Assembly: GCA_014871385.1 (NCBI GenBank)
Contig: CM026432.1
Span: 389,194-453,193 of the forward strand
DNA length: 64,000 bases
Reading direction: 5' to 3'
From: Ceratodon purpureus
Lineage: Eukaryota > Streptophyta > Bryopsida > Pseudoditrichales > Ditrichaceae
Shown: in pieces, positions 1-64,000 of the stretch
Numbering within the stretch: position 1 is the stretch's first letter
How the letters are laid out: every line of letters starts with the position of its first letter
The notes under the pieces: model-generated
The model's input: only the letters and a program-made list of their open reading frames with translations
The model's database searches: none
What the model was told of the DNA's origin: nothing
Position numbers and translations under genes: made by a program

Positions 1-53
1 AAAAGCAGACAAGTCTTGGAGCTGCAACGCCGGTAGTCGAGAGAATGTGTTCA

Positions 54-1611
54 TCAGCGCCAGTCGTAGTCTTTGATGTTGCTGCCAACGAAAACATCAA
101 CATAGGGTCGATCAGATTTGCACCGAATAGTGGAGCGGAGCTCATCGATCAGCCTGTTCCAGTTGGACGAGATCATCCCAACCCATGCGTTGCACTCCAG
201 CGCGAGCTGTAAGCTGAGAAGGCTGTTGAGAAACTCTTCGTTCCATCCCACCAACTGGGCAAACCCCGTGGTACCCCCGTTGTAATCACGAGACTGCCGG
301 CGTACATTGGTCCACCGCACTGTCCAGTTGCTGAGCGCAGAGAAGAATTGCACCGTGGAGGCATCCTCGGTGCTCAGAAAGATGCTTCGCTTCACGGAAT
401 CAGGATTGTCCCGGACCACGGCATCAGCAGTCGCCAAATAAACCTCATCTGGGGCGAGGGTGCTCTCCTTGCCCTTATCCCCACGGCGAACATGCACAGA
501 CAACGTGCCTTCTTCAATGGTCTCATTCTGGAAAACCTCCCAGCGACGATACTCCAGCTCCCTCATGGTCCGAGCATTTGGCCGCACCAGATACGCCACC
601 CCTTGCGCCCGCCACCAGTAGTACGAAGCGATGGAGATGTTCCCCTGCGCAAGCAATTCGTGGAACATGAAGGGCGTGCTCCGAAAGAGAAAAATGGCGC
701 CGAATGTGAAGCAATCGTCCTTGAGTGTTCTCTCAGAGTTCCTCCCATAGGTGATGGCGTCGAGCCATGCCGTGTTCTCCCAGGTTCGACGGCCCATAGC
801 GGTCCGGATGGAGCACGACGAGATGGGCTCGAAGTAGCAGCTGTCCAGCGTTCTGGCACCGACGCAGAATGGACCGTCGAGCCACTGGCCGTGTCGTTGG
901 GGGTAAAAGACGAGGATGCGGTCCAGGTCGAGCGCAGCTTGGAGGAGGATGGTGGCCTTGTGCAGCATAGACCCGATACCGTTGCCGTTTCCACTCGCCT
1001 TGTACACGAGGAATTTCTTCCTCTTGCAGCTCTTGGGGTGCTGGTGACGCCAGATCGCATGCTGCACGGCAATGGTGCCATACCTCATGTGGTGGCCTGT
1101 GGAGTTCCACCTTATGATATGAGTCCCTCTCGCCACCCGGTTCCAATGGCCCTGCGGAAACAATCGCGTGTCGCAGTTCTCCTCTCGCACGACGTCGCTT
1201 CCAGGTGGATTCTCATCCGGCGCTGCTGCTGCTGCTGCTGCTGCAGTACTTGTGTTGAAGCCGTGGTATCGTAGATCCCCTTCACATGCACACTCTTGTC
1301 GTCGTCGTTGTTTATCAGTGACAACGAAATCCCCATACAGTCGCCTGCCATTTTCTCTGGTTGGTTTTCAACATTCATAAATTAGGGTTTCTTATGCGGG
1401 ATCCAATTTTATTTCAGAGGTTTGGAACCCCAATTATCGTGTCTATGCACAAGAGAATCACTGGGAATTCTAGGCTGCACTGTACGCTACTGAAGGTGAA
1501 GGAGTGTAAGATGGAAATGCTTGACCTAACGTACCACACGGGCAGAGCGATGAGGACAATGAAGCTGACGACAATCGTGGCTGAAAATAGCACAGGTATC
1601 CTCAGCATCAT
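54..1611 (-). CDS. GT23/FUT8-like glycosyltransferase, type II membrane protein
   Basis: I read two exons: 1611-1535 and 1344-54 (455 aa). The donor GTACGT follows position 1535 and the acceptor is GGCAG before 1344; both are phase 2, so the junction codon becomes TGG (Trp). Exon 1 gives a short start and a hydrophobic signal anchor (VLFSATIVVSFIVLIALPVW), as in Golgi type II transferases. Exon 2 carries an alanine run (a GCT/GCA microsatellite near 1221-1244) and then the catalytic region with SVHVRRGDKGKES and FLSTEDAST. These match the HxRRxDK donor-site motif and the STED-like motif of alpha-1,6-fucosyltransferases (GT23) as I know the family. GDP-fucose transfer is an inference, and a protein O-fucosyltransferase relative is the alternative. 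The start is the first ATG (1611) after an in-frame stop at 1654-1656. It lies in the opposite strand to the overlapping shadow frame at 348-1274. Confidence 0.72.
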
Positions 1612-1632
1612 TCTTTGGTCGCCCTGATTCAC

Positions 1633-2584
1633 ACGAACAGTAGAAGTGACTCGTTAGGGGATCGAGGAATCCACCACATCCAGCGGAGGCTCGAAAATAC
1701 TGCTTCTAACTCCAAGTTCATCACTTCTGGATAGGACTTCACCTAAGTTAGTCGCTCAAGTCCACGCCAGAGATGCCTTTCCGCCGTGACCACCAGTAAC
1801 TTAGGTTAGCGAAACTGTGATGAGACCTAACTGCAAATCTGGCATTCTCGTCATCTGCAGCGGTGCACTTCTGGGAACCAGTGTAGTACCGTATCCAGAT
1901 GGGCTCAGTGTCTCAGCCTGGCATTGCAATACTCGGAAACTACTACCGTCAAGGCCCAGCTCAACATTGCCACAAGCTCCCAACGTATCAATTTGGGCGC
2001 TCAAGCGTCAAGTGGAGGGCAATGGACATGACAATGCATGTCACATGTTTAAATATGTTTGCATACACACTTGAAACATTCTTATTTGAGACACACACAT
2101 TGCACACTGCACATATCCAAAGTACACAAGCCACAAATTGCTGAAACCCTTTTAGCTTCTTGTTCTCAGTATGATCATAAGGAAGATGTGCATAAGCAAT
2201 TCATATTATTGCGATCGAACAAAAAACATGTGAATTAATTACACGACAATACTTGTCAAATGAAAACATGATAAAAACGAGCTGTGGCATCAGAGTTCGA
2301 GAGCAAGTCAATGGATTCAAAAGCGGTCTTTTCAATCATTAAACTGATACAAACAATATTTTCCTTAAGATTGTGCACGCTCTCTACTTCTTGAAACTGA
2401 TGATGTAGAGTTCTACGTCCTGAGCTGAATCACATGCTTCAACCCCTTGATACATCTAATTCAATGATCAACGATTGCAGAATTCGGGGAGTGCACCGAA
2501 GCAAGAATAGCATAGAAGGAAGCAAGAAGCTGTCAACGATCATCACCGAAGAGACTTCAAAGCAAATTTTATCTTTGAGTAAGG
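1633..2584. other. intergenic: 5' flank of the glycosyltransferase and 3' flank of the rhomboid gene
   Basis: I see no supported gene here. The left half is the upstream flank of the minus-strand glycosyltransferase and carries CTAAGTTAG at 1743-1751 and TAACTTAGG at 1797-1805, a word that recurs near other genes. The right half, which is more AT-rich, should hold the 3' UTR of the rhomboid gene. The frames at 1801-2144 have no coding character. Confidence 0.5.
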
Positions 2585-3523
2585 TCACCATCGACGTCGG
2601 CGAAGGCTGACCCATGCCATCGCACCCACCAGAGCACCTCCCAAATGACCAGCATGAGCAGTGCGGGAGCCTTCATTGCGAGCTTGCCAGACATCGGAGC
2701 CGATCAAGTACACTCCGAAGAGGGCAGCAGGAACCGGGATGAAGAAGTTCACCATGATGATCCGAGTCGGGAAGAGAAGGATGTGAAGCAACACGATGGC
2801 GTTCACAGCACCGCTGGCACCAAGTGCACTTGGTGTGTAGCGCGTATTGAAACGATGCTGTGGGATGTTTTCAAGCCAGGGTATCACAAAGGCGCAATAC
2901 AAAAGATGACCCACAGATCCTGCTATCCCGCCAGCCAGGTACAAATTCAGGAGCCAACGGCCCCCAAACATCTGCGCTATCTCTGATCCGAAGAAATAAA
3001 GACCAAGCATGTTCATTGCCAGATGATTGAAACTTGCTTGACTAAAAGCCGACGTCATTACAGTATGGATTCGACCACTCATAATAGCGTTTACAGATAC
3101 CATGAAATTCTCCATCATAAACCTGCGGTCAACCGTCTGCCACAACCCAAACACCACAAGGTTGACCCCAATCAAACCCCACACCACAGTTTGCGCACTT
3201 CCAACGCCGTATCCCCCATAACCACCACCATAGCCATAATTCCTTCTAAACCCCAGCCTTCCTCGAACCTCCTCCGACCACCTTTGTAATGAAAACTTCC
3301 GAAGAGATGAAACCAGGTCCTGTCCACCAGCCTGCACAAGGACTGGTCTCAACGAAGACCACGTCCTCGGAGAAGCAAAATTCCGGAGTGGTGAGGAGAA
3401 GCATTGTCGGCCTACGAGCCCAAGTGAGGGAGTCCATGGAGGCTGCCCTGAAGAGGGTAAACTTCGGAGAGGTGAAGCCAAGGCCTGTCGGCCAGCCTGT
3501 CTTAAGAGCGCAAGAGAAAGCAT
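2585..3523 (-). CDS. rhomboid-family intramembrane serine protease, mitochondrial type (RBL12-like)
   Basis: A single 312-codon frame starts at the ATG at 3523. The N-terminal ~95 residues are rich in Arg, Ser and Leu with few acidic residues, like a mitochondrial presequence, followed by a Gly/Tyr stretch. The rhomboid core follows: HLAMNM at about residues 167-172, the catalytic serine in GASGAVNA (Ser 237) and the catalytic histidine in HAGHLGG (His 293), with hydrophobic segments between. In the family, Ser and His form a dyad that cuts transmembrane substrates; the organelle placement is inferred from the leader. The usual WR motif of the first loop is not obvious (the position reads IHTVMTSAF). 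The coding region has no intron. The protein ends with a basic RRRRW tail. Confidence 0.88.
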   Translation of the reverse strand: MLSLALLRQAGRQALASPLRSLPSSGQPPWTPSLGLVGRQCFSSPLRNFASPRTWSSLRPVLVQAGGQDLVSSLRKFSLQRWSEEVRGRLGFRRNYGYGGGYGGYGVGSAQTVVWGLIGVNLVVFGLWQTVDRRFMMENFMVSVNAIMSGRIHTVMTSAFSQASFNHLAMNMLGLYFFGSEIAQMFGGRWLLNLYLAGGIAGSVGHLLYCAFVIPWLENIPQHRFNTRYTPSALGASGAVNAIVLLHILLFPTRIIMVNFFIPVPAALFGVYLIGSDVWQARNEGSRTAHAGHLGGALVGAMAWVSLRRRRW

Positions 3524-5505
3524 GGTTCTGGAAGTCCTCGTTTCAACAGAATGCTCTACGTTTTGCGGTTTGACGACGTACCATAGCCTCTACTATGTTG
3601 TGACATCGTGCATATGTTGATTTCTTGCACAGTGCATGCATAGAAATGTTCGACTATCGGCCCCTGCCACAACCGATACAAACCCAGACAGTTCAAAATG
3701 ACGTTAAACGTGAACCGTTCAAGCATAGCAGAATACAAGTCCTGCAAAAATGTTCACTTCTTGGAATCATAATCACGTGTTCATCAATGAAACGACAGTC
3801 AAAATGCAGCAGCGAGATTCGGGCTGCGTGGGACATGATCTAAACAATATCAACACAGTCTTCATTGCTTCAGCGATCTCGTGACCCTACTAAACTAGCT
3901 CGCTTCTTAAAATGGTATCACAACCATTGAAATTACTCAAAGAAATCGATCTCAATACATTTTGGACGACGCAGGAAAATGAATTCTCCTCCGACTACGA
4001 AGTCATCAACCACAAACCTCAAATGTGGGCATCTGCTCTAAAACAGTGCTGCCTGCACCATCCTTAAAACCCAACCTAATTCATCCTCCACCTCACCCTT
4101 ACGAGATTAAATTCACCGTCACACTTAAATCTCGATGACAAACCCTAAAAACAAAGGATCTGCTACAGCGGAGCTAAGCAATAAAAACCCTAAAACAACA
4201 TCAGAGAATATACATATTCTGCTCGAACCACGTGTCCATTGACGACACTCCAATCTCACGTTCAATTCTAAAACGCAGAAACGAGACGCATGCCTTTCTT
4301 GAGCTGGTTAAGTCACACCAAGACAGAAATTCGAAGAAAAAAAGCACACCTGAGAAGCAGAATTCAAAGGAGAGAAGCGCACGAAGCAAACCTCGAGTAG
4401 GGTTGTTGCAGTATTCTCAAGCTACGAAGCAATCGAAGTAGCCCACCAGCTTGCCGAACTCCTGAGCAAATTGAAGAAACGAGAAACAAAACCAACAATA
4501 ATTGGCGCTGCTCTGCTACGCCCACAGTCGCCCTGGAAAGTTCAATCCAAAGCGACAGAGACGAGCAAACTGATTCCGCACACTCGGAATGAGACCCCAA
4601 GTGATGCCCTTCAATTTCCACATCGCCATGCCATAGAAGATTCGGCACACTGAGTCGAGGAGAGGAGAGGAGAGGAGAGGAACTCGAGTCCCTCCCAATT
4701 TCCAAACCCAAGTCCAAGTGGCACAAACACTCACGTCGAACAATCATGTGTGGGCGATCGCACGACACGACGTAAGTTATCATACACTGCGTGACTGGAC
4801 TGGCTCAGGCTCTCGTCTCATGAGTCCCGTCGTCACTGCCTTCATCCCACGCGACAGCTCCGTTCATCACCAGAGTTGCGCACCATGGCCATGGCCATGA
4901 CGTTGAAGCTACTGCTGTCACCTGTGGCGCTGACGAGGACGAGTCTCAGTGCTCACCCACTCGGACTCTCGGACCCACTGCACTGCACTGCACTGCACTC
5001 GATCATCTCTCCTTCTCCATTCCACACTCATCTTTTTCTTCTTCTGCTGGTTTCGTGATGATGGGTGCTATTTGCTGCGATTTCCATACCTGTCTGATTT
5101 GTACCTGATCACATGATCGCATCTCATGTCCACCGCATTCTCGATGCTGCCGCTGTTGTTGTAAATCGGATGCTAGAGTTGGTTATTCGCACACGGATCG
5201 GCCTGAGCAATTATCATCATTCTCTTAGGCTTGCTTTAGAATTCTCGCAGTGGCTAGTTAGAGATTGGGAGGACAACAAGCGCAATCTGATATATGCAGA
5301 GAGGAGCGTTGTGAGAGCATCCCGTTGCTTGCCAGAGTGCTTGGTGACGGCCCCCTGTTTGAACTAGATCTCCCCTGCGTTATCCTATTTGTGCATGGTT
5401 AACTGCATCATGTTTGAGTGAATTTTTGGTAATCGTGGAGGGCGTGTGATCGTCTGGACGGGTGCGGCGTCATTGAACTGACGAGGGGAAGGTTTTTGTG
5501 GCGAG
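3524..5505. other. intergenic between two diverging genes (putative promoters)
   Basis: This stretch is the head-to-head spacer between the rhomboid (-) and the dehydrogenase (+). It contains telo-box-like AACCCTAAA words near 4141 and 4187, a GAGAG-type purine run at about 4658-4682, a (CACTG)n run at 4976-5000 and pyrimidine-rich sequence after 5010 that resembles a plant leader. The frames at 4364-4783 and 5113-5367 look random. No gene is supported. Confidence 0.5.
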
Positions 5506-7153
5506 ATGGCGAGCATCCGGGTGGTGGGAGTGGTGGGTGCAGGGCAGATGGGGTCCGGCATTGCGCAGGTGGCTGCTGCGGCCAACATCCAGGTGATCAT
5601 GGCGGATTTGGATGACGCCGCGTTGGGACGTGGGATGCGGGCAATCTCGTCCTCCCTGTCGCGATTTGTGAAGAAGCAATTGCTTTCCCAGGTCCCTCCT
5701 CCGCTCTTCTCTCTGTCATTGGTGTTCATTAAGCATGGCCTTTACCCTCCCTCATCGTTTCCTCATGTCTGTAGTCGGCCATCGATCACAGAGAAATGAT
5801 CCACGCAACTTTATCAGTCGCGCACTGTCTGAGTAGTATGTCTTGGTCATGGCGTGACATGTGCTTTAGCATAATTAACTGCCCTAGACCTAAGTGACTG
5901 AACAAAATACAACGGGTTAAGCCTGGTTTACTGTACCTGGGATTGAGACTTCCTTGGATTTAGAGGTTGTTCTTGGATAAATCCACTATTTGAGAAATCC
6001 AAGGGCAGCAGAGTCCTGATTTTGGTTGCCATTGTGGGTGTCTGAATTGAATAATATGCTGGAATACAGGAGGAGGCAGATGCAACGATGTCGAGACTAA
6101 GGACAACGACATCGTTACAAGAGATGCACGACGCAGATGTGGTAATTGAGGCCGTAGCTGAGAACGAAGGCTTGAAGACACGCATCTTTGGGGAGCTCGA
6201 CAAGTTGCTCAAGCCCTCCGCAATATTGGCTTCAAATACAAGTTCCATATCTATAACCCGACTTGCAGCCTCTACCCAGCGTCCAAAGCAGGTAGGCTTC
6301 TGGTTTGATTTACTCATTCCTCCCTTGTGATCTGGACAGAATGGAGCAAATCGGAATCCTGCTTTTAGTTTACTGTCTGAATGCATGGGTCTGTCACCAT
6401 GGGGCTGTTCACGAACATATCATAAGAACTAGTGTTTCTCAAAGCTCAACTCGAGCCCTAATTAATTTCTTAATGCACCAACACGAATCTTTTGACAAAG
6501 CGCTGAACTTAAGCGTCCTGGATACATAAAGATGAAAGATAATATGGTTGATTGGTTTCAGGTAATTGGAATGCATTTTATGAATCCACCTCCATTAATG
6601 AAGCTTGTGGAGATTGTGCGTGGAATAGCAACAGAAGACGAAGTGTTTGATACTATTAAGGCTCTAGCGGAGAGGTACTATTCTAACTTTCTTTCAACTT
6701 GAAAACATTGAGCTCATTTCCATTTTGCAGCGGCGAGGAAAGAGTTTACCGTGACGATATTTTTAGCAGTTACATGAGGTTGATTTGTGGAAGTGGGATG
6801 GCGATTGCAGGTGCGGGAAAATTGTGAGCTGCTCGAAGGACTACCCTGGCTTCATCGTCAACCGGGTGCTGATGCCTATGATCAACGAAGCCTTCTATTG
6901 CTTATTGGAGGGTGTTGGCTCTCCGCATGATATTGACACAGGCATGAAACTCGGCACAAACCAGCCCATGGGGCCGCTAGCGCTGGCAGACCTGATTGGA
7001 CTGGATACCTGTCTCTCCATTATGCGCACCATTCATGACGGGCTCGGCGACTCCAAGTACCGACCCTGCCCCCTTCTGGTGCAGTATGTAGATGCCGGAT
7101 GGCTTGGGCGCAAGAGTGGGCGTGGCGTTTACTTCTACACCTCCAACTTGTGA
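5506..7153 (+). CDS. 3-hydroxyacyl-CoA (3-hydroxybutyryl-CoA) dehydrogenase family protein
   Basis: There are four exons, 5506-5691, 6070-6291, 6562-6674 and 6811-7153, giving 287 aa, the usual size for the short single-domain plant enzyme. Splice phases fit (0, 0, 2), and the AG|G junction makes AER-CGK. Exon 1 has the NAD-binding loop [10 protein letters not shown] at residues ~11-20. Exon 2 has [12 protein letters not shown] and [10 protein letters not shown]. Exon 3 has the catalytic His in GMHFMNPPP and the LVEIVRG stretch. Exon 4 has [10 protein letters not shown] and the C-terminal domain [12 protein letters not shown]. Family knowledge: NAD(P)-dependent oxidation of 3-hydroxyacyl-CoA, with His-Glu as the catalytic pair. 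The ending TSNL is not a clear peroxisomal PTS1, so location is open. Upstream ATGs in the leader are out of frame. I rejected the possible small exon at 6731-6778 because skipping it restores the conserved sequence. Confidence 0.93.
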
Positions 7154-7877
7154 TTACTCTTCTTGTCTATTCGCTAGAATGGTTCCAGCCAACTTCATCT
7201 TTCTAGTTTCGTTATCAGGTTTGTAGTGCGCGAGATTAGTAACTTTTCCAGCTTCATTTATGTGTAAGTTTTCTAACTCGGATGATAGACTGTACAGTAT
7301 GTATATACCAATCAAGATTTCATTTACTGGTATAAGATTCTTTCTACTATTTTTAATTTAATGGCTAAATTTTGCGGCTTGTCATTCGTGACTACTGTTG
7401 CCGGAATTGTTGGACTTACTGTGCAGAAGAAGCAGCTACTATGGTAGCTCAGTCGCAGTAAAATGTAATGTGCATTGTTCTTATCAATGAAACATACATT
7501 TTGTTCTATGTCAATTAATAGGGAAGAACAAGAGCACTAGTTCATATCTCCAAATCTACGTTTGTACGAAGAATATTATCAGACCTTAGTCTGTTATTTC
7601 GACTATAAACTAATTAGTCTATTCAGTCCATCTATCATTTCACAGGTTAGTACCACAGCTGCACTGTGCAGTTACAGGAGCAACCTCTGTAGACATACTC
7701 CAACTCAATCTCTCAAGGAGTACTTCTTTCCAGTAAAAGCTTGAAATTTAGATTCTTTGGGCTCCTTTTCTTCATTGACCTCCTCCTACTTTCCATAGGG
7801 TGCTGTTAATCTTTCTTTGTTACTACAGTCTCCATACACCACCTTTTCTGGAGGTCTTCAAGTCCTTGAAGCTGGTG
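7154..7877. other. intergenic, 3' flank of the dehydrogenase
   Basis: AT-rich sequence that likely begins with the 3' UTR of the upstream gene. No coding signal or repeat structure was seen until the inverted-repeat element that starts at 7878. Confidence 0.4.
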
Positions 7878-8281
7878 TAAGGTATACACACCTATGACCG
7901 ATCACTTAAGCATTTCAGCATAGTAAATCTTGGGTTTTCAATAAGGAGTTATTTTTCGTGCGTAGTATCATAAGGTTCATGAAGAATGAGCATTTTTTCA
8001 AAATTAATTCAGTAAAATTCAAATTACTACAAAAAATTTTGTCCAAAAGTTAGGATTACCCATGACTGACATATAGGTGTACCAATGACCGACCATACTC
8101 AGATAAGTGAATAAACATATGACTACTTGATTATGTCACACTCACAGAGGCATTCTATTGGAGGATGCATCCTAAATCTATTGTTCATCAATTATCCGTT
8201 ACTGGTTTCCCATTGCTCTGGAATGGGGAAGCCTACTTATCAGTCATAGGTAAGTGATCCCTCATGGGTGTGTATACCTTA
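7878..8281. mobile_element. 404-bp non-autonomous inverted-repeat element (MITE-like)
   Basis: The left end reads TAAGGTATACACACCTATGA and continues through GATCACTTA. The right end, 8251-8281, is its reverse complement over about 30 bp with a few mismatches (TAAGTGATC ... GTGTGTATACCTTA). If TA is taken as the target duplication, the termini are AGGTATACACAC and its inverse, which would suit the Tc1/mariner group. The interior is AT-rich and noncoding, with a further degenerate copy of the end sequence at about 8060-8095 (GACATATAGGTGTACCAATGACCGACC). The class assignment is an inference from the TA flanks. Confidence 0.65.
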
Positions 8282-8843
8282 GTTCCTGTTGATCTCTATG
8301 CAGTATCTACCTAATTTTTGTTTATCCCTGATAGTGGGCGAGCTGTTTAATGTTGTTTTGATATTAATTAATTAATGGGGCATGAGGGGGGTGCTACGTG
8401 GCATTTATTAATACTAGTCGGAGGCTGAAATTATGTCACTTTTAGATGAGGGAGTGGAAGCGCCAGAATTCTTGTATCGAGACCAGTGGTTTGACTCAGA
8501 AGTGAGCATCATCTCTGAGTTGAGAAGTTCTTTGAGTTGGGTTGCATAGCATGCATCTCTACAGTTGGACTTGTTAGAGTATTAGCAGTAGCTTCTACAA
8601 TTAAATATCGACACAAGGATTTGTATTTCTTAATGCTGATTATGCAATTCATACTGTCTAAAAGTAATGAGAGTACACACACACCAAGAAACATAACAAA
8701 ACCACTTACAAGCGCAGCATGTACCCATACATAGCACGCAGTTACAAGCCACTCTCAGTCGGCCACTCACTGCAGACAAACATCCAACTATCACCTAAAA
8801 AACCAACACCTCTTTATATAAGCATAAAGATTTGTTTCGCTCA
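8282..8843. other. noncoding spacer
   Basis: AT-rich sequence with no supported gene. The frames at 8509-8734 are short and have no recognisable content. Confidence 0.4.
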
Positions 8844-8997
8844 CCCACTGCTTCCTCGACATCAATAGCCACCTTCCACATTCCACATTCCTGCACCTTC
8901 CACATTCCTGCACAATGCAACCCACTGCTTCCTCAACATCAATAGCCACCTTCCACATTCCACATTCCTGCGCCTTCCACATTCCTGCACAATGCAA
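8844..8997. repeat. 77-bp tandem duplication (2 copies)
   Basis: Positions 8844-8920 and 8921-8997 are nearly identical copies beginning CCCACTGCTTCCTC and ending CACAATGCAA. They differ at only a few bases (for example CGACATC versus CAACATC). Each copy itself contains repeats of CTTCCACATTCC. The tandem accounts for the repetitive reading frames on the minus strand here. Confidence 0.9.
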
Positions 8998-9178
8998 GAG
9001 AAACTGAGGAGCTGCAGTTTACATTGAGTTCCCGAATTAGGGTTCGATTGCAAACAACCAAATCCATTGCTTCAACCCACAAGCTAAGACAACATGTAAG
9101 ACACATTGAAGGATGTACAGACAGCTGCCCCTAGCGAGAACCTCCCGCTCACTGCAACATATCACACCATCCACAAAC

Positions 9179-9576
9179 ATTAGGAGAAAAATGGGGTCAA
9201 AATAAGGCCGTGTAAGCCTGCCCTTTCTAGGTGAACTCCCTACTTTGGGCACCTCTGCCGCTGGCAGCGGGTGCCAGAGTTGCTGCCCGCACAGAACTGC
9301 GTGGCGCACTCACAACAAAGGTCCTCGGAATATTAGGTGAGACATGAATGCCTCGGCTCGGGCTTTGGTCCCAAGTGGGCAGGTTGTGTCAGCCCGACAC
9401 TGTAGATGTGCCCTCCACACGCCTCGCTCGGAGGTCATTGGTTCGAGCCCCCGTGGCGGTTGCTGGCACCACGGTGGCACCTCACATGCCATGTCAAAAA
9501 GTACGCGGGCAGCGCCCGTTTTTTTCTCTCACGTGCCGCTTACACGGCCTTTTTGTAACCCAATTTTTCTCCTAAT
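9179..9576. mobile_element. ~398-bp terminal-inverted-repeat element with a Pol III B-box-like core
   Basis: The left end ATTAGGAGAAAAATGGGGTC (9179 onward, continuing to CCGTGTAAGC) is mirrored at 9539-9576 by GCTTACACGGCC ... TTTTTCTCCTAAT. This gives inverted repeats of about 38 bp with a few mismatches. The ends fit a TA target duplication (TA|GGAG ... CTCC|TA). The interior is GC-rich, unlike most MITEs, and includes GGTTCGAGCCC at 9440-9450, which resembles a tRNA B box. No long coding frame is convincing. It could be a MITE that captured or contains a SINE-like core. Confidence 0.65.
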
Positions 9577-9717
9577 GCGATCCTCGCACGGAACCAGAGA
9601 AGAATAACCACCAATGCCCGGTTATCAAAATCCAAGAGCTTCCATCTCGATAGCACCCGTTGCTTCACAAATCTGAGCGCCAAAAACTCTTGCGCTACTC
9701 TCAAACCAAAACCCTAA

Positions 9718-10068
9718 ATGCTCCCACGATACCACCACGCCGCGAACTCCATCGCGGTTCACCCCACCAATCCCCCAAACCAGCACCGCTACCCGCACAG
9801 CGCCCACTCTCTAGCAGCGGATCGAATCGGCAGCGATGCAGCAATATTTACACACAACGCAGTGCCGGATCCCCCTGCGCTCCAGATCGCAGTCTCCGAT
9901 TCCGAAGCCTTGCCCTACACACAAACGCAACGCATCCTTGTGGCGCGCCTGCCTCACCCTCCAAAACCCGTTCTATACCTAAGCCCAACATCATCTGTTG
10001 AGATTGTACATTTAAAGGTTTGGAATCTATCGATGTGGTTTTGGGTTTTATGGTGGTTTTGGGTGTGA
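9718..10068 (+). CDS. possible orphan first exon (unrecognised)
   Basis: A frame of 116 codons opens directly after CAAAACCCTAA, a telo-box word that in plants often sits just before start codons. The first ~90 residues are rich in Pro, His and Ala (LPRYHHAANSIAVHPTNP, VARLPHPPKPVLYLSPTSS) and the stretch is GC-rich. After about 10000 the composition changes and no continuation is visible. I do not recognise it. It could be the start of a truncated gene lying between the TIR element and the UFD1 relic, or a chance frame. Confidence 0.2.
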   Translation: MLPRYHHAANSIAVHPTNPPNQHRYPHSAHSLAADRIGSDAAIFTHNAVPDPPALQIAVSDSEALPYTQTQRILVARLPHPPKPVLYLSPTSSVEIVHLKVWNLSMWFWVLWWFWV

Positions 10069-10140
10069 CGATGCTGGAATTGAAGCCGTCATGGTACCCG
10101 AAATCGCCCCTGAGCCGCCACGTCAGACCCCTGCGCTGGA

Positions 10141-10690
10141 CCATTGATTAATTAATGCAAATCGGGTGGTTCGCAAATTAGGTAGCATAGTAGTAGTGGT
10201 TGTAGCCGATGATGCTATTGTGGATGTTGTTGCAGTTGTATTATTTGAACTATTTGAATGTTTGACAGGCTTGCCATCTAGCCGCCTCCCAATTCCCATA
10301 AAGGCATCAAGTTCTTCCTCCGGTGGTGTACCCATTTGTGATGTAGGGGGAATTGGAACGTTCACTACTAGTTGGACTGACTTGCTCAGGCTCTTTGTGG
10401 TCCAAAGGGGTCTAAAGTTAACTTGACAATCTATTTCTATGCTTGAGATGGCACTTACACGCTTTGATTCAGCTATGTATAAGTAGTACTACTTGTTGTA
10501 GTAGGCTAACATGATGGTGTCTCTAGACAACGGTGAGACACAAAAAATTTCGTAGTGTTATTTCCAATACAGCTTTTGGGTCAGAAATATCCAGAAAATC
10601 TTTTGCACTTGACAAGGTACTCATGGGCAGAGTAGCAATCTTCACTTCGACAATGTCTCCTCCTTGCAAGAACATGAAAATGCTTCCTTG
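10141..10690 (-). pseudogene. UFD1: decayed UFD1 copy
   Basis: Reading the minus strand in pieces gives recognisable UFD1 blocks in the right order. From 10690 down: GGDIVEVKIATLP, DFLDISDPKAVLEITLRNF, a degraded MVAYNNKKYY-like block, SIEIDCQVNF, and finally PPEEELDAFMGIGRRLDGKP near 10300. The blocks lie in different frames with stops between them, and about 20 residues are missing after the ATLP block, so it cannot encode a full protein. No introns separate blocks that are normally spread over the gene, which suggests a retrocopy; I saw no clear poly(A) tail or target duplication. UFD1 normally acts with NPL4 and CDC48 in ubiquitin-dependent extraction. A short direct duplication, CTTGCAAGAACATGAAA, sits at its 5' edge (about 10665-10702). 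Confidence 0.82.
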
Positions 10691-12168
10691 CAAGAACATG
10701 AAAGTAAATTGTATCTTGACTATTTCAGCACAGCATTTAATCTTGAAGACCTGTCATATTGTATCCATGACTTGTTTGAGTGAGATAAAACAACAAGAAT
10801 ATAAACAAGTCGAGGAGGATCACAACATCCACGCTCTGCAAGTCTTTCCTCTCTGGTTCGCAATAGTACTGCCCATCTTTATTTTCCTTCCAAACACTAT
10901 CCTTTCCATCTTGTGCAATTCAAGATCTTCATCCTTTGAGATACATCCTTTTATGTCCTTAAAGACTCTTCTTTTCTCTTCAAATTTCCACTCTGAAGCT
11001 AACGAAAGAGCAGACCACAAGCTTGTACACACTCCCCAAAGCTGCACCAACACTACGAAGTTCAAGTAATCTCTCCAACCAATTCACTATCTCATACTTA
11101 GTAAGTGGCCAAAGCTACAATTGGACCTTTTTCAATCCTATATACAATGAGGATGGGACTGAGTCATTTGTAACCCTAATCCTGTAAGGGGTCTCCACCT
11201 CTCTTGGAGCTTTCTTCCAATCACAAGAGTAGTCAAGCTTCTTTTGACCTTAGAAGAGAGTAACCCTAAGTAACTTTTGCAGCGCACTTTGGACTTCCAC
11301 TATAAATACAACTTTAAAAGTAGTCGTACTTTTCATAATCACTTTCATCAAAAATACATCAAAGTCTTTCTTCAAACAAATGTAAATTCTCCATAGCAAT
11401 CTTGTTGTTTGGAACAATTGTATACACATGGATAGCCCCTCAAAGTTTTAAATGCTTCTAAAAACTCTTCACCTCCCCCTAACTCCTTACTAAACATATT
11501 TAAGTATTGCCTTTTTTGTTTTTGAAATTGTGCTAGTTTTTCCTTTAATCCATACAAGCAGAAAGCATGTGCCATGCAAACATCAATCGTGTCTTCTGTT
11601 TACCATCTAGAATGAGCTAAGTATTAGAATCATAAAGCATACATTTTTAAAAAAATCGTATAGCTGATAAAATTGAACGTTTTGGTTTTTGCTAATGCAA
11701 AGTTTAGTAAATAAATGGGATTCAAAGCCAATTTTAAAACTAATCTATGCTTTTTATATGCAAGATAAGATATTTAAACCCATGGAAATATATACTTCTC
11801 TATATCAACAGTCTTTTTACAATGAATCTTAGAGACTCTTTAGCCCCACCAATATGAACTTCAAATGTTCAAATATGGTTAAACTCACATCAATATTTTT
11901 TCAAATGTTCAAATTTGATTAGCCCACGTCAACATTTTTTAAAATGATAAAACCTTTTGTAAAAACTTTCTAATAGAATTCTACATAGGTCTAGAATTTG
12001 TCCTTCTCCACTAAGAAATATCAATTAATTTTCTCAAATCAAAGAAACGAATTCCGCATGTACATCACAAACAATCTTGTTTACTGAAGGAATGCCCTTA
12101 TATTTTGATCATTAATCTAGAATAATCAAATAAATATGTAGTGTGTATCAACTCTATTGCAAAATTTT

Positions 12169-12201
<33 letters not shown>

Positions 12202-13620
12202 ACACAAAAAATAATACAATCAATCAAAATTCAATCTCAAAAAAGAGAACATCTCTAGGATGTATTTATTATCACATAGCTCAAACTATTAAACAAAGAT
12301 GTAAAACTTTGCAAGTTCATAATGTCATAATATTGGATTGCCTTAGATAATCCATCAACATTCTCTAAATTGTTTTCATGAACTATGTGGCACTTTAATG
12401 GACGAACACTGTAAAAAAATCAACAATAAACTTGTTTATTGTACTTTTATGGAGGTGGACTATCAAATATCAAAGTAGAAGTAACAAACACTCTTGTGAC
12501 AAGAAATCCTAAGTACTTAAACCCAAGGATCATTGTTGTATCAACCTTAAATTTGTTTTGCCTACTTTTCAAATCCTTGTTACACCTTGAATCATAGGAT
12601 TATAACCTAAGTCATACAAAGCCAACCATGTAATTCCATCATTTTCCAACAATAGAAATCAAAACTAAGGTTGAAAGAAAAATGAATTTCCATTACTCAA
12701 AAATTCTACAGTCGGTTCAATTTACATGGATGTTTCAACAACTCAATTAAAAAAAATAATTTATCAAATAATTTATTGAAATGATATAATATTTTGACAT
12801 TAAAAAATTAGTTTTTTTGGATTACACTCTATAGAATTAACTCACTTTACTTTCATATAGAATGAAATTTTTTAGTATTCAAGTTATTTATCTCTACCAA
12901 CATTATACCCGAAGTTTAAATGTAGTAGACTGATACAAGGTCTTCAAAAAATCTTGCAATGGAAATAAGTTTGATATATTGATAATACACATTTTATCTT
13001 TTCATGGTATTAAGTTTCTATATATCTCAAGTTGAATGGTCAATACAATTAATGGAATTTCTGCTTTGAAAAATCCAAAAAATATTATTTTAAATAACAA
13101 AATCACAAATGTCTATGTCCAAAGATGTAGAGAAAGAATGTTTTTGATACCATACCTACTAAATGAAAAAGCTTTGATTTCTCTTTTTAAAAATAAAATA
13201 AAAATAAAAATAAATTAAAAATAAACATTATAATTTAAGCTATCAAAAGTTGAGAACAAACTAGTTTTAAAAAAAGCATATGCATCTTAATATTATGGAA
13301 AGGGATGAAAAAATAAAAATAAAAAACTCCAAAAAAAATTCTTAGATTTCTTAGCCTAAAAAAGAATATCTAAATGCACAATCAAAATTGATTTCACATA
13401 AATGTACCCAAAGTGCCAATTACCTTTGAAAGAAAGAAACAATTATTTGTAAAGAAAGCAGAGGAAGAGATGCAGAGAAAGAGATATTTCAAATGTGAGA
13501 TTTCAATTCTCTGTCATGTATATATATTCAATACATGCATTTAAGAAAAGGAAGTCGGAGTGGACACAAAGTGGAAATTGTACTTTGAATTGTCCTGTAC
13601 AATACAATAAAATCAAAGAG
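10691..13620. other. AT-rich noncoding stretch with poly(A) tract
   Basis: No supported gene. The minus-strand frames at 10820-11065 and 11372-11575 may be weathered coding remnants but match nothing I recognise. There is a 31-base A run at 12170-12200 and A/T-rich low-complexity sequence at about 13190-13230 and 13310-13340. Confidence 0.5.
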
Positions 13621-13630
13621 GGCAAAGGTC

Positions 13631-13769
13631 AATGAATGAATGAATGAATGTATGAGCCTGGTGATGGGATGACGGAGTCAAGCCTCAGTGAGTCAGTCAC
13701 GCTCCTGCGAGCGAGCACGTTCGTCACTCACATATTCATTCATTCATTCATTCATTCATTCATTCATGC
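13631..13769. repeat. inverted pair of tetranucleotide microsatellites
   Basis: (AATG)5 at 13631-13650 faces (ATTC/CATT)n at about 13734-13767 across a spacer of some 83 bp. Because the two tracts are complementary they could fold into a stem of roughly 20 bp. Confidence 0.75.
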
Positions 13770-13869
13770 ATGCATACGAGCGAGCATGAAGGGGAAACTT
13801 ACGCGTGTCCGTCACCACTCAAGGGATGCCCCGCCCTCGGAGAAGAGAAGGGTAAGTCACTAGGCCTGA

Positions 13870-15310
13870 CCCTACTACTATACTGTAGTACTGTAGTAGT
13901 ACTAGTACAATACAAGTACTAACTTAGTAACTGGCGAATGATGGAGCACCTAAGTTAGGCTGCATTCCAACTATCTTACTCTAGGTATAAGGTAAGTTAA
14001 GTTGTAGAGAACAAGTTGTGATATTATGAACTTACTGTACGGTGCTCACTGCTCAGTGCTCACTAGCAACTGCTGCTGGGACATGTGACATGACCCATGG
14101 CAAGTAAGTTTCCTTTCACGCACTGGCACCATCGCATCGCATTTCATCACATCACATCACACATCGCCCCCAGGGCCCCACCCACTCACCCACCCACCCT
14201 CGAGCCTCGCCCGCCCTCACCGGCGCTCACCCGCGGAAGGAAGGAAGGAATGATTGCCTTTGCATGCCTTTGCAGGCTGAGCCAACTTACTAAACTTCAC
14301 CTCGAGTCGCCTAACTTAGGGTTTGGGTCTGGGTCTGGGTCTGGGTCTGGGTCTGGGTCTGGGTCTGGGTCTGGGATTCTGGGTCTGGGTCTGGGTCTGG
14401 GACTCTGGGTCTGGATTGGGTTCCACGCCACGCCACGCCACGCCAAGCCAAGTTGCCCTCCCTCGGGAGTCGGGGCTTTACCGCAGTTCCGCACTCCCGG
14501 TGATTGGTTCCCTGGCACTCCTTCCCTCTGCCGCGGCGGGTCTGGTGGTGTCGTTGAGGTTTTCTTCTCCCTTTCCCTTTCCCCTCTTCGCCTCTTCCCC
14601 TCTTTCCCTCTTCCCCCTTATCGTTTCTCGTTGCCCTCCCTCTCCTTGAGGGCTTTCTCCCACTCATCTCCACCACCATCGCTTCTTCTAGACTCATTGC
14701 AGCTGCGTCTCTGTTTCTACCTCTCTAACGTCGTCACTAGCGGGATCGGCCGCCTTCGTCGTCGTTCGTGGGGATTCACAGCAGGCTCCAAGGTAAGAAT
14801 TCGTTTCTCGCATTTTGCTTCCTCCGACCGTACCACTAGCTTGGCTGTCCATTAGTCTGGATGTGGATGATGATGATGATGTTACGTTTTTTCATGTTCA
14901 GGTTACTCCGCAAGATCTAGTGGCAAGAAAGCGCCTCTTGGTAACAGAGCAGGAATAGTTACAATCGTCCGCCTCGAGACGCAACCCTAATCTTCAACTT
15001 GGGTCCAGGACGTTGACAGGAGTTCGGGCTCATCTGAAGCTTGATGATACAATTTACGGTATGTTTATTGCTATGATCCTGAATTTTCGATGTTATGCAT
15101 GGTTGGTTTGTATGTTCGTCCAGCCCGACTTTGATTCAGTCGCCGGATTTGCAACTTTTATGTTCATAGACATTTTTAGTTCAAGACTTTGATGGCATGT
15201 CCCTGATTGCTTTTTGTGCTGAATTCTTGGCTATGGCATGGTGTTTGGCAGTGAAGGGCAAGGTTTTGGTCAGTTAATTTCTGCAATTTGATGCTGAGGT
15301 AGCGTGAGAA
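13870..15310 (+). promoter_or_regulatory. upstream region and probable spliced 5' leader of the MRG gene
   Basis: This holds CTAACTTAG/CTAAGTTAG at 13919-13927, 13950-13958 and 14311-14319, a (GGGTCT)n tract at 14325-14416 and a long pyrimidine-rich block at 14560-14660. Two good donors, AAG|GTAAGA near 14792 and ACG|GTATGT near 15059, and an acceptor TTCAG before 14902 suggest noncoding 5' exons, for example 14902-15059. The 252-codon frame at 14097-14855 is driven by the GGGTCT repeat (alternating Gly/Ser) and is not a gene. Confidence 0.5.
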
Positions 15311-16219
15311 ATGGGAAGTTCATATGCTGCAGTGAAGGATGAATCTGAAGGTAGTGGAGATGAGAAGCCAGAGACTGGCCAGTTCACGGAAGGTGAGAAA
15401 GTTTTGGCCTATCACGGCCCTCTGATTTATGACACAAAAATTCTGAAAGCTGAGTTTCGGAAGAAGGAATGGAAGTACTTCGTGCATTATTTGGGATGGA
15501 GCAAGAACTGGGATGAGTGGGTTGGTGCTGATAGGCTGATGAAGCCTACAGAGGAGAACCTGGAGAAGCAGAAAAAGCTCTTCAAAAATCAGACGGGAGA
15601 CAAGCAGACGAAAGGCCGGGTACCTGCAGGGAAGCAGAAGAGCGCGGCTGAGAAAGAACTTAAAACTGAGAGCAAGTCGTTGGCTACGGTAGGAAAAAAG
15701 AGAAAATCTGATCCAGTAGTTGAAGCAAAAGATTCAGACGATGCTGATCCCCTGTTGAAGATCGCCCTGCCGGGAACCTTGAAAAAACAGCTGGTGGAAG
15801 ACTGGGAATTCATCACTCAAATGGGAAAGGTTGTAAAGCTGCCACGATCTCCATCTGCTGAGGAGATTTTTAAGAAGTACATAGACTTTAAAACTAAGCG
15901 GGACGGTGCAGTAGAGGACTCGTTAGTGGAAGTGTTGAACGGTTTGAGAAGCTACTTTGATAAGTCTCTGCCAGCGATGTTGTTGTACCCCCAGGAACGA
16001 GCACAGTATGCCAGTGTAGTCCCTCAAGGAAGCACGATCAGTCCAAGCAGCATATATGGAGCAGAGCACCTCCTTCGATTGTTTGTGAAGTTATCGGAGT
16101 TGCTTGTCCACATCAACATGGAGCAGGAAGCGTTGACACAGCTTCAACAGAAATTGGCAGATTTTCTCAAGTTTCTTCAACGGAACCAGAGCAATTTTTT
16201 TCTTACCAGTTATGGGTGA
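15311..16219 (+). CDS. MRG: MRG-family chromo-barrel protein (MRG1/MRG2, MORF4/EAF3 relative)
   Basis: One uninterrupted frame of 302 aa. Residues ~25-80 form the chromo-barrel (EKVLAYHGPLIYDTKIL, then YFVHYLGWSKNWDEWV), whose aromatic cage reads H3K4/K36 methylation in this family. A Lys/Glu-rich linker follows (about 85-145). The MRG domain is at about 150-300, beginning ALPGTLKKQLVEDWEFIT and ending FLKFLQRNQSNFF. In plants these proteins recruit histone acetyltransferase complexes to active genes. Length and both domains are complete. Plant MRG genes I know are split into many coding exons, so this single-exon coding region with introns apparently only in the 5' leader is odd and might be a retrocopy that gained a promoter. 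The start is the first ATG of the frame. Confidence 0.93.
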   Translation: MGSSYAAVKDESEGSGDEKPETGQFTEGEKVLAYHGPLIYDTKILKAEFRKKEWKYFVHYLGWSKNWDEWVGADRLMKPTEENLEKQKKLFKNQTGDKQTKGRVPAGKQKSAAEKELKTESKSLATVGKKRKSDPVVEAKDSDDADPLLKIALPGTLKKQLVEDWEFITQMGKVVKLPRSPSAEEIFKKYIDFKTKRDGAVEDSLVEVLNGLRSYFDKSLPAMLLYPQERAQYASVVPQGSTISPSSIYGAEHLLRLFVKLSELLVHINMEQEALTQLQQKLADFLKFLQRNQSNFFLTSYG

Positions 16220-17924
16220 GCTAGCTGCAGTTTTAGATGTGAAATTGTTCGTGCACTTCGGAATCATTTCTCTATAGCCAGTTTCCTCACTGCGTTTTAC
16301 ACCAGATCAAAGATGATCTTCCATTGTTTTGTGTAGCTACAGCGACTCAACGATCATTGATGATGGTGCCCCTTGTAATCATCTCAGTCTGCTGAGTTGG
16401 AAGTGGAAACATGGTAATGAAATGATTTTCATGAGCAAATGGAGAAATTCCTTGCTGCAATAGTATTGTTTTCTCGCTCAATAATGTTGATGTTTGTGTT
16501 CCGATGGGTGAGTGGACGGGGTTTTTAAATAACTCGGCATCAAGACTTCGTCAAAAACCTCATATGACTTCTTCAACCGCCTGTAGCTGCATTTACAAAC
16601 CTTAGTATTTGATCACAACCTTAGCATAATTCCTGGGACCTTTTGGAGATAGCTGTCTAAAATAGCTGGACACACTTAAGGCCCATTTGCACATGGATAA
16701 AAATTTAACTCCTCCCCAATTTTGAGAAAAATATGTGCTTTGTATGAAAGGTGTCATCAATGAGGTTTGGAAAAGTGTTAGCAATAGTGGGGAGATTCGT
16801 AATGGCCCCTCAAGTGCCACATTAGCTAAGACCATTTTTTAGTGTTTAAAAATATGGAATATTTTCTATTTTGGTACTTCCTTAACAATTGCCTACTATT
16901 GCTCAAATATTTTCTGTTCTTCTAAATGTTAGCTAATACCCATTCTAAAAAATGTGCCATGTGTACATCCATGTAGGATTGGTAATTACTAAAGAACTTA
17001 GGTGCGAACACACATTTTTTTAAGGATGTAAGACCCCCTTTTAAGACCATCTCTAAGGCCAAGTGCGAACTAACCTTAAGCTTACAAATGCTAGGCCTAG
17101 GAGAACATGGCCCATGGCGTGAGGTAGACTAAGTATGCCACATGAGAAAACAAAATGGATTGGAAAAGAAGCCTAGGGCCGTAATTGGACTCGCAAGCAT
17201 TGATGGAGCATTCGGTTTAACCAATGTTCGGGTATTTAAAGCGGGTACACACTCTGCACCATTTGTAATTCTCCACTTCTCTAGAAGCTCTCATTCAATC
17301 ACTTTCAATCACAATAACATTCAAGTTCTTTAGGCCTCCGAATACAGTTACTTCGAGGTAACTTCGACAGTGCACGTGGATAGGCTCCGCACTTCCAATT
17401 TAACATTGATGCCCAAAACCGAAGTGCATATGATCTTCATATACTCAGCCATCTAGTATTCAAATATCTGATTGTATAAGAAAATTTAAGGTTTAAGAAG
17501 TAAATTATAAAAATTAAAAGAAACTAGAGAATTTGCCACCCATTCAATAAAGATGTGTGGACTGACAAAGTTGTTCTCATATCCTGCATATGATTCTCTT
17601 AGAGTTCAATTCAGTCTAGACGTTGAAAATAAGAGCACTACTCCTTTTACATTTAAATATAAATATAAATTCATATAAACCGTTCCTTTTAATTTAAATT
17701 TTACTTTTAAATTCTTTCTATACGATATAAATAATGTGAATATGTTTTCTTTCTTTTTAGAACTAAATTATACTTTGAGGCTTTCAAAATATATTTTATA
17801 TATACTATTATATACCGGTCTTTGGATTTTATCTGATTATATATTTCTGGTTATTTTAGTATATAAATTTGAATATAGATTATTCATATTACAATATAAA
17901 TAGAAATATAACCTTTAAAACAAA
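16220..17924. other. noncoding spacer, becoming very AT-rich
   Basis: The first ~300 bp are probably the MRG 3' UTR. The remainder holds short frames only (16602-16835, 17142-17333) with no recognised content. After about 17450 the DNA is strongly AT-rich and runs into the AT-rich GDSL gene. Confidence 0.45.
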
Positions 17925-19490
17925 ATGGATAAATTTATAGTTTTTATATGGTTCACAGCATTTATGTGTCAACTTTGTTCAGGTAAGGTGTTTTTTAATT
18001 ATTGATTTTTTTCGTTTGAATGTTGATTTTAGTCTATAATTTCTAATTTTTTTTTCTTTATAAAATATTTATAATGATCTAAACTACTTTTAAAAACGTT
18101 ATTTCCACATGATCAAAAATCAAATATTTAAAAATCAATTTTAATCAACAAATGATATTTTGTTTGGCAGCTGAATCTACATCGAATAATGTAAAAGCAA
18201 TATATGCGTTTGGAGATTCATATGTAGATACCGGAAATGTAAATCATGAAAATGGAAGTTTGACATGGGATAAACCTTATGGAATAACATGGCCGGGTTA
18301 TGCCGATGGTCGTTTCAGTGATGGCCAAATTGAAACAGACTACATAGCTCACTATTTTAATTTACCATCTCCGGTACCATTTAACCAAATTTTAAATTAT
18401 AATACATATAATGGAATCAACTTTGCTGTAGGAAGTTCTGGAGTTACATACGCAAATAAAAAGCCAACATTAAATGTACAAGTTAATCAATTTGAAGAAT
18501 GTTTAGAAAATGGTATCATTAAAAAACAAGACCTTCAAAATTCAATTGCATTTATTGGAACAGGCGTAAATGACTATACTTCATACAAAGGTTTAAATGA
18601 GGTAATTTACCATCATTATTTTATCAATTATTGTTTTATTAATTGATTTTTAATTCATAATCTTCATATATGTTTTAAGTTCTCTATCTTTGAAATAATC
18701 ATATATCAATTTTTAATTCTAATGAATTCTTTTAATATGTATATATTGAAAAATTCATTTAAATAGTTATCAATGACTAATATTTATTGTTTTAAAATTT
18801 TACAGACAATTCCAGCTTTATTAGACAACGTTGTAGATGGACTTGCTTGGAATGTACTTCGGCTCTTCAAAATGGGCATCCATAACATTCTTGTATCCAA
18901 CTTGGCCCCTATGTCATGTTTTCCTCAATACACTGCAATATACAATTATACCCATTGTTTAGACAATACAACATTGACATATAAAACTCAAGAATTACAC
19001 AACATCAAATTGGAAAACGCAATGACTTCACTTGATAAAAATGTAGAAGGATTGAAAATTCTTCTATTAGATCAATCAAAAGCTTTTCAATATTTAGTGG
19101 ATTCTGCATCAATATTAGGTAAGTTACAAAGTTATATAAGTTATTGTGTTGCAATTATTTTTTATTCACCATTAAATGTCTACTTTTTCTTTAAGCACCT
19201 TTAATTTTTGAATTTATATAGTTGAATTTAGTTAAACTCTTCATTGATGTGTAGGTTTTGAAGACTCTGTAATACCATGTTGTAAAGGAGCCATGGATAA
19301 TGATGTCTTAAAGTGTGGCAAAGACGATCAATATGGGCATCCATTATATTCTCTATGTAAAGATCCAACAAAGGCTTTATTTTGGGATGGTTGGCATTTA
19401 ACAGAAACCGCATATGAAGCAATTATACAATTATATACTTTTAAAACAGGATTTACAAAATTAGCCGACAATCTCAAGTCATGGTTGTAG
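17925..19490 (+). CDS. GDSL-type esterase/lipase, secreted, AT-rich codon use
   Basis: Four exons: 17925-17982, 18171-18601, 18806-19118 and 19255-19490 (345 aa). Phases are 1, 0 and 1. Exon 1 encodes only a signal peptide (MDKFIVFIWFTAFMCQLCS) and is too short for simple frame scanning. GDSL blocks are present in order: FGDSYVDTGN with the nucleophilic Ser (block I), INFAVGSSGVTY (block II, Gly), FIGTGVNDYTS (block III, Asn) and LFWDGWHLTE with the catalytic Asp-x-x-His (block V). Ester hydrolysis of an unknown secreted or cell-wall substrate is the family role. Third positions are almost always A or T, in sharp contrast to the second GDSL gene at 32595, and the introns are extremely AT-rich. 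No frame damage was seen, so it appears functional. Confidence 0.87.
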
Positions 19491-19574
19491 GAAGAAGTAT
19501 ATAAATATAAATTAAATACATATTTAAATAATTCCAAAAAAAGAATTTAATCAATTGTTAGTATTAACATATAG

Positions 19575-19575
<1 letters not shown>

Positions 19576-19635
<60 letters not shown>
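19576..19635. repeat. (TA)n microsatellite
   Basis: About 30 TA units lie just downstream of the AT-rich GDSL gene. Confidence 0.95.
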
Positions 19636-19638
<3 letters not shown>

Positions 19639-19759
19639 TTTTTACAACTTGGCATGTCGTTATGTGGGTAAAATGCATCTGTTAATTGCTAATTGATTGT
19701 TGATGTGAGATATTTTTAAATGTAATATTAATTTTGAAAACATAAATAAAAGCTTTATC

Positions 19760-21216
19760 CTGGAGAAATATGAATGGTATGGATTAGGATGGATTAGTTT
19801 GGAAGTAGTAGATTGAGTTTGGAGTGAAATCTAAATTATATATGTGTGCAATAGGCCAGCAAATGGACAGAGGGAGGGAGGAGCCACCCACCCACCCGGG
19901 AACGGGAACGGGAATGGGAATGGGAATGGGAATGGGAATGGGAATGGGCGAATGAGTATGACCATGGTCCATGCAAGACGAATGGAGTAACTTAGTGTAG
20001 TGTACGAAGGAAGTGCCATGCCATGATCATTGCATGCGAGCATTGCGAGCGAGGCAAGCCTGAACAGCGAGCCTGCGTGGCGAAGGAATAAGTGAAGGAA
20101 GGACCACGGGGAGGGGGAGGGGGAGGGGGGATATTTTGCAGCAGCAGTTGGACCTTGGCAGTGTCACTGCTTCCAAGTGTTCCAGGAGAGCCCACTCAGT
20201 CACTGACTGAGGAAGCCATTTGGCCGTATGCGAAGAATAGAAGTAGTACACACAAGAGAATGAAGGGCAACGGGCACTCCGCACTCCGCACTGCGACTGC
20301 GACTGCTCACTGCTCACCCGAGGCCAGCCCAGGAGGCTCAGTGCCTCACCCCACCCCACCCCACCCCACTCCACTCCACTCCATTCCACCCCGCGAGACT
20401 GGCCACCGTCAGCTCATCATCCCATCCCATCCCGTCCCCCCAGCTGAGCTGCAGCTGCCCCACCGCAGGACCAACCGAACTCACTCATATCAACATACGC
20501 ATCAAGTAGCTAGCTCGGTACTACGGTACTACTACTGCTAAGTTACTCTCACAAACAAACTTCCTTCCATCCCTTAGTACTGGTACTAACTTACTAGTAC
20601 CCCTACTAGGAACAGCCTGCCACACCACCATTCATTCATTTATTCATGCGTTCATTCATTCTCCTCCGCTCCCGGACTGCCAAGTTGTGCTGAGGGCGGC
20701 ACTCTGACCTCGCTATCTCCGCCCCTCTCCTCTCCTCTCCTCTCCTCGCCTCTCTCCTCTCCTCTCCTCTCCTCGCCTCTCTCCTCTCCAGGTTGGCCTC
20801 TCAACTCATGCCCCTCAGGCTCTTCAAGCCTACACACACTCTTCCCTACCTTACTAGCAGCTCTGGTGCTACTAGCTTGGGGGTGCTCTTGCTTTTGGCT
20901 CGCCAGGTGGGTTTTGTCACTTGGGCTAACTTTGTGACTCCATTCTTTGTGACTAGTACATTCCCTGGTGGTTTCAAGTTGCCTGGAGGTTACTTGTTCA
21001 TGTTGGTAGTTCGGGTGAGGATTAGGAGAGGTTTCGTGTGAGGATAAGGTCAAAGGCTGCTTCTTTTTTGCTTTTTTTTTTTTTTCGTTGGTTTGTTTGC
21101 TTGTTTTGGCTTGTGGGGGCTTATGGTGATTGTTATTGAAGAGTGGTGTTTGTTTTGTTGGTACGTGTAGGATTGTGTTAGGTGTTGTTGTGTGAATTTC
21201 GTACCTGCTTGGAGCG
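19760..21216 (+). promoter_or_regulatory. upstream region and leader of the ribose-5-phosphate isomerase gene, rich in simple repeats
   Basis: Contents, left to right: (GGGAAC/GGGAAT)n at 19898-19948, GTAACTTAG at 19987-19995, a G4AG5 run at 20108-20130, a CCCCA/CCACT run at 20347-20392, CTAAGTTAC at 20538-20546 and a (TCTCC)n block at about 20727-20789. A pyrimidine-to-T-rich leader follows before the ATG. The G-rich repeats are on the coding strand. No gene is supported, and the frames at 20027-20541 and 20652-21245 are products of the repeats. Confidence 0.5.
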
Positions 21217-23022
21217 ATGGCGACTTCGGCTATGCTGCGGCACACTGCACTCGCGTCCTCTACTGGGACGGCTGTTCCCAGCTCGAGGAGTCTCGCGGCT
21301 CCGGCTGCTAGCCAGCGCTTGGCCCTGAGGTCGACTCACCTTGGGAATGCCAAGGTTTTCTCTGCTCCAGCGCAAGTTTTGTCTCGCTCGAGCTTGCGGT
21401 TAGCCGCGACGCAGGTCGTAGCTATCAAGGATCCGTCGTCTCAGGATAATTTGAAGAGAGCCGTGGCGAAGAAGGCTGTCGAGCTTGTGAAGTCGGGGAT
21501 GGTGGTAGGTCTGGGCACTGGCTCCACATCCTCGATGGCTATTGAGGAGTTGGGTAATTTGATCAAGGCCAACAAATTGAAGGATATTGTTGGCGTTGCC
21601 ACTAGTTATCAGTCGAAGGTGCTCGCCCGCCAGTTCGGAGTGAAGACAGTCGACTTGAATGATGTGAACCACATCGACATTGCTTTTGACGGAGCCGACG
21701 AGGTCAGTTTTATGACAACCTTATCTTCTGTTTCTCTTTGAGAAGATTTAGGGTTTTGCAACACTTTAGCAATGTGAATGTGAGATAGGTGGTTTGGGAC
21801 AACGAGGCCTTTGAAAACATGAATTAGTGTTTAGAATCTTGTGTGATGAACTCGCGTAGCGCTTCATTCTCATGAAGTCTGAGTTTCACGAGGAATTTCT
21901 TGAGCCCTAGAATATTCCACATGTAGATTTTATACTACCTTTGAACGTTCTGATTTGGTTGGTGCTTACATCTAGAAAGGCATTTGTGTAGTGCGGCAAC
22001 TCTATTTTGTCCGCGACCCCCGTTATTCATGAACGTGCTGTTAGAAGCTCCTGACTGACATTCCATTTATACTTTACCTTGATTTAGTTTCCAGCTGCTC
22101 GGCTTGGATGTTTCGCAATGCGAGGGTAACGAGACCTCGTCTGTTACAGTAATGTTGCGATTAGTTTTTGTTGGGTTTTTGGTTTTGAGACATTTTTAGC
22201 TGAGCGAGTAAGGGGAATGGTGCAGGACTGCAATGAACGTAAAGGCAATGTAGTATGTGAATTTGTTCATAATCCGTCGTTGTCCATTGCTGGTTTGGTT
22301 TGTATCAACATACGGTCACAATGTTCATTTTGATTGATCAACCAACTGCTTTGACTGATTGAGTTTGGTTAAGTCATTCGAGTACGTATTGACAGCTGGT
22401 GCTCGCCATGGCAGGTAGATGCTGGCATGAACTTGATCAAGGGAGGGGGAGCTGCCCACACCATGGAGAAGGTGGTTGACTCTATCGCGAAGGAGTGTGT
22501 CATCCTGATTGACGAAACTAAAGTTGTTAAGTCCCTCGGTCTTTCGTTTCCTCTTCCAGTCGAAGTATTGCCCTTCGCTCTTGCACCTGTTCTTCGCGCA
22601 TTGGCTGCTTTGGGAGGACAGCCAGAGATTCGCACTGCTCTTCGAAAGGATGGCCCAGTCATCACGGACCTGGTTAGTTTCCTGCTCCAGATAAGACTAT
22701 CTTTTCATACACAACCAGAAGAAATGATAAATCTAATTCAGTTTTTGTACATGTTCTCGTTGCTCGAGTAGGCCATAACCATGGTCATTCAATGTTCTGG
22801 CAGGGTAACATGGTTGTGGACGTGAGATTCCCGGAAGGTGTGACAGACCCTGCTGCGCTTGAAACCAAGATCAACATGATTCCCGGAGTCATTGAGAATG
22901 GTCTATTTATCAATGTTGCAAATAAGGTGTTGGTGGGTACAAAGGACGGTGAGGAGACCTCCGTCGTAGAGTTCGCCGAGTTCGTGGCCAGCATGAAAAG
23001 CTCAGAGGAAGTCTCAGCTTGA
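21217..23022 (+). CDS. RPI: ribose-5-phosphate isomerase A, plastid form
   Basis: Three exons, 21217-21702, 22415-22672 and 22804-23022, all phase 0 (320 aa). Residues 1-~68 form a Ser/Ala/Arg-rich plastid transit peptide. The RpiA fold follows: [20 protein letters not shown], the phosphate loop [19 protein letters not shown] with the catalytic acidic residues at the exon 1/2 junction, then LIKGGGAA and [10 protein letters not shown]. It interconverts ribose-5-phosphate and ribulose-5-phosphate in the Calvin and pentose phosphate cycles. One position differs from what I expect in the family: [11 protein letters not shown] replaces the common KGRGGALLREK. The C-terminus is longer than usual and ends in a Ser/Glu-rich tail. 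Confidence 0.95.
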
Positions 23023-23743
23023 TTGACTATGAGCGACTTGACATCTGGGGACTAAAGCTCTCCTTTGCAACTTTTTCTATGTATTCGCCATGGCAGGTGT
23101 CCGTGGGTCTTTCTAGCGGTACGAAAGACTTATCCTACTGGTCAGCTCCGCAAGATTCTTTGGGCTTCATCGATGGCCAGTGAAGGATCTGGAGCAAGTC
23201 GGTCTTTTTATTTCCGATGCTCGGACGCACTCTTAAATTTTGCTCAATCCTCTTAAACGTAGACCCTTGTTTTAGAACTACAGTGCTGTATCTCAAGAGC
23301 TGTGAACAAGACGAAGAGAAATAATGCCCTACAACCAACTGGTCTACCTCATTTAGTGTAGGAGTAGTGCAGTGGACAGGTCATCTGGATCGGATATTGT
23401 ACATCCGGGACGTGAGCTCTGTTCGAAGAGATATTGTTGTGTTGTGGGAATTTTCGTTCAATGAGTATAATTACCTGCTCGCTTCTAAACGGTTTCAATC
23501 TTCCATTGCTGTTATATTCATACATAGGACAGTTTACAGCTGAGAACGTTGCCGTGTTTATAAGATGGCGTTGTGACTGAAAAATAGCTGTCAACTACCT
23601 ATGTTTGGATTAGTTACCAGGAAACTATACGAGTAGCGGCAAGGTGTACAGTGTGTTGAGAGTTTGCGAGAGCGGACTCGGTTGGGTTTCAAAATCTGGT
23701 CATTTCATGAACAACCTAGAAAGGTGTCTATGAAATTCACCCC
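23023..23743. other. 3' flank of ribose-5-phosphate isomerase
   Basis: Probably the 3' UTR and spacer. The frames at 23065-23594 lack recognisable content. Confidence 0.4.
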
Positions 23744-24890
23744 GGAAAGTTTCTTGGTGTTTTTGAGAAAAAACTGCCAAAAGCAGGCCCCTACTTGTTG
23801 CAACCTATCGATTTCTAAACTTAGACATAATATGAAATATGAAACCATAGGATCTTGTACCTACCTTGTCTAAAAAAGGTGTAGATTAAATTAGAATACA
23901 ATCCACCATACCAATTGTGTGGAGAGTAAAATTAGAGCACAATTCACCATATCAATTGTGTTTGCAAACACATTTGATTTATGGAGAATCATCAATTCTT
24001 GTAGGTATGAAAACTAAGTATATGCTCACAAAGTTTGAGCCCTATACGTGCTTAGGAAAGGTAAAGAATTCTTGTTTTTGTCAAATGGGGTGTACTGAAA
24101 ATGTCTTACATTCACCAAATTTAAAACTAGCAAAAAGGTCATCTAAACATGTTTAATTGGAAATCTAAACAATAAATATCTTTTTGTCAAAGAAGAAAAG
24201 AACCACAAAAAAAATCAATGAAATTGGAGTAAAACTCAAATTTAAGGAAATTTTTGAAGTACAAATGGTAAATTCCCTGTAATTTCCAAGGATAACTTAG
24301 ACAAAAGTGGGTCCTATTGATGGACCCAATGTTACAACACAAAAACCAGATGAGATATGTTAGGTCCGAATCAAAAATGAAGTCTAGATATAAAATTTTA
24401 TAGATAAAAAATAAATTTTGGATGAAAATAGATATGGATAATAGATGTCAATTGGATGAAAAATGTATAGGGATGAAGACAATTCCTTTGGATGGAAGCT
24501 ATTAGTTAGATGAAAATTGTGCGCCAAATAATTTTTTTTGTAAATGTGTATGGATGAGAAAATATTAGGCCGATTATTATACAAGTGCCGATCATTTGAA
24601 ATTTGTCTTGTTACTTTTTGCCTTTGTGAATGACGAGTAACTTGGACAAAGGATTGTCATTGGTTACTCGCTTTATAAATTTAAAGCAAGTTCTTCTCAA
24701 ATCTGTAACTTTTGCGTAGTAACTTCAAATGCTTTGAAAGTTGTGTCATTACAAAATTACTAGTGAAAGCTTTGTGTAGTGATATTTTTAGAAAATTCCA
24801 AAAATATGGAAGCTTGAAATAGCCTGCGTAGAAGTGCTCTGACAACAATGTTGCGTCAAAGAACTTTAGGCCTTAACTTTTGACCGACTA
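23744..24890 (+). repeat. dispersed noncoding repeat, copy 1
   Basis: This ~1.1-kb AT-rich block shares colinear anchor sequences with 43889-44790 in the same orientation. Examples are AAACTGCCAA at 23771 and 43911, CTTGTACCTA at about 23853 and 43995, CTGAAAATG with CTTACATTC at about 24095 and 44058, and TGTCTTG with ACTTTTTGCC at 24604 and 44503. Copies are well diverged (I estimate roughly a quarter to a third of bases) and carry several indels. No coding frame is shared, so it may be an old LTR or a non-autonomous element. Confidence 0.75.
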
Positions 24891-25757
24891 GATTATCTTA
24901 GGAGGCCATTTTATTAGTTATTAACTCTCAAACAAGTGCATGCTTTCCAAATGAAGAAAAAACTAGGAGAAGAAAAACAGATTGAGTAGGGACAGTTGAA
25001 ATGGATTAGAAGGAATCCTCTATTACGGTGATCATGAAAATCTCTATGGTCTACTTAAACTCGAAGTTCTCTCCTTAATTCTAACCATAATTGTCTGCGT
25101 GCTCTCCACCTCTTTCAAGCTATTATATGCCAAGTTAAGCTACTTTTGATCTATGGATGGAATAATTCCAAAGTAACTCCTATATGCACCTAGAACTTCT
25201 CTTTTAAGGACAAACTAGGCAAGAGATAATAATTGTGGAATTAATGATACATCTTGCAGTCTTTTCTCTTATCAATTTTATCACCAAAAATTGTTGTTTT
25301 GCTTTCGATTCTTCTTGGAATCCCGTTGCGTTTAAGATTGCTATGGATAATTGCTGAGTATACATCTCAATTTAACAAGCCATGATTTATTTGATAATTT
25401 TTACTTGAATTTTATCAATCCACACTACAAGAAAATGTAATTTGAATCAATATGGAAACAACAATTTTTGTTGGTTTCAACAAATTTGAAAAAACAACTG
25501 CAAAATGAAGAGACTTCTGTTACTTGAATCAATAGAGTGAACATTTATCTATTGATTTCAAGGATTTGGGAAAATAAGTGCGAAATAAATTCATTGTAAC
25601 ATTCAAATAAAAAGAGCAAACATTTATTTATTGATTTTAATAAAAAAAAAATATCACTGGAGTTTTAGTTTTAATTAGTAAAATTAATGTAATTTTAATT
25701 CTAAAAATTAATTTACAAAACTAATTACTATAATAAATTTAATTACAATAGCTCATA
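24891..25757. other. AT-rich noncoding stretch
   Basis: No gene, RNA or clear repeat recognised. Confidence 0.4.
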
Positions 25758-25973
25758 CTCCCTCCGTCTCACTAAAAGAGCATGGTTTGGTAAAATAATC
25801 TGTCTCAAAAAAAAGAGTGGTTTCTATATTTGGCCAGTTTATTTCTAAATTTGGCAACTTGTTTCTAAATTTGACCACTTATTTCTAAATTTGGCCACTT
25901 ATTTCTAAATTTGAAACTGCCCTTAAATCTGCTATTATTAGCAAACCATGCTCTTTTAGTGAGACAAAGGGAG
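25758..25973. mobile_element. Stowaway-type MITE (216 bp)
   Basis: The left end CTCCCTCCGTCTCACTAAAA and right end TTTTAGTGAGACAAAGGGAG are inverted repeats that extend inward (AGAGCATGGTTTG / CAAACCATGCTCT), giving about 32 bp. TA is duplicated on both sides (25756-25757 and 25974-25975). CTCCCTCCGT ends and TA duplication are the hallmark of Stowaway elements, which Tc1/mariner transposases mobilise. The centre has about four repeats of a ~21-bp unit, TATTTCTAAATTTGGCCACT. Confidence 0.93.
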
Positions 25974-26271
25974 TAATAAATAAAGACAACTAAATATTAT
26001 AATTGTAATTTTAATTAAATGATAATAAATACTGTAATTCTTGTCATCTATAATAATCAATTAAAATAATTATTTTACAATAATCAATTTACGTGATTAC
26101 TTATTACTTTTGTAAATTATAATGATTGTAATTTTAATCACAGTAGATTTAAATTATTTAAACTATAGTAATTACGGCAATTACATTAAGAACTGGATTT
26201 ATTAAATTTAGAAAAAATATTGAGTAAGTCCATGCACAAAAGTATTAGATAATCTTTACATGTCACACAAG

Positions 26272-26500
26272 TAGTGGTGGCTTAATGGCTAAGACTTGTT
26301 TAAGGCGGAGAGACTTGGCCTAATTGCTCCGGGAGGTTGTCAAGAGGTTTGAGGTTCGAAATTCTAGGCTGCCACCCTTGGTTTACCATTGCTTGACGTG
26401 TGCGTGGGCTAAGCCACAAACCTAGGCTAGGCTAGGTGGGCCCGTTGGTCTGTAGGTGGGTAGATTGGGGATGTAGTTGTCGAAATATTAATAGAAATTA
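26272..26500 (+). mobile_element. tRNA-derived SINE-like unit
   Basis: Starting near 26272, GTGGTGGCTTAATGGCTAAG resembles a tRNA 5' end with an A box (TGGCTTAATGG). GAGGTTCGAAATTC at about 26350 matches the B-box consensus GGTTCGANNC, and GCTGCCACC at 26371-26379 could pair with the 5' GTGGTGGC. The A-to-B spacing is longer than in a real tRNA because of the insert between them. A unique tail with repeated TAGGCTAGGC follows. I read it as a SINE head and body rather than a tRNA gene. Confidence 0.55.
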
Positions 26501-27569
26501 TTTTCACTAATTGAACTAACGTAGGTTGAATCAAGAGATTTGAATTTTGTGTTGTAAATCGTTCTAATCAAGTGTTTGAAACCAAAAGGTTGCATCAGCA
26601 GAATTCTGTTTCAATGGAAATGTTTATTCTTGTAGAGCCACTTCATGTAATTTATATATATATATATATATTTGGATTGGCAAACTCACTTAATCCTTTG
26701 ACGCCCAAAGTGATTTTGAGTGATTTTTTTCTTAAAAATCTATGTGTTGTAATTATTTATTTTATTTAAATATTCAAAAGTGTAAATGTTAGCATGCCTT
26801 AATCAAAGAAGTGGCGATTAAACCTTACAAAGGTTAGATAATTCGATTGAACAATCATAGTATGTCTTTGAACTATATAATGTACACTCAAAAATGAAAT
26901 TTTGGAATGTGAGTGACTTGAAAGTTATATAAATTTTGAATTAAATTTTCAAAAATGATAACTATGAGGTTCAACAATGACGTGTGTCAATACCTCTACG
27001 TTGCAATCTTCCACGTCAAAATATACTCACACATAATTATTGTGAATTTCATGAATGAGAATAATTTGCCAAAAGATAGTTTAAGATAAAAGTTTACATG
27101 TTAAAAATGAAAGGAGTTGGTACATTTATCAAGATCGGAATACATTAACTTATGGAACATAAATAAGATAATACAATCCATAAAAATGAAACAAGATAAC
27201 AAACTTCCAAATTGAAGAAATACCAATGTTCTAAACTCTAACTTCATGAAAAAATGAAGGCCAAAATGAGCTTTGTGCAGCCTCAAATTCTACTTAAAGG
27301 TCTCATAAACAAATTATGGCTGTAGCAACTAACCCTAGCCACCTTTGTTTTTCTAGTGAACTCGATTAAATTTATCCTTGTCGATCGTTATGGATGTCAT
27401 CTTAGACATCTTCATTGACAATTGGATGTCGTGATTGATGCCTTTTCAAATGTTTCAATGTTGGCTATTGACTGTAGTTTTTGAATTCATCTTGCACTCA
27501 GATAATCTTTAAAATAAAATTTGTGATGAACATTATGAAAGTTAAATAATAGGTATGAATGTTTGTGGT

Positions 27570-27915
27570 CCGGACTGACCTTAAACTACCCCGGGGATAG
27601 GCTTGTGGTTGGGCTCTTGGAATCCCAATGGGATGACCAGGGTTCAAATCCCCATGCCATCCGGGGCTTTACCACCATTGATCCACCCAATCTTGGTGGG
27701 GGGTCTCTTGACTTTGTTGCATGGGTACCCTTAAATTGTCCTAAGGTGGAGAATATGTCCGTTCTTCATAATGGTACTTAGTTCTAGCCTAGGTAGGCTA
27801 GACCGTAGTTATAGTGTCCACCTTCGAAAGGAAGCATCAAGGTTAGCATGCACTTTGTAGGTCCTGGTGGCATACTTAGTATCACTATCTCCAACGGACA
27901 CTTCATTCACTCGAG
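27570..27915 (+). mobile_element. second tRNA-derived SINE-like unit
   Basis: CCCCGGGGATAGGCTTGTGG followed by TTGGGC resembles a tRNA 5' end and A box. About 45 bp on, AGGGTTCAAATCCCC at 27642-27656 is a near-perfect T-arm/B box. The downstream body (GGTGGGGGGTCTCTTGAC through the CCTAGGTAGG palindrome) is noncoding. Its head differs from the 26272 unit, so it belongs to a different family. Ends and target duplication were not resolved. Confidence 0.5.
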
Positions 27916-29340
27916 CCGTCGGCCCGAGTTATTTTTGCATTGTTTTTTTAAAGTTTTAGAACTTCATAAATAAAGATTGTTGATAGAAGTTTAAAAAAAT
28001 TAAAATAGTACAAGTAAGTGATGTCTTTTATCAATGCCAAAATAAGAAGTTAAAAATAACAAACATGCAATCCAAATTAACGTTTATGTGAAATATTAAT
28101 GTCTTGGACTCTTGTTGTAGTGAAAAAGTGCACACACAAATTATGAAAGAGAAAAGAAGGTTGTGGATGGAATTTTCAACTATAATTTTTTTCAATTTAT
28201 ATATATGTGAAGAGAGATATGTTCCACATTTTTCCAAGTTTTTCCAAATTATTGAAGTTTTAATTTTAAAATGTATGTTGTCAAAAATTCTTCTTTGATT
28301 ATTGCTAGAATAATTTTTAATGGATTCGTAATTGGTACTGTTTATGACATAAGAGTTATGCACTCATGAGAGCGTCGCGTATCCTTAGACGTCGACTCAA
28401 ACATTTTCACGGACATTCTTTTAGATGTCTACATAGACATGTATGCATTATTGTGGTTATAGTCAATCAGATGTCTACAAAGATATTGACCTAGACATAG
28501 ATGACGTGTTAGCTCGTCCGACGTGGAATTTTCTTTGCCATGTAGATAAAGAGCTGTAAATTATTTAATGATAATTTGTCTACATTTTACTTCAAACATA
28601 AAAATTAGAAAATTAAATTATATTATGAAATACTATTTTTGGCAGCAATACTATTTCAATAATAATGCTTTAATGCTTTAGTATTTTTTAAATGAATATA
28701 AATCTATTTATTTATTTCAATATAATATTCTATTATTACATATTATTGAATAATTCTTAATTATATATATAAAGAAATTTTAATCTATAATATTATTTTA
28801 GAAAATGGACCAATGACAACTACAAATAATATAATATCAATATTATTAGGAAATACAAAATCAATTCTATTTTTAAAATACTAAATAATGTTTTGATGAA
28901 GAAAAATGGAAACAATATTTAATAGGATGAAACCTTATTGATTTTGCTCATCCAAACCGCTATCCATTGTGCTGTTTTTTTTTCAATCTGGGCTACATTC
29001 TAGCCCACATATCAGTAACTTTCAGATATTTACACTTGGTGAAACTGGAATCCTTTGTTGACGTGGCACTTTTACGACCCCGGGGATGTCCTCAAAGACA
29101 TCCACGTCCTAGTCTTCTCTAGAAAACATGTGTGTCTTTACCCCTTCTCTCCCTCCTCCTCCCTCCCCCCCCCCCCCCCTCCCCTTTCTCTCTAAGAAAA
29201 AAAATCCCTCAAGTTCCAACTGAGCCCAAAAGACGCAGTAGACATCCTTATGTCTTGCGAGACATGTCTCTAAGACATCACAAAAGCAATTTTGCATCCG
29301 AAAATGGTCATAATTGTTATATATCAATGAACGAGTAGTC
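27916..29340. other. AT-rich noncoding stretch with GATGTC/GACATC words and a poly(C) run
   Basis: No gene supported. A C-rich run lies at about 29155-29182. The hexamer GACATC and its complement recur (for example 28428, 28470, 29086, 29095), part of a cluster that extends to about 31110. Confidence 0.45.
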
Positions 29341-29924
29341 ATAGAAAGGAAGCAAATTAAATTTCATTTGTCAATGTGGCCTTGATGTAGAATTGGAGAG
29401 CAAGGGGATTGAAGAGATTACAAGAATTAGAATTAGAATTAGATGGTTGGCTCTTGTTCTTCACATTGTCTTGGAAGCATATGCTCTACATAATTTATCC
29501 ATAAGCTAAAAATGAAATTTTTACTTCATTTCTAGACTCTTGGATTGATGTCTTGGATTTGAACAAGTCCTTCAACTTGAAGGTTGAAATTCAGCTCCAA
29601 CTTTTGAGGTGGGAAATTCCAGATTCCCAACTCATGATTTGAATAATCTTTTTCAAATTTACACAAAGCACTGAATTGCCATTTACCCTTTAATGCCTAG
29701 CAACCAGAAGGTGGTTGCACAGATGTATTTATGCAAATAACATAAAATCTGTAAGAATTGAATTTTGAATTTTGAGAATTAGAGCATGAGAATTATAATA
29801 TACATCTTCTAAAAAACTAAAGTTTCAATTGTAAATTGTGCAACTATCAAAATACTTATGAATAATGTACAAAATTATTATACATACTTAAAAATACAAA
29901 AAATTCACAAATACAAATGTAGAG

Positions 29925-30065
29925 GTTAGAGTTTGAGAATGTAGACTAAGTTTACTAGTTAGAATTTTAGAGTGTTATAGTTTAGAGTGTAGAGGTCAGA
30001 GTTTTAGAGTGCAGAGTTTAGAGGTTAAAAATTAGAGTTTGAGAATGTAGAGTTTGGAGTGCAGA
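29925..30065. repeat. degenerate AGAGTTTAGAGTGTAG-type tandem repeat
   Basis: Repeated variants of TAGAGTTTGAGAATGTAGA and TTTAGAGTGTAGAGGTCAGAG run through this stretch with imperfect spacing. Confidence 0.7.
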
Positions 30066-30298
30066 GGCAGCAAAGAAGAAATGAAGAAAGAGGCATGCAA
30101 GTAGGTGAGTGATTGCACAACATAATGTTGGACCGAAATGAAACTCAAGCAAGCTACAATATGACGTATAAACAACACATGAAATCTGGAAAACGTCTTC
30201 GAAGACGTTCGATCGAAGGCGTCGACGTTTCCATGAGCATCTGAGATGTGTGCTAGAACATTCCAGGAGACGTCTTGTTACATGATGCAGCTTGTATT

Positions 30299-30372
30299 GC
30301 ACTTTGTGGAGCATGTTGAACGTTCACATAGTGCTGCACTTTGTGGAGCATGTTGAAAGTTCACATAGTGCT
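30299..30372. repeat. 37-bp tandem duplication (2 copies)
   Basis: The unit starting GCACTTTGTGGAGCATGTTG occurs at 30299-30335 and again at 30336-30372 with a single difference (AACG versus AAAG). Confidence 0.92.
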
Positions 30373-30983
30373 GTGATTAGGGCTGACAGTTTATAGACGT
30401 TAGGAAGTAAATCATGGATATATAGGTTGTCTAACTAACGCGATTCATAGCAATTTCCTCTTTCTGTGAATCCCTTGTTTAACCGCTTGTATTGTTTGAA
30501 TGGTGAGTGATGCATGCTTCAGGAGACGTCTAAGTATAGCATTGGATGTCTTGTAAGACACGATATACAAGACGTGGGGATGTTTTTGGTGACAATTCTA
30601 CAATCACATCCTCTAAAACATCTTTTTGAACGTCATCTCAAACATCCTCTAAAACATCATCAAAAACATCTTTTACCACAAAACTTGAACACTACGTCCA
30701 TGTCTTAAGCGATGTCCTGGCATACGGGTCTACATCTTAGGAGACATCACGCAAGACATTTCCAAAGACACCCAAGATACTCTGTTGACATGGCATGCCA
30801 CGTCATTTTCTGCGGATCCACGTCAAATTTCGCCAGGTGCTACGTTGGATTTTCCTATGTCAACGTTTTGCGGGACCACGTAAAAGTCCACATCAAGGTG
30901 AAATTCATTGCCATGTGACCTTGCTCGTTTACTTGGCGGTGATGAGTCAGGGTGGACATTTTGCAAGTGTAGACAGGGCAGAC

Positions 30984-31038
30984 GTCTTGCAAGCGCAAGA
31001 CATTCGCCATGTCTGAGATGTCTCTGCGCTTGCAAGAC
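30984..31038. repeat. nested hairpin
   Basis: Perfect 14-bp arms GTCTTGCAAGCGCA (30984-30997) and TGCGCTTGCAAGAC (31025-31038) enclose a smaller hairpin, AGACAT (30998-31003) / ATGTCT (31009-31014). It lies within the GACATC-rich region. Confidence 0.85.
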
Positions 31039-31109
31039 ATCATCGACTATATTTACGCGTTTTTGGGGACATCACATAAGACATCAATCCACATCAATGA
31101 ACGAAGACT

Positions 31110-32594
31110 TCAATCCACATTTTTTTTTTCACATTGGAATATTGTATTGAAAGGATGTTTAGAGAGAGGTCTAATTTGAAGGACCAAATCACATTTGAGG
31201 GCAGTGAAGACTTCAATCTCGAACACTATACTTGTGTCATACTTTACTTGCGACATTGTACCATAATACTTTCAAAACAAGGATGTGTTTTTATAATGAC
31301 GTGATAATCTTTTCCAAGTAAACCAAAGAATCCACGCTCATGAATTATATTTCCATCAATACAAAAGTCTAAAGTATCATCAAAAAACAAAAAAAGAATT
31401 GCAATAAAATGTTAAACTACGATGAAATTACAATGTATGTACTATGTGACTACTTTTCCCCACCCTGGAGGATCTGGAAACTACCCTGGATTGATACTGT
31501 GACGTCGCACACGTTTGCATCATATTATATACAAGATAGAAAAAGTGATCTTGTAGTGCTACGGTTCTTGAGCAGGGGGACACGGTTAATGACTCCTGAG
31601 CCTCTGTTTCATGTGAGAAATTGGATTGCAATTAATTAGGTTCGATGATTCGTCCCGAGTCCCCGTTCGACCATCACGACGACATGCGAGTAACTTTGAG
31701 GAAGGAGTGATCATAGTAAGTAGTAAACGCTCGCATGCATCAAATCAGCAAGTTGTGATGAGCGTGATGAAAACTCCTAACTAACTATTAACTCTTACTT
31801 TTTAATACAATCAAACATGGTCTGGACGAGTGTCAGACAAACCATCTGAAATTAGGAAGTTCATGTCGAGCCGGAGCCTCCCGTTGAGCCCAGTTCGTGC
31901 TTCACCGATTAAACCCACTTGTCGAGCTCACTGTGGCCATGAACCACGTTCGTTGATCAATGATCAGCATGCAGCACCGCACTCAAGTGGCATGGCTGAC
32001 CAGGCGTGAAGCACACACACACACACACACACTACTACTACTACTACTACTGCAGTCGACACTGGTTAGGCCATTTACAAGCTGGATCAAGAAATAACGA
32101 TGAAATTGGTGGCAATTGGGGTCGGTTATGGCACCACATGAGAAAATTACAAGAGTGTGGTCAACATGCATATGGTTCGTGCATCTTGCCATACTTCTGC
32201 TATCGCCCATCCCTTCACTAGTATTCATGTGTCACGTCACTCAGCTTGACTCTGTTGCGATCAATTGGGTCCAGACTGAGGGACTGACGTCTATCCGCTG
32301 TACACCGCGCTGATCTACGTCTACGTAATAAGCGACTTGTGAGTTAAATCTTAACGCATCAAATTGTCGCCCAGTGTGTCACATAGTAACTTTCTGTCAC
32401 TAGATCATGCCATGAGTACTCTCTGACAATAGCCTCTGCAAGCCGCAACCATTACATGCAATCCCTGGCTCCAAGGGGAATACTATATAGGCAATTCCTC
32501 ACATGGAAGAGTTTCATTATAGATCAAGCACGCCTTCCTTGAGTTCATGATCATCATCTCTGAACAGAGCCATAATTTGCACTGTGACATATAC
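31110..32594. other. noncoding spacer upstream of the second GDSL gene
   Basis: No gene is supported. A (CA)n tract followed by (CTA)n lies at about 32011-32051. The last ~150 bp, with TACTATATAGGC near 32490, could be the promoter and leader of the GDSL gene (a TATA-like word about 110 bp before the ATG). Confidence 0.45.
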
Positions 32595-34394
32595 ATGGTG
32601 AAGATGGCGGCGATGGTGGAAATGCTTGTGGTACTGAGTGTGCTTGTACTCATGCCAATTGTTGGAGTGGCAGCGGATTGGGGCAGCAGCAGTAACTTCA
32701 AGTGCCCCAAAGCATTCTGGATCTTCGGCGACTCGCTGACCGATACGGGCAACTCCCAGGCATCATTCCCTACTGCCAGCCGCCTGTATCCGCCCTACGG
32801 CATGTCTTACACCTTCCGTGACAAGCCAGGATTCAACCGCTACTCAGACGGTCGCCTCATCGTGGACTTCGTTGGTACTCCTCCCCTCACAATACCTTCA
32901 ATATATCCATACATTCTTATTTTGCTAAAAAGAACGCAGATGCCTTGCATGTGATGTCCCACATCTTTGCCAATCCTTGAATTGAGTATATTGTCTGCTC
33001 TGATAGAGATTGTTGGATGATCACCTTGGGATGTAGCTCAAGCTTTCGACCATCCTTTTTACGGAACATACGCGCACGCTCTGAATGGAGCCAATTACTT
33101 GCGCGGCGCCAACTTCGCATACGCGGGTGCCGATGCAAACGCAACGGCGTTCCTCACGCCCTTCCACCTCAACATCCAAGTCGACGATTTCCTAAACTTC
33201 AAAAGCAAGGCCCTCGACACAGGGTTCTATTTCCCGGACCGTAAGCATTATTACCATGGTGCCATCTCCATTCCTAGTCTTCCAATTTCGTCAGGAAGGA
33301 TTTTATCACCAGGGATTTATTACAGCACTTAAATACTGTCCGAGGACTTAGATTATTTCTCCAAGCAAAACTCTGTAGACATCAATATTTAAGAAATGGC
33401 TTTTTGTGGAATGGAATGCAATACAGCTAAAGGTCCGTATCAACCCGTGCTGAACGCATTTATTGATGGCGCTTACTTCATTCCCGAAATTGGAGGCAAC
33501 GATCTGGCCGTTGCCACAAATGCTCTGAATCTGCCGGCGCCGGTCGTCATCGCAGCATTCGTTCCAGCCGCAGCAGCTGCCGTCAAGACGGCCATCACCG
33601 TGAGTGCAATGCTGAATTCGCTTCCGCAACTGTATTAGGGCCGAACTTTCAATTGTAACGCATAATTTATCACTGATCACATTGCTTAGATCGTAGTCTC
33701 ATGAGTTTATGTTGTGTTGTTCATTGAGGCAGACCCTTCACGATTCTGGCGCTCGATTGTTCTTCGTCGGCAACACGCCGCCGCAAGGGTGCAACCCAGC
33801 ACAGCTCACTCTATTCGACAACCGTCCTAAAGACTCTCTCAATTGCGTAGATGATATCAACTCCATCAACCGAGCTTACGGCACCGCCCTGCGACAAGTG
33901 GTCGATCAATTGCGAACAAGCTTCAGCGGCGATGGCACCCAAATCTACTACATAGATAACTACAATGCCAGTATCGAGATTTACACCAACCCAGGGACTT
34001 ATGGTAAGAATTCGATTTGTTTCTTGATCATCCTGGTTTTTTACCAATGCCCTGGACTCTGTTTCATGTAAATCGATGCTCACACATGGGATCTTTGCGT
34101 GCTGCTGTTCTGGCTTGAACAGGATTTACCAACACACAGCAAGCATGTTGCGGTTCGGGAGGACCATACAACTACAACTCGGCCTTCACTTGCGGCAACG
34201 TAGTTTCCTGCTGCCCTGGACAGTCAGCGTGTGCCACACCTGGGAGTTACGTTGCCTGGGACGGAATCCATTACACGCAGGCTTTCTACAGACAGCTCGC
34301 CAAGTTTTTCCTGAATGGGCAGTTTGTCTCTCCTGCTTTGAACCTCACAGCTGAGTGTCACCTAGATTTCACAGACTTCTACAAAGTTAAGTGA
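32595..34394 (+). CDS. GDSL-type esterase/lipase, secreted, GC-rich
   Basis: Five exons: 32595-32874, 33037-33240, 33427-33599, 33733-34003 and 34123-34394 (399 aa). Junction phases 1, 1, 0 and 1 all agree. A signal peptide is encoded at residues 1-~28 (EMLVVLSVLVLMPIVGVAA). Block I is FGDSLTDTGN (nucleophilic Ser), then YLRGANFAYAGADANAT (block II), PEIGGNDLAVA (block III, Asn) and YVAWDGIHYTQ (block V, Asp-x-x-His). A Cys-rich stretch (ACCGSGGPYNYN, CGNVVSCCPG) precedes block V, as in plant GDSL lipases. The substrate is unknown. Exon number and phases differ from the AT-rich GDSL gene at 17925, so the two are old paralogues rather than a recent duplication. Confidence 0.93.
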
Positions 34395-36321
34395 AGCAAG
34401 TGACATGGACGGAGGATTTACATGGTTGGCCAACATTGGGTTCATCCATGTTATAAGGTATCGCAATTGCTTGTTGCGTATTGCGGACCTGCTGCCAAGA
34501 AGTGATCACTCGTTTCAGATCCAAATATCAATACAGTTGGATATTGTGAGGTATCGTCACATGAACCTAGATGTGGATTTTTTAGTTGTATCTGTTACCT
34601 ACTCGAACGGTCAAAAGACTAATTTGAAGCAGGATGTTTGGAATACCAATTCCTTTAGGAATGTTTGTTTGAGAACTCCTGCTAAGATTGCTTAGTATCG
34701 CCTTAGGCTTCTAATTGATGGGCCTCTCGAACAGGAGTTGCTTAGATTTGGCCTTCATACTTCTTGCTGCCACCCTCGGCATGCAGGGAGATTTTTGAAT
34801 CCAAATTTAGTAGCAGATACTGTACGAACAAAGCATTCTTTTCTAGTTCTGAAGTACAGGTAGCGTTTGTCTGCTTGGGCGCAAACTAAGAATAACATGA
34901 CGGGTGTATGTATTGTGTACACTACATACTGCTCACTTTTCTCCTCCAAAAATTGCCATTGCAAGAGTAGCGAGACACTACAGTCGCTTGATTTCTTTTC
35001 TATTAAACCTTGTATATCATTCGTGTCTCTCTCTCTCTAAGTCGAAGTTACTGTCTAATCACATGCAACAAGCATGATATTGAGGGCTACTCAATATCTT
35101 ATAATGCAAGACATTGCACTATATCTTTGGACTCCCAAGATACTATATAATGCACTGTACGTAACACACATCCAAGAAATGTGCACCTTTTTGGACATGG
35201 CCATACATGACACACCACCTGTACATACAAAATCACTCAAATCGATTAAAAGATTATACTGATCTACAATTTTTTTAAGTGGTCCCACTAACCCACTACT
35301 ATCAATCAGTATCAAGGCCGTAATCCTCCACTACCCCATCCAGTCTGATGGTAGCAGAAATTCGCATCACCATGCATGGTGGCTGCTTCATTTGGCTCAG
35401 CTGGAGTTTACAAAAACACACTCCTTGTGACTAGTTCCATCGGCAGCACTCTGTCTTTGCGGGAGGTCTGAGCTCAGGAGGTGGGCTGCATATTTGCAAC
35501 CTTGATGTATTTTTTCGTCTTGGTAGGTTTAGCATCGGGTGTATATTTGCAACCTTGATGTGCATGCTCTTGTTAGTAGGATTCGCATTACCTTGGTGTA
35601 TATGTGCGCTTGGCTCATTAAGTCGACCTTATTCTCTTTCCTGTGTTTACGTTTTTCGGTGACGTGCATGCAGCGCTTTACTGTATCGCAGTTACATGCA
35701 TGCGGAGCGCACCAGCCCAGAAGGTGTGGTCTGTTCAAGAGTCGAACGCACCTGAAGGCACACAGATTTGTAGCGTGATTAGCAATTTCATGGCGGAATC
35801 ATCGCCTTGAACAGACCGCACCTTTAATGGCGGAATCATCCAAGGTGGTACAATAATGAGATGATGGAATTGTTGAATTTGTGGAGTTGTGTATGTACAA
35901 TTGGTTGCCGAAGTTTTTCTGCATTTCTTGAAAACCGTGACATGGATAACAACAGGCAACGACTGAAGACACCTTGCCTACGGATCACAACTAACTTTTG
36001 TTCGTTGTTTTCCATGGGTGCAAGTGAAGTCTTGCCCTTGGTTTTAAAGCTTTGTTTTATTTCAACTTCGACATACAACTCTAGTTTGATGCAGATGAGA
36101 CGTACAACTATTGGTTAATTTGCTTTGATACTCTATGCTTGATGCAACTTTCTCAAACAAAATACCATGTTTGTTTACAAGTTGTGGAATGTTTGTTGGT
36201 TATTACTCTCGGTTCATGAGTGGCTGAGTTAGGAATTTCAATTAGGATGCTTTGTCGTCTATTCGAAGGCATGGCAAAATATACATATATAAAAAATCCA
36301 TCACGCTTACCTGGTGCTAGT
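34395..36321. other. noncoding spacer
   Basis: No gene is supported. Structures seen are a direct repeat of TATTTGCAACCTTGATGT at about 35491 and 35544, and an inverted repeat at 35721-35824 listed separately. Confidence 0.4.
35721..35824. repeat. 19-bp imperfect inverted repeat
   Basis: AAGGTGTGGTCTGTTCAAG at 35721-35739 and CTTGAACAGACCGCACCTT at 35806-35824 are inverse with one mismatch. ATGGCGGAATCATC is directly repeated at about 35790 and 35827, around the right arm. Confidence 0.75.
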
Positions 36322-36498
36322 TCAGGTCGTTACGGGATCATGGGCACTAGTTTTCAAGTGCTCCACTTCCGAAGTGGATTCAGGTTTGGTGCCAAATGAG
36401 GCATGTTCTTGTAGAATCGACATCAGGTTCTCAGTCGGATGAGCGTTATCTGCTCCGACAGCAGCAGGGACCTGGGCCTTGTCAGCTGACTCTGCCAT
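36322..36498 (-). CDS. possible 58-aa small ORF, unrecognised
   Basis: Starting at the ATG at 36498 and ending at the TGA at 36324-36322, the frame reads MAESADKAQVPAAVG and continues with balanced, acidic-to-neutral composition (NAHPTENLMSILQEHASFG). Immediately past the stop is CACCAG|GTAAGC, an excellent splice donor, so the region may be a 5' exon or a short coding transcript. I do not recognise it. It could equally be chance. Confidence 0.25.
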   Translation of the reverse strand: MAESADKAQVPAAVGADNAHPTENLMSILQEHASFGTKPESTSEVEHLKTSAHDPVTT

Positions 36499-36639
36499 CG
36501 TACCTTTTTTGAGGACTTAGTTCGTTCTTGATGTGGCATGATCTGTCCTTTTTCATTCACTCTGCTGAAATTCGTAAAACTCATGAAATAGGCGTTTTTT
36601 AAGTAACGAGCGTGTCTGCAACTGTTTTTATGCACTGCG

Positions 36640-37953
36640 GACCAATGGATATCATGTTCAAGGTCGAAACAATTCGGATGCTAGGTGACAAATACCATCT
36701 CTTAATTGCAGGGAGACTTCCTAAGCTGACCATGTAGTATCTCTGGCTTCGATCGGTGTATTTAAACATAGTTCTGAGCAGACATTTTGTTCATCGATTT
36801 GACAGTTCTTGTTTAAATTGACTTGCTATCAATGTGCATATCTGACTTTGTAATCTACATTGCTAATTTTACATAGCATTGGATCAAAGTTAAGCATGAT
36901 CTTTGAATCCTGTTTTGTTTATGAATGCTCTGTTTCACAAGCACAGTAACTAATCACGATTAATGGTCAAACTGCCTATGTATACGATTAGTGGCGCTAA
37001 TTAGCCTATCAGTTTTGTGTGGAAGTTCTGGTTGATGTAAATTAGCCTCGATTTCATGTTTGGTGAAACACTGAACAGAAATGTAACCGTATAGTACTGT
37101 GTGTCTCTCTCTCTCTAATTTGAAACACAGGATGATTAAGGGATCCGATCATTCGTTGAGATGGAGATTCTCCCGCTTCATTGTCTCGACCCTCCTTTCT
37201 ACGTTCTTTCATCTCCAACATTCTTTGTGAGACTCTTCGGCAGGTGTGCGACATTTCTCATCGTTGGCCGATCTGCAGGATTCTTTCTGGTTCAGAGCAG
37301 AAAAACGCACATTGATCATAGTCTAAGAAGTCCTCGAGCACTATCACCACATCAAAAGAATGAACACCTCACTGGCAGAATTTCCTTGACTACATCAGGC
37401 ATTGTTGCAGCATGACCAGAAAGGAACAAAAGACACATACCAGGAAAATTACGAACTGAGGCTGCACAAGGGATGGTTAAGGCAAAAGGCATACACAGAT
37501 TGATTTTGCAACAAGTTTCTAACAAAAAGATAACATTGTGCTTTCGCTTCTTAACAATGAAGGGGGAACCAACTGAACCCTATATTATTCAAAGTACATA
37601 TGTACACTCATAACGGAAGATGTGTTAGGAGACTGATGAAGTCACAGTACCGTACGTAATTAAGTCCAAAGCTCAAAATCCTGCGCTAAAGACAACCGGA
37701 ACGTTTCAAGGTTGAGGAAAACAGACCAGCCAGTCAGCTTGCTAATTGTTGTTTTTGCGGGGCTTCTACTAGTGGGTAAAGTCTGGTACAACTGTCCCCG
37801 CTGTCGCATATTCATTTCTCCCAAATAAACGATCAGTGCACACCTGTCATACAATTCTAGACTTGTGTATATCCCGTCCCCCAAGTCTGTAACATTCATG
37901 AATTGGCATCCAAGCCAAATTCCACCCTCTGGAACGTGGAAAAGAGGAACCGG
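36640..37953. other. noncoding spacer and 3' flank of the RING E3 gene
   Basis: No coding signal found. The right end (about 37650-37953) should contain the 3' UTR of the minus-strand E3 gene. Confidence 0.4.
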
Positions 37954-39012
37954 CTAGTGCCGATAAGTTTTAACAACTTGGTCGATGTGGCGTCGACAAA
38001 GCGGGCAATTCGTGAGCTGCGACGAGCACGACGTACAACAGCACATGTGACCACACGGCACAAACACTGCATTATACTCCTGCTCCAAGCATATGACACA
38101 CAAGTCGGGCGTTGCACCGTCTTTCTTATGAACTGTATGTACACCATCGTCAAGGGGATGCGCAGTGACGTCGTCACTCTCCCCCTCCTCACCCTCTCGT
38201 TGCGATGCCTGTCGCAAAGCTGCAGCTGCCATCACCCTCCTGTGCAGGGCCTCTCTCCTACGGCGCTCCAAGACATGCTTGATGGCATGTGAGGTGATGA
38301 AATAGATGCCCACGAGGGTGACCCCAATTGACATGTACTTATACCACCGTGACCATCTCCCCAGATTCGCAACCAGCTGGTCCAGGCTCTTGGGTGTCAC
38401 ATAGAACGGCCCCTTGTTAGGTTTCTGAATCCGAATAAGTCCTCGGTCATCCTTCACCGCTTCCCCTACAACAGTAAGGCTAGTACCCGTTGGAAGAACC
38501 CTCTCCACCCTTTTCACCCCCAGCATTTTCAACCCCTGCAAATAATCCAGTGTTCCGCGCACAAGCGACCGTCCCGACTCCTCAAAGACTTCACTAGCAA
38601 CCGTGAGCTCCATCCCCGCTGCATTCCGCGCCCCAACAACATAGACACGGCCGGACCCATCCTCCAAATACCACGGCACCTCTTTGCTAATGGACAGCAT
38701 GAGCGCCGAGTCTTGGATCCACGACCCCGTATCATTGTGCTTCAGAAAATGCTGCTCCGCGGTCTCTTCGAGAATCACCCCCCGCAGACTCGAATGCTCA
38801 CACGCAATTGGCGCCTCGGATCCCACCCGCCCCGCCACCGTGACCACCAGCGGCACCACCTTGCACGCGGACTCCAGCAACATGGCCAAATCCTTCAACT
38901 GGTTCACCTTCTCGATGGACCTCAAATTGAGCGCGTCGCGGCCTGTGTTCCGGCTCAGGCAGTAGAGCGCTGCCCCGCTCAAGCACAGCGTGATCCCTCC
39001 CCATGACAACAT
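37954..39012 (-). CDS. SP1/MUL1-type membrane RING E3 ubiquitin ligase
   Basis: A single frame of 352 aa, close to the 343 aa of Arabidopsis SP1. There is a hydrophobic N-terminus (residues ~3-20, ITLCLSGAALYCLSR), a central GIDE/BAM-type domain (VAGRVGSEAPIACEHSSLRG, then GSGRVYVVGA) and a second membrane span near 225-245 (YMSIGVTLVGIYFITSHAI). A basic linker follows, and a C-terminal C3HC4 RING (CVICLEQEYNAVFVPCGH ... CPLCRRHI). In this family the RING faces the cytosol from the outer membrane of chloroplasts, mitochondria or peroxisomes; SP1 ubiquitinates TOC components. Which organelle applies here is not determined. The coding region has no intron. The leader just upstream is extremely G-rich on the coding strand. 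Confidence 0.93.
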   Translation of the reverse strand: MLSWGGITLCLSGAALYCLSRNTGRDALNLRSIEKVNQLKDLAMLLESACKVVPLVVTVAGRVGSEAPIACEHSSLRGVILEETAEQHFLKHNDTGSWIQDSALMLSISKEVPWYLEDGSGRVYVVGARNAAGMELTVASEVFEESGRSLVRGTLDYLQGLKMLGVKRVERVLPTGTSLTVVGEAVKDDRGLIRIQKPNKGPFYVTPKSLDQLVANLGRWSRWYKYMSIGVTLVGIYFITSHAIKHVLERRRREALHRRVMAAAALRQASQREGEEGESDDVTAHPLDDGVHTVHKKDGATPDLCVICLEQEYNAVFVPCGHMCCCTSCSSQLTNCPLCRRHIDQVVKTYRH

Positions 39013-39285
39013 GACTTGTCCTCTCCTCCCCTGCCCTTTCCCCCCCTGCCCTTCCCCGCCCTCCCTTTCCCCCTTCCCCCTTCCCCCGGCTCAACCCCAC
39101 CTCTCTGAACCCCTCATGAAAACCCCAGCAGCACCAGCACCAGCACCGGCACCGGCACCAGCACCTGACACATCCTCATCAACAAAGACCTAACCCTAAT
39201 CCAAGCATCCTGAGAAGCCAATTGCCCACGGAGGAAAAGAGTTACAAGTCCCTCCCTCCCTCCCTCCCTCCCTCCCTCCCTCGTT
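39013..39285 (-). promoter_or_regulatory. G-rich leader/promoter of the E3 gene
   Basis: On the coding (minus) strand, 39088-39021 is an almost unbroken series of GGGGGAA and GGGCAGGG tracts ending just before the ATG, and 39283-39250 is (GGGA)n. A GCACCA/GCACCG repeat lies at about 39128-39165. Both G-rich blocks meet the G3+N1-7 pattern for G-quadruplexes. The telo-box-like CTAACCCTAA is at about 39191. Confidence 0.55.
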
Positions 39286-39390
39286 TGCTCCCGGACACAA
39301 CACAACAGGAACACCACTCCGATGACAGATGGTAGACTACTTGACTAAGTTATGCGCGCTTCACATGGGGACATCCAAGCCCAGCCCATA

Positions 39391-42300
39391 TAAGGTAGGA
39401 GTACTCATAACCGTCCTTTTAAGCTATTTTGGGCTGGTTACCACTTACAGGAAGAACCAAAAGTAATATTCATAGATTTGCAAGAGAAAATTAAAAATAT
39501 TGAGAGAAGAAAGAGTCTTAGAAAAAACAAGTATGTATTTATTATATAATTTCAAAGTACATAATTCGTAGGGTGCTATGTCTGTCCATAGCTGGTGGTG
39601 GAATGGATCAACAATTAGCTCATTCTTGTCCAGAGAAAACCCACTCATGCCTGCATCATATCCTAAAAATATTTTTAACTTCACTGATTACCATCCGCAA
39701 GTGTCTAAAAGAACCAAGGTACAGTGAATAAAAAATTGTCCTCAAATGTCCAACTACCGCTGCAAAGCTAACTCAAAAAGAACCCAAAAGCACCTCATAG
39801 GCGCCATCTATGAACAGTAAACCGTCCCACCAAAACTGGAAAGCAACTGTAGAGTGTGAAGATCCGACCCACGAGGCCCATGCACGCACAGGTAGCCAAC
39901 GGCTCTTCCCTCCAACTTTCCAACGTCTCAAAACGGGACGGGGTCCATGGAAGTCGGATCTCCAGCCCCTGGCCTCGTCGGACCTCCATCGGCGCAAGGT
40001 GCAGCCCCTGCCCTCGTCGGCGCTCTTCTGCGCTTGCGCGCCTGTTGCTCCAGCCCCGTCGCTGCCTCCCTCTGCTTACGCTCTTTCTCTGCCTCTCTCC
40101 TCGCCTTCTCTCTTTCCTTCAGCAACTTCTTGCGCTCCGCTTCAATGCGCCGCAAGACCTTCGCGGTGTCTTTCGCCTGTTTCTCTCTCTCCTTCTCGAG
40201 CTTGCGGCGCTCTACTTCTTGCTTTCGCTCCTCTTTCTCTTGTAGCACAGCCTCTTTTCGCGCTGCCTTGGCCTCCATAGTCTCGATGTACTCATCGCTC
40301 GTCATGAGAATCGAACTGCTGTAATCTATCAGGGGCTCGTTGCGGTGGCGCTGTCTTCGAGCAGGGCGAATGACTCGTGGGAGTTCGAAGAGATTCGGCA
40401 GTGCAGGCAGCGGTGCAGGCAAGTGGTCCGCCCTGCCGACGTTTTCTTCCCTGTCCGAATCGTCGGGGTCCGAAGGCACGTAGAAGTGGTCACCCGCCGG
40501 TTGTGAGCTCGGAATGCGCTCTCCAAGCAGCTCTTCCATGCCCGGATCCGCCTCCGTCTCGCCCTGGTCAGTGCCCTCACCTCCATCCGGCTCGCTTTCA
40601 GATCCCGACAGTAGAGGTTGCCCATCCCCATTCTCAGGTGCCTCGGTTTCGAAACATTGTGAAGGTCCAGTGTACTTATCCATGGCGTTGGGATTCAAAG
40701 GCCATATGCCAGTAGTTTGGAAACCTTTGATGATGTTTGCAGGTGTCAGCGCTTTTCTAAGTCCTAGCGAAACCCATTGTGCGAGGTCTTCCTTGCCGGC
40801 TCCTTGCCCTCTGTTACGGACTGACCATGCATCTCTGTAACCTCGAAACGCTACTTTGAACGGTTTAAAAATACTGACATCAAGTGGCTGCAGACGATGG
40901 CTGGTATGGCTAGGCAATGACAACACATCAAGTCCATGCTCTTTGGCTTTCACAACAACGTCCAAAGTTACGTGAGATCCATGCCCATCGAGAACAAGCA
41001 GGTGCCTATTTTCAGGTGAGATTCCAAACCTTCTCCCCAACACATTGATGAAATGAGATATCCAGCCAGCAAACAAGTACGATGACATCCAGGCATTGTC
41101 TTGCATTGACATAGTGGCCCCAGCTTCACATTTACATATGTAGTCTCGCTCTCTGCGTCGTCCTTTGAAGATGTAATAATTCGGAATTGACTGGCCTGCA
41201 GCGTTGATGCAGGACAGAACAGTGATATGTTCTCTGGCGTCTGGAACCACTGCATGTACAGATCTAGTTCCTCGTTTCGCGAAAACAAGATTCCCACCTC
41301 CAGATCTACCTGCTTGCGCTCCACTCTCGTCGGCGTTCCATATGTGATCTGCAGGATACTTGTGCGTCCTGAAGATGAACTCCAGGTTACGGTATAGAGA
41401 GGCGACACTTGTTGGATTTAAGCCTCTCGCTCGGCCTTCTTCCAAGCACTGGGGAGCTCTAAGGGTGAGCTCCGGATGCCTGCGTCGAAACCATCGAAGC
41501 CAGCCCGCCCCAGGGACACCATTCTTGAAAGGCGTCCACCTATCTTGTGTAAGCTCTGCAACTTTCATTCTCACATCAGTGATTGAAAGAGGATGGGCGC
41601 GCTCTTGCATGTCAAGCAAATATCTTACCAACTGCTCGTCCTCCTCGACCGATAACACTCCCTGCCTCCCCTTCTTCCGTTTGAGCGTCTTGCCGTAAAC
41701 GTGGTCTCTTAAGGATGATGCTGGAATGTTGTAGTCTCTTGCCACCGCCTTCAGTTTCGCGCCTGAGTCGATGGCAGCAATCGCCGCTTGCAACTGCTCG
41801 TCCGTCCAGAGCCCGGTCCTCCTTCGATGCTGCGCAGGAGCTCTCTGCGTCGACGTCCCACCGAACTCCATCGGCGGTCCAGGGCGTGCATGCGATGGGC
41901 GCAGGTTGTACCCTGTAGCACTCTCCCGCGACGCCCTCTCGTGCACCACGTCTGAGAAGCGCACCTGCCCTGGCCTTTGGTGGGCACTCATCGCCTGGCC
42001 CACCGCGGTTGCTTGAAAACCACCTCGTGCCCCACCACCATTCTCTCGCACCCCACCTCCCATGCTGGGCATCGCCTCGTGGAAAGCAAAAGCTCCGACC
42101 CCATTGCCGAAGATGCTTGATTGTCGACCAGGGAGGTTGGGCACTGGCCGGAACACCGAGGCCTCACCAGTGAATTGCAGCTGATCAGACACTTCGCTTT
42201 CTCTCACTAATCCATATTGTTGTAACTCAGGGGCCCAGCTCTCTTCTTCATTGTAGACACTCTCGTAACCTCTCTCTGTCTCCGTATTACTTGCCATGGT

Positions 42301-42861
42301 CACTGTCAAGAGGAGAAAATCTCTACTTCTATGTTCAAAAAAAAGATACACAAGAAACTAAAACAAAGCCTTAAGCAATCATCAGTGCAACACTTCTTTC
42401 ATACCATGGAGAATTCACTTTGCAACATAAATTTTTGTTCTCTTCTGTATTTGCATTACAACCAAGCCTTGCACCCTTCATTAATGGGCAATATTGCAAA
42501 TACTGCACCCTAAGTTACAAAACGCCGCCACTTACCATTCCTTAACTAGTTGTAATTAGACCCTAAACTGCCCCCACCCTCTACTTTAACTGCAACACAT
42601 GGCTGCTAAACTGCGTTTAAATATTTGATCAACCACCCTTCTACTAATCTAATTAATTTATAGTACCAATAGTATCATGTATCAATCTCCGTCCATCACG
42701 AGACCCTATACAGCCTCATCCTTATATTATTCTGTCCATGACAATCCCCATAACCGTCACTTTTCTGTCCAAATCAGGCTTGGGATGTCATGGGGCGGTT
42801 GTGGGTCAAAAATTAGGGCTCGGAGTTGGGTAAAGGGACGGTTATGAGTACTCCTACCTTA
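39391..42861 (-). mobile_element. complete pogo-like (Tc1/mariner superfamily) DNA transposon, 3.47 kb
   Basis: The left end TAAGGTAGGAGTACTCATAA (continuing CCGTCC, 39391-39416) is repeated exactly in reverse complement at 42836-42861, giving 26 identical terminal bases. TA dinucleotides flank both ends (39389-39390 and 42862-42863), as expected for pogo insertion. Sub-terminal copies of ATAACCGTC occur near the right end (about 42755). Inside is one long transposase frame on the minus strand with no visible damage. Perfect ends, TA flanks and an intact frame suggest a recent, possibly autonomous element. Confidence 0.88.
39928..42297 (-). CDS. pogo-like transposase (HTH_psq, CENP-B type HTH, DDE_1)
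   Basis: 789 aa from the ATG at 42297; an in-frame upstream ATG at 42351 would add 18 residues. Domains in order: a low-complexity N-terminus (1-~160); an HTH of the pipsqueak type at ~163-207 (LWTDEQLQAAIAAIDSG, IPASSLRDHVYGK); a CENP-B/Tc5-like second DNA-binding region at ~210-290 (SVEEDEQLVRYLLDMQ, WLRWFRRRHPEL); and a DDE_1 catalytic core with Asp 323 (IWNADESG), Asp 437 (LVLDGHGSH) and Asp 473 (SHRLQPLDVSIFKPF). This gives a DD35D spacing. The C-terminal ~150 residues are a Lys/Glu/Arg-rich probable coiled coil (KEREKQAKDTAKVLRRIEAE). The enzyme should cut and paste the element at TA. No stops or frameshifts were seen. Confidence 0.93.
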   Translation of the reverse strand: MASNTETERGYESVYNEEESWAPELQQYGLVRESEVSDQLQFTGEASVFRPVPNLPGRQSSIFGNGVGAFAFHEAMPSMGGGVRENGGGARGGFQATAVGQAMSAHQRPGQVRFSDVVHERASRESATGYNLRPSHARPGPPMEFGGTSTQRAPAQHRRRTGLWTDEQLQAAIAAIDSGAKLKAVARDYNIPASSLRDHVYGKTLKRKKGRQGVLSVEEDEQLVRYLLDMQERAHPLSITDVRMKVAELTQDRWTPFKNGVPGAGWLRWFRRRHPELTLRAPQCLEEGRARGLNPTSVASLYRNLEFIFRTHKYPADHIWNADESGAQAGRSGGGNLVFAKRGTRSVHAVVPDAREHITVLSCINAAGQSIPNYYIFKGRRRERDYICKCEAGATMSMQDNAWMSSYLFAGWISHFINVLGRRFGISPENRHLLVLDGHGSHVTLDVVVKAKEHGLDVLSLPSHTSHRLQPLDVSIFKPFKVAFRGYRDAWSVRNRGQGAGKEDLAQWVSLGLRKALTPANIIKGFQTTGIWPLNPNAMDKYTGPSQCFETEAPENGDGQPLLSGSESEPDGGEGTDQGETEADPGMEELLGERIPSSQPAGDHFYVPSDPDDSDREENVGRADHLPAPLPALPNLFELPRVIRPARRQRHRNEPLIDYSSSILMTSDEYIETMEAKAARKEAVLQEKEERKQEVERRKLEKEREKQAKDTAKVLRRIEAERKKLLKEREKARREAEKERKQREAATGLEQQARKRRRAPTRAGAAPCADGGPTRPGAGDPTSMDPVPF

Positions 42862-42863
42862 TA

Positions 42864-43888
42864 TGTATGGCGATGGCACAGTGCACAGTGCACAGTGCAC
42901 ACTCCCAAGTCCCGTGACATCCAAGTCACCAGTGGGCAGCAGCCAAGGCCCAAGAGCCAAGGGGGACACACATGGGCGTGGCGGGACTAGAATCCAGCAC
43001 TGCAGTGCAGTGCAGTGCAGTGCAGTGCAGTGCAGTGCAGTGCAGTGCAGTGCAGTGGGCGAAAGCGGGGACGGATTCAAGCCTAACTTAGTCAGGCTGC
43101 GGCGTACCTTACCCTCACGATGCTGATGCTGATGCTGATGGTGATGCTGATGCGCAGGCTGAAGCTGAAGGCGATGGCCATGGCCATGGCGAAGGCGGTG
43201 GGGTGGCGGTCCGCGGACCCTTCCCTTCCCTTCCAAACCGATTTTATGGAATGAGTTGTTCACAAAAGAGAAAAATGAAAAAATGATAAGTGTGAAGCCT
43301 TCCTCAGGCTGCTCTTATTTATTGCCTCATGGCTGGTAACTTCAAGGCCCTTTGGGTGATAACATACAGAGGCTAATTGTACTCTTCTACTCTACTTCAG
43401 TCTAAGACATCCGGAGTTGCATGTTGGTGCTTCCGAGGTCGTACCCTTCTACAACCTTTCTACAACCTTTCTAACATGAGTAACTTATATGGTGCCACAC
43501 AACATCCCGCATCATGGGCCAATGCTCCTCACTCCTCCCTCTTCCCTCCTCTCCATATGCTCAATTTCTCTTTTCTTTTTTCACTCCCTCATTCTGCTTT
43601 CCATTTTGAAATTAAAGTTCTTAGTTTGCAAGGTGTTCACCTGGTGATTCAAACAATGTTTCATATGGAAAACAAATTTAGAAGGAAAAAATTGTTGCAT
43701 TAACATTATCAAGGCGAAGGCGTCCTCTTTTCCACTCTAGTCCATACATAGATTGAAAGTATTGTAGAATGACGAGAAGACAGACAAATATAAGGAACGT
43801 CAAACGAATAAATGGGATACTATTTTTTTTTATTATGGTCATTGATTCATCTTATTAATTCCAACTTATCAATCATTAACCGCTAAAG
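42864..43888. other. spacer with simple repeats
   Basis: A (TGCAG)n/(AGTGC)n tract spans about 43000-43058, CTAACTTAG sits at 43083-43091, and GATGCT/GATGGC repeats lie at about 43120-43195. The frames at 42859-43263 and 43377-43703 derive from repeats or lack any recognised content. Confidence 0.5.
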
Positions 43889-44790
43889 ATTCTTGGTTTT
43901 TTTAGAGCCAAAACTGCCAAAATACATACCCCTACTAATAGCAACATGTTAATTTTTAAATTTAGACATCAAATTGAATATGTAACCATAGAATCTTGTA
44001 CCTATCTTAACCAAAAAGGTGTACGTACTAAATTTGAGCATGGTCTATTGAGGTGTGCTGAAAATGCCTTACATTCTCTAAATTTGAAACTAATAAAAGG
44101 GTAATTAAATTAACGCGTCCAATTGGAAATTGAAACGGTAAACATATCCATGTCAATGAGAGAAAAAATTAAAATTTCTAGAAATTTTTGAAGTGTAAAT
44201 TGTATATTTCTCTTTAATTATGGACGATAGTTTTGATAATAAAGGTCATCTACATGGACCTAGTGCCACATCATAGACACTGGATGAAGTCTTTAATTTT
44301 GGATGTAATATTTTCTATGGATGAAAAAAATATTTTAGATTGAGATTGAATTCTGGATGATAACTACTATTTGGATGATTTTTTTAGAAATGAAGACAAT
44401 CCTTCTAGATGCAACTATTAATTAGATGAAAAATGTCATTAATGTAAATGAATGAAGAAATATTGGACCCATTATTTTGCAACTGCCCAACCTTTTAAAT
44501 TATGTCTTGTCACTTTTTGCCCTTGTGAATGACAAGTAACTTGGGTAGAAAATGAGAGGTTTTGATTGGTTACTAGATGCCCTAATTTAGAGCAAATTCT
44601 AATAAAATCCATAACTTTTGCATTGTAACTCCAAATGCTTTGAAATATGGGCCATTAGAAAGCCATGGTTGAAAGCTATGTGTTGTAAAACAAATTTTAA
44701 AATTTCAAAAGTGTGTGAGCTTAAAATAGCCTGACCAAATGTATTGCGACCAGAATGTGGTCTCAAAGACCTTCAAGGGTTAATTTAAAA
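43889..44790 (+). repeat. dispersed noncoding repeat, copy 2
   Basis: Colinear, same-strand partner of 23744-24890 (shared anchors are given there). It is some 250 bp shorter, mainly through indels in the middle. Flanking DNA is AT-rich and I found no terminal repeats. Confidence 0.75.
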
Positions 44791-45480
44791 ATTTGATATA
44801 AATTTTGAATTGTTGATGATTTATATGAACTCTTTTTCATAAATATAAAAATAATAATAATTACCTATTAAATCTTAAATTTTTGAATTTATGTTATTAA
44901 CATATAATTTTATAATATCAAATAATATTCTTATGACATTGTTTTTTTATTGTTTTATATTATATTGAAATAAATCTTATATTAGATTATTTATATAGTC
45001 TCTATTGCCGTTGTGTAAAATTATGTGATATTGTTTTAATCTAATGTTCATCAAAGTGTTAAATTTTTTATAATTATTCTTGATTTGACTAAATTTTTGA
45101 AGGTTAATGGAGAAATATGTAATTTCAGAAAAATAATCTCAAACGGAAGTAGAAGAATAGCACAACTGTAAAATGAACATGATTCAATCTTATAAATTAA
45201 AATGAATTCAATATGTTATGTGTGATGATTTGAAATTGTAATTCATGAATATTTGAACTTTCTAGTAGCAGTAAATTATATGAAGAATGATGAAATAATA
45301 TGAAATGATTTTCTTTGACGTATGTTCATAGGAATGAAGACATGACATGAAATATATGAAACTTAGAATGACTTTGAAGTTGTTGTGCAGTGAGTGGAAA
45401 TGAAAAGCAGGCAGGGAAGGGAGGGACCCAATTGGAGGAAGGGAAGAGAGACCCAACAGGACTGGAGAAGTGGAGCCCCC
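44791..45480. other. AT-rich spacer
   Basis: Nothing recognised. Composition switches sharply to GC-rich at about 45400, at the left edge of the helicase promoter. Confidence 0.4.
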
Positions 45481-46102
45481 TTCACACTACGCACAGGGCA
45501 CTGGGCACTGGGCAGTGCAGTGCAGGGCAGTGCAGTGGGGGTGAGTGGGGGTGAGTGGGGGTGAGTGGGGGTGAGTGGGGGTGAGTGGGGTTTAGGGGTT
45601 TGCATTATCCAGACTATCTCTCTCTCCCTCTTTCGCTCAATCCTTCCCTTGAGGGAGACACACACTCACAGACACACAGACAGAGACACACACACACACA
45701 GACACACACACACTCACAGACTCACCCTTGCCTTGCCTTGCATTCCATTCCGGATTGGATTTGGATTGGGGGGATTCAGGGAATGCATCACAATCACACT
45801 CATACTCACACTCACACTCAGGGTAAAATCATCTCCATCTCCATCTCCATCCTGGGTGCTCTAAACCACCTTTACCACAATTCTAAGTCTAGGGTCCAAC
45901 CTCCACAGCCCCCAAGGAAGGAAGGGAGGGAGGGGCGCCCTAATCCTCTTGTCTTTGTCTTGCTTTCCGCAGTTTCGTCAGTTTTCTATATGTGGGCTTC
46001 TCATCCTGTGTTGTGTCTTTGCAGGGCGGTTAATTGGGGGTTTGGCGGCTATGTGAGTGCGTGCGTGCGTGCGTGCGTGCGTGACTGAGTGACTGAGTGG
46101 AG
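45481..46102 (+). promoter_or_regulatory. promoter/leader of the RH39-like helicase gene, simple-repeat rich
   Basis: Five exact copies of GTGAGTGGGG fill 45541-45590, preceded by GGCACT/GCAGT repeats (45494-45540) and followed by TTTAGGGG. A CT-rich block (45615-45650), a CA/CAGA repeat (45656-45722) and (GTGC)n at 46057-46083 complete the region. The G-rich tandem is on the coding strand and fits a G-quadruplex pattern. Confidence 0.5.
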
Positions 46103-49100
46103 ATGGCGTGCCGTCTTTTGAAGGTTCGAGTGACCAGCATGGCGGCGCTTCTTTCACGCCAGGCGTCTCTGGCGTGCCTGAATTCGCCTACCAAGTGCCT
46201 TGTTCTCAAGACGTCACGGCAATGGACGATTAGGTGCATGGCCACAGTGGAATCTTCCTCCGTGAGCTCCACCGGGCTGTCTCCTCTGGAGCGCTTGCGG
46301 CAGCGGCAGATGCGGGATGCGGCGAAGGTGACGAGATTGAATCCACCGAAGGCGGAGGAAAAAGAGAGGAAGGCAGACGCTTTGAAGCCTGTGAGTTTCG
46401 GTGATTTGGGGCTGAGCGACGAGGTCATGGAGGCAGTGAAAGAGTTGGGACTCACGGAGCCTACGGAGGTGCAGGCTGTAGGAATCCCTGCAGTGCTCGC
46501 TGGTGAGAATGTTGCAATGGCGTCACATACGGGGTCTGGGAAGACACTTGCTTACATGCTCCCCATCGTCCAGGTTCTCCCTTCACCCTGGACATGATAA
46601 CTGATAAATTCGTTTACTTCACCTGCTCTTGTACTTTACTAGGTCCTTTCTTCAGCTTTACCTCTCCTGCCAGTTCTTATGGCCAGGGATTATGTGAATG
46701 CAGGCTTTGAGAAGGGATGAAGCAGCATCAGGCAAGTTTACTAGGGCTAGGAGACCTCGAGCTGTGGTTCTTTGCCCAACGAGGGAGCTGGCTGAACAGG
46801 TTTCGTTTTCGTCCTCGTGACTATTTGTTGTCGTGTTTTTTAGGGTCTCCTGGTGTGATTTTTGTTTGAAGTCTAAATTCATTTTAAGGAGTGCCTGTCT
46901 TGTTAATTTCAGCAAAATTACATTTGACGAAGGTTACAACAAATAATTATTTAAGCTCAAGAACCATCGCACTCCTGAAATTAGTGCAGAGTGAAGGCAT
47001 GGTTTCACTAGAAATTCTCTTGGCGCCTATTCTGTGTTTCTGCCCGCAAAGTTAAAGTAGTATCGATGGCGTTTCCTACCGCAGGTCTTTCAAGTCGCGA
47101 AGTCATTGTGTCATCATGCTCGATTTCGAGCTGCCATGGTGGGTGGAGGGAGCCGAATGAAAACTCAAGAGGATTCTTTGAATAAAGCCATAGACCTAAT
47201 TGTTGCCACCCCAGGAAGGCTCCTTATGCACATCGAACAAGGAAACATGGCCTACGGTGATCTCAAGTATGTGGTGAGGATCTTCTTTTCAATCCACATT
47301 CTTCCGGAGAAATCAATTATAAGTCTGGAGTTCATTTTTTTCGCATCAGTTATTTTGTGGCTGTACTTCTGTGAGCAGCTCAAGCATATGATTAGGTAGA
47401 TGCGCATAGGTGCCTTGTCTTTGGCTTCTTAGAGTTTCAGGAAGTTGATAACTTGAAATTGTTGTTTTTAACTAACCGTACGTTATGGTGGTTACAAGAA
47501 GCCGAATCCTTCAACAATTGGCATGGCATGTCTGTTTGTTATTTTCTTGGTTTTGAACGAATTGTTTTGATGATCAGGTGCTAGATGAGGCAGATACCAT
47601 GTTTGATAAAGGCTTTGGTGTGGAAGTGAGGAAATTCCTCAACCCTTTGCGAAATCGGTCAAGGCAACCTGAGGGGGAGCCATTTCAAACAGTCTTAGTA
47701 ACTGCCACCGTTACGAAGGTACCCAGTGTATTCAAAATCATCGGGACTCGTGGATTGATGGGGCCTTCATGATTGTCTGCAAGGTTACTTCTCTGCTTTC
47801 ACATGGCTTTCTCATTTTGATAATTTCATATTCTTAATCGGTTATGTTTGAGTTACAGGCTGTGCAGTCGTTGTTGGATGAAGAGTTTCCAGGCATTAGG
47901 CACATCCATACATCCACCTTGCACAAGAAGGTGACAAATGCTCGGCACGACTTTCTTCGCCTTACTGGTACAGAAAATAAGCTGGAGTCTCTTATACAGG
48001 CAAGTTTCTTATGATAGCTTGTTATGCTGCACTTGGGAAGGGTTTCTGTGGAAGGCAAAGTTGTAGATTGTCATGAACTCAAAAACTGGCCAATTTAATC
48101 TAATAGTGCTCTAATATTGGAACGTTGTGAGCCACTTGTTTTAAGTGATACGGACTTTGGCGTATTATTGTCAGTACCCGATGTGCGATTATTTGTTTTC
48201 ATTTTTGTATCATTTGAACTGACCAGGTTTTGGAGCCAAATCTTGCAAAAGGTAGGAGAGTTATGGTATTTTGCAACACTCTGGGTTCATGCCGAGCTGT
48301 CGACCACTTTCTATCAGAGCGAGGGACAAATTCTGTCAATTACCACGGAGCTATTCCAGCTGACGAGAGGTATTGGTTTCCTTTACAGATCGTGAATGCG
48401 GAGTGATATTCGTTATGGCTAGGTGGACGAGGAAATGAAGTGTTTAAAAAGATGCATTATCTGACAAGTGTGAGAATGCGTTTACGCAGGATAGAGAACT
48501 TGCAAAAGTTCAAAGATGCTGATGAGGATTCTGTGCCAGCATTAGTTTGTACTGACCTTGCAGCTCGGGGTTTGGACCTTGTTTGTGATCATGTCATTAA
48601 CTTCGATTTTCCTCTTAATCCAGTAAGTTACATTCTAACCTATCGTTTCTCAATATCTTCCTAAGGGTGCATTCAGCCTTCAGATTTTGGTAATCATATT
48701 CCCTAGTTCAGCTCCAATGATATTTGTGATTATGTGACAGATTGATTACTTGCATCGTACTGGGAGGACAGCTCGCATGGGAGCCAAAGGTAAGTTACTT
48801 AGGCTGCAATCGAGCCCAGTCAAATTTATAATTTCCCGCTTGCAAGTTGGAAGTTGATGTAGGTGCCGACATGCAGACGCCTTGTTATCTAAGCAAGCAA
48901 CAACGTTCAAGATACTTGGTGGTTCTTTTGCAGAAACATAATGATCTCGTATTTACAAGTCTCATCACGAAGTCTTTGGGATGCTTTTTGTCGGGCTAAT
49001 GTCACGTTAAATGGTTCAGGTATGGTGACAAGCTTGGTCACGAAGAGGGACCAGACTCTAGCAGGCCAACTGGAGGAAGCAATGCGCAAAGGGGAGTCAT

Positions 49101-49441
49101 TGGAAGCTTTGACGAATAGCCGGGAGAAGCTGGCATCCATTAAGAAGAAAGAGGTAGATGAGAAGCGGAAAGCGAAAGCTCAGAAACTGGGGATATCATT
49201 AAAGTATTCGAACACTCAAGGCGGCAGATCAAAAACTGGTTCACAACGGGGCACTCGGGGTGCAGCAAGAGTTAGCGATTCGGGTGCTGCAAGTAGCACT
49301 CTAAAGACGAGTAGCAGCTCAAGGACAGGTAGCGGCCCAAGGTCGGGCAGTAGCTCTAGGACAACTAGCAGCCCAAGGCCTGGGAGCAGCTCTCGGACCA
49401 GGGGCTCTTCGAGTGGTGGTGTTGCTATGAAGAGAAGGTGA
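46103..49441 (+). CDS. RH39: DEAD-box RNA helicase, RH39-like, organellar
   Basis: Nine exons: 46103-46573, 46704-46799, 47085-47273, 47578-47718, 47859-47999, 48227-48369, 48490-48622, 48741-48789 and 49020-49441 (594 aa). All phases join. Intron 5 uses a GC donor (ACAG|GCAAGT). An N-terminal leader of ~50 residues ([17 protein letters not shown]) suggests plastid or mitochondrial import. Helicase motifs are the Q motif ([13 protein letters not shown]), I (ASHTGSGKT), Ia (PTRELAEQ), Ib (TPGRLL), II (VLDEAD), III as TAT rather than SAT, IV (VMVFCNT), V ([10 protein letters not shown]) and VI ([10 protein letters not shown]). A Ser/Gly/Arg-rich tail ends the protein ([17 protein letters not shown]). 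[10 protein letters not shown] and the [14 protein letters not shown] block point to RH39, which in Arabidopsis acts on chloroplast 23S rRNA. The start is the first ATG; the GTG at 46097 is ignored. Confidence 0.93.
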
Positions 49442-50443
49442 AGCAGTGCAATTTTGTGGGACCATAGTTGCACTCTGAAACAACACTTCAAAAAGTATTA
49501 CTTGGGCTAAGGTGTTCATCTTACCACTATTTCAGCGTACATTGATGGAAATCATGGAGCCCTTGTTGCAAAACAGGATTGTTGTTTTCTTTTCTAAGGA
49601 CTAGAATGAGGGGGTTCCTGGAAGGCTGTGGAATTCGACAGTGTCCAGTAGTGGAATTCTGTCTCACATAGCGAGGATTTCCCTTTTACTTTTGGTTTTT
49701 TAACCTGGAAAGATTTCATGCATTAGGAGGTAGAAAGGCTGTAATCACGAGGTCCAAGTCCTTACACGTTATATGTTAAAAATTCAAACGCATTACTTAT
49801 TATCAATATGAAACTGCCGGTCTTGGGCTCCTCTGGATTGAAGGACTGTCTAATACTCGCATTATTTCTTAATGCTGACATTTCGCATGTTCCTTATTGG
49901 TACTGTCCGGGTTGCATCGTTGGAGAACTTCGAATTGTTTGGTTTTTACTGAGCATCTGATAATTAATCAGAGAAGTGACATAAGTTTAACGTTCTAAGG
50001 AAACACAAATCTACAGGCAAATCGACACAAGTTGTGGTTACTAGTTGTGCGGCCTTGCAACGTTTTGCAGTAGATTAATGAGAGCTGTGATAAATGGATC
50101 ACAGACGTTCCTGTAATATCACGAGTCGCTCTTTGTAGAAACTTTCACTTGGATGGCTTATATAAACCACCAGGGTAACTGAGGAAATGTGGAAATTGGC
50201 AAAACTGTGATCGTCCTCTTTAGAGGATACTGTAATTCACAGAAACAAAGGAAGATACATAGCCGTGTTCGGATGTAACTCCTTCAAACGAGATTCTCGA
50301 ACCCTCAGCTTTAGACTCTACATCCTGTACTCGATATTCTCTTGCACAAGTCGGCAAGGTGTCTCAATTGCAATCACGAAAACATGTTCCTATGGCAATT
50401 TAGGAAAAAACAAAGAAAAAGGTTTTGGTTTCTCCGCATTCTA
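49442..50443. other. spacer between convergent genes
   Basis: It holds the 3' ends of the helicase (+) and GARS (-) transcripts. No other gene was seen. Confidence 0.5.
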
Positions 50444-52033
50444 CTACGAAGGACGAGCCTCCTGCAAGCGAGAGACAGCTCTCCAGCCAATATCTCGTCT
50501 GCAAAATCCTTCGGGCCAGTCTATCTGATCCACTGCAATGTAGGCCTTGCGTTGAGCGTCGGCTATGTCTTTTCCGACTGCGGTAACGCCAAGAACACGG
50601 CCTCCTGCTGATACAAGATCATTTTCGGAATTCATGGTGGTGCCCGCGTGGAAGATCTTCACGCCGGGCACGACGACCTCGGCTCCGTCTAGGTTCTTGA
50701 TCCTCGTTCCAGTGACGTATTTACCTGGATACCCGTTGGCTGCCATCACAACCACGAGGGCAGGATCCTCCGCCCATTCCAGTTGGACGCCCTGCAATCC
50801 TCCTTTGCATGCGGACAATAGGACTTGCACCAAATCTGACTGCAATCTCATCATGAGTACCTGGCACTCAGGATCACCGAATCGGACATTATACTCCAAA
50901 AGCTTCGGCAAGCCATTCTTCTTCTCGATTATCACACCTGCATAGAGGACCCCCAAATATTTACAACCCTCGGCGTGCATGCCCTTCACAGTGGGGTAGA
51001 TGATGGTCTCCATGACGCGTCGCTCGAGTTCGGGACTGAGCGCCGGAGCGGGCGAGTAGGCCCCCATGCCTCCAGTGTTCGGCCCTGTGTCTCCATCGCG
51101 GACTCGCTTGTGATCCTGCGCTGACGCCATCGGCACTGCGTTCTCACCATCCACAAGTGCGAAAAAGGACACCTCTTCCCCATCGAGAAACTCCTCCACG
51201 AGCACCAATCCCCCTGCTGAACCGAAGTCGCTCTTCACCAGCATAGAATCCACAGCTGCGAACGCTTCCTCCAACGTCAACGCTACCACCACGCCCTTCC
51301 CCGCTGCCAGCCCATCCGCCTTCACCACAATCGGCACGCCCTGCTCCTCAATGTACTTCTTCGCCTCCTCCGGCTCCGTAAACGACTGGTACTTCGCAGT
51401 GGGAATCCCATACTTATCACACAACCTCTTCATGAAATCCTTCGACCCCTCTAGAGCAGCTGCAGCCGCAGACGGCCCAAACGCGGGGATCCCCACATCC
51501 GCCAAATCGTCAACCAATCCAGCCACCAGAGGCGCCTCCGGGCCAACCACCACAAGCCCTACGCCTCTCGTCCTACAGAACGCAATCACCGCAGCACTGT
51601 CGCTCACATCCAAATCCCCGACGCACACAGCGTCCCCAGAAGACGCAATCCCTGCATTCCCCGGCGCACAAAACACCTCACTGCAAGTCGGCGACCTCCG
51701 CAACGCATAACAAAGCGCATGCTCCCGACCACCGCCTCCCACCACCAGCACCGGCATCGCCTCTGCCTCAGCCTCCACCTCCACACTCGCCCTCACAACA
51801 ACTCCCCTCCTCCTCCTCGCAAAACCCTGAACCCCGCTCCAAAACCCTACCCTCCCAAACTCCGAGAATCCACCTGAAACGCCACATGATTGCGCCAAGC
51901 TCAAGCTCCTGGCACCACAAACGCGCACAGCCACAGCGCCCTTCCTCCCCACCGCATCGCCCCCTCCATTCCACCGCAGCGCAGCTGCATTCCCCGCTAG
52001 CTCCAGCGCACAACCCCCCGCCATTGCCGCCAT
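50444..52033 (-). CDS. PUR2: phosphoribosylamine-glycine ligase (GARS), plastid/mitochondrial
   Basis: An intron-free frame of 529 aa from the ATG at 52033; the frame is open further upstream only through a TTG. Residues 1-~90 are an Ala/Gly/Arg-rich organellar leader ending RRRRGVVVRAS. The enzyme follows: N-domain VLVVGGGGREHAL, the GPEAPLVAGLVDDL stretch, the ATP-grasp lysine strand VVKADGLAAGKGVVVA, EEFLDGEEVSFFALVDG, then SAQDHKRVRDGDTGPNTGGM and the metal/nucleotide residues in LEYNVRFGDPECQ. The C-domain is complete. It makes glycinamide ribonucleotide from phosphoribosylamine, glycine and ATP, the second step of purine synthesis. In plants it is a monofunctional protein, as seen here. 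The gene converges with the helicase gene. Confidence 0.96.
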   Translation of the reverse strand: MAAMAGGCALELAGNAAALRWNGGGDAVGRKGAVAVRVCGARSLSLAQSCGVSGGFSEFGRVGFWSGVQGFARRRRGVVVRASVEVEAEAEAMPVLVVGGGGREHALCYALRRSPTCSEVFCAPGNAGIASSGDAVCVGDLDVSDSAAVIAFCRTRGVGLVVVGPEAPLVAGLVDDLADVGIPAFGPSAAAAALEGSKDFMKRLCDKYGIPTAKYQSFTEPEEAKKYIEEQGVPIVVKADGLAAGKGVVVALTLEEAFAAVDSMLVKSDFGSAGGLVLVEEFLDGEEVSFFALVDGENAVPMASAQDHKRVRDGDTGPNTGGMGAYSPAPALSPELERRVMETIIYPTVKGMHAEGCKYLGVLYAGVIIEKKNGLPKLLEYNVRFGDPECQVLMMRLQSDLVQVLLSACKGGLQGVQLEWAEDPALVVVMAANGYPGKYVTGTRIKNLDGAEVVVPGVKIFHAGTTMNSENDLVSAGGRVLGVTAVGKDIADAQRKAYIAVDQIDWPEGFCRRDIGWRAVSRLQEARPS

Positions 52034-53431
52034 GGCCTTGACTCGATACAGCTCCAAATTCCACGAAACAAATGCTAAACGAATTTCACGGCAACAGAAG
52101 CAGGCGGTGCGTCACTCGGCAGACATGGAGCGACGCCGTAGGATGGTGAATTCGCAGCGCAATGTCGCAGCCATGGCGATGCAAGGTCAGTGCAGGGCCA
52201 CTGCAGGTGCAAGAACGCTGTCTGAGCGCTCTGTCCCCCAAAACCGGCATCATATTTACGTCGTGCGCACATCGAAGAGCCCGCAATCTAGATAAGGGGC
52301 TGATAATTACGGTTTTGAGCGCGGTGATGGGTTTGGGGTAGTGGGGGTCCCGAAATCCCGTAAACCCTAATGAAGTGAAGGGAGCCTGGGGCCTGGGTCC
52401 TGGGCTGCGTCTTCGTCTTGTTGAGCTGATAAGACTGACTGACTTCCTCGTTGGCTTCTGATAAGACTGACTGCCTTGCGCTCTTGATAGCTCCGAATCA
52501 GTTGAGTTAGTACCCTTCTAAGTTATCTAATCTATCTAACTTAGGAGTATCAATGATCATCTCCCTTAAGTTGTTCCCCATAAGTTACTGCTCATGTCCC
52601 AGCCTCTGAGCCTCCCAGGTGGCTGGGTGGGTCCGTCCGTCCTTCCACCTTCGTTTTGGGTGCAGCCTTATTCCTCTCCTGGATTGCTCTTGTCGACTTT
52701 GTCCTCTCTTGTCATTAGCTGCCCTGTTGGTTTGGAATTTCTTTCTTTCCTTTCTTTCCTTTCTTTATTTTGTTTTCTCTTTTTTTGTTTTTGTTGTGAT
52801 CTTTGAATGCTTGCTGCATATTGTTACATGATGTCAAATTAGTGCACACAAGATTGAAATGCATGTTCCATCCACATCCAGGTTCCTACATTTGCCACAC
52901 TCTAGTCACTATACACAGCATATACAGCATGCTACACTAATCTAATGGTTGCTACACTAATCTAATAAAGAGAGAAAACGAACTGAAATCACACTAAAAT
53001 GAACTGAAGTCACACTCTTTGAGCTGCTTATGTAAACAGGATTGGCCAATTTAAAGAATATGGGGGAACAGAGTGAGGTGAAGAATTAGCAGCTTCATAC
53101 AATTGTCTTCATTTACAAATCTTATTGCATTGTGCTGCTGACATTGCTCAAGCTTGCAAGCTTTATCAATTGTACTAGCCAGGGAAATGCTACATGCACC
53201 AAAATGGCTAAAATTGCTGAACCGGAGAGTTGAAGCCAAGTCGTAAACAAGAGGAACTAATTAAGGTTGAAGCAACGAATCCAACAGAAATCCAAAACAT
53301 CATCTAATTAGGTGCTGTATTCTTCCCTCAGGTGTGAGAACAAATTATGTTTCCAGATGGGCTGAATCTAGTACCTAGCATGTTGAAGTGTGAAGAAGAG
53401 GCACCGCACCTCTATCTAGAAGCTTTCATGT
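52034..53431. other. GARS promoter side and 3' flank of the laccase
   Basis: The promoter side of GARS holds the telo-box-like AAACCCTAA at about 52363-52371, CTAACTTAG at 52536-52544, and CTAAGTTAT and ATAAGTTAC nearby. A (TTTCC)n/(CTTT)n tract lies at about 52740-52766. The laccase 3' UTR is probably within 53040-53431. No gene is supported. Confidence 0.5.
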
Positions 53432-56400
53432 TCAAGGCAGGCCGCCTGCAGTGCACTTGGGCAGAGGGTGAAGTGGTGGAGCTAAACTTTGAGCGGACCC
53501 ATGACCGTTCTTTGTGATGAACACCATTTCCATGCCCCATGACTTGTGCCTGTCAAAATGACAATGCAGCAGCCACACCCCAGGATTGTTTGCAATGAAC
53601 TGAATGGCCAGCCATCCGCCATTGGGAACACCAAATGTATTGTATGCAGGTGGATCCACCAGATTGAAAGACTTTGGGTCCTTTGCAGAGTTGTAGATGC
53701 CATAACCTCTGCCGATGACATAGAAGTCATGGCCATGCAAATGAACTGGGTGGTCAAGTATTCCAGCTGCAAAGACGTTTTGAAACACAATTCTCACATT
53801 GTCACCAAAGTTCAGGGTCTTCACTCTTGTGCCTCGTGTTCCATTCCTGTAATGTGGATCAGTTCCAGTAAGATTCACTTTCAGTGATGGTGCCTCGTCT
53901 GGAAAATTGGTTTGGTACACACCATTTGCACCACTGGCATAGGCTTGAAGAATCGAAGTGCCCACTGGGTCGTCAAAACTAATATTCTGTATCATCCCCA
54001 TAACTTTCTGCACACAGGGTTCCGGTTTTTTGCAATCCACCCAGGCTGTGCCAATTGTCCAAATGAGGTCTTTGTTAAGTTTTTTGGGAAGCGTGATGAC
54101 GGAATCCCCGAAGGCATGCAATTTGGCAACATATTGATTCAGGGGCTTGAGTGTAACATTGTTGGGAAACTTGGGTGTAACTGGGGATGCTGATGAGGAT
54201 GCTTCTTCATACTCAAACATTGCCAATGCTGGTATCCTTGGGGGAGGACGACCCACAATGGGGATTGGCCCTACATTTATTCCAAAATAATATTTACCTG
54301 CACAAAAAATTCTAGGAGCCAGTCAACATGTTGGAATCATTTCTGTGTCCATGTTCCAAGAGCTCTTTTAGTACTGTATTACTACTAATTCCAATAATGT
54401 ATCTTAAATTCATGGCACAACTGATTGATCAATTCCTACTCTACTTGGTGAATGGTTATCACTAGTCAAGCGGTAACATACACATGAGGAAGGAACTCCA
54501 AGCAAAATGACAAGTATCCAACCAAACTAATCTTTACTGTGGATGTGAGTCTGACCTGGTTTCTGGTTAGTAGTCACAAGGACATCTGTAGTCTGCCCGG
54601 GCAGAAGCGGCAGGTACTTCGTGGTGAATGGTTTCAAATAGTTTCCATCTGCACCAACAACTGTGAGCTTGTGGTCCGCAACACTGAACCAGTAATCATT
54701 GTTCAATGCTGCGTTTATGATGCGAAGCAGGTAAGTTTTCTTCTTCTCCACTTTGAATACCTGAGCACCTATCATTCAAGTCCATTAATTTGAAATCAGA
54801 AAACATATTTCTTGCAATGTAAACATGTTCATTCTGTTACGTAACCCAAATAAACATTTTTTTAATTTTTAAAATTAAAAATTAAAAATATATAAATCGA
54901 GCAGTCAGAAAACACCCTACAAGTATTGAGGGTGGTTAACTTGTTGGTATCAAGAAAAAAAATGAGGAAATTTTCAGAATAGATCATAGTAACCACTAAG
55001 CTCGAGTCCACTGCAAACCTGCCAACCAGATTTGAATTTGAAGATCTTCTATTGTAATTTAGTGAAATAAAATCCAAACACTGCCAATAAACTAACATAC
55101 AAACTAACAGTGGCTGGAGCAGAAGTGCTCACCTTTGGAGCAGTTATATTTGGGTCCTGGGTAGCCATTAATAGTGGGTGTAATACTGGTAGCATTCTCA
55201 AGAGGTTCTAATGTATTGAGGAAACCTGCTTCATACTGATTTGCAGGCATGCCAAACCATTCTCCTGCAAAGTAATCACAAACATTGTAGAAGGTCTCGT
55301 TAAAATACCATTTTGGACATGAGTGGAACTTGATATTTTAGCTTATCAAATTTCCCAAATTTGATTTAACACACTGGACCTGCTACAATTAAAATAACAA
55401 TTTTACATACCAATGATGACGGGTATCTCTTGTTCAACTTTGCCGTAAGTAGAGGGCAGCTTTTTCAGGGGGTGAACAATCAAGGCACCATGAACCGTAG
55501 CTCTCAACCAATCAATATGAGCATGATAGAAAAATGTCCCCCTTTGGGAATCCACTGTAAACTCATATATGTATGAACCTCCAGTTTGTATCGGGCACTG
55601 TGTTATGTGAGCCGGTCCGTCTGCATAGTTTGTATGAAACTGCCTTATTCCGTGCCTAGCAAGATAATTGCCACCCACCCAGCTTACTCAGTCCAACATT
55701 GTCAATTCCAAAAGTTTGCAATCAGAGTTTCTATGGTAACGTCACTGTTCCTAACTACCAGAATATTTCAAAGTTTTACTCTGGACTGAATATTTAGCCT
55801 ACTCATGCAGATGAAATTTGTGAAGAAGGGGACCAGGATCAACAAAGAGAGACGCACCAGTGCATAGTGACTGGATATATCTGCTTGTTTGTCACCTTGA
55901 TAACCAGTGTGTCACCTTCATTTATCTCCACAATAGGTCCTGGAAACATGCCATTCACTGTGGCTACCGAAACAGTGTGACAATCTCGTGTCAATGTTGC
56001 GTTCTTTATCTGCATCACACATCACACATGGCTTAGCAAAACACTAACATTCAAATACCTTACCTGCAGCTCACTTTCTTCAACCACTAAATTCTTCAAT
56101 ACTGCTCTTAGCTCGTTTGTGAACATGAAGTTCCTTTGCGCGTCGGATACACCCTACCGCGCGCAAGTAAAAACAGTGTACTTCAAAAAACAATCGTGCC
56201 TTCTGCACTCTCAAGCTAAAGTAAAAAGAATCGTGACATTCTACTCACCTTAAAGAATCTCTGGGATCATAAAAAGATTACACTATTACAAAATTCGTAC
56301 AACGCTGCTAAGATTGAAAAATATGATGTGAGCACAGGATATCTTTTGTGCAGATTTTAAGTTGATTTAGAACTTACCTCCCAGTCCAGGTAGTGTGTCT

Positions 56401-56488
56401 TCCAGGCCGCCGCCTGTTGTGCAAACAAGGCCAGTAGCATGCTAATGAGAGGAAGGAGCTTCACCGAGTCGGTGGCCATGAAGGCCAT
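53432..56488 (-). CDS. LAC: laccase-type multicopper oxidase
   Basis: Seven exons in coding order: 56488-56378, 56153-56064, 56009-55858, 55655-55411, 55264-55133, 54768-54556 and 54297-53432 (602 aa). The phases 0, 0, 2, 1, 1 and 1 all match. Exon 1 is a secretory signal (LLPLISMLLALFAQQAAAW). The copper-ligand motifs are all present: MHWHGIRQ (L1, assembled across a split Trp codon), FFYHAHIDWLRATVHGALIV (L2), HPVHLHGHDFYVIGRG (L3) and HCHFDRHKSWGMEMVF (L4). The axial type-1 position in L4 is Met rather than the Leu/Phe common in plant laccases. Exon 2 encodes 30 residues (GVSDAQRNFMFTNELRAVLK, then a Glu-rich end) between signal and first cupredoxin domain that I do not place in standard laccases. 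Oxidation of phenolics in the cell wall is the family role. Confidence 0.9.
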
Positions 56489-57938
56489 CTTTTGTGGAAG
56501 GATCACGAAAGATGGAAATTCACAACCAAAAAATTGGAAGATCTACGCTCGGTGACATAAATGATCGTCTTCACTGCAGTATGTTGACTTGATGGGTAGT
56601 GATCAAGGCTGAACTCACAGAGGCCAAGTAAGAATATGCAATAATCATAAGTACCTAATAACTCACGGAAGTGACTTATATGGTGAAACGTCGATTTTGG
56701 ATTCATCATGCTCCGAGCTACTATGGGCAGTAGCTAAAAATTAGTTATCGGGCATCTGCAAATTTCAAATCGAGCAGAAAAGCTCTCAACACCTGAATTC
56801 CTGCCCATTATCAGCTATAAACCTGCATCTGTCCTTTCACGTACTGTCGATCACTTACCGACTAAACTCTTACCGACTGACTATATGCACAGATGGAGCA
56901 TTTCGACTGTCTGATAGTTCAAACATAAGGTTTTCCGGTAGCGAGGAATTGCAAATTCTAGTGTTTTCAGCCCCTAAAACCCTCTGAACTGACCTTGCAG
57001 ATTACGAATGATTTACAACCCTTTGGAAACTCAAACATTGAATCAACCCATCAAGCAGGAAATCCCAGAGTTGCTCCTGCCCTATGAGTTATAAGATAGA
57101 TTAATTGTACTGCGATACAGTGCTAACATCACTAGGAAACAAGACCAAGCTCCTAACTAATCTGCGAAAGTAAGGTATACCTTCAGTCTCCAAAATGCCA
57201 AGCCTTGTTTGACGAAGGCTCTAAAAAGCACTAGTAGAAAAACGGGATTTTTCTCTCCAGTGTGGAGGTCCCTTTCCATTGTTTCTCCAGTCCGAGTGAA
57301 AAAGTACCCCCATTGTATGATGTCCCTGTTCTATCGGACCTGCGTTTGCGTTCCCGCCATTCACAGTGCTAAACCATGTGTTGTCTGTGATATCGTCCGA
57401 TGTTTTTACCCTCTTCAGATCATACGACTCTGTGAGTTACCTAGGTTTAGGTGTAGATTTACTATGTCCCGTGTCGCGATAATTGGATGCGGTTATAAAT
57501 GTATACAAAAGTTTACCAGGTAGTTTTTTGCCAAGCCATTGGGTTCAATTTGTAACCTGGGTCGGGGTGTTCGGATGATGTTTCTCACTTTTACCGTTGC
57601 CCACACACCCGGGCAGCGTTTGTATTGTTTTCAGTGACTTCGGAAGATGGGAAATGACCTCGTTCTTCGAGATGTCACACAAGCAAGAGGACCTCGTCAT
57701 TACCAACATTGGGGTGGAGTTGCTGCTCCCTAAACACCACACCTTCTGTGCACATACACCATTCTGGCTGTGAAGGACAGTTTAACCACATGAAACTTGC
57801 AACACATGTTTCTGCAAGGATACATGGACAAGTGGCTTCCATGTCTTTCAATTAATGTGATTATGAAGGTACAATTGATATCAACGTAATGTTGATGACA
57901 CGGGCACGAATGTCATGTTTTTGGCCGTTCCTAGGTCT
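56489..57938. other. laccase promoter side and spacer
   Basis: No supported gene. The frames at 57209-57523 and 57545-57742 have no recognisable content or flanking splice logic. Confidence 0.45.
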
Positions 57939-58574
57939 CTACATATCCCTCGTGTCATTCTGTGAAGACTGCGACTCCAATTCGGCTTCATCCCAGAAGG
58001 GTGCTATCTCACCTTCGTCTTCTGAGCCGTCGTCTATGCCCACTTCGTCTTCTGAGCCGAGCGCTATGTCCTCTTCGTATTCTGAGCCGTCCTCGGACTC
58101 AGCTGACTCAGAATCTGTCCTCCTCTGCAGGCACTCTACGTACTCCAGAGGGAGCACTTGCCAACTGCGATGTTCCCCTGCAGACCATGATAGGAGGCCC
58201 TTCTGCCATTCTTCACGGTCCTCCACAAACTTTTTCCACCCCGAACATACGGACCGCAAATGGCAGCACGTCTGGAAGTTCGCAACCTTTGTACTGCCGT
58301 CCATAAGCTTTGGCCACAGCGATGTCAGGACAATGTCTTCTCCGAGCTCGGGGAGAAAGGATTCCACACCCTGCGAGAACATATCCACTCTCTCACCTTG
58401 GGGAACTGATCTCAGACGCTGTTCCTCTTCCAGAAGGTTCCTCTCCATGCGAAGCCTTGAGCTCTCGGAAACACAGGCCATGTCATCGTGTATAATCAAG
58501 GACATGTTCGACCAGAACTTGCTCTTCACTCCTGCCTCGTACAGCTCATAGGGGATGAAGTCGCAGTTTTCCAT
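57939..58574 (-). CDS. F-box-like protein with acidic C-terminus, hypothetical
   Basis: A 211-aa frame from the ATG at 58574. Residues ~75-125 read LPELGEDIVLTSLWPKLM ... HLRSVCSGWKKFVEDREEW, which resembles the start and end of an F-box (LP..I...IL..L ... L...CK.W..L). An N-terminal segment with FIPYELYEAGVKSKFW precedes it. The last ~65 residues are very acidic with repeats of GSEDE (SESAESEDGSEYEEDIALG). I have no named homologue. If it is an F-box protein it would bind SKP1 in an SCF ligase, but the match is by pattern only. The overlapping plus-strand frame 57889-58551 is its Ser/Pro-rich mirror and is rejected. Confidence 0.5.
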   Translation of the reverse strand: MENCDFIPYELYEAGVKSKFWSNMSLIIHDDMACVSESSRLRMERNLLEEEQRLRSVPQGERVDMFSQGVESFLPELGEDIVLTSLWPKLMDGSTKVANFQTCCHLRSVCSGWKKFVEDREEWQKGLLSWSAGEHRSWQVLPLEYVECLQRRTDSESAESEDGSEYEEDIALGSEDEVGIDDGSEDEGEIAPFWDEAELESQSSQNDTRDM

Positions 58575-59632
58575 GGTCGATGACTTGAAGCTTCTACGAC
58601 ACTCAAGCAGACTGTGTCAACAACCTCTCGCGACGACTTCTGGACAAAGTTACACACGACAGAACTTAAAGCATTGACCGGGCCACGGTGACGCTATCTA
58701 CAGCGATATATCAAACGAGCATAAATTCACTGTCGCTCGACGTTAGAGAGTGGCTTACTCAGAGAGTGACTAACCTGTCTTCCGGTCCCCTGAGGCTCGT
58801 ATGTCTCTTCGCTAATGGCAGTGCGACTCCGTTGGTTGTAGGCGGCAGGGTGGTGGGCGGCGCTCGAGGCTTCTCATTCGCACTGCATGGGGCTCCATTA
58901 AATGCAACTCATGTAGGTGTCAGGTGGGCCCAAGTCAACGAGGAAAATGGAGGCCATAGCGGCCCATCTCAGCTTCATACGGCGTTTCTATATCTCGAGC
59001 GGTATTACGACGGTGACCCAACTTCTGGTGGCATTGAAAACGAAGGTGTTTTGCCACTAGTTTGTAGGTGCCTCATTTCCGGTTGAGGCACCATGATTTG
59101 ATATCATGTTTTGACACGCTCGAAACGTGCTCAGTTTCTCTACAGAGACCAAATTATTTCTGCGAATTTGAGGTTCCATCAATCTGAGTTTCTGCGTTTG
59201 TGGGTACACAGTGGATAGTAGCATCCCTGCTTGCATCAGGATATGGGATGTGATTAGTCATGAGTGAACATGATCCCCGTTGACGACTACAACATGGGGT
59301 CACGATTTAGCCCATCTCGATCTGGGCAGAGAGAGGACTTACACTGAGATTGAATACTTGCGAGGCGACTGCCTCACAAAGCGTCAGATTCACCAGCAAT
59401 TGGAAATGCAGATGTGAACACTGAGCTGATGGTACCCATGTCAGCTATGAGCTGTAGAATACAATGGCCACAGTTGGAAATAATCAAGCCTTCCAAAATG
59501 GCATGGGCTAATGTCTCTCACTTGATGAGTATGCTAAGTGTGAGAGGGATTAGCATAGAAATCAACACTGCTACTGTCGGCTCCAGACGTTATGTCTTCT
59601 GAGAGAACCCTAATTGTAAGACTTGGAGGAAC
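58575..59632. other. spacer, with one arm of a 41-bp direct repeat
   Basis: It contains GTTTTGCCACTAGTTTGTAG and on to 59088, repeated at 60633-60673. The plus frame at 58688-59086 starts at GTG with no ATG and is not accepted as a gene. GGGCC/GGCCC words at about 58922-58965 could be promoter elements for the minus-strand F-box-like gene. Confidence 0.4.
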
Positions 59633-60673
59633 TCACTCTCCGAGATCTTTCTTTCCGATGAGCACTTCCTCGTTCAACAGCACCACTCGCTCGCTTGGCA
59701 CACGATCTTGACCACCCAGCTGCTGTTGGGACCATTTAATAACCGGGACAAGAGTGAAATACAGAGCCACGCAGAGACACGGGCCGGCAACGAGCCACCC
59801 TAACAGAGCATGCCCTATGGCATGTAGCAATTCCCCGGATGCCTTCCCAGTGATGGCCTGCCAGAGAGCGTCTTTCGTGAGCGGAAACGAGCTGGCACCC
59901 ACCAGTGTCTCCCCTATGCGTAGAAACGGTATCACCGAACTAAATTCGGATGGAGTGGCGAGCAGGTTGGCCAGAATCAGCGTCGGGCCGTTGATCTTAT
60001 TGCCGAGTGCCGCTATCGCGACTCCGCATAGCAGAGCAGTCACACCGTAGGTCGGAAAAACACCGAGTGTTGAAGCCGAGCGCTGCCGAGAACGCCAGCT
60101 GCTTCGGTTCAGTCCCTGCTGACACCAAAGCTCCACGAATCAATCTCAACTAACACAACAATCTCAAAATCCAAACCCTACAAACAAAGCATCACAACAA
60201 AACGCATACCTCGACATACAGACAACATACCTCTGCAGAATCTCCAGGCGCGGATTAACGATCTTCGTCCTCCCCCATCGCACCAGCCAGAAACTCCGCC
60301 ACCCCGTCATGTCCTCATAAACCCCCACATCCTCCCTCTCCATCGCATAAAAGTCAGGCATCCCGTCTCCACATGAACACTCCCCCACCCATACACCAAA
60401 CAACCCCACTCCTCCTAACACCACTCCGTCAACTCACAACCAAATCCAACCCGTCCTCAAACAATCAACCTCTCCCCGTCCTCATCATCCTCCACTAATC
60501 CACGAAACTCCGACAACAACTACCTCCTCGCAGAAAACCAAACCCTGAACGGAACTCCTGACCGTTTTCCACAAGACTGGTACCATAAGACTCCCCGAAA
60601 ACTGAGCAAGCGGATCCTAGTTTTGCCATATAGTTTTGCCACTAGTTTGTAGGTGCCTCATTTACGGTTGAGG
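59048..60673. repeat. 41-bp direct repeats flanking the DUF2062 locus
   Basis: The stretch from GTTTTGCCACTAGTTTGTAG to CGGTTGAGG occurs at 59048-59088 and 60633-60673 with one mismatch (TTTCCGG versus TTTACGG). The intervening DNA carries the DUF2062 gene. An extra partial copy of the start (TAGTTTTGCCATA) abuts the second repeat at about 60619. Confidence 0.9.
59633..60361 (-). CDS. DUF2062-family membrane protein, reading frame disturbed
   Basis: Exon 1 is 60361-60231 (FWLVRWGRTKIVNPRLEILQ, donor AGAG|GTATGT, phase 2). The second exon ends at 59633 and encodes GVFPTYGVTALLCGVAIAAL, PTLILANLLATPSEFSSVIP and a C-terminal membrane segment (GWLVAGPCLCVALYFTLVPV), which match plant DUF2062 proteins as I remember them. 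The conserved block TEPKQLAFSAALG is present at about 60115-60077 but in another frame than the rest: an extra base near 60070 (TTCAACACTC where TTCACACTC is expected) breaks it, and the natural acceptor CAG before 60112 does not match the exon 1 phase. An alternative acceptor (AAGCAG before 60098) gives an open 198-aa frame but loses that block. It is therefore a damaged gene, a rescued variant or a sequence error. Function unknown. Confidence 0.6.
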
Positions 60674-61500
60674 TGTGATTGAAAACAGTGTTGAATGGGA
60701 AGGTGGCACGGAATTGAGGATTGGAGTAAAATTTTTAGTGTGGCTGGATTGTGTAAGTCACCGGGCACGTGATTCCATGTGGCACCATAATTGGCTTAAA
60801 CCGAGCATTATACATCTCCGTGATGTCAAACATAATTATGTTAAGATCCATATGTAGTTCTGTAAAAATTTCGACCTTCCTTCCCACTTTGTCTCCGTCA
60901 GCATTCAGTTTCTGGGTTATCATCTACCACAATGCAGCCACAATGCGGTAAACACTCCTGAATCCGACTCCAAAATCAAAGGGAATGCCTAGCCTTCTTA
61001 ATGCTTGATTTAATGCTTGATTGTCCCAGTTACATTTTCACAAAGACATTAAAATCCCACACGTTCAATGGAGCGATAAAATCTCCCACAAAGCAGCCAC
61101 GAAAGCATACATGACAACACAATATTTATCTAAAATAAACGTTGCCTAAGTCTGTTTGTATTATATTTGAAACGGCCATTGACATCTGAATCCAAAGTCG
61201 AAGATAATTCAAAACCGACACCCAGTTCGGGCGTCTGCATTTGGGGTGACTACACTTTGCACAAGGTTTAGTGTTCAATACTGAGCCTCTGATAAGCAAG
61301 GGCACAGTCACAAGTCTACCTCACAATGGTCTAGGAAACGATCACCGTATTCATATTTTCCGCACAACGAGTGTTATATACTTTCATAAACCTCAAGGCA
61401 CTTCGAAACTACTGTTCAGGAAACATTCTACAAAACTTCCCACTATTTACAGCCTATTGCCACGAGGTAAGCTCTGGATGTGAGTACAACATTGGCCTTT
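60674..61500. other. spacer
   Basis: AT-rich. I see no gene. It likely includes the 3' UTR of the five-exon gene to the right. Confidence 0.4.
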
Positions 61501-63914
61501 CTACATTTCGCGATGTGCATCCGAAATCTCGAACGGGAATTCACATTTTGCGTCGGAGCACCTACAGTCTAACCCCGCCAACTGAAAGGCATTCTCGAAC
61601 TCCACGAGATCGCTTGTCAAGAACTCAAACAGAGTTTCGATGTGAACCCCGGGATTTTCCACCCATGTGGACATGATTTTTTCCAGTGTATGAAGGTCAC
61701 CCTCGATGAGATGAATTCTCGCAATCAACGTACGGCTCCTCGCCCATGCCTGAATGCCAAGTTCCTCCGCCTCCATCTTCTTCATTAGCGCCTCAACCTC
61801 GCCCGGGCTGGCGTGGACGCCATGGCCAGTTCGCGCTTGGCTAGTTGACGCCCCCTTCTTGTAGTGCTTGCTTACTGCCTGCTCGACCTCGTATTGTTTT
61901 TTGAAATTCTCTGCTCGGAGATCCTCCAATCTCATTTTCGCTATAGAGAGTTCTAGTTCTCCGTGCGTCTTCTTCAGCAGGTCCATCTTCTCCTTGTGAA
62001 CCACCATGCCCTGCTTGATCTTCGAGTCCACATACTTCCGGCAGTAATCCAGCCGTAACTCTTCCGTCTGCGACAGTGTTCCAGAGCCTGCACAAGTCCA
62101 GTCGTACATGGTTAGTGTCGATCCGCCCTTGCCATGGGGGTAATCCTAAACTACCTCTTTTCAGATTGACAATGTATAGCGACTTAAATAGGTGTACTGA
62201 GATGCTGGGGGAAACAAACGTTATAGGTATATAGTTACCTCGTTGATGTGGCGTCGTTGGAGTCACCGATTGTCCACTGGAGTTCCTGGATGGCAGATTC
62301 TGCCCGTTCCATCCCTTGCCTGTCGCCATTGTCTTCTGCAGATACACGCTGTGTTGTGCTGCACCCTCCCCTGTGTCTAATACCGAATTCACAGGAAATC
62401 CGTCGTTTACCTCCACCTCCCTTTTAACGCGGACATTTGCACATGCTCCTCCTGCGGATGGTGTTCTAATCCTTAGTCATTTGCAGATTATAAGAAGGTC
62501 ATTCGTTTTCTCTCCCGACATAATGCAAATGAAGTTGAATGCCATCAAGCTGTTCACAATTGCACTTACCGGCGGAGACTTTCTGCGATGCATCTCCGTA
62601 ATGCTCGGTTTTCACCGGGGCGTCGAGTGGTCGGGGTCGTTTCCCGCCGCATGTGCACATCACCTTCCGTCCGGTATCCTTGTCACCCTCTTCAGCTGGG
62701 TCGGACTGATCGGGGAGAGGAGACCCTGTACCCGCTGCAATTCCGTGTCGCTATGAGTTGACATATTATCCTACGCTGTTATATAAATATGCGTTTGTAT
62801 TCATGTGGGACTCTAACATCATATCCACCTCCTTCCATGATCATAGTTCAATGTCTCTTTCAGCGTTCATAAGTAGAAAAACGATGTATAGAGAGTGTAA
62901 CCATACCTTCCACTGTCTCCACAGTTGGAGTCGTCACCTTCACCTTCCGTCCGGTATCCTTCTCATCCTCTTCATCTGGGTCGGACTGATCGGCGAGAGG
63001 AGACCCTGTCCCTGCTGCAATTACGTGTTGCTATGAGTTAACATATTATCCTACACTATGAACTGTAAATGCTTATGTATTCATGTGGGACTCTAACACC
63101 ATATCCACCTCCTTCCATGACCATAGTTCCGTGTCTCTTTCGGAGTTTATAATTAGAAATAACGATCTATAGAGAGTGTATCCATACCTTCAAGTGTCTC
63201 CACACTTGGAGCCGCCACCGTTTCTGCCCGGGGACATGTTTGTCCAACGCTCCCCTTCTTAGAATCTGGAATCACCCGATTGTACTGTCCGATGTTTTCA
63301 GAGTCCTGTTCGAAAATGACGTTTACGTCCCAGTCCGATAAGTGGCCTTCCTCGTCTTCTGTTTCCGACCCCACCTCGTTTCTGGGCCAATCAGACGGAC
63401 TGGTGATGCTTCGAAGCTCCTCCATGGACAGAAATTGGAAGGGTGCTCCTTTTCGGCGTAGTTCCTCCGGTTGATGCAGTTCCTCTCCCAGATGCGCAGT
63501 GTCGCCCGTGCCTCTATGGGTCATCTTCCGGCCGTAGGCAGCCCAATTTACCGGGTGTCCATTCCGCTCTGCAAGCAGCCCCCGTCCAAAGTGGTATGGT
63601 ATAGAGTCAGATGCTCCGATTGGTCGCTGGAAGCAACGCTGGTACAGGTGTCTGATGCGGCGAACCATTCGCGGGGATACCCTTCTCTTGTATCTACCGC
63701 CGTTATGGTAGTTCTTCTTCCCCCAGAACGATATATACTCCGCCTTCGTGCAGTGCCCATCTCCCAGGTTCGTCCCGGGGATGAAACCGTTCCCATTTAA
63801 GCCCTGATCCTCGCAGAACCAGCGAATGGAGCCTTTGCTTCGATCGGAGGCCCCCGCAACCGATGCGGGTACCCGGACCGGCGCTTTATCCCTCCTTCCT
63901 CGCGTGCAAACCAT
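61501..63914 (-). CDS. five-exon hypothetical protein with acidic middle and coiled-coil C-terminus
   Basis: Exons in coding order: 63914-63188, 63014-62907, 62734-62570, 62451-62239 and 62087-61501 (599 aa). All four junctions are phase 1 with consensus donors (AAG|GTATGG twice, CG|GTAAGT, GAG|GTAACT). Residues 1-~150 are basic (VRRIRHLYQRCF, KRRVSPRMV) with WFCEDQGLNGNGFIPG near the start. Residues 180-340 are acidic with Ser/Thr/Pro. Exons 2 and 3 encode two versions of GTGSPLADQSDPDEEDEKDT. Residues ~410-500 are a Lys/Glu-rich predicted coiled coil (EKMDLLKKTHGELELSIAKM). The last 40 residues end in a Cys-bearing segment (LDCRCSDAKCEFPFE). I do not recognise the family; a nuclear or transposon-derived DNA-binding protein is possible but unproven. 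Confidence 0.65.
62661..63217 (-). repeat. 280-bp intragenic tandem duplication (exon + intron)
   Basis: Positions 62661-62940 and 62941-~63217 are near-identical copies. Both start CACCTTCCGTCCGGTATCCT on the plus strand and contain the TTGCAG acceptor, the GTGSPL exon segment and the same intron. The duplication accounts for exons 2 and 3 of the hypothetical gene and for the matching ends of exons 1 and 2 (SVETLEG and TVETVEG). Confidence 0.92.
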
Positions 63915-64000
63915 TGTCGACGATTTGGATTTGCTTTCTCGGGAGCCGCCCTGTAAACACTGTCCCCCCCAACCACCACTGTAAGCACATCAATGCATAT

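Follow-up and report, generated by a model that had tools for sequence, protein, structure and literature searches.

A young family of potentially autonomous pogo-like transposons in the moss Ceratodon purpureus

Results

Structure and insertion site of the element

The window, the whole 64,000-nucleotide stretch of the Ceratodon purpureus genome analysed here, contains a pogo-type DNA transposon of 3,467 bp at positions 39393-42859, with its transposase on the minus strand; it was delimited by its repeats, its open reading frame (ORF) and a comparison of ten copies. The TA target-site duplication lies on both sides (39391-39392 and 42860-42861), as stated in a first-pass annotation made from the sequence, and the edges were fixed by comparing the ten copies, whose flanks differ. 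The interval originally annotated, 39391..42861, does hold the element, but it counts both TAs.

The terminal inverted repeats (TIRs), defined by copy comparison and a whole-genome pattern search, map to 39393-39416 (plus strand) and 42836-42859 (minus strand). They are perfect over 24 bp (AGGTAGGAGTACTCATAACCGTCC), after which come a single mismatch and TTTA, and 28 of 29 positions match when one mismatch is allowed; an inverted-repeat search of the window returned a pair of 35 nt with 97% complementarity. The inverted identity of the termini had been annotated correctly, but not its length of 26 bp, which includes the TA. The symmetry of the window copy continues outside the TA (CATATA.../...TATATG) because of the target site of this copy, and the full extension is absent from the other nine copies. 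Three exact copies of ATAACCGTC were found, one in each TIR and one at 42750-42758 (plus strand), 110 bp away from the right end, the last being a possible second contact for the transposase. Since two of the three lie inside the TIRs, just one is truly sub-terminal; the motif had been described as several sub-terminal repeats, of which the motif itself is retained and the plural is not.

The element lies upstream of a GIDE/RING E3 ubiquitin ligase ORF (37954-39012, minus strand), which has the same strand as the transposase; the left TA is 378 bp from the start codon of this ORF, and the element could affect its promoter. Eight neighbouring ORFs were scanned, and six of them, counting the ligase, gave Pfam matches to ordinary cellular genes. 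The insertion lies in DNA rich in tandem repeats, with short arrays on either side at 39249-39282 (TCCC x8.5) and 42997-43057 (GCAGT x12).

The transposase

The sole long ORF of the element (39928-42297, minus strand) is unbroken and encodes 789 aa. Pfam profiles matched a DDE_1 domain at residues 356-517 (E = 5.4e-20, 72 bits, cut-off 22) and an HTH_Tnp_Tc5 domain at residues 218-279 (E = 4.4e-7, 30.2 bits, cut-off 22.2), as well as a weak HTH_psq at residues 165-203 that falls under its cut-off (E = 0.0045, 17.1 bits, cut-off 20.4); HTH_ABP1_N gave no match in the same scan. The predicted catalytic triad is D323, D437 and D473, with 35 residues separating the last two, and the undamaged 789-aa DD35D transposase that had been annotated was thus confirmed. 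Seven other DD35D proteins (one sibling copy and six members of sister families) were scanned, all of which carried HTH_Tnp_Tc5 above its cut-off, and four HTH_psq weakly, below cut-off.

A PDB sequence search with the transposase returned no chain at E <= 1, and scans of viral and prokaryote contigs gave 30 and 61 pattern matches, respectively, with no relative among them. An AlphaFold model of the DNA-binding and catalytic region alone was set aside (mean pLDDT 34.5).

Copies of the family in the genome

The assembly searched comprises 362,488,568 bases in 151 contigs, of which C6 (110.5 Mb) accounts for 30.5%. A whole-genome search with the element gave 65 matching pieces, with 40 of 71 candidates scored, and revealed the sibling copies that the first-pass annotation had proposed to look for: ten full-length elements (L009-L017 and L019) of 3,391-3,691 bp, on eight contigs (C12, C4, C10, C11, C2 and C8, with two each on C7 and C9), all with different flanks. 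Their pairwise substitution ranges from 0.11 to 2.99%, the lowest value being that of L016 and L017, which are located at unrelated sites. TA is present at the left end of all ten copies and at the right end of nine, L014 reading TG. The ends are perfect over the 24 letters searched in eight copies.

Intact ORFs were found in seven copies (L009-L012 and L015-L017, with 789, 789, 789, 789, 829, 816 and 829 aa, respectively), and are broken in L013, L014 and L019. A 13-residue tandem repeat (PTRAGAAPCADGG-like) at the C-terminus of the ORFs of L015, L016 and L017 varies in copy number between copies and explains most of the 789-829 aa length range.

The 24-base TIR pattern, with up to three mismatches, has 25 sites in 362 Mb, against none for a reversed-pattern control, and 20 of these are both ends of the ten copies, so the termini are not due to chance. 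The other sites are single ends: one of L018 on C6, where the right end and about 2.7 kb remain at 92% identity; one each of L025 and L027; one end of the 325-bp, MITE-like L061; and a lone TIR-like end, L063, for which no partner was found within 3 kb. L025-L027 are left-end matches with 69-85% identity that look like older, decayed relics and not like recent deletion derivatives, L026 having one weak right-end candidate (5 edits). No MITEs of the window family were found, all ten pairs with the window TIR spanning 3,391-3,691 bp. As to the non-autonomous derivatives proposed as a check, no short pair with the TIR of this family was found, but a sister TIR group has MITE-like pairs of about 325 bp.

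None of the ten full-length copies lies on C6 despite its share of the genome; a simple proportion, applied post hoc, gives this a chance of about 0.03. According to the available text of PMC8000587, the genome of C. purpureus is 360 Mb and the U and V chromosomes each exceed 100 Mb, about 30%; C6 is presumed to be a sex chromosome.

Sister families

A DDE_1 profile search of the genome gave 545 first-look candidates, of which 150 were scored. In 83 of these the frame stays open for 500 aa or more with the domain free of stops, and in 38 for 700 aa or more; the window family is absent from the 150 scored places, and the DDE_1 counts are therefore lower bounds for the genome. With seven of the ten copies intact and 83 of the 150 scored places open, the window copy is not unusual in being intact, contrary to what had been suggested.

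Eleven proteins of sister families (L028-L038) were examined and all have DD35D with the 35-residue spacing; the eight that were aligned are 51-58% identical to the window transposase. Both ends could be read in five of the eleven loci, and the TIRs there start with AGGTAGCA, as in the window family, with which they share the AGGTAG terminus. The sister families differ from the window family in the body of the TIR: the TIRs of L032, L034 and L035 are perfect over 25 bp (AGGTAGCAACACCCATAAGCGTCCC), and those of L028 and L029 are imperfect and start with AGGTAGCAGCA.

A wider TIR pattern matched 207 sites in the genome (control, 0). Among the 100 sites listed, at least 29 pairs face each other: the window family accounts for 10, another 8 are 328-329 bp apart, a single pair measures 590 bp, and 10 span 3.5-4.6 kb. 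The TIR variant AGGTAGCAGCACCCATAACCGTG marks the MITE-like pairs of about 325 bp, which the window family does not have. L061 (facing pair at L061:1197-1525), the only one of the eight short pairs whose sequence was read, has 325 bp and TA on both sides; the others, with ends like AGGTAGCAGCACCCATAACCGTG, are at C2:12778522, C9:16125175, C9:16172234, C13:7654599, C4:3838326, C11:11430400 and C1:23208633. Judging from length and TIR, the eight are probably a single MITE family that a sister pogo family mobilised.

L004, L005, L006 and L008 represent a second pogo type, whose ends are of the CAGT kind (like CAGTCACACCTCGATAAGTGTTACC); the five relatives that were fetched (L004-L008) are all on C6.

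Selection and age

Pairwise dN/dS among the seven intact ORFs (21 pairs) was 0.10-0.45, values that may partly reflect unequal mutation rates besides selection, since synonymous divergence within the element exceeds non-coding divergence several-fold (0.017 against 0.0027 between L009 and L010). Private changes were counted only at two-state columns in which at least eight letters are present and the window copy is ungapped. The private coding changes of intact copies were 19 synonymous and 16 nonsynonymous, against a neutral expectation of 26.6% synonymous (binomial p = 5e-4), whereas those of broken copies were 10 and 47 (p = 0.96), with four stops counted as nonsynonymous. The two classes differ (Fisher p = 4e-4, or 1e-3 with stops excluded), although with both the stops and the window copy removed the value is only p = 0.045. 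Because private changes are biased towards synonymous ones in intact copies and neutral in broken copies, the aligned sequences indicate that the intact lineages encoded a selected transposase until recently, and that the broken copies drift. The window copy has 9 synonymous and 3 nonsynonymous changes (p = 7e-4), and its lineage therefore appears to have encoded a selected protein for much of its end branch.

The window copy carries 14 private substitutions (0.40%) and its end branch, 0.0047, is the second-longest among the seven intact copies. At 9e-9 per site per year, a rate used for a moss in the available text of PMC7466625, our arithmetic places the upper limit for its insertion at about 0.5 Myr and the split of L016 and L017 at about 60 kyr. 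Identical ends were rejected as a clock: the copies with perfect ends include L013, whose ORF is broken, and since eight of ten copies have such ends and the window branch is among the longest of the intact copies, they are weak evidence of recency. The recent activity that had been read from the ends is nevertheless sustained by the 0.11% divergence of L016 and L017 and by the selection on the ORF.

No paralogous empty site was found for five copies (the window copy and L010-L013) by searching with their joined flanks. Of 70 candidates 40 were scored, ten of them the copies' own half-sites; the other 30 were all taken up by a single repeat of the L010 flank, which makes the test weak. Comparison of the copy flanks with the other loci fetched gave no junction-spanning match to another locus.

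Discussion

A complete transposon of a young family

The TIRs, the TAs at independent sites, the ten dispersed copies, the intact triad and the synonymous-biased substitution make it highly probable that the window contains a complete, potentially autonomous transposon of the pogo superfamily (IS630-Tc1-mariner), belonging to a young family of C. purpureus whose copies are 0.1-3.0% apart. The potential autonomy proposed in the first-pass annotation is in line with the family of ten and the signature of selection on its ORF. The minus-strand gene would be transcribed, and the 789-aa transposase would use the helix-turn-helix domains near its N-terminus to bind the AGGTAG...ATAACCGTC termini, cut the element out with its DD35D catalytic site and reinsert it at a TA dinucleotide, which is duplicated; the window copy may still move in this way.

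Present movement is the one point denied by an alternative that is compatible with all the evidence presented and to which we give slightly less than an even chance, namely that activity of the family ended a few hundred thousand years ago and that it is now silenced, the window copy being intact but inert. The few full copies, three of them already broken, and the private substitutions of the window copy, on a branch of about 0.5 Myr, speak for such silencing, but the near-identity of L016 and L017 at different sites, about 60 kyr old, and the excess of synonymous changes along much of the window branch speak for later activity. Purifying selection on the ORF could also be exerted by the host, if the transposase had acquired a host function. 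Once domesticated, pogo genes are normally confined to a single locus and no longer carry TIRs. Here all seven intact ORFs are framed by perfect TIRs and flanking TAs and occupy unrelated sites, which makes domestication very improbable. Least credible is that the copies are assembly duplications or contamination, for which no support was found: one entry of the wider DDE_1 list, L002, does come from a small contig (C53, 45,525 bases), but the ten copies are all spread, with unrelated flanks, over eight contigs that measure 16.7-26.6 Mb. The window copy, moreover, lies among ordinary cellular ORFs, and both its 150-bp flanks match only their own place (40 scored of 70 candidates).

A pogo family in a moss

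A complete, young pogo family in a moss bears on the host range of the superfamily. In the available text of PMC7386202, pogo in land plants is a single eudicot clade (Lemi, 23 species), and in that of PMC7325037 it occurs in dicots and as two Selaginella sequences; one of these two 2020 surveys states that there is no significant pogo amplification in land plants. The remark that pogo is sparse in plants agrees with both surveys, as far as their available text goes, but is contradicted by this genome, where pogo is numerous. Since these surveys, in the same text, give land-plant pogo from eudicots and Selaginella only, a young family in a bryophyte widens the range of hosts. The available parts of PMC4054914, PMC7466625 and PMC4905642 describe Tc1-type and other mariner elements in Physcomitrium patens; the last two suggest transfer between fungi and moss, and PMC4905642 refers to a Repbase report of 2010 on DNA transposons of mosses. 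Among the matches listed from the open-licence literature, a scope that leaves Repbase outside, no title or abstract opening reported pogo in a moss. As far as this literature goes, the family is new in its host, and its mechanism is ordinary.

The 545 first-look DDE_1 candidates, the families sharing a terminus and the young, potentially autonomous family change the known distribution of pogo in land plants, and allow a test of whether it reached plants vertically or from fungi. The window family is also a candidate endogenous transposon for moss genetics. We tentatively raise the possibility, with the odds somewhat against it, that mosses host a Fot-like radiation of their own, with AGGTAG termini, numerous families, MITEs and autonomous copies that are mobile at present; Fot-like pogo is otherwise fungal and protist. 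If true, this would contradict the published view that land plants have seen no amplification of pogo, and could indicate that the elements came from fungi long ago.

Comparison with known elements

The element has the traits of the pogo superfamily (ITm group): a DDE_1 nuclease domain, a helix-turn-helix/CENP-B-type domain (HTH_Tnp_Tc5), and TIRs with a TA (or TAA/TAAA) target duplication, here TA at ten left and nine right ends. Its 3,467 bp and 789 aa are within the 1.2-5.2 kb and 300-977 aa given for the superfamily in the available text of PMC7386202.

Recently amplified cut-and-paste elements with intact ORFs are known from another moss, PpTc1 and PpTc2 of P. patens, but these are of the DD34E Tc1 type, with CAGT ends and a reported kinship to fungal elements, unlike the pogo element of the window (PMC4054914 and PMC7466625, available text). 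Closer are two pogo groups in the available text of Gao et al. 2020 (PMC7386202). The Fot/Fot-like group, mainly of fungi, shares with the window element DD35D and the TA duplication, recorded in 50 Fot-like elements; its members have HTH_psq and/or HTH_Tnp_Tc5, and the window protein has the latter together with a weak psq match, under the Pfam cut-off, before DDE_1; its TIRs are mostly 40-60 bp against 24 bp here, and that text lists no land-plant member, in contrast to the plant host of the window element. A supposed resemblance to Fot TIRs was dropped, as it was not found in the literature searched. Lemi, from eudicots, fungi and others, likewise has plant hosts and the TA duplication, and allows Tc5 alone or HTH_ABP1_N with Tc5, as well as DD29-42D, a range spanning the spacing of 35; in that text, however, its land-plant hosts are 23 eudicots only. 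HTH_Tnp_Tc5 is not specific to Fot, since Lemi and Passer carry it too. On domain content and termini, DD35D and the weak psq lean towards a Fot-like assignment, and the short TIR and the Tc5 domain would also fit Lemi.
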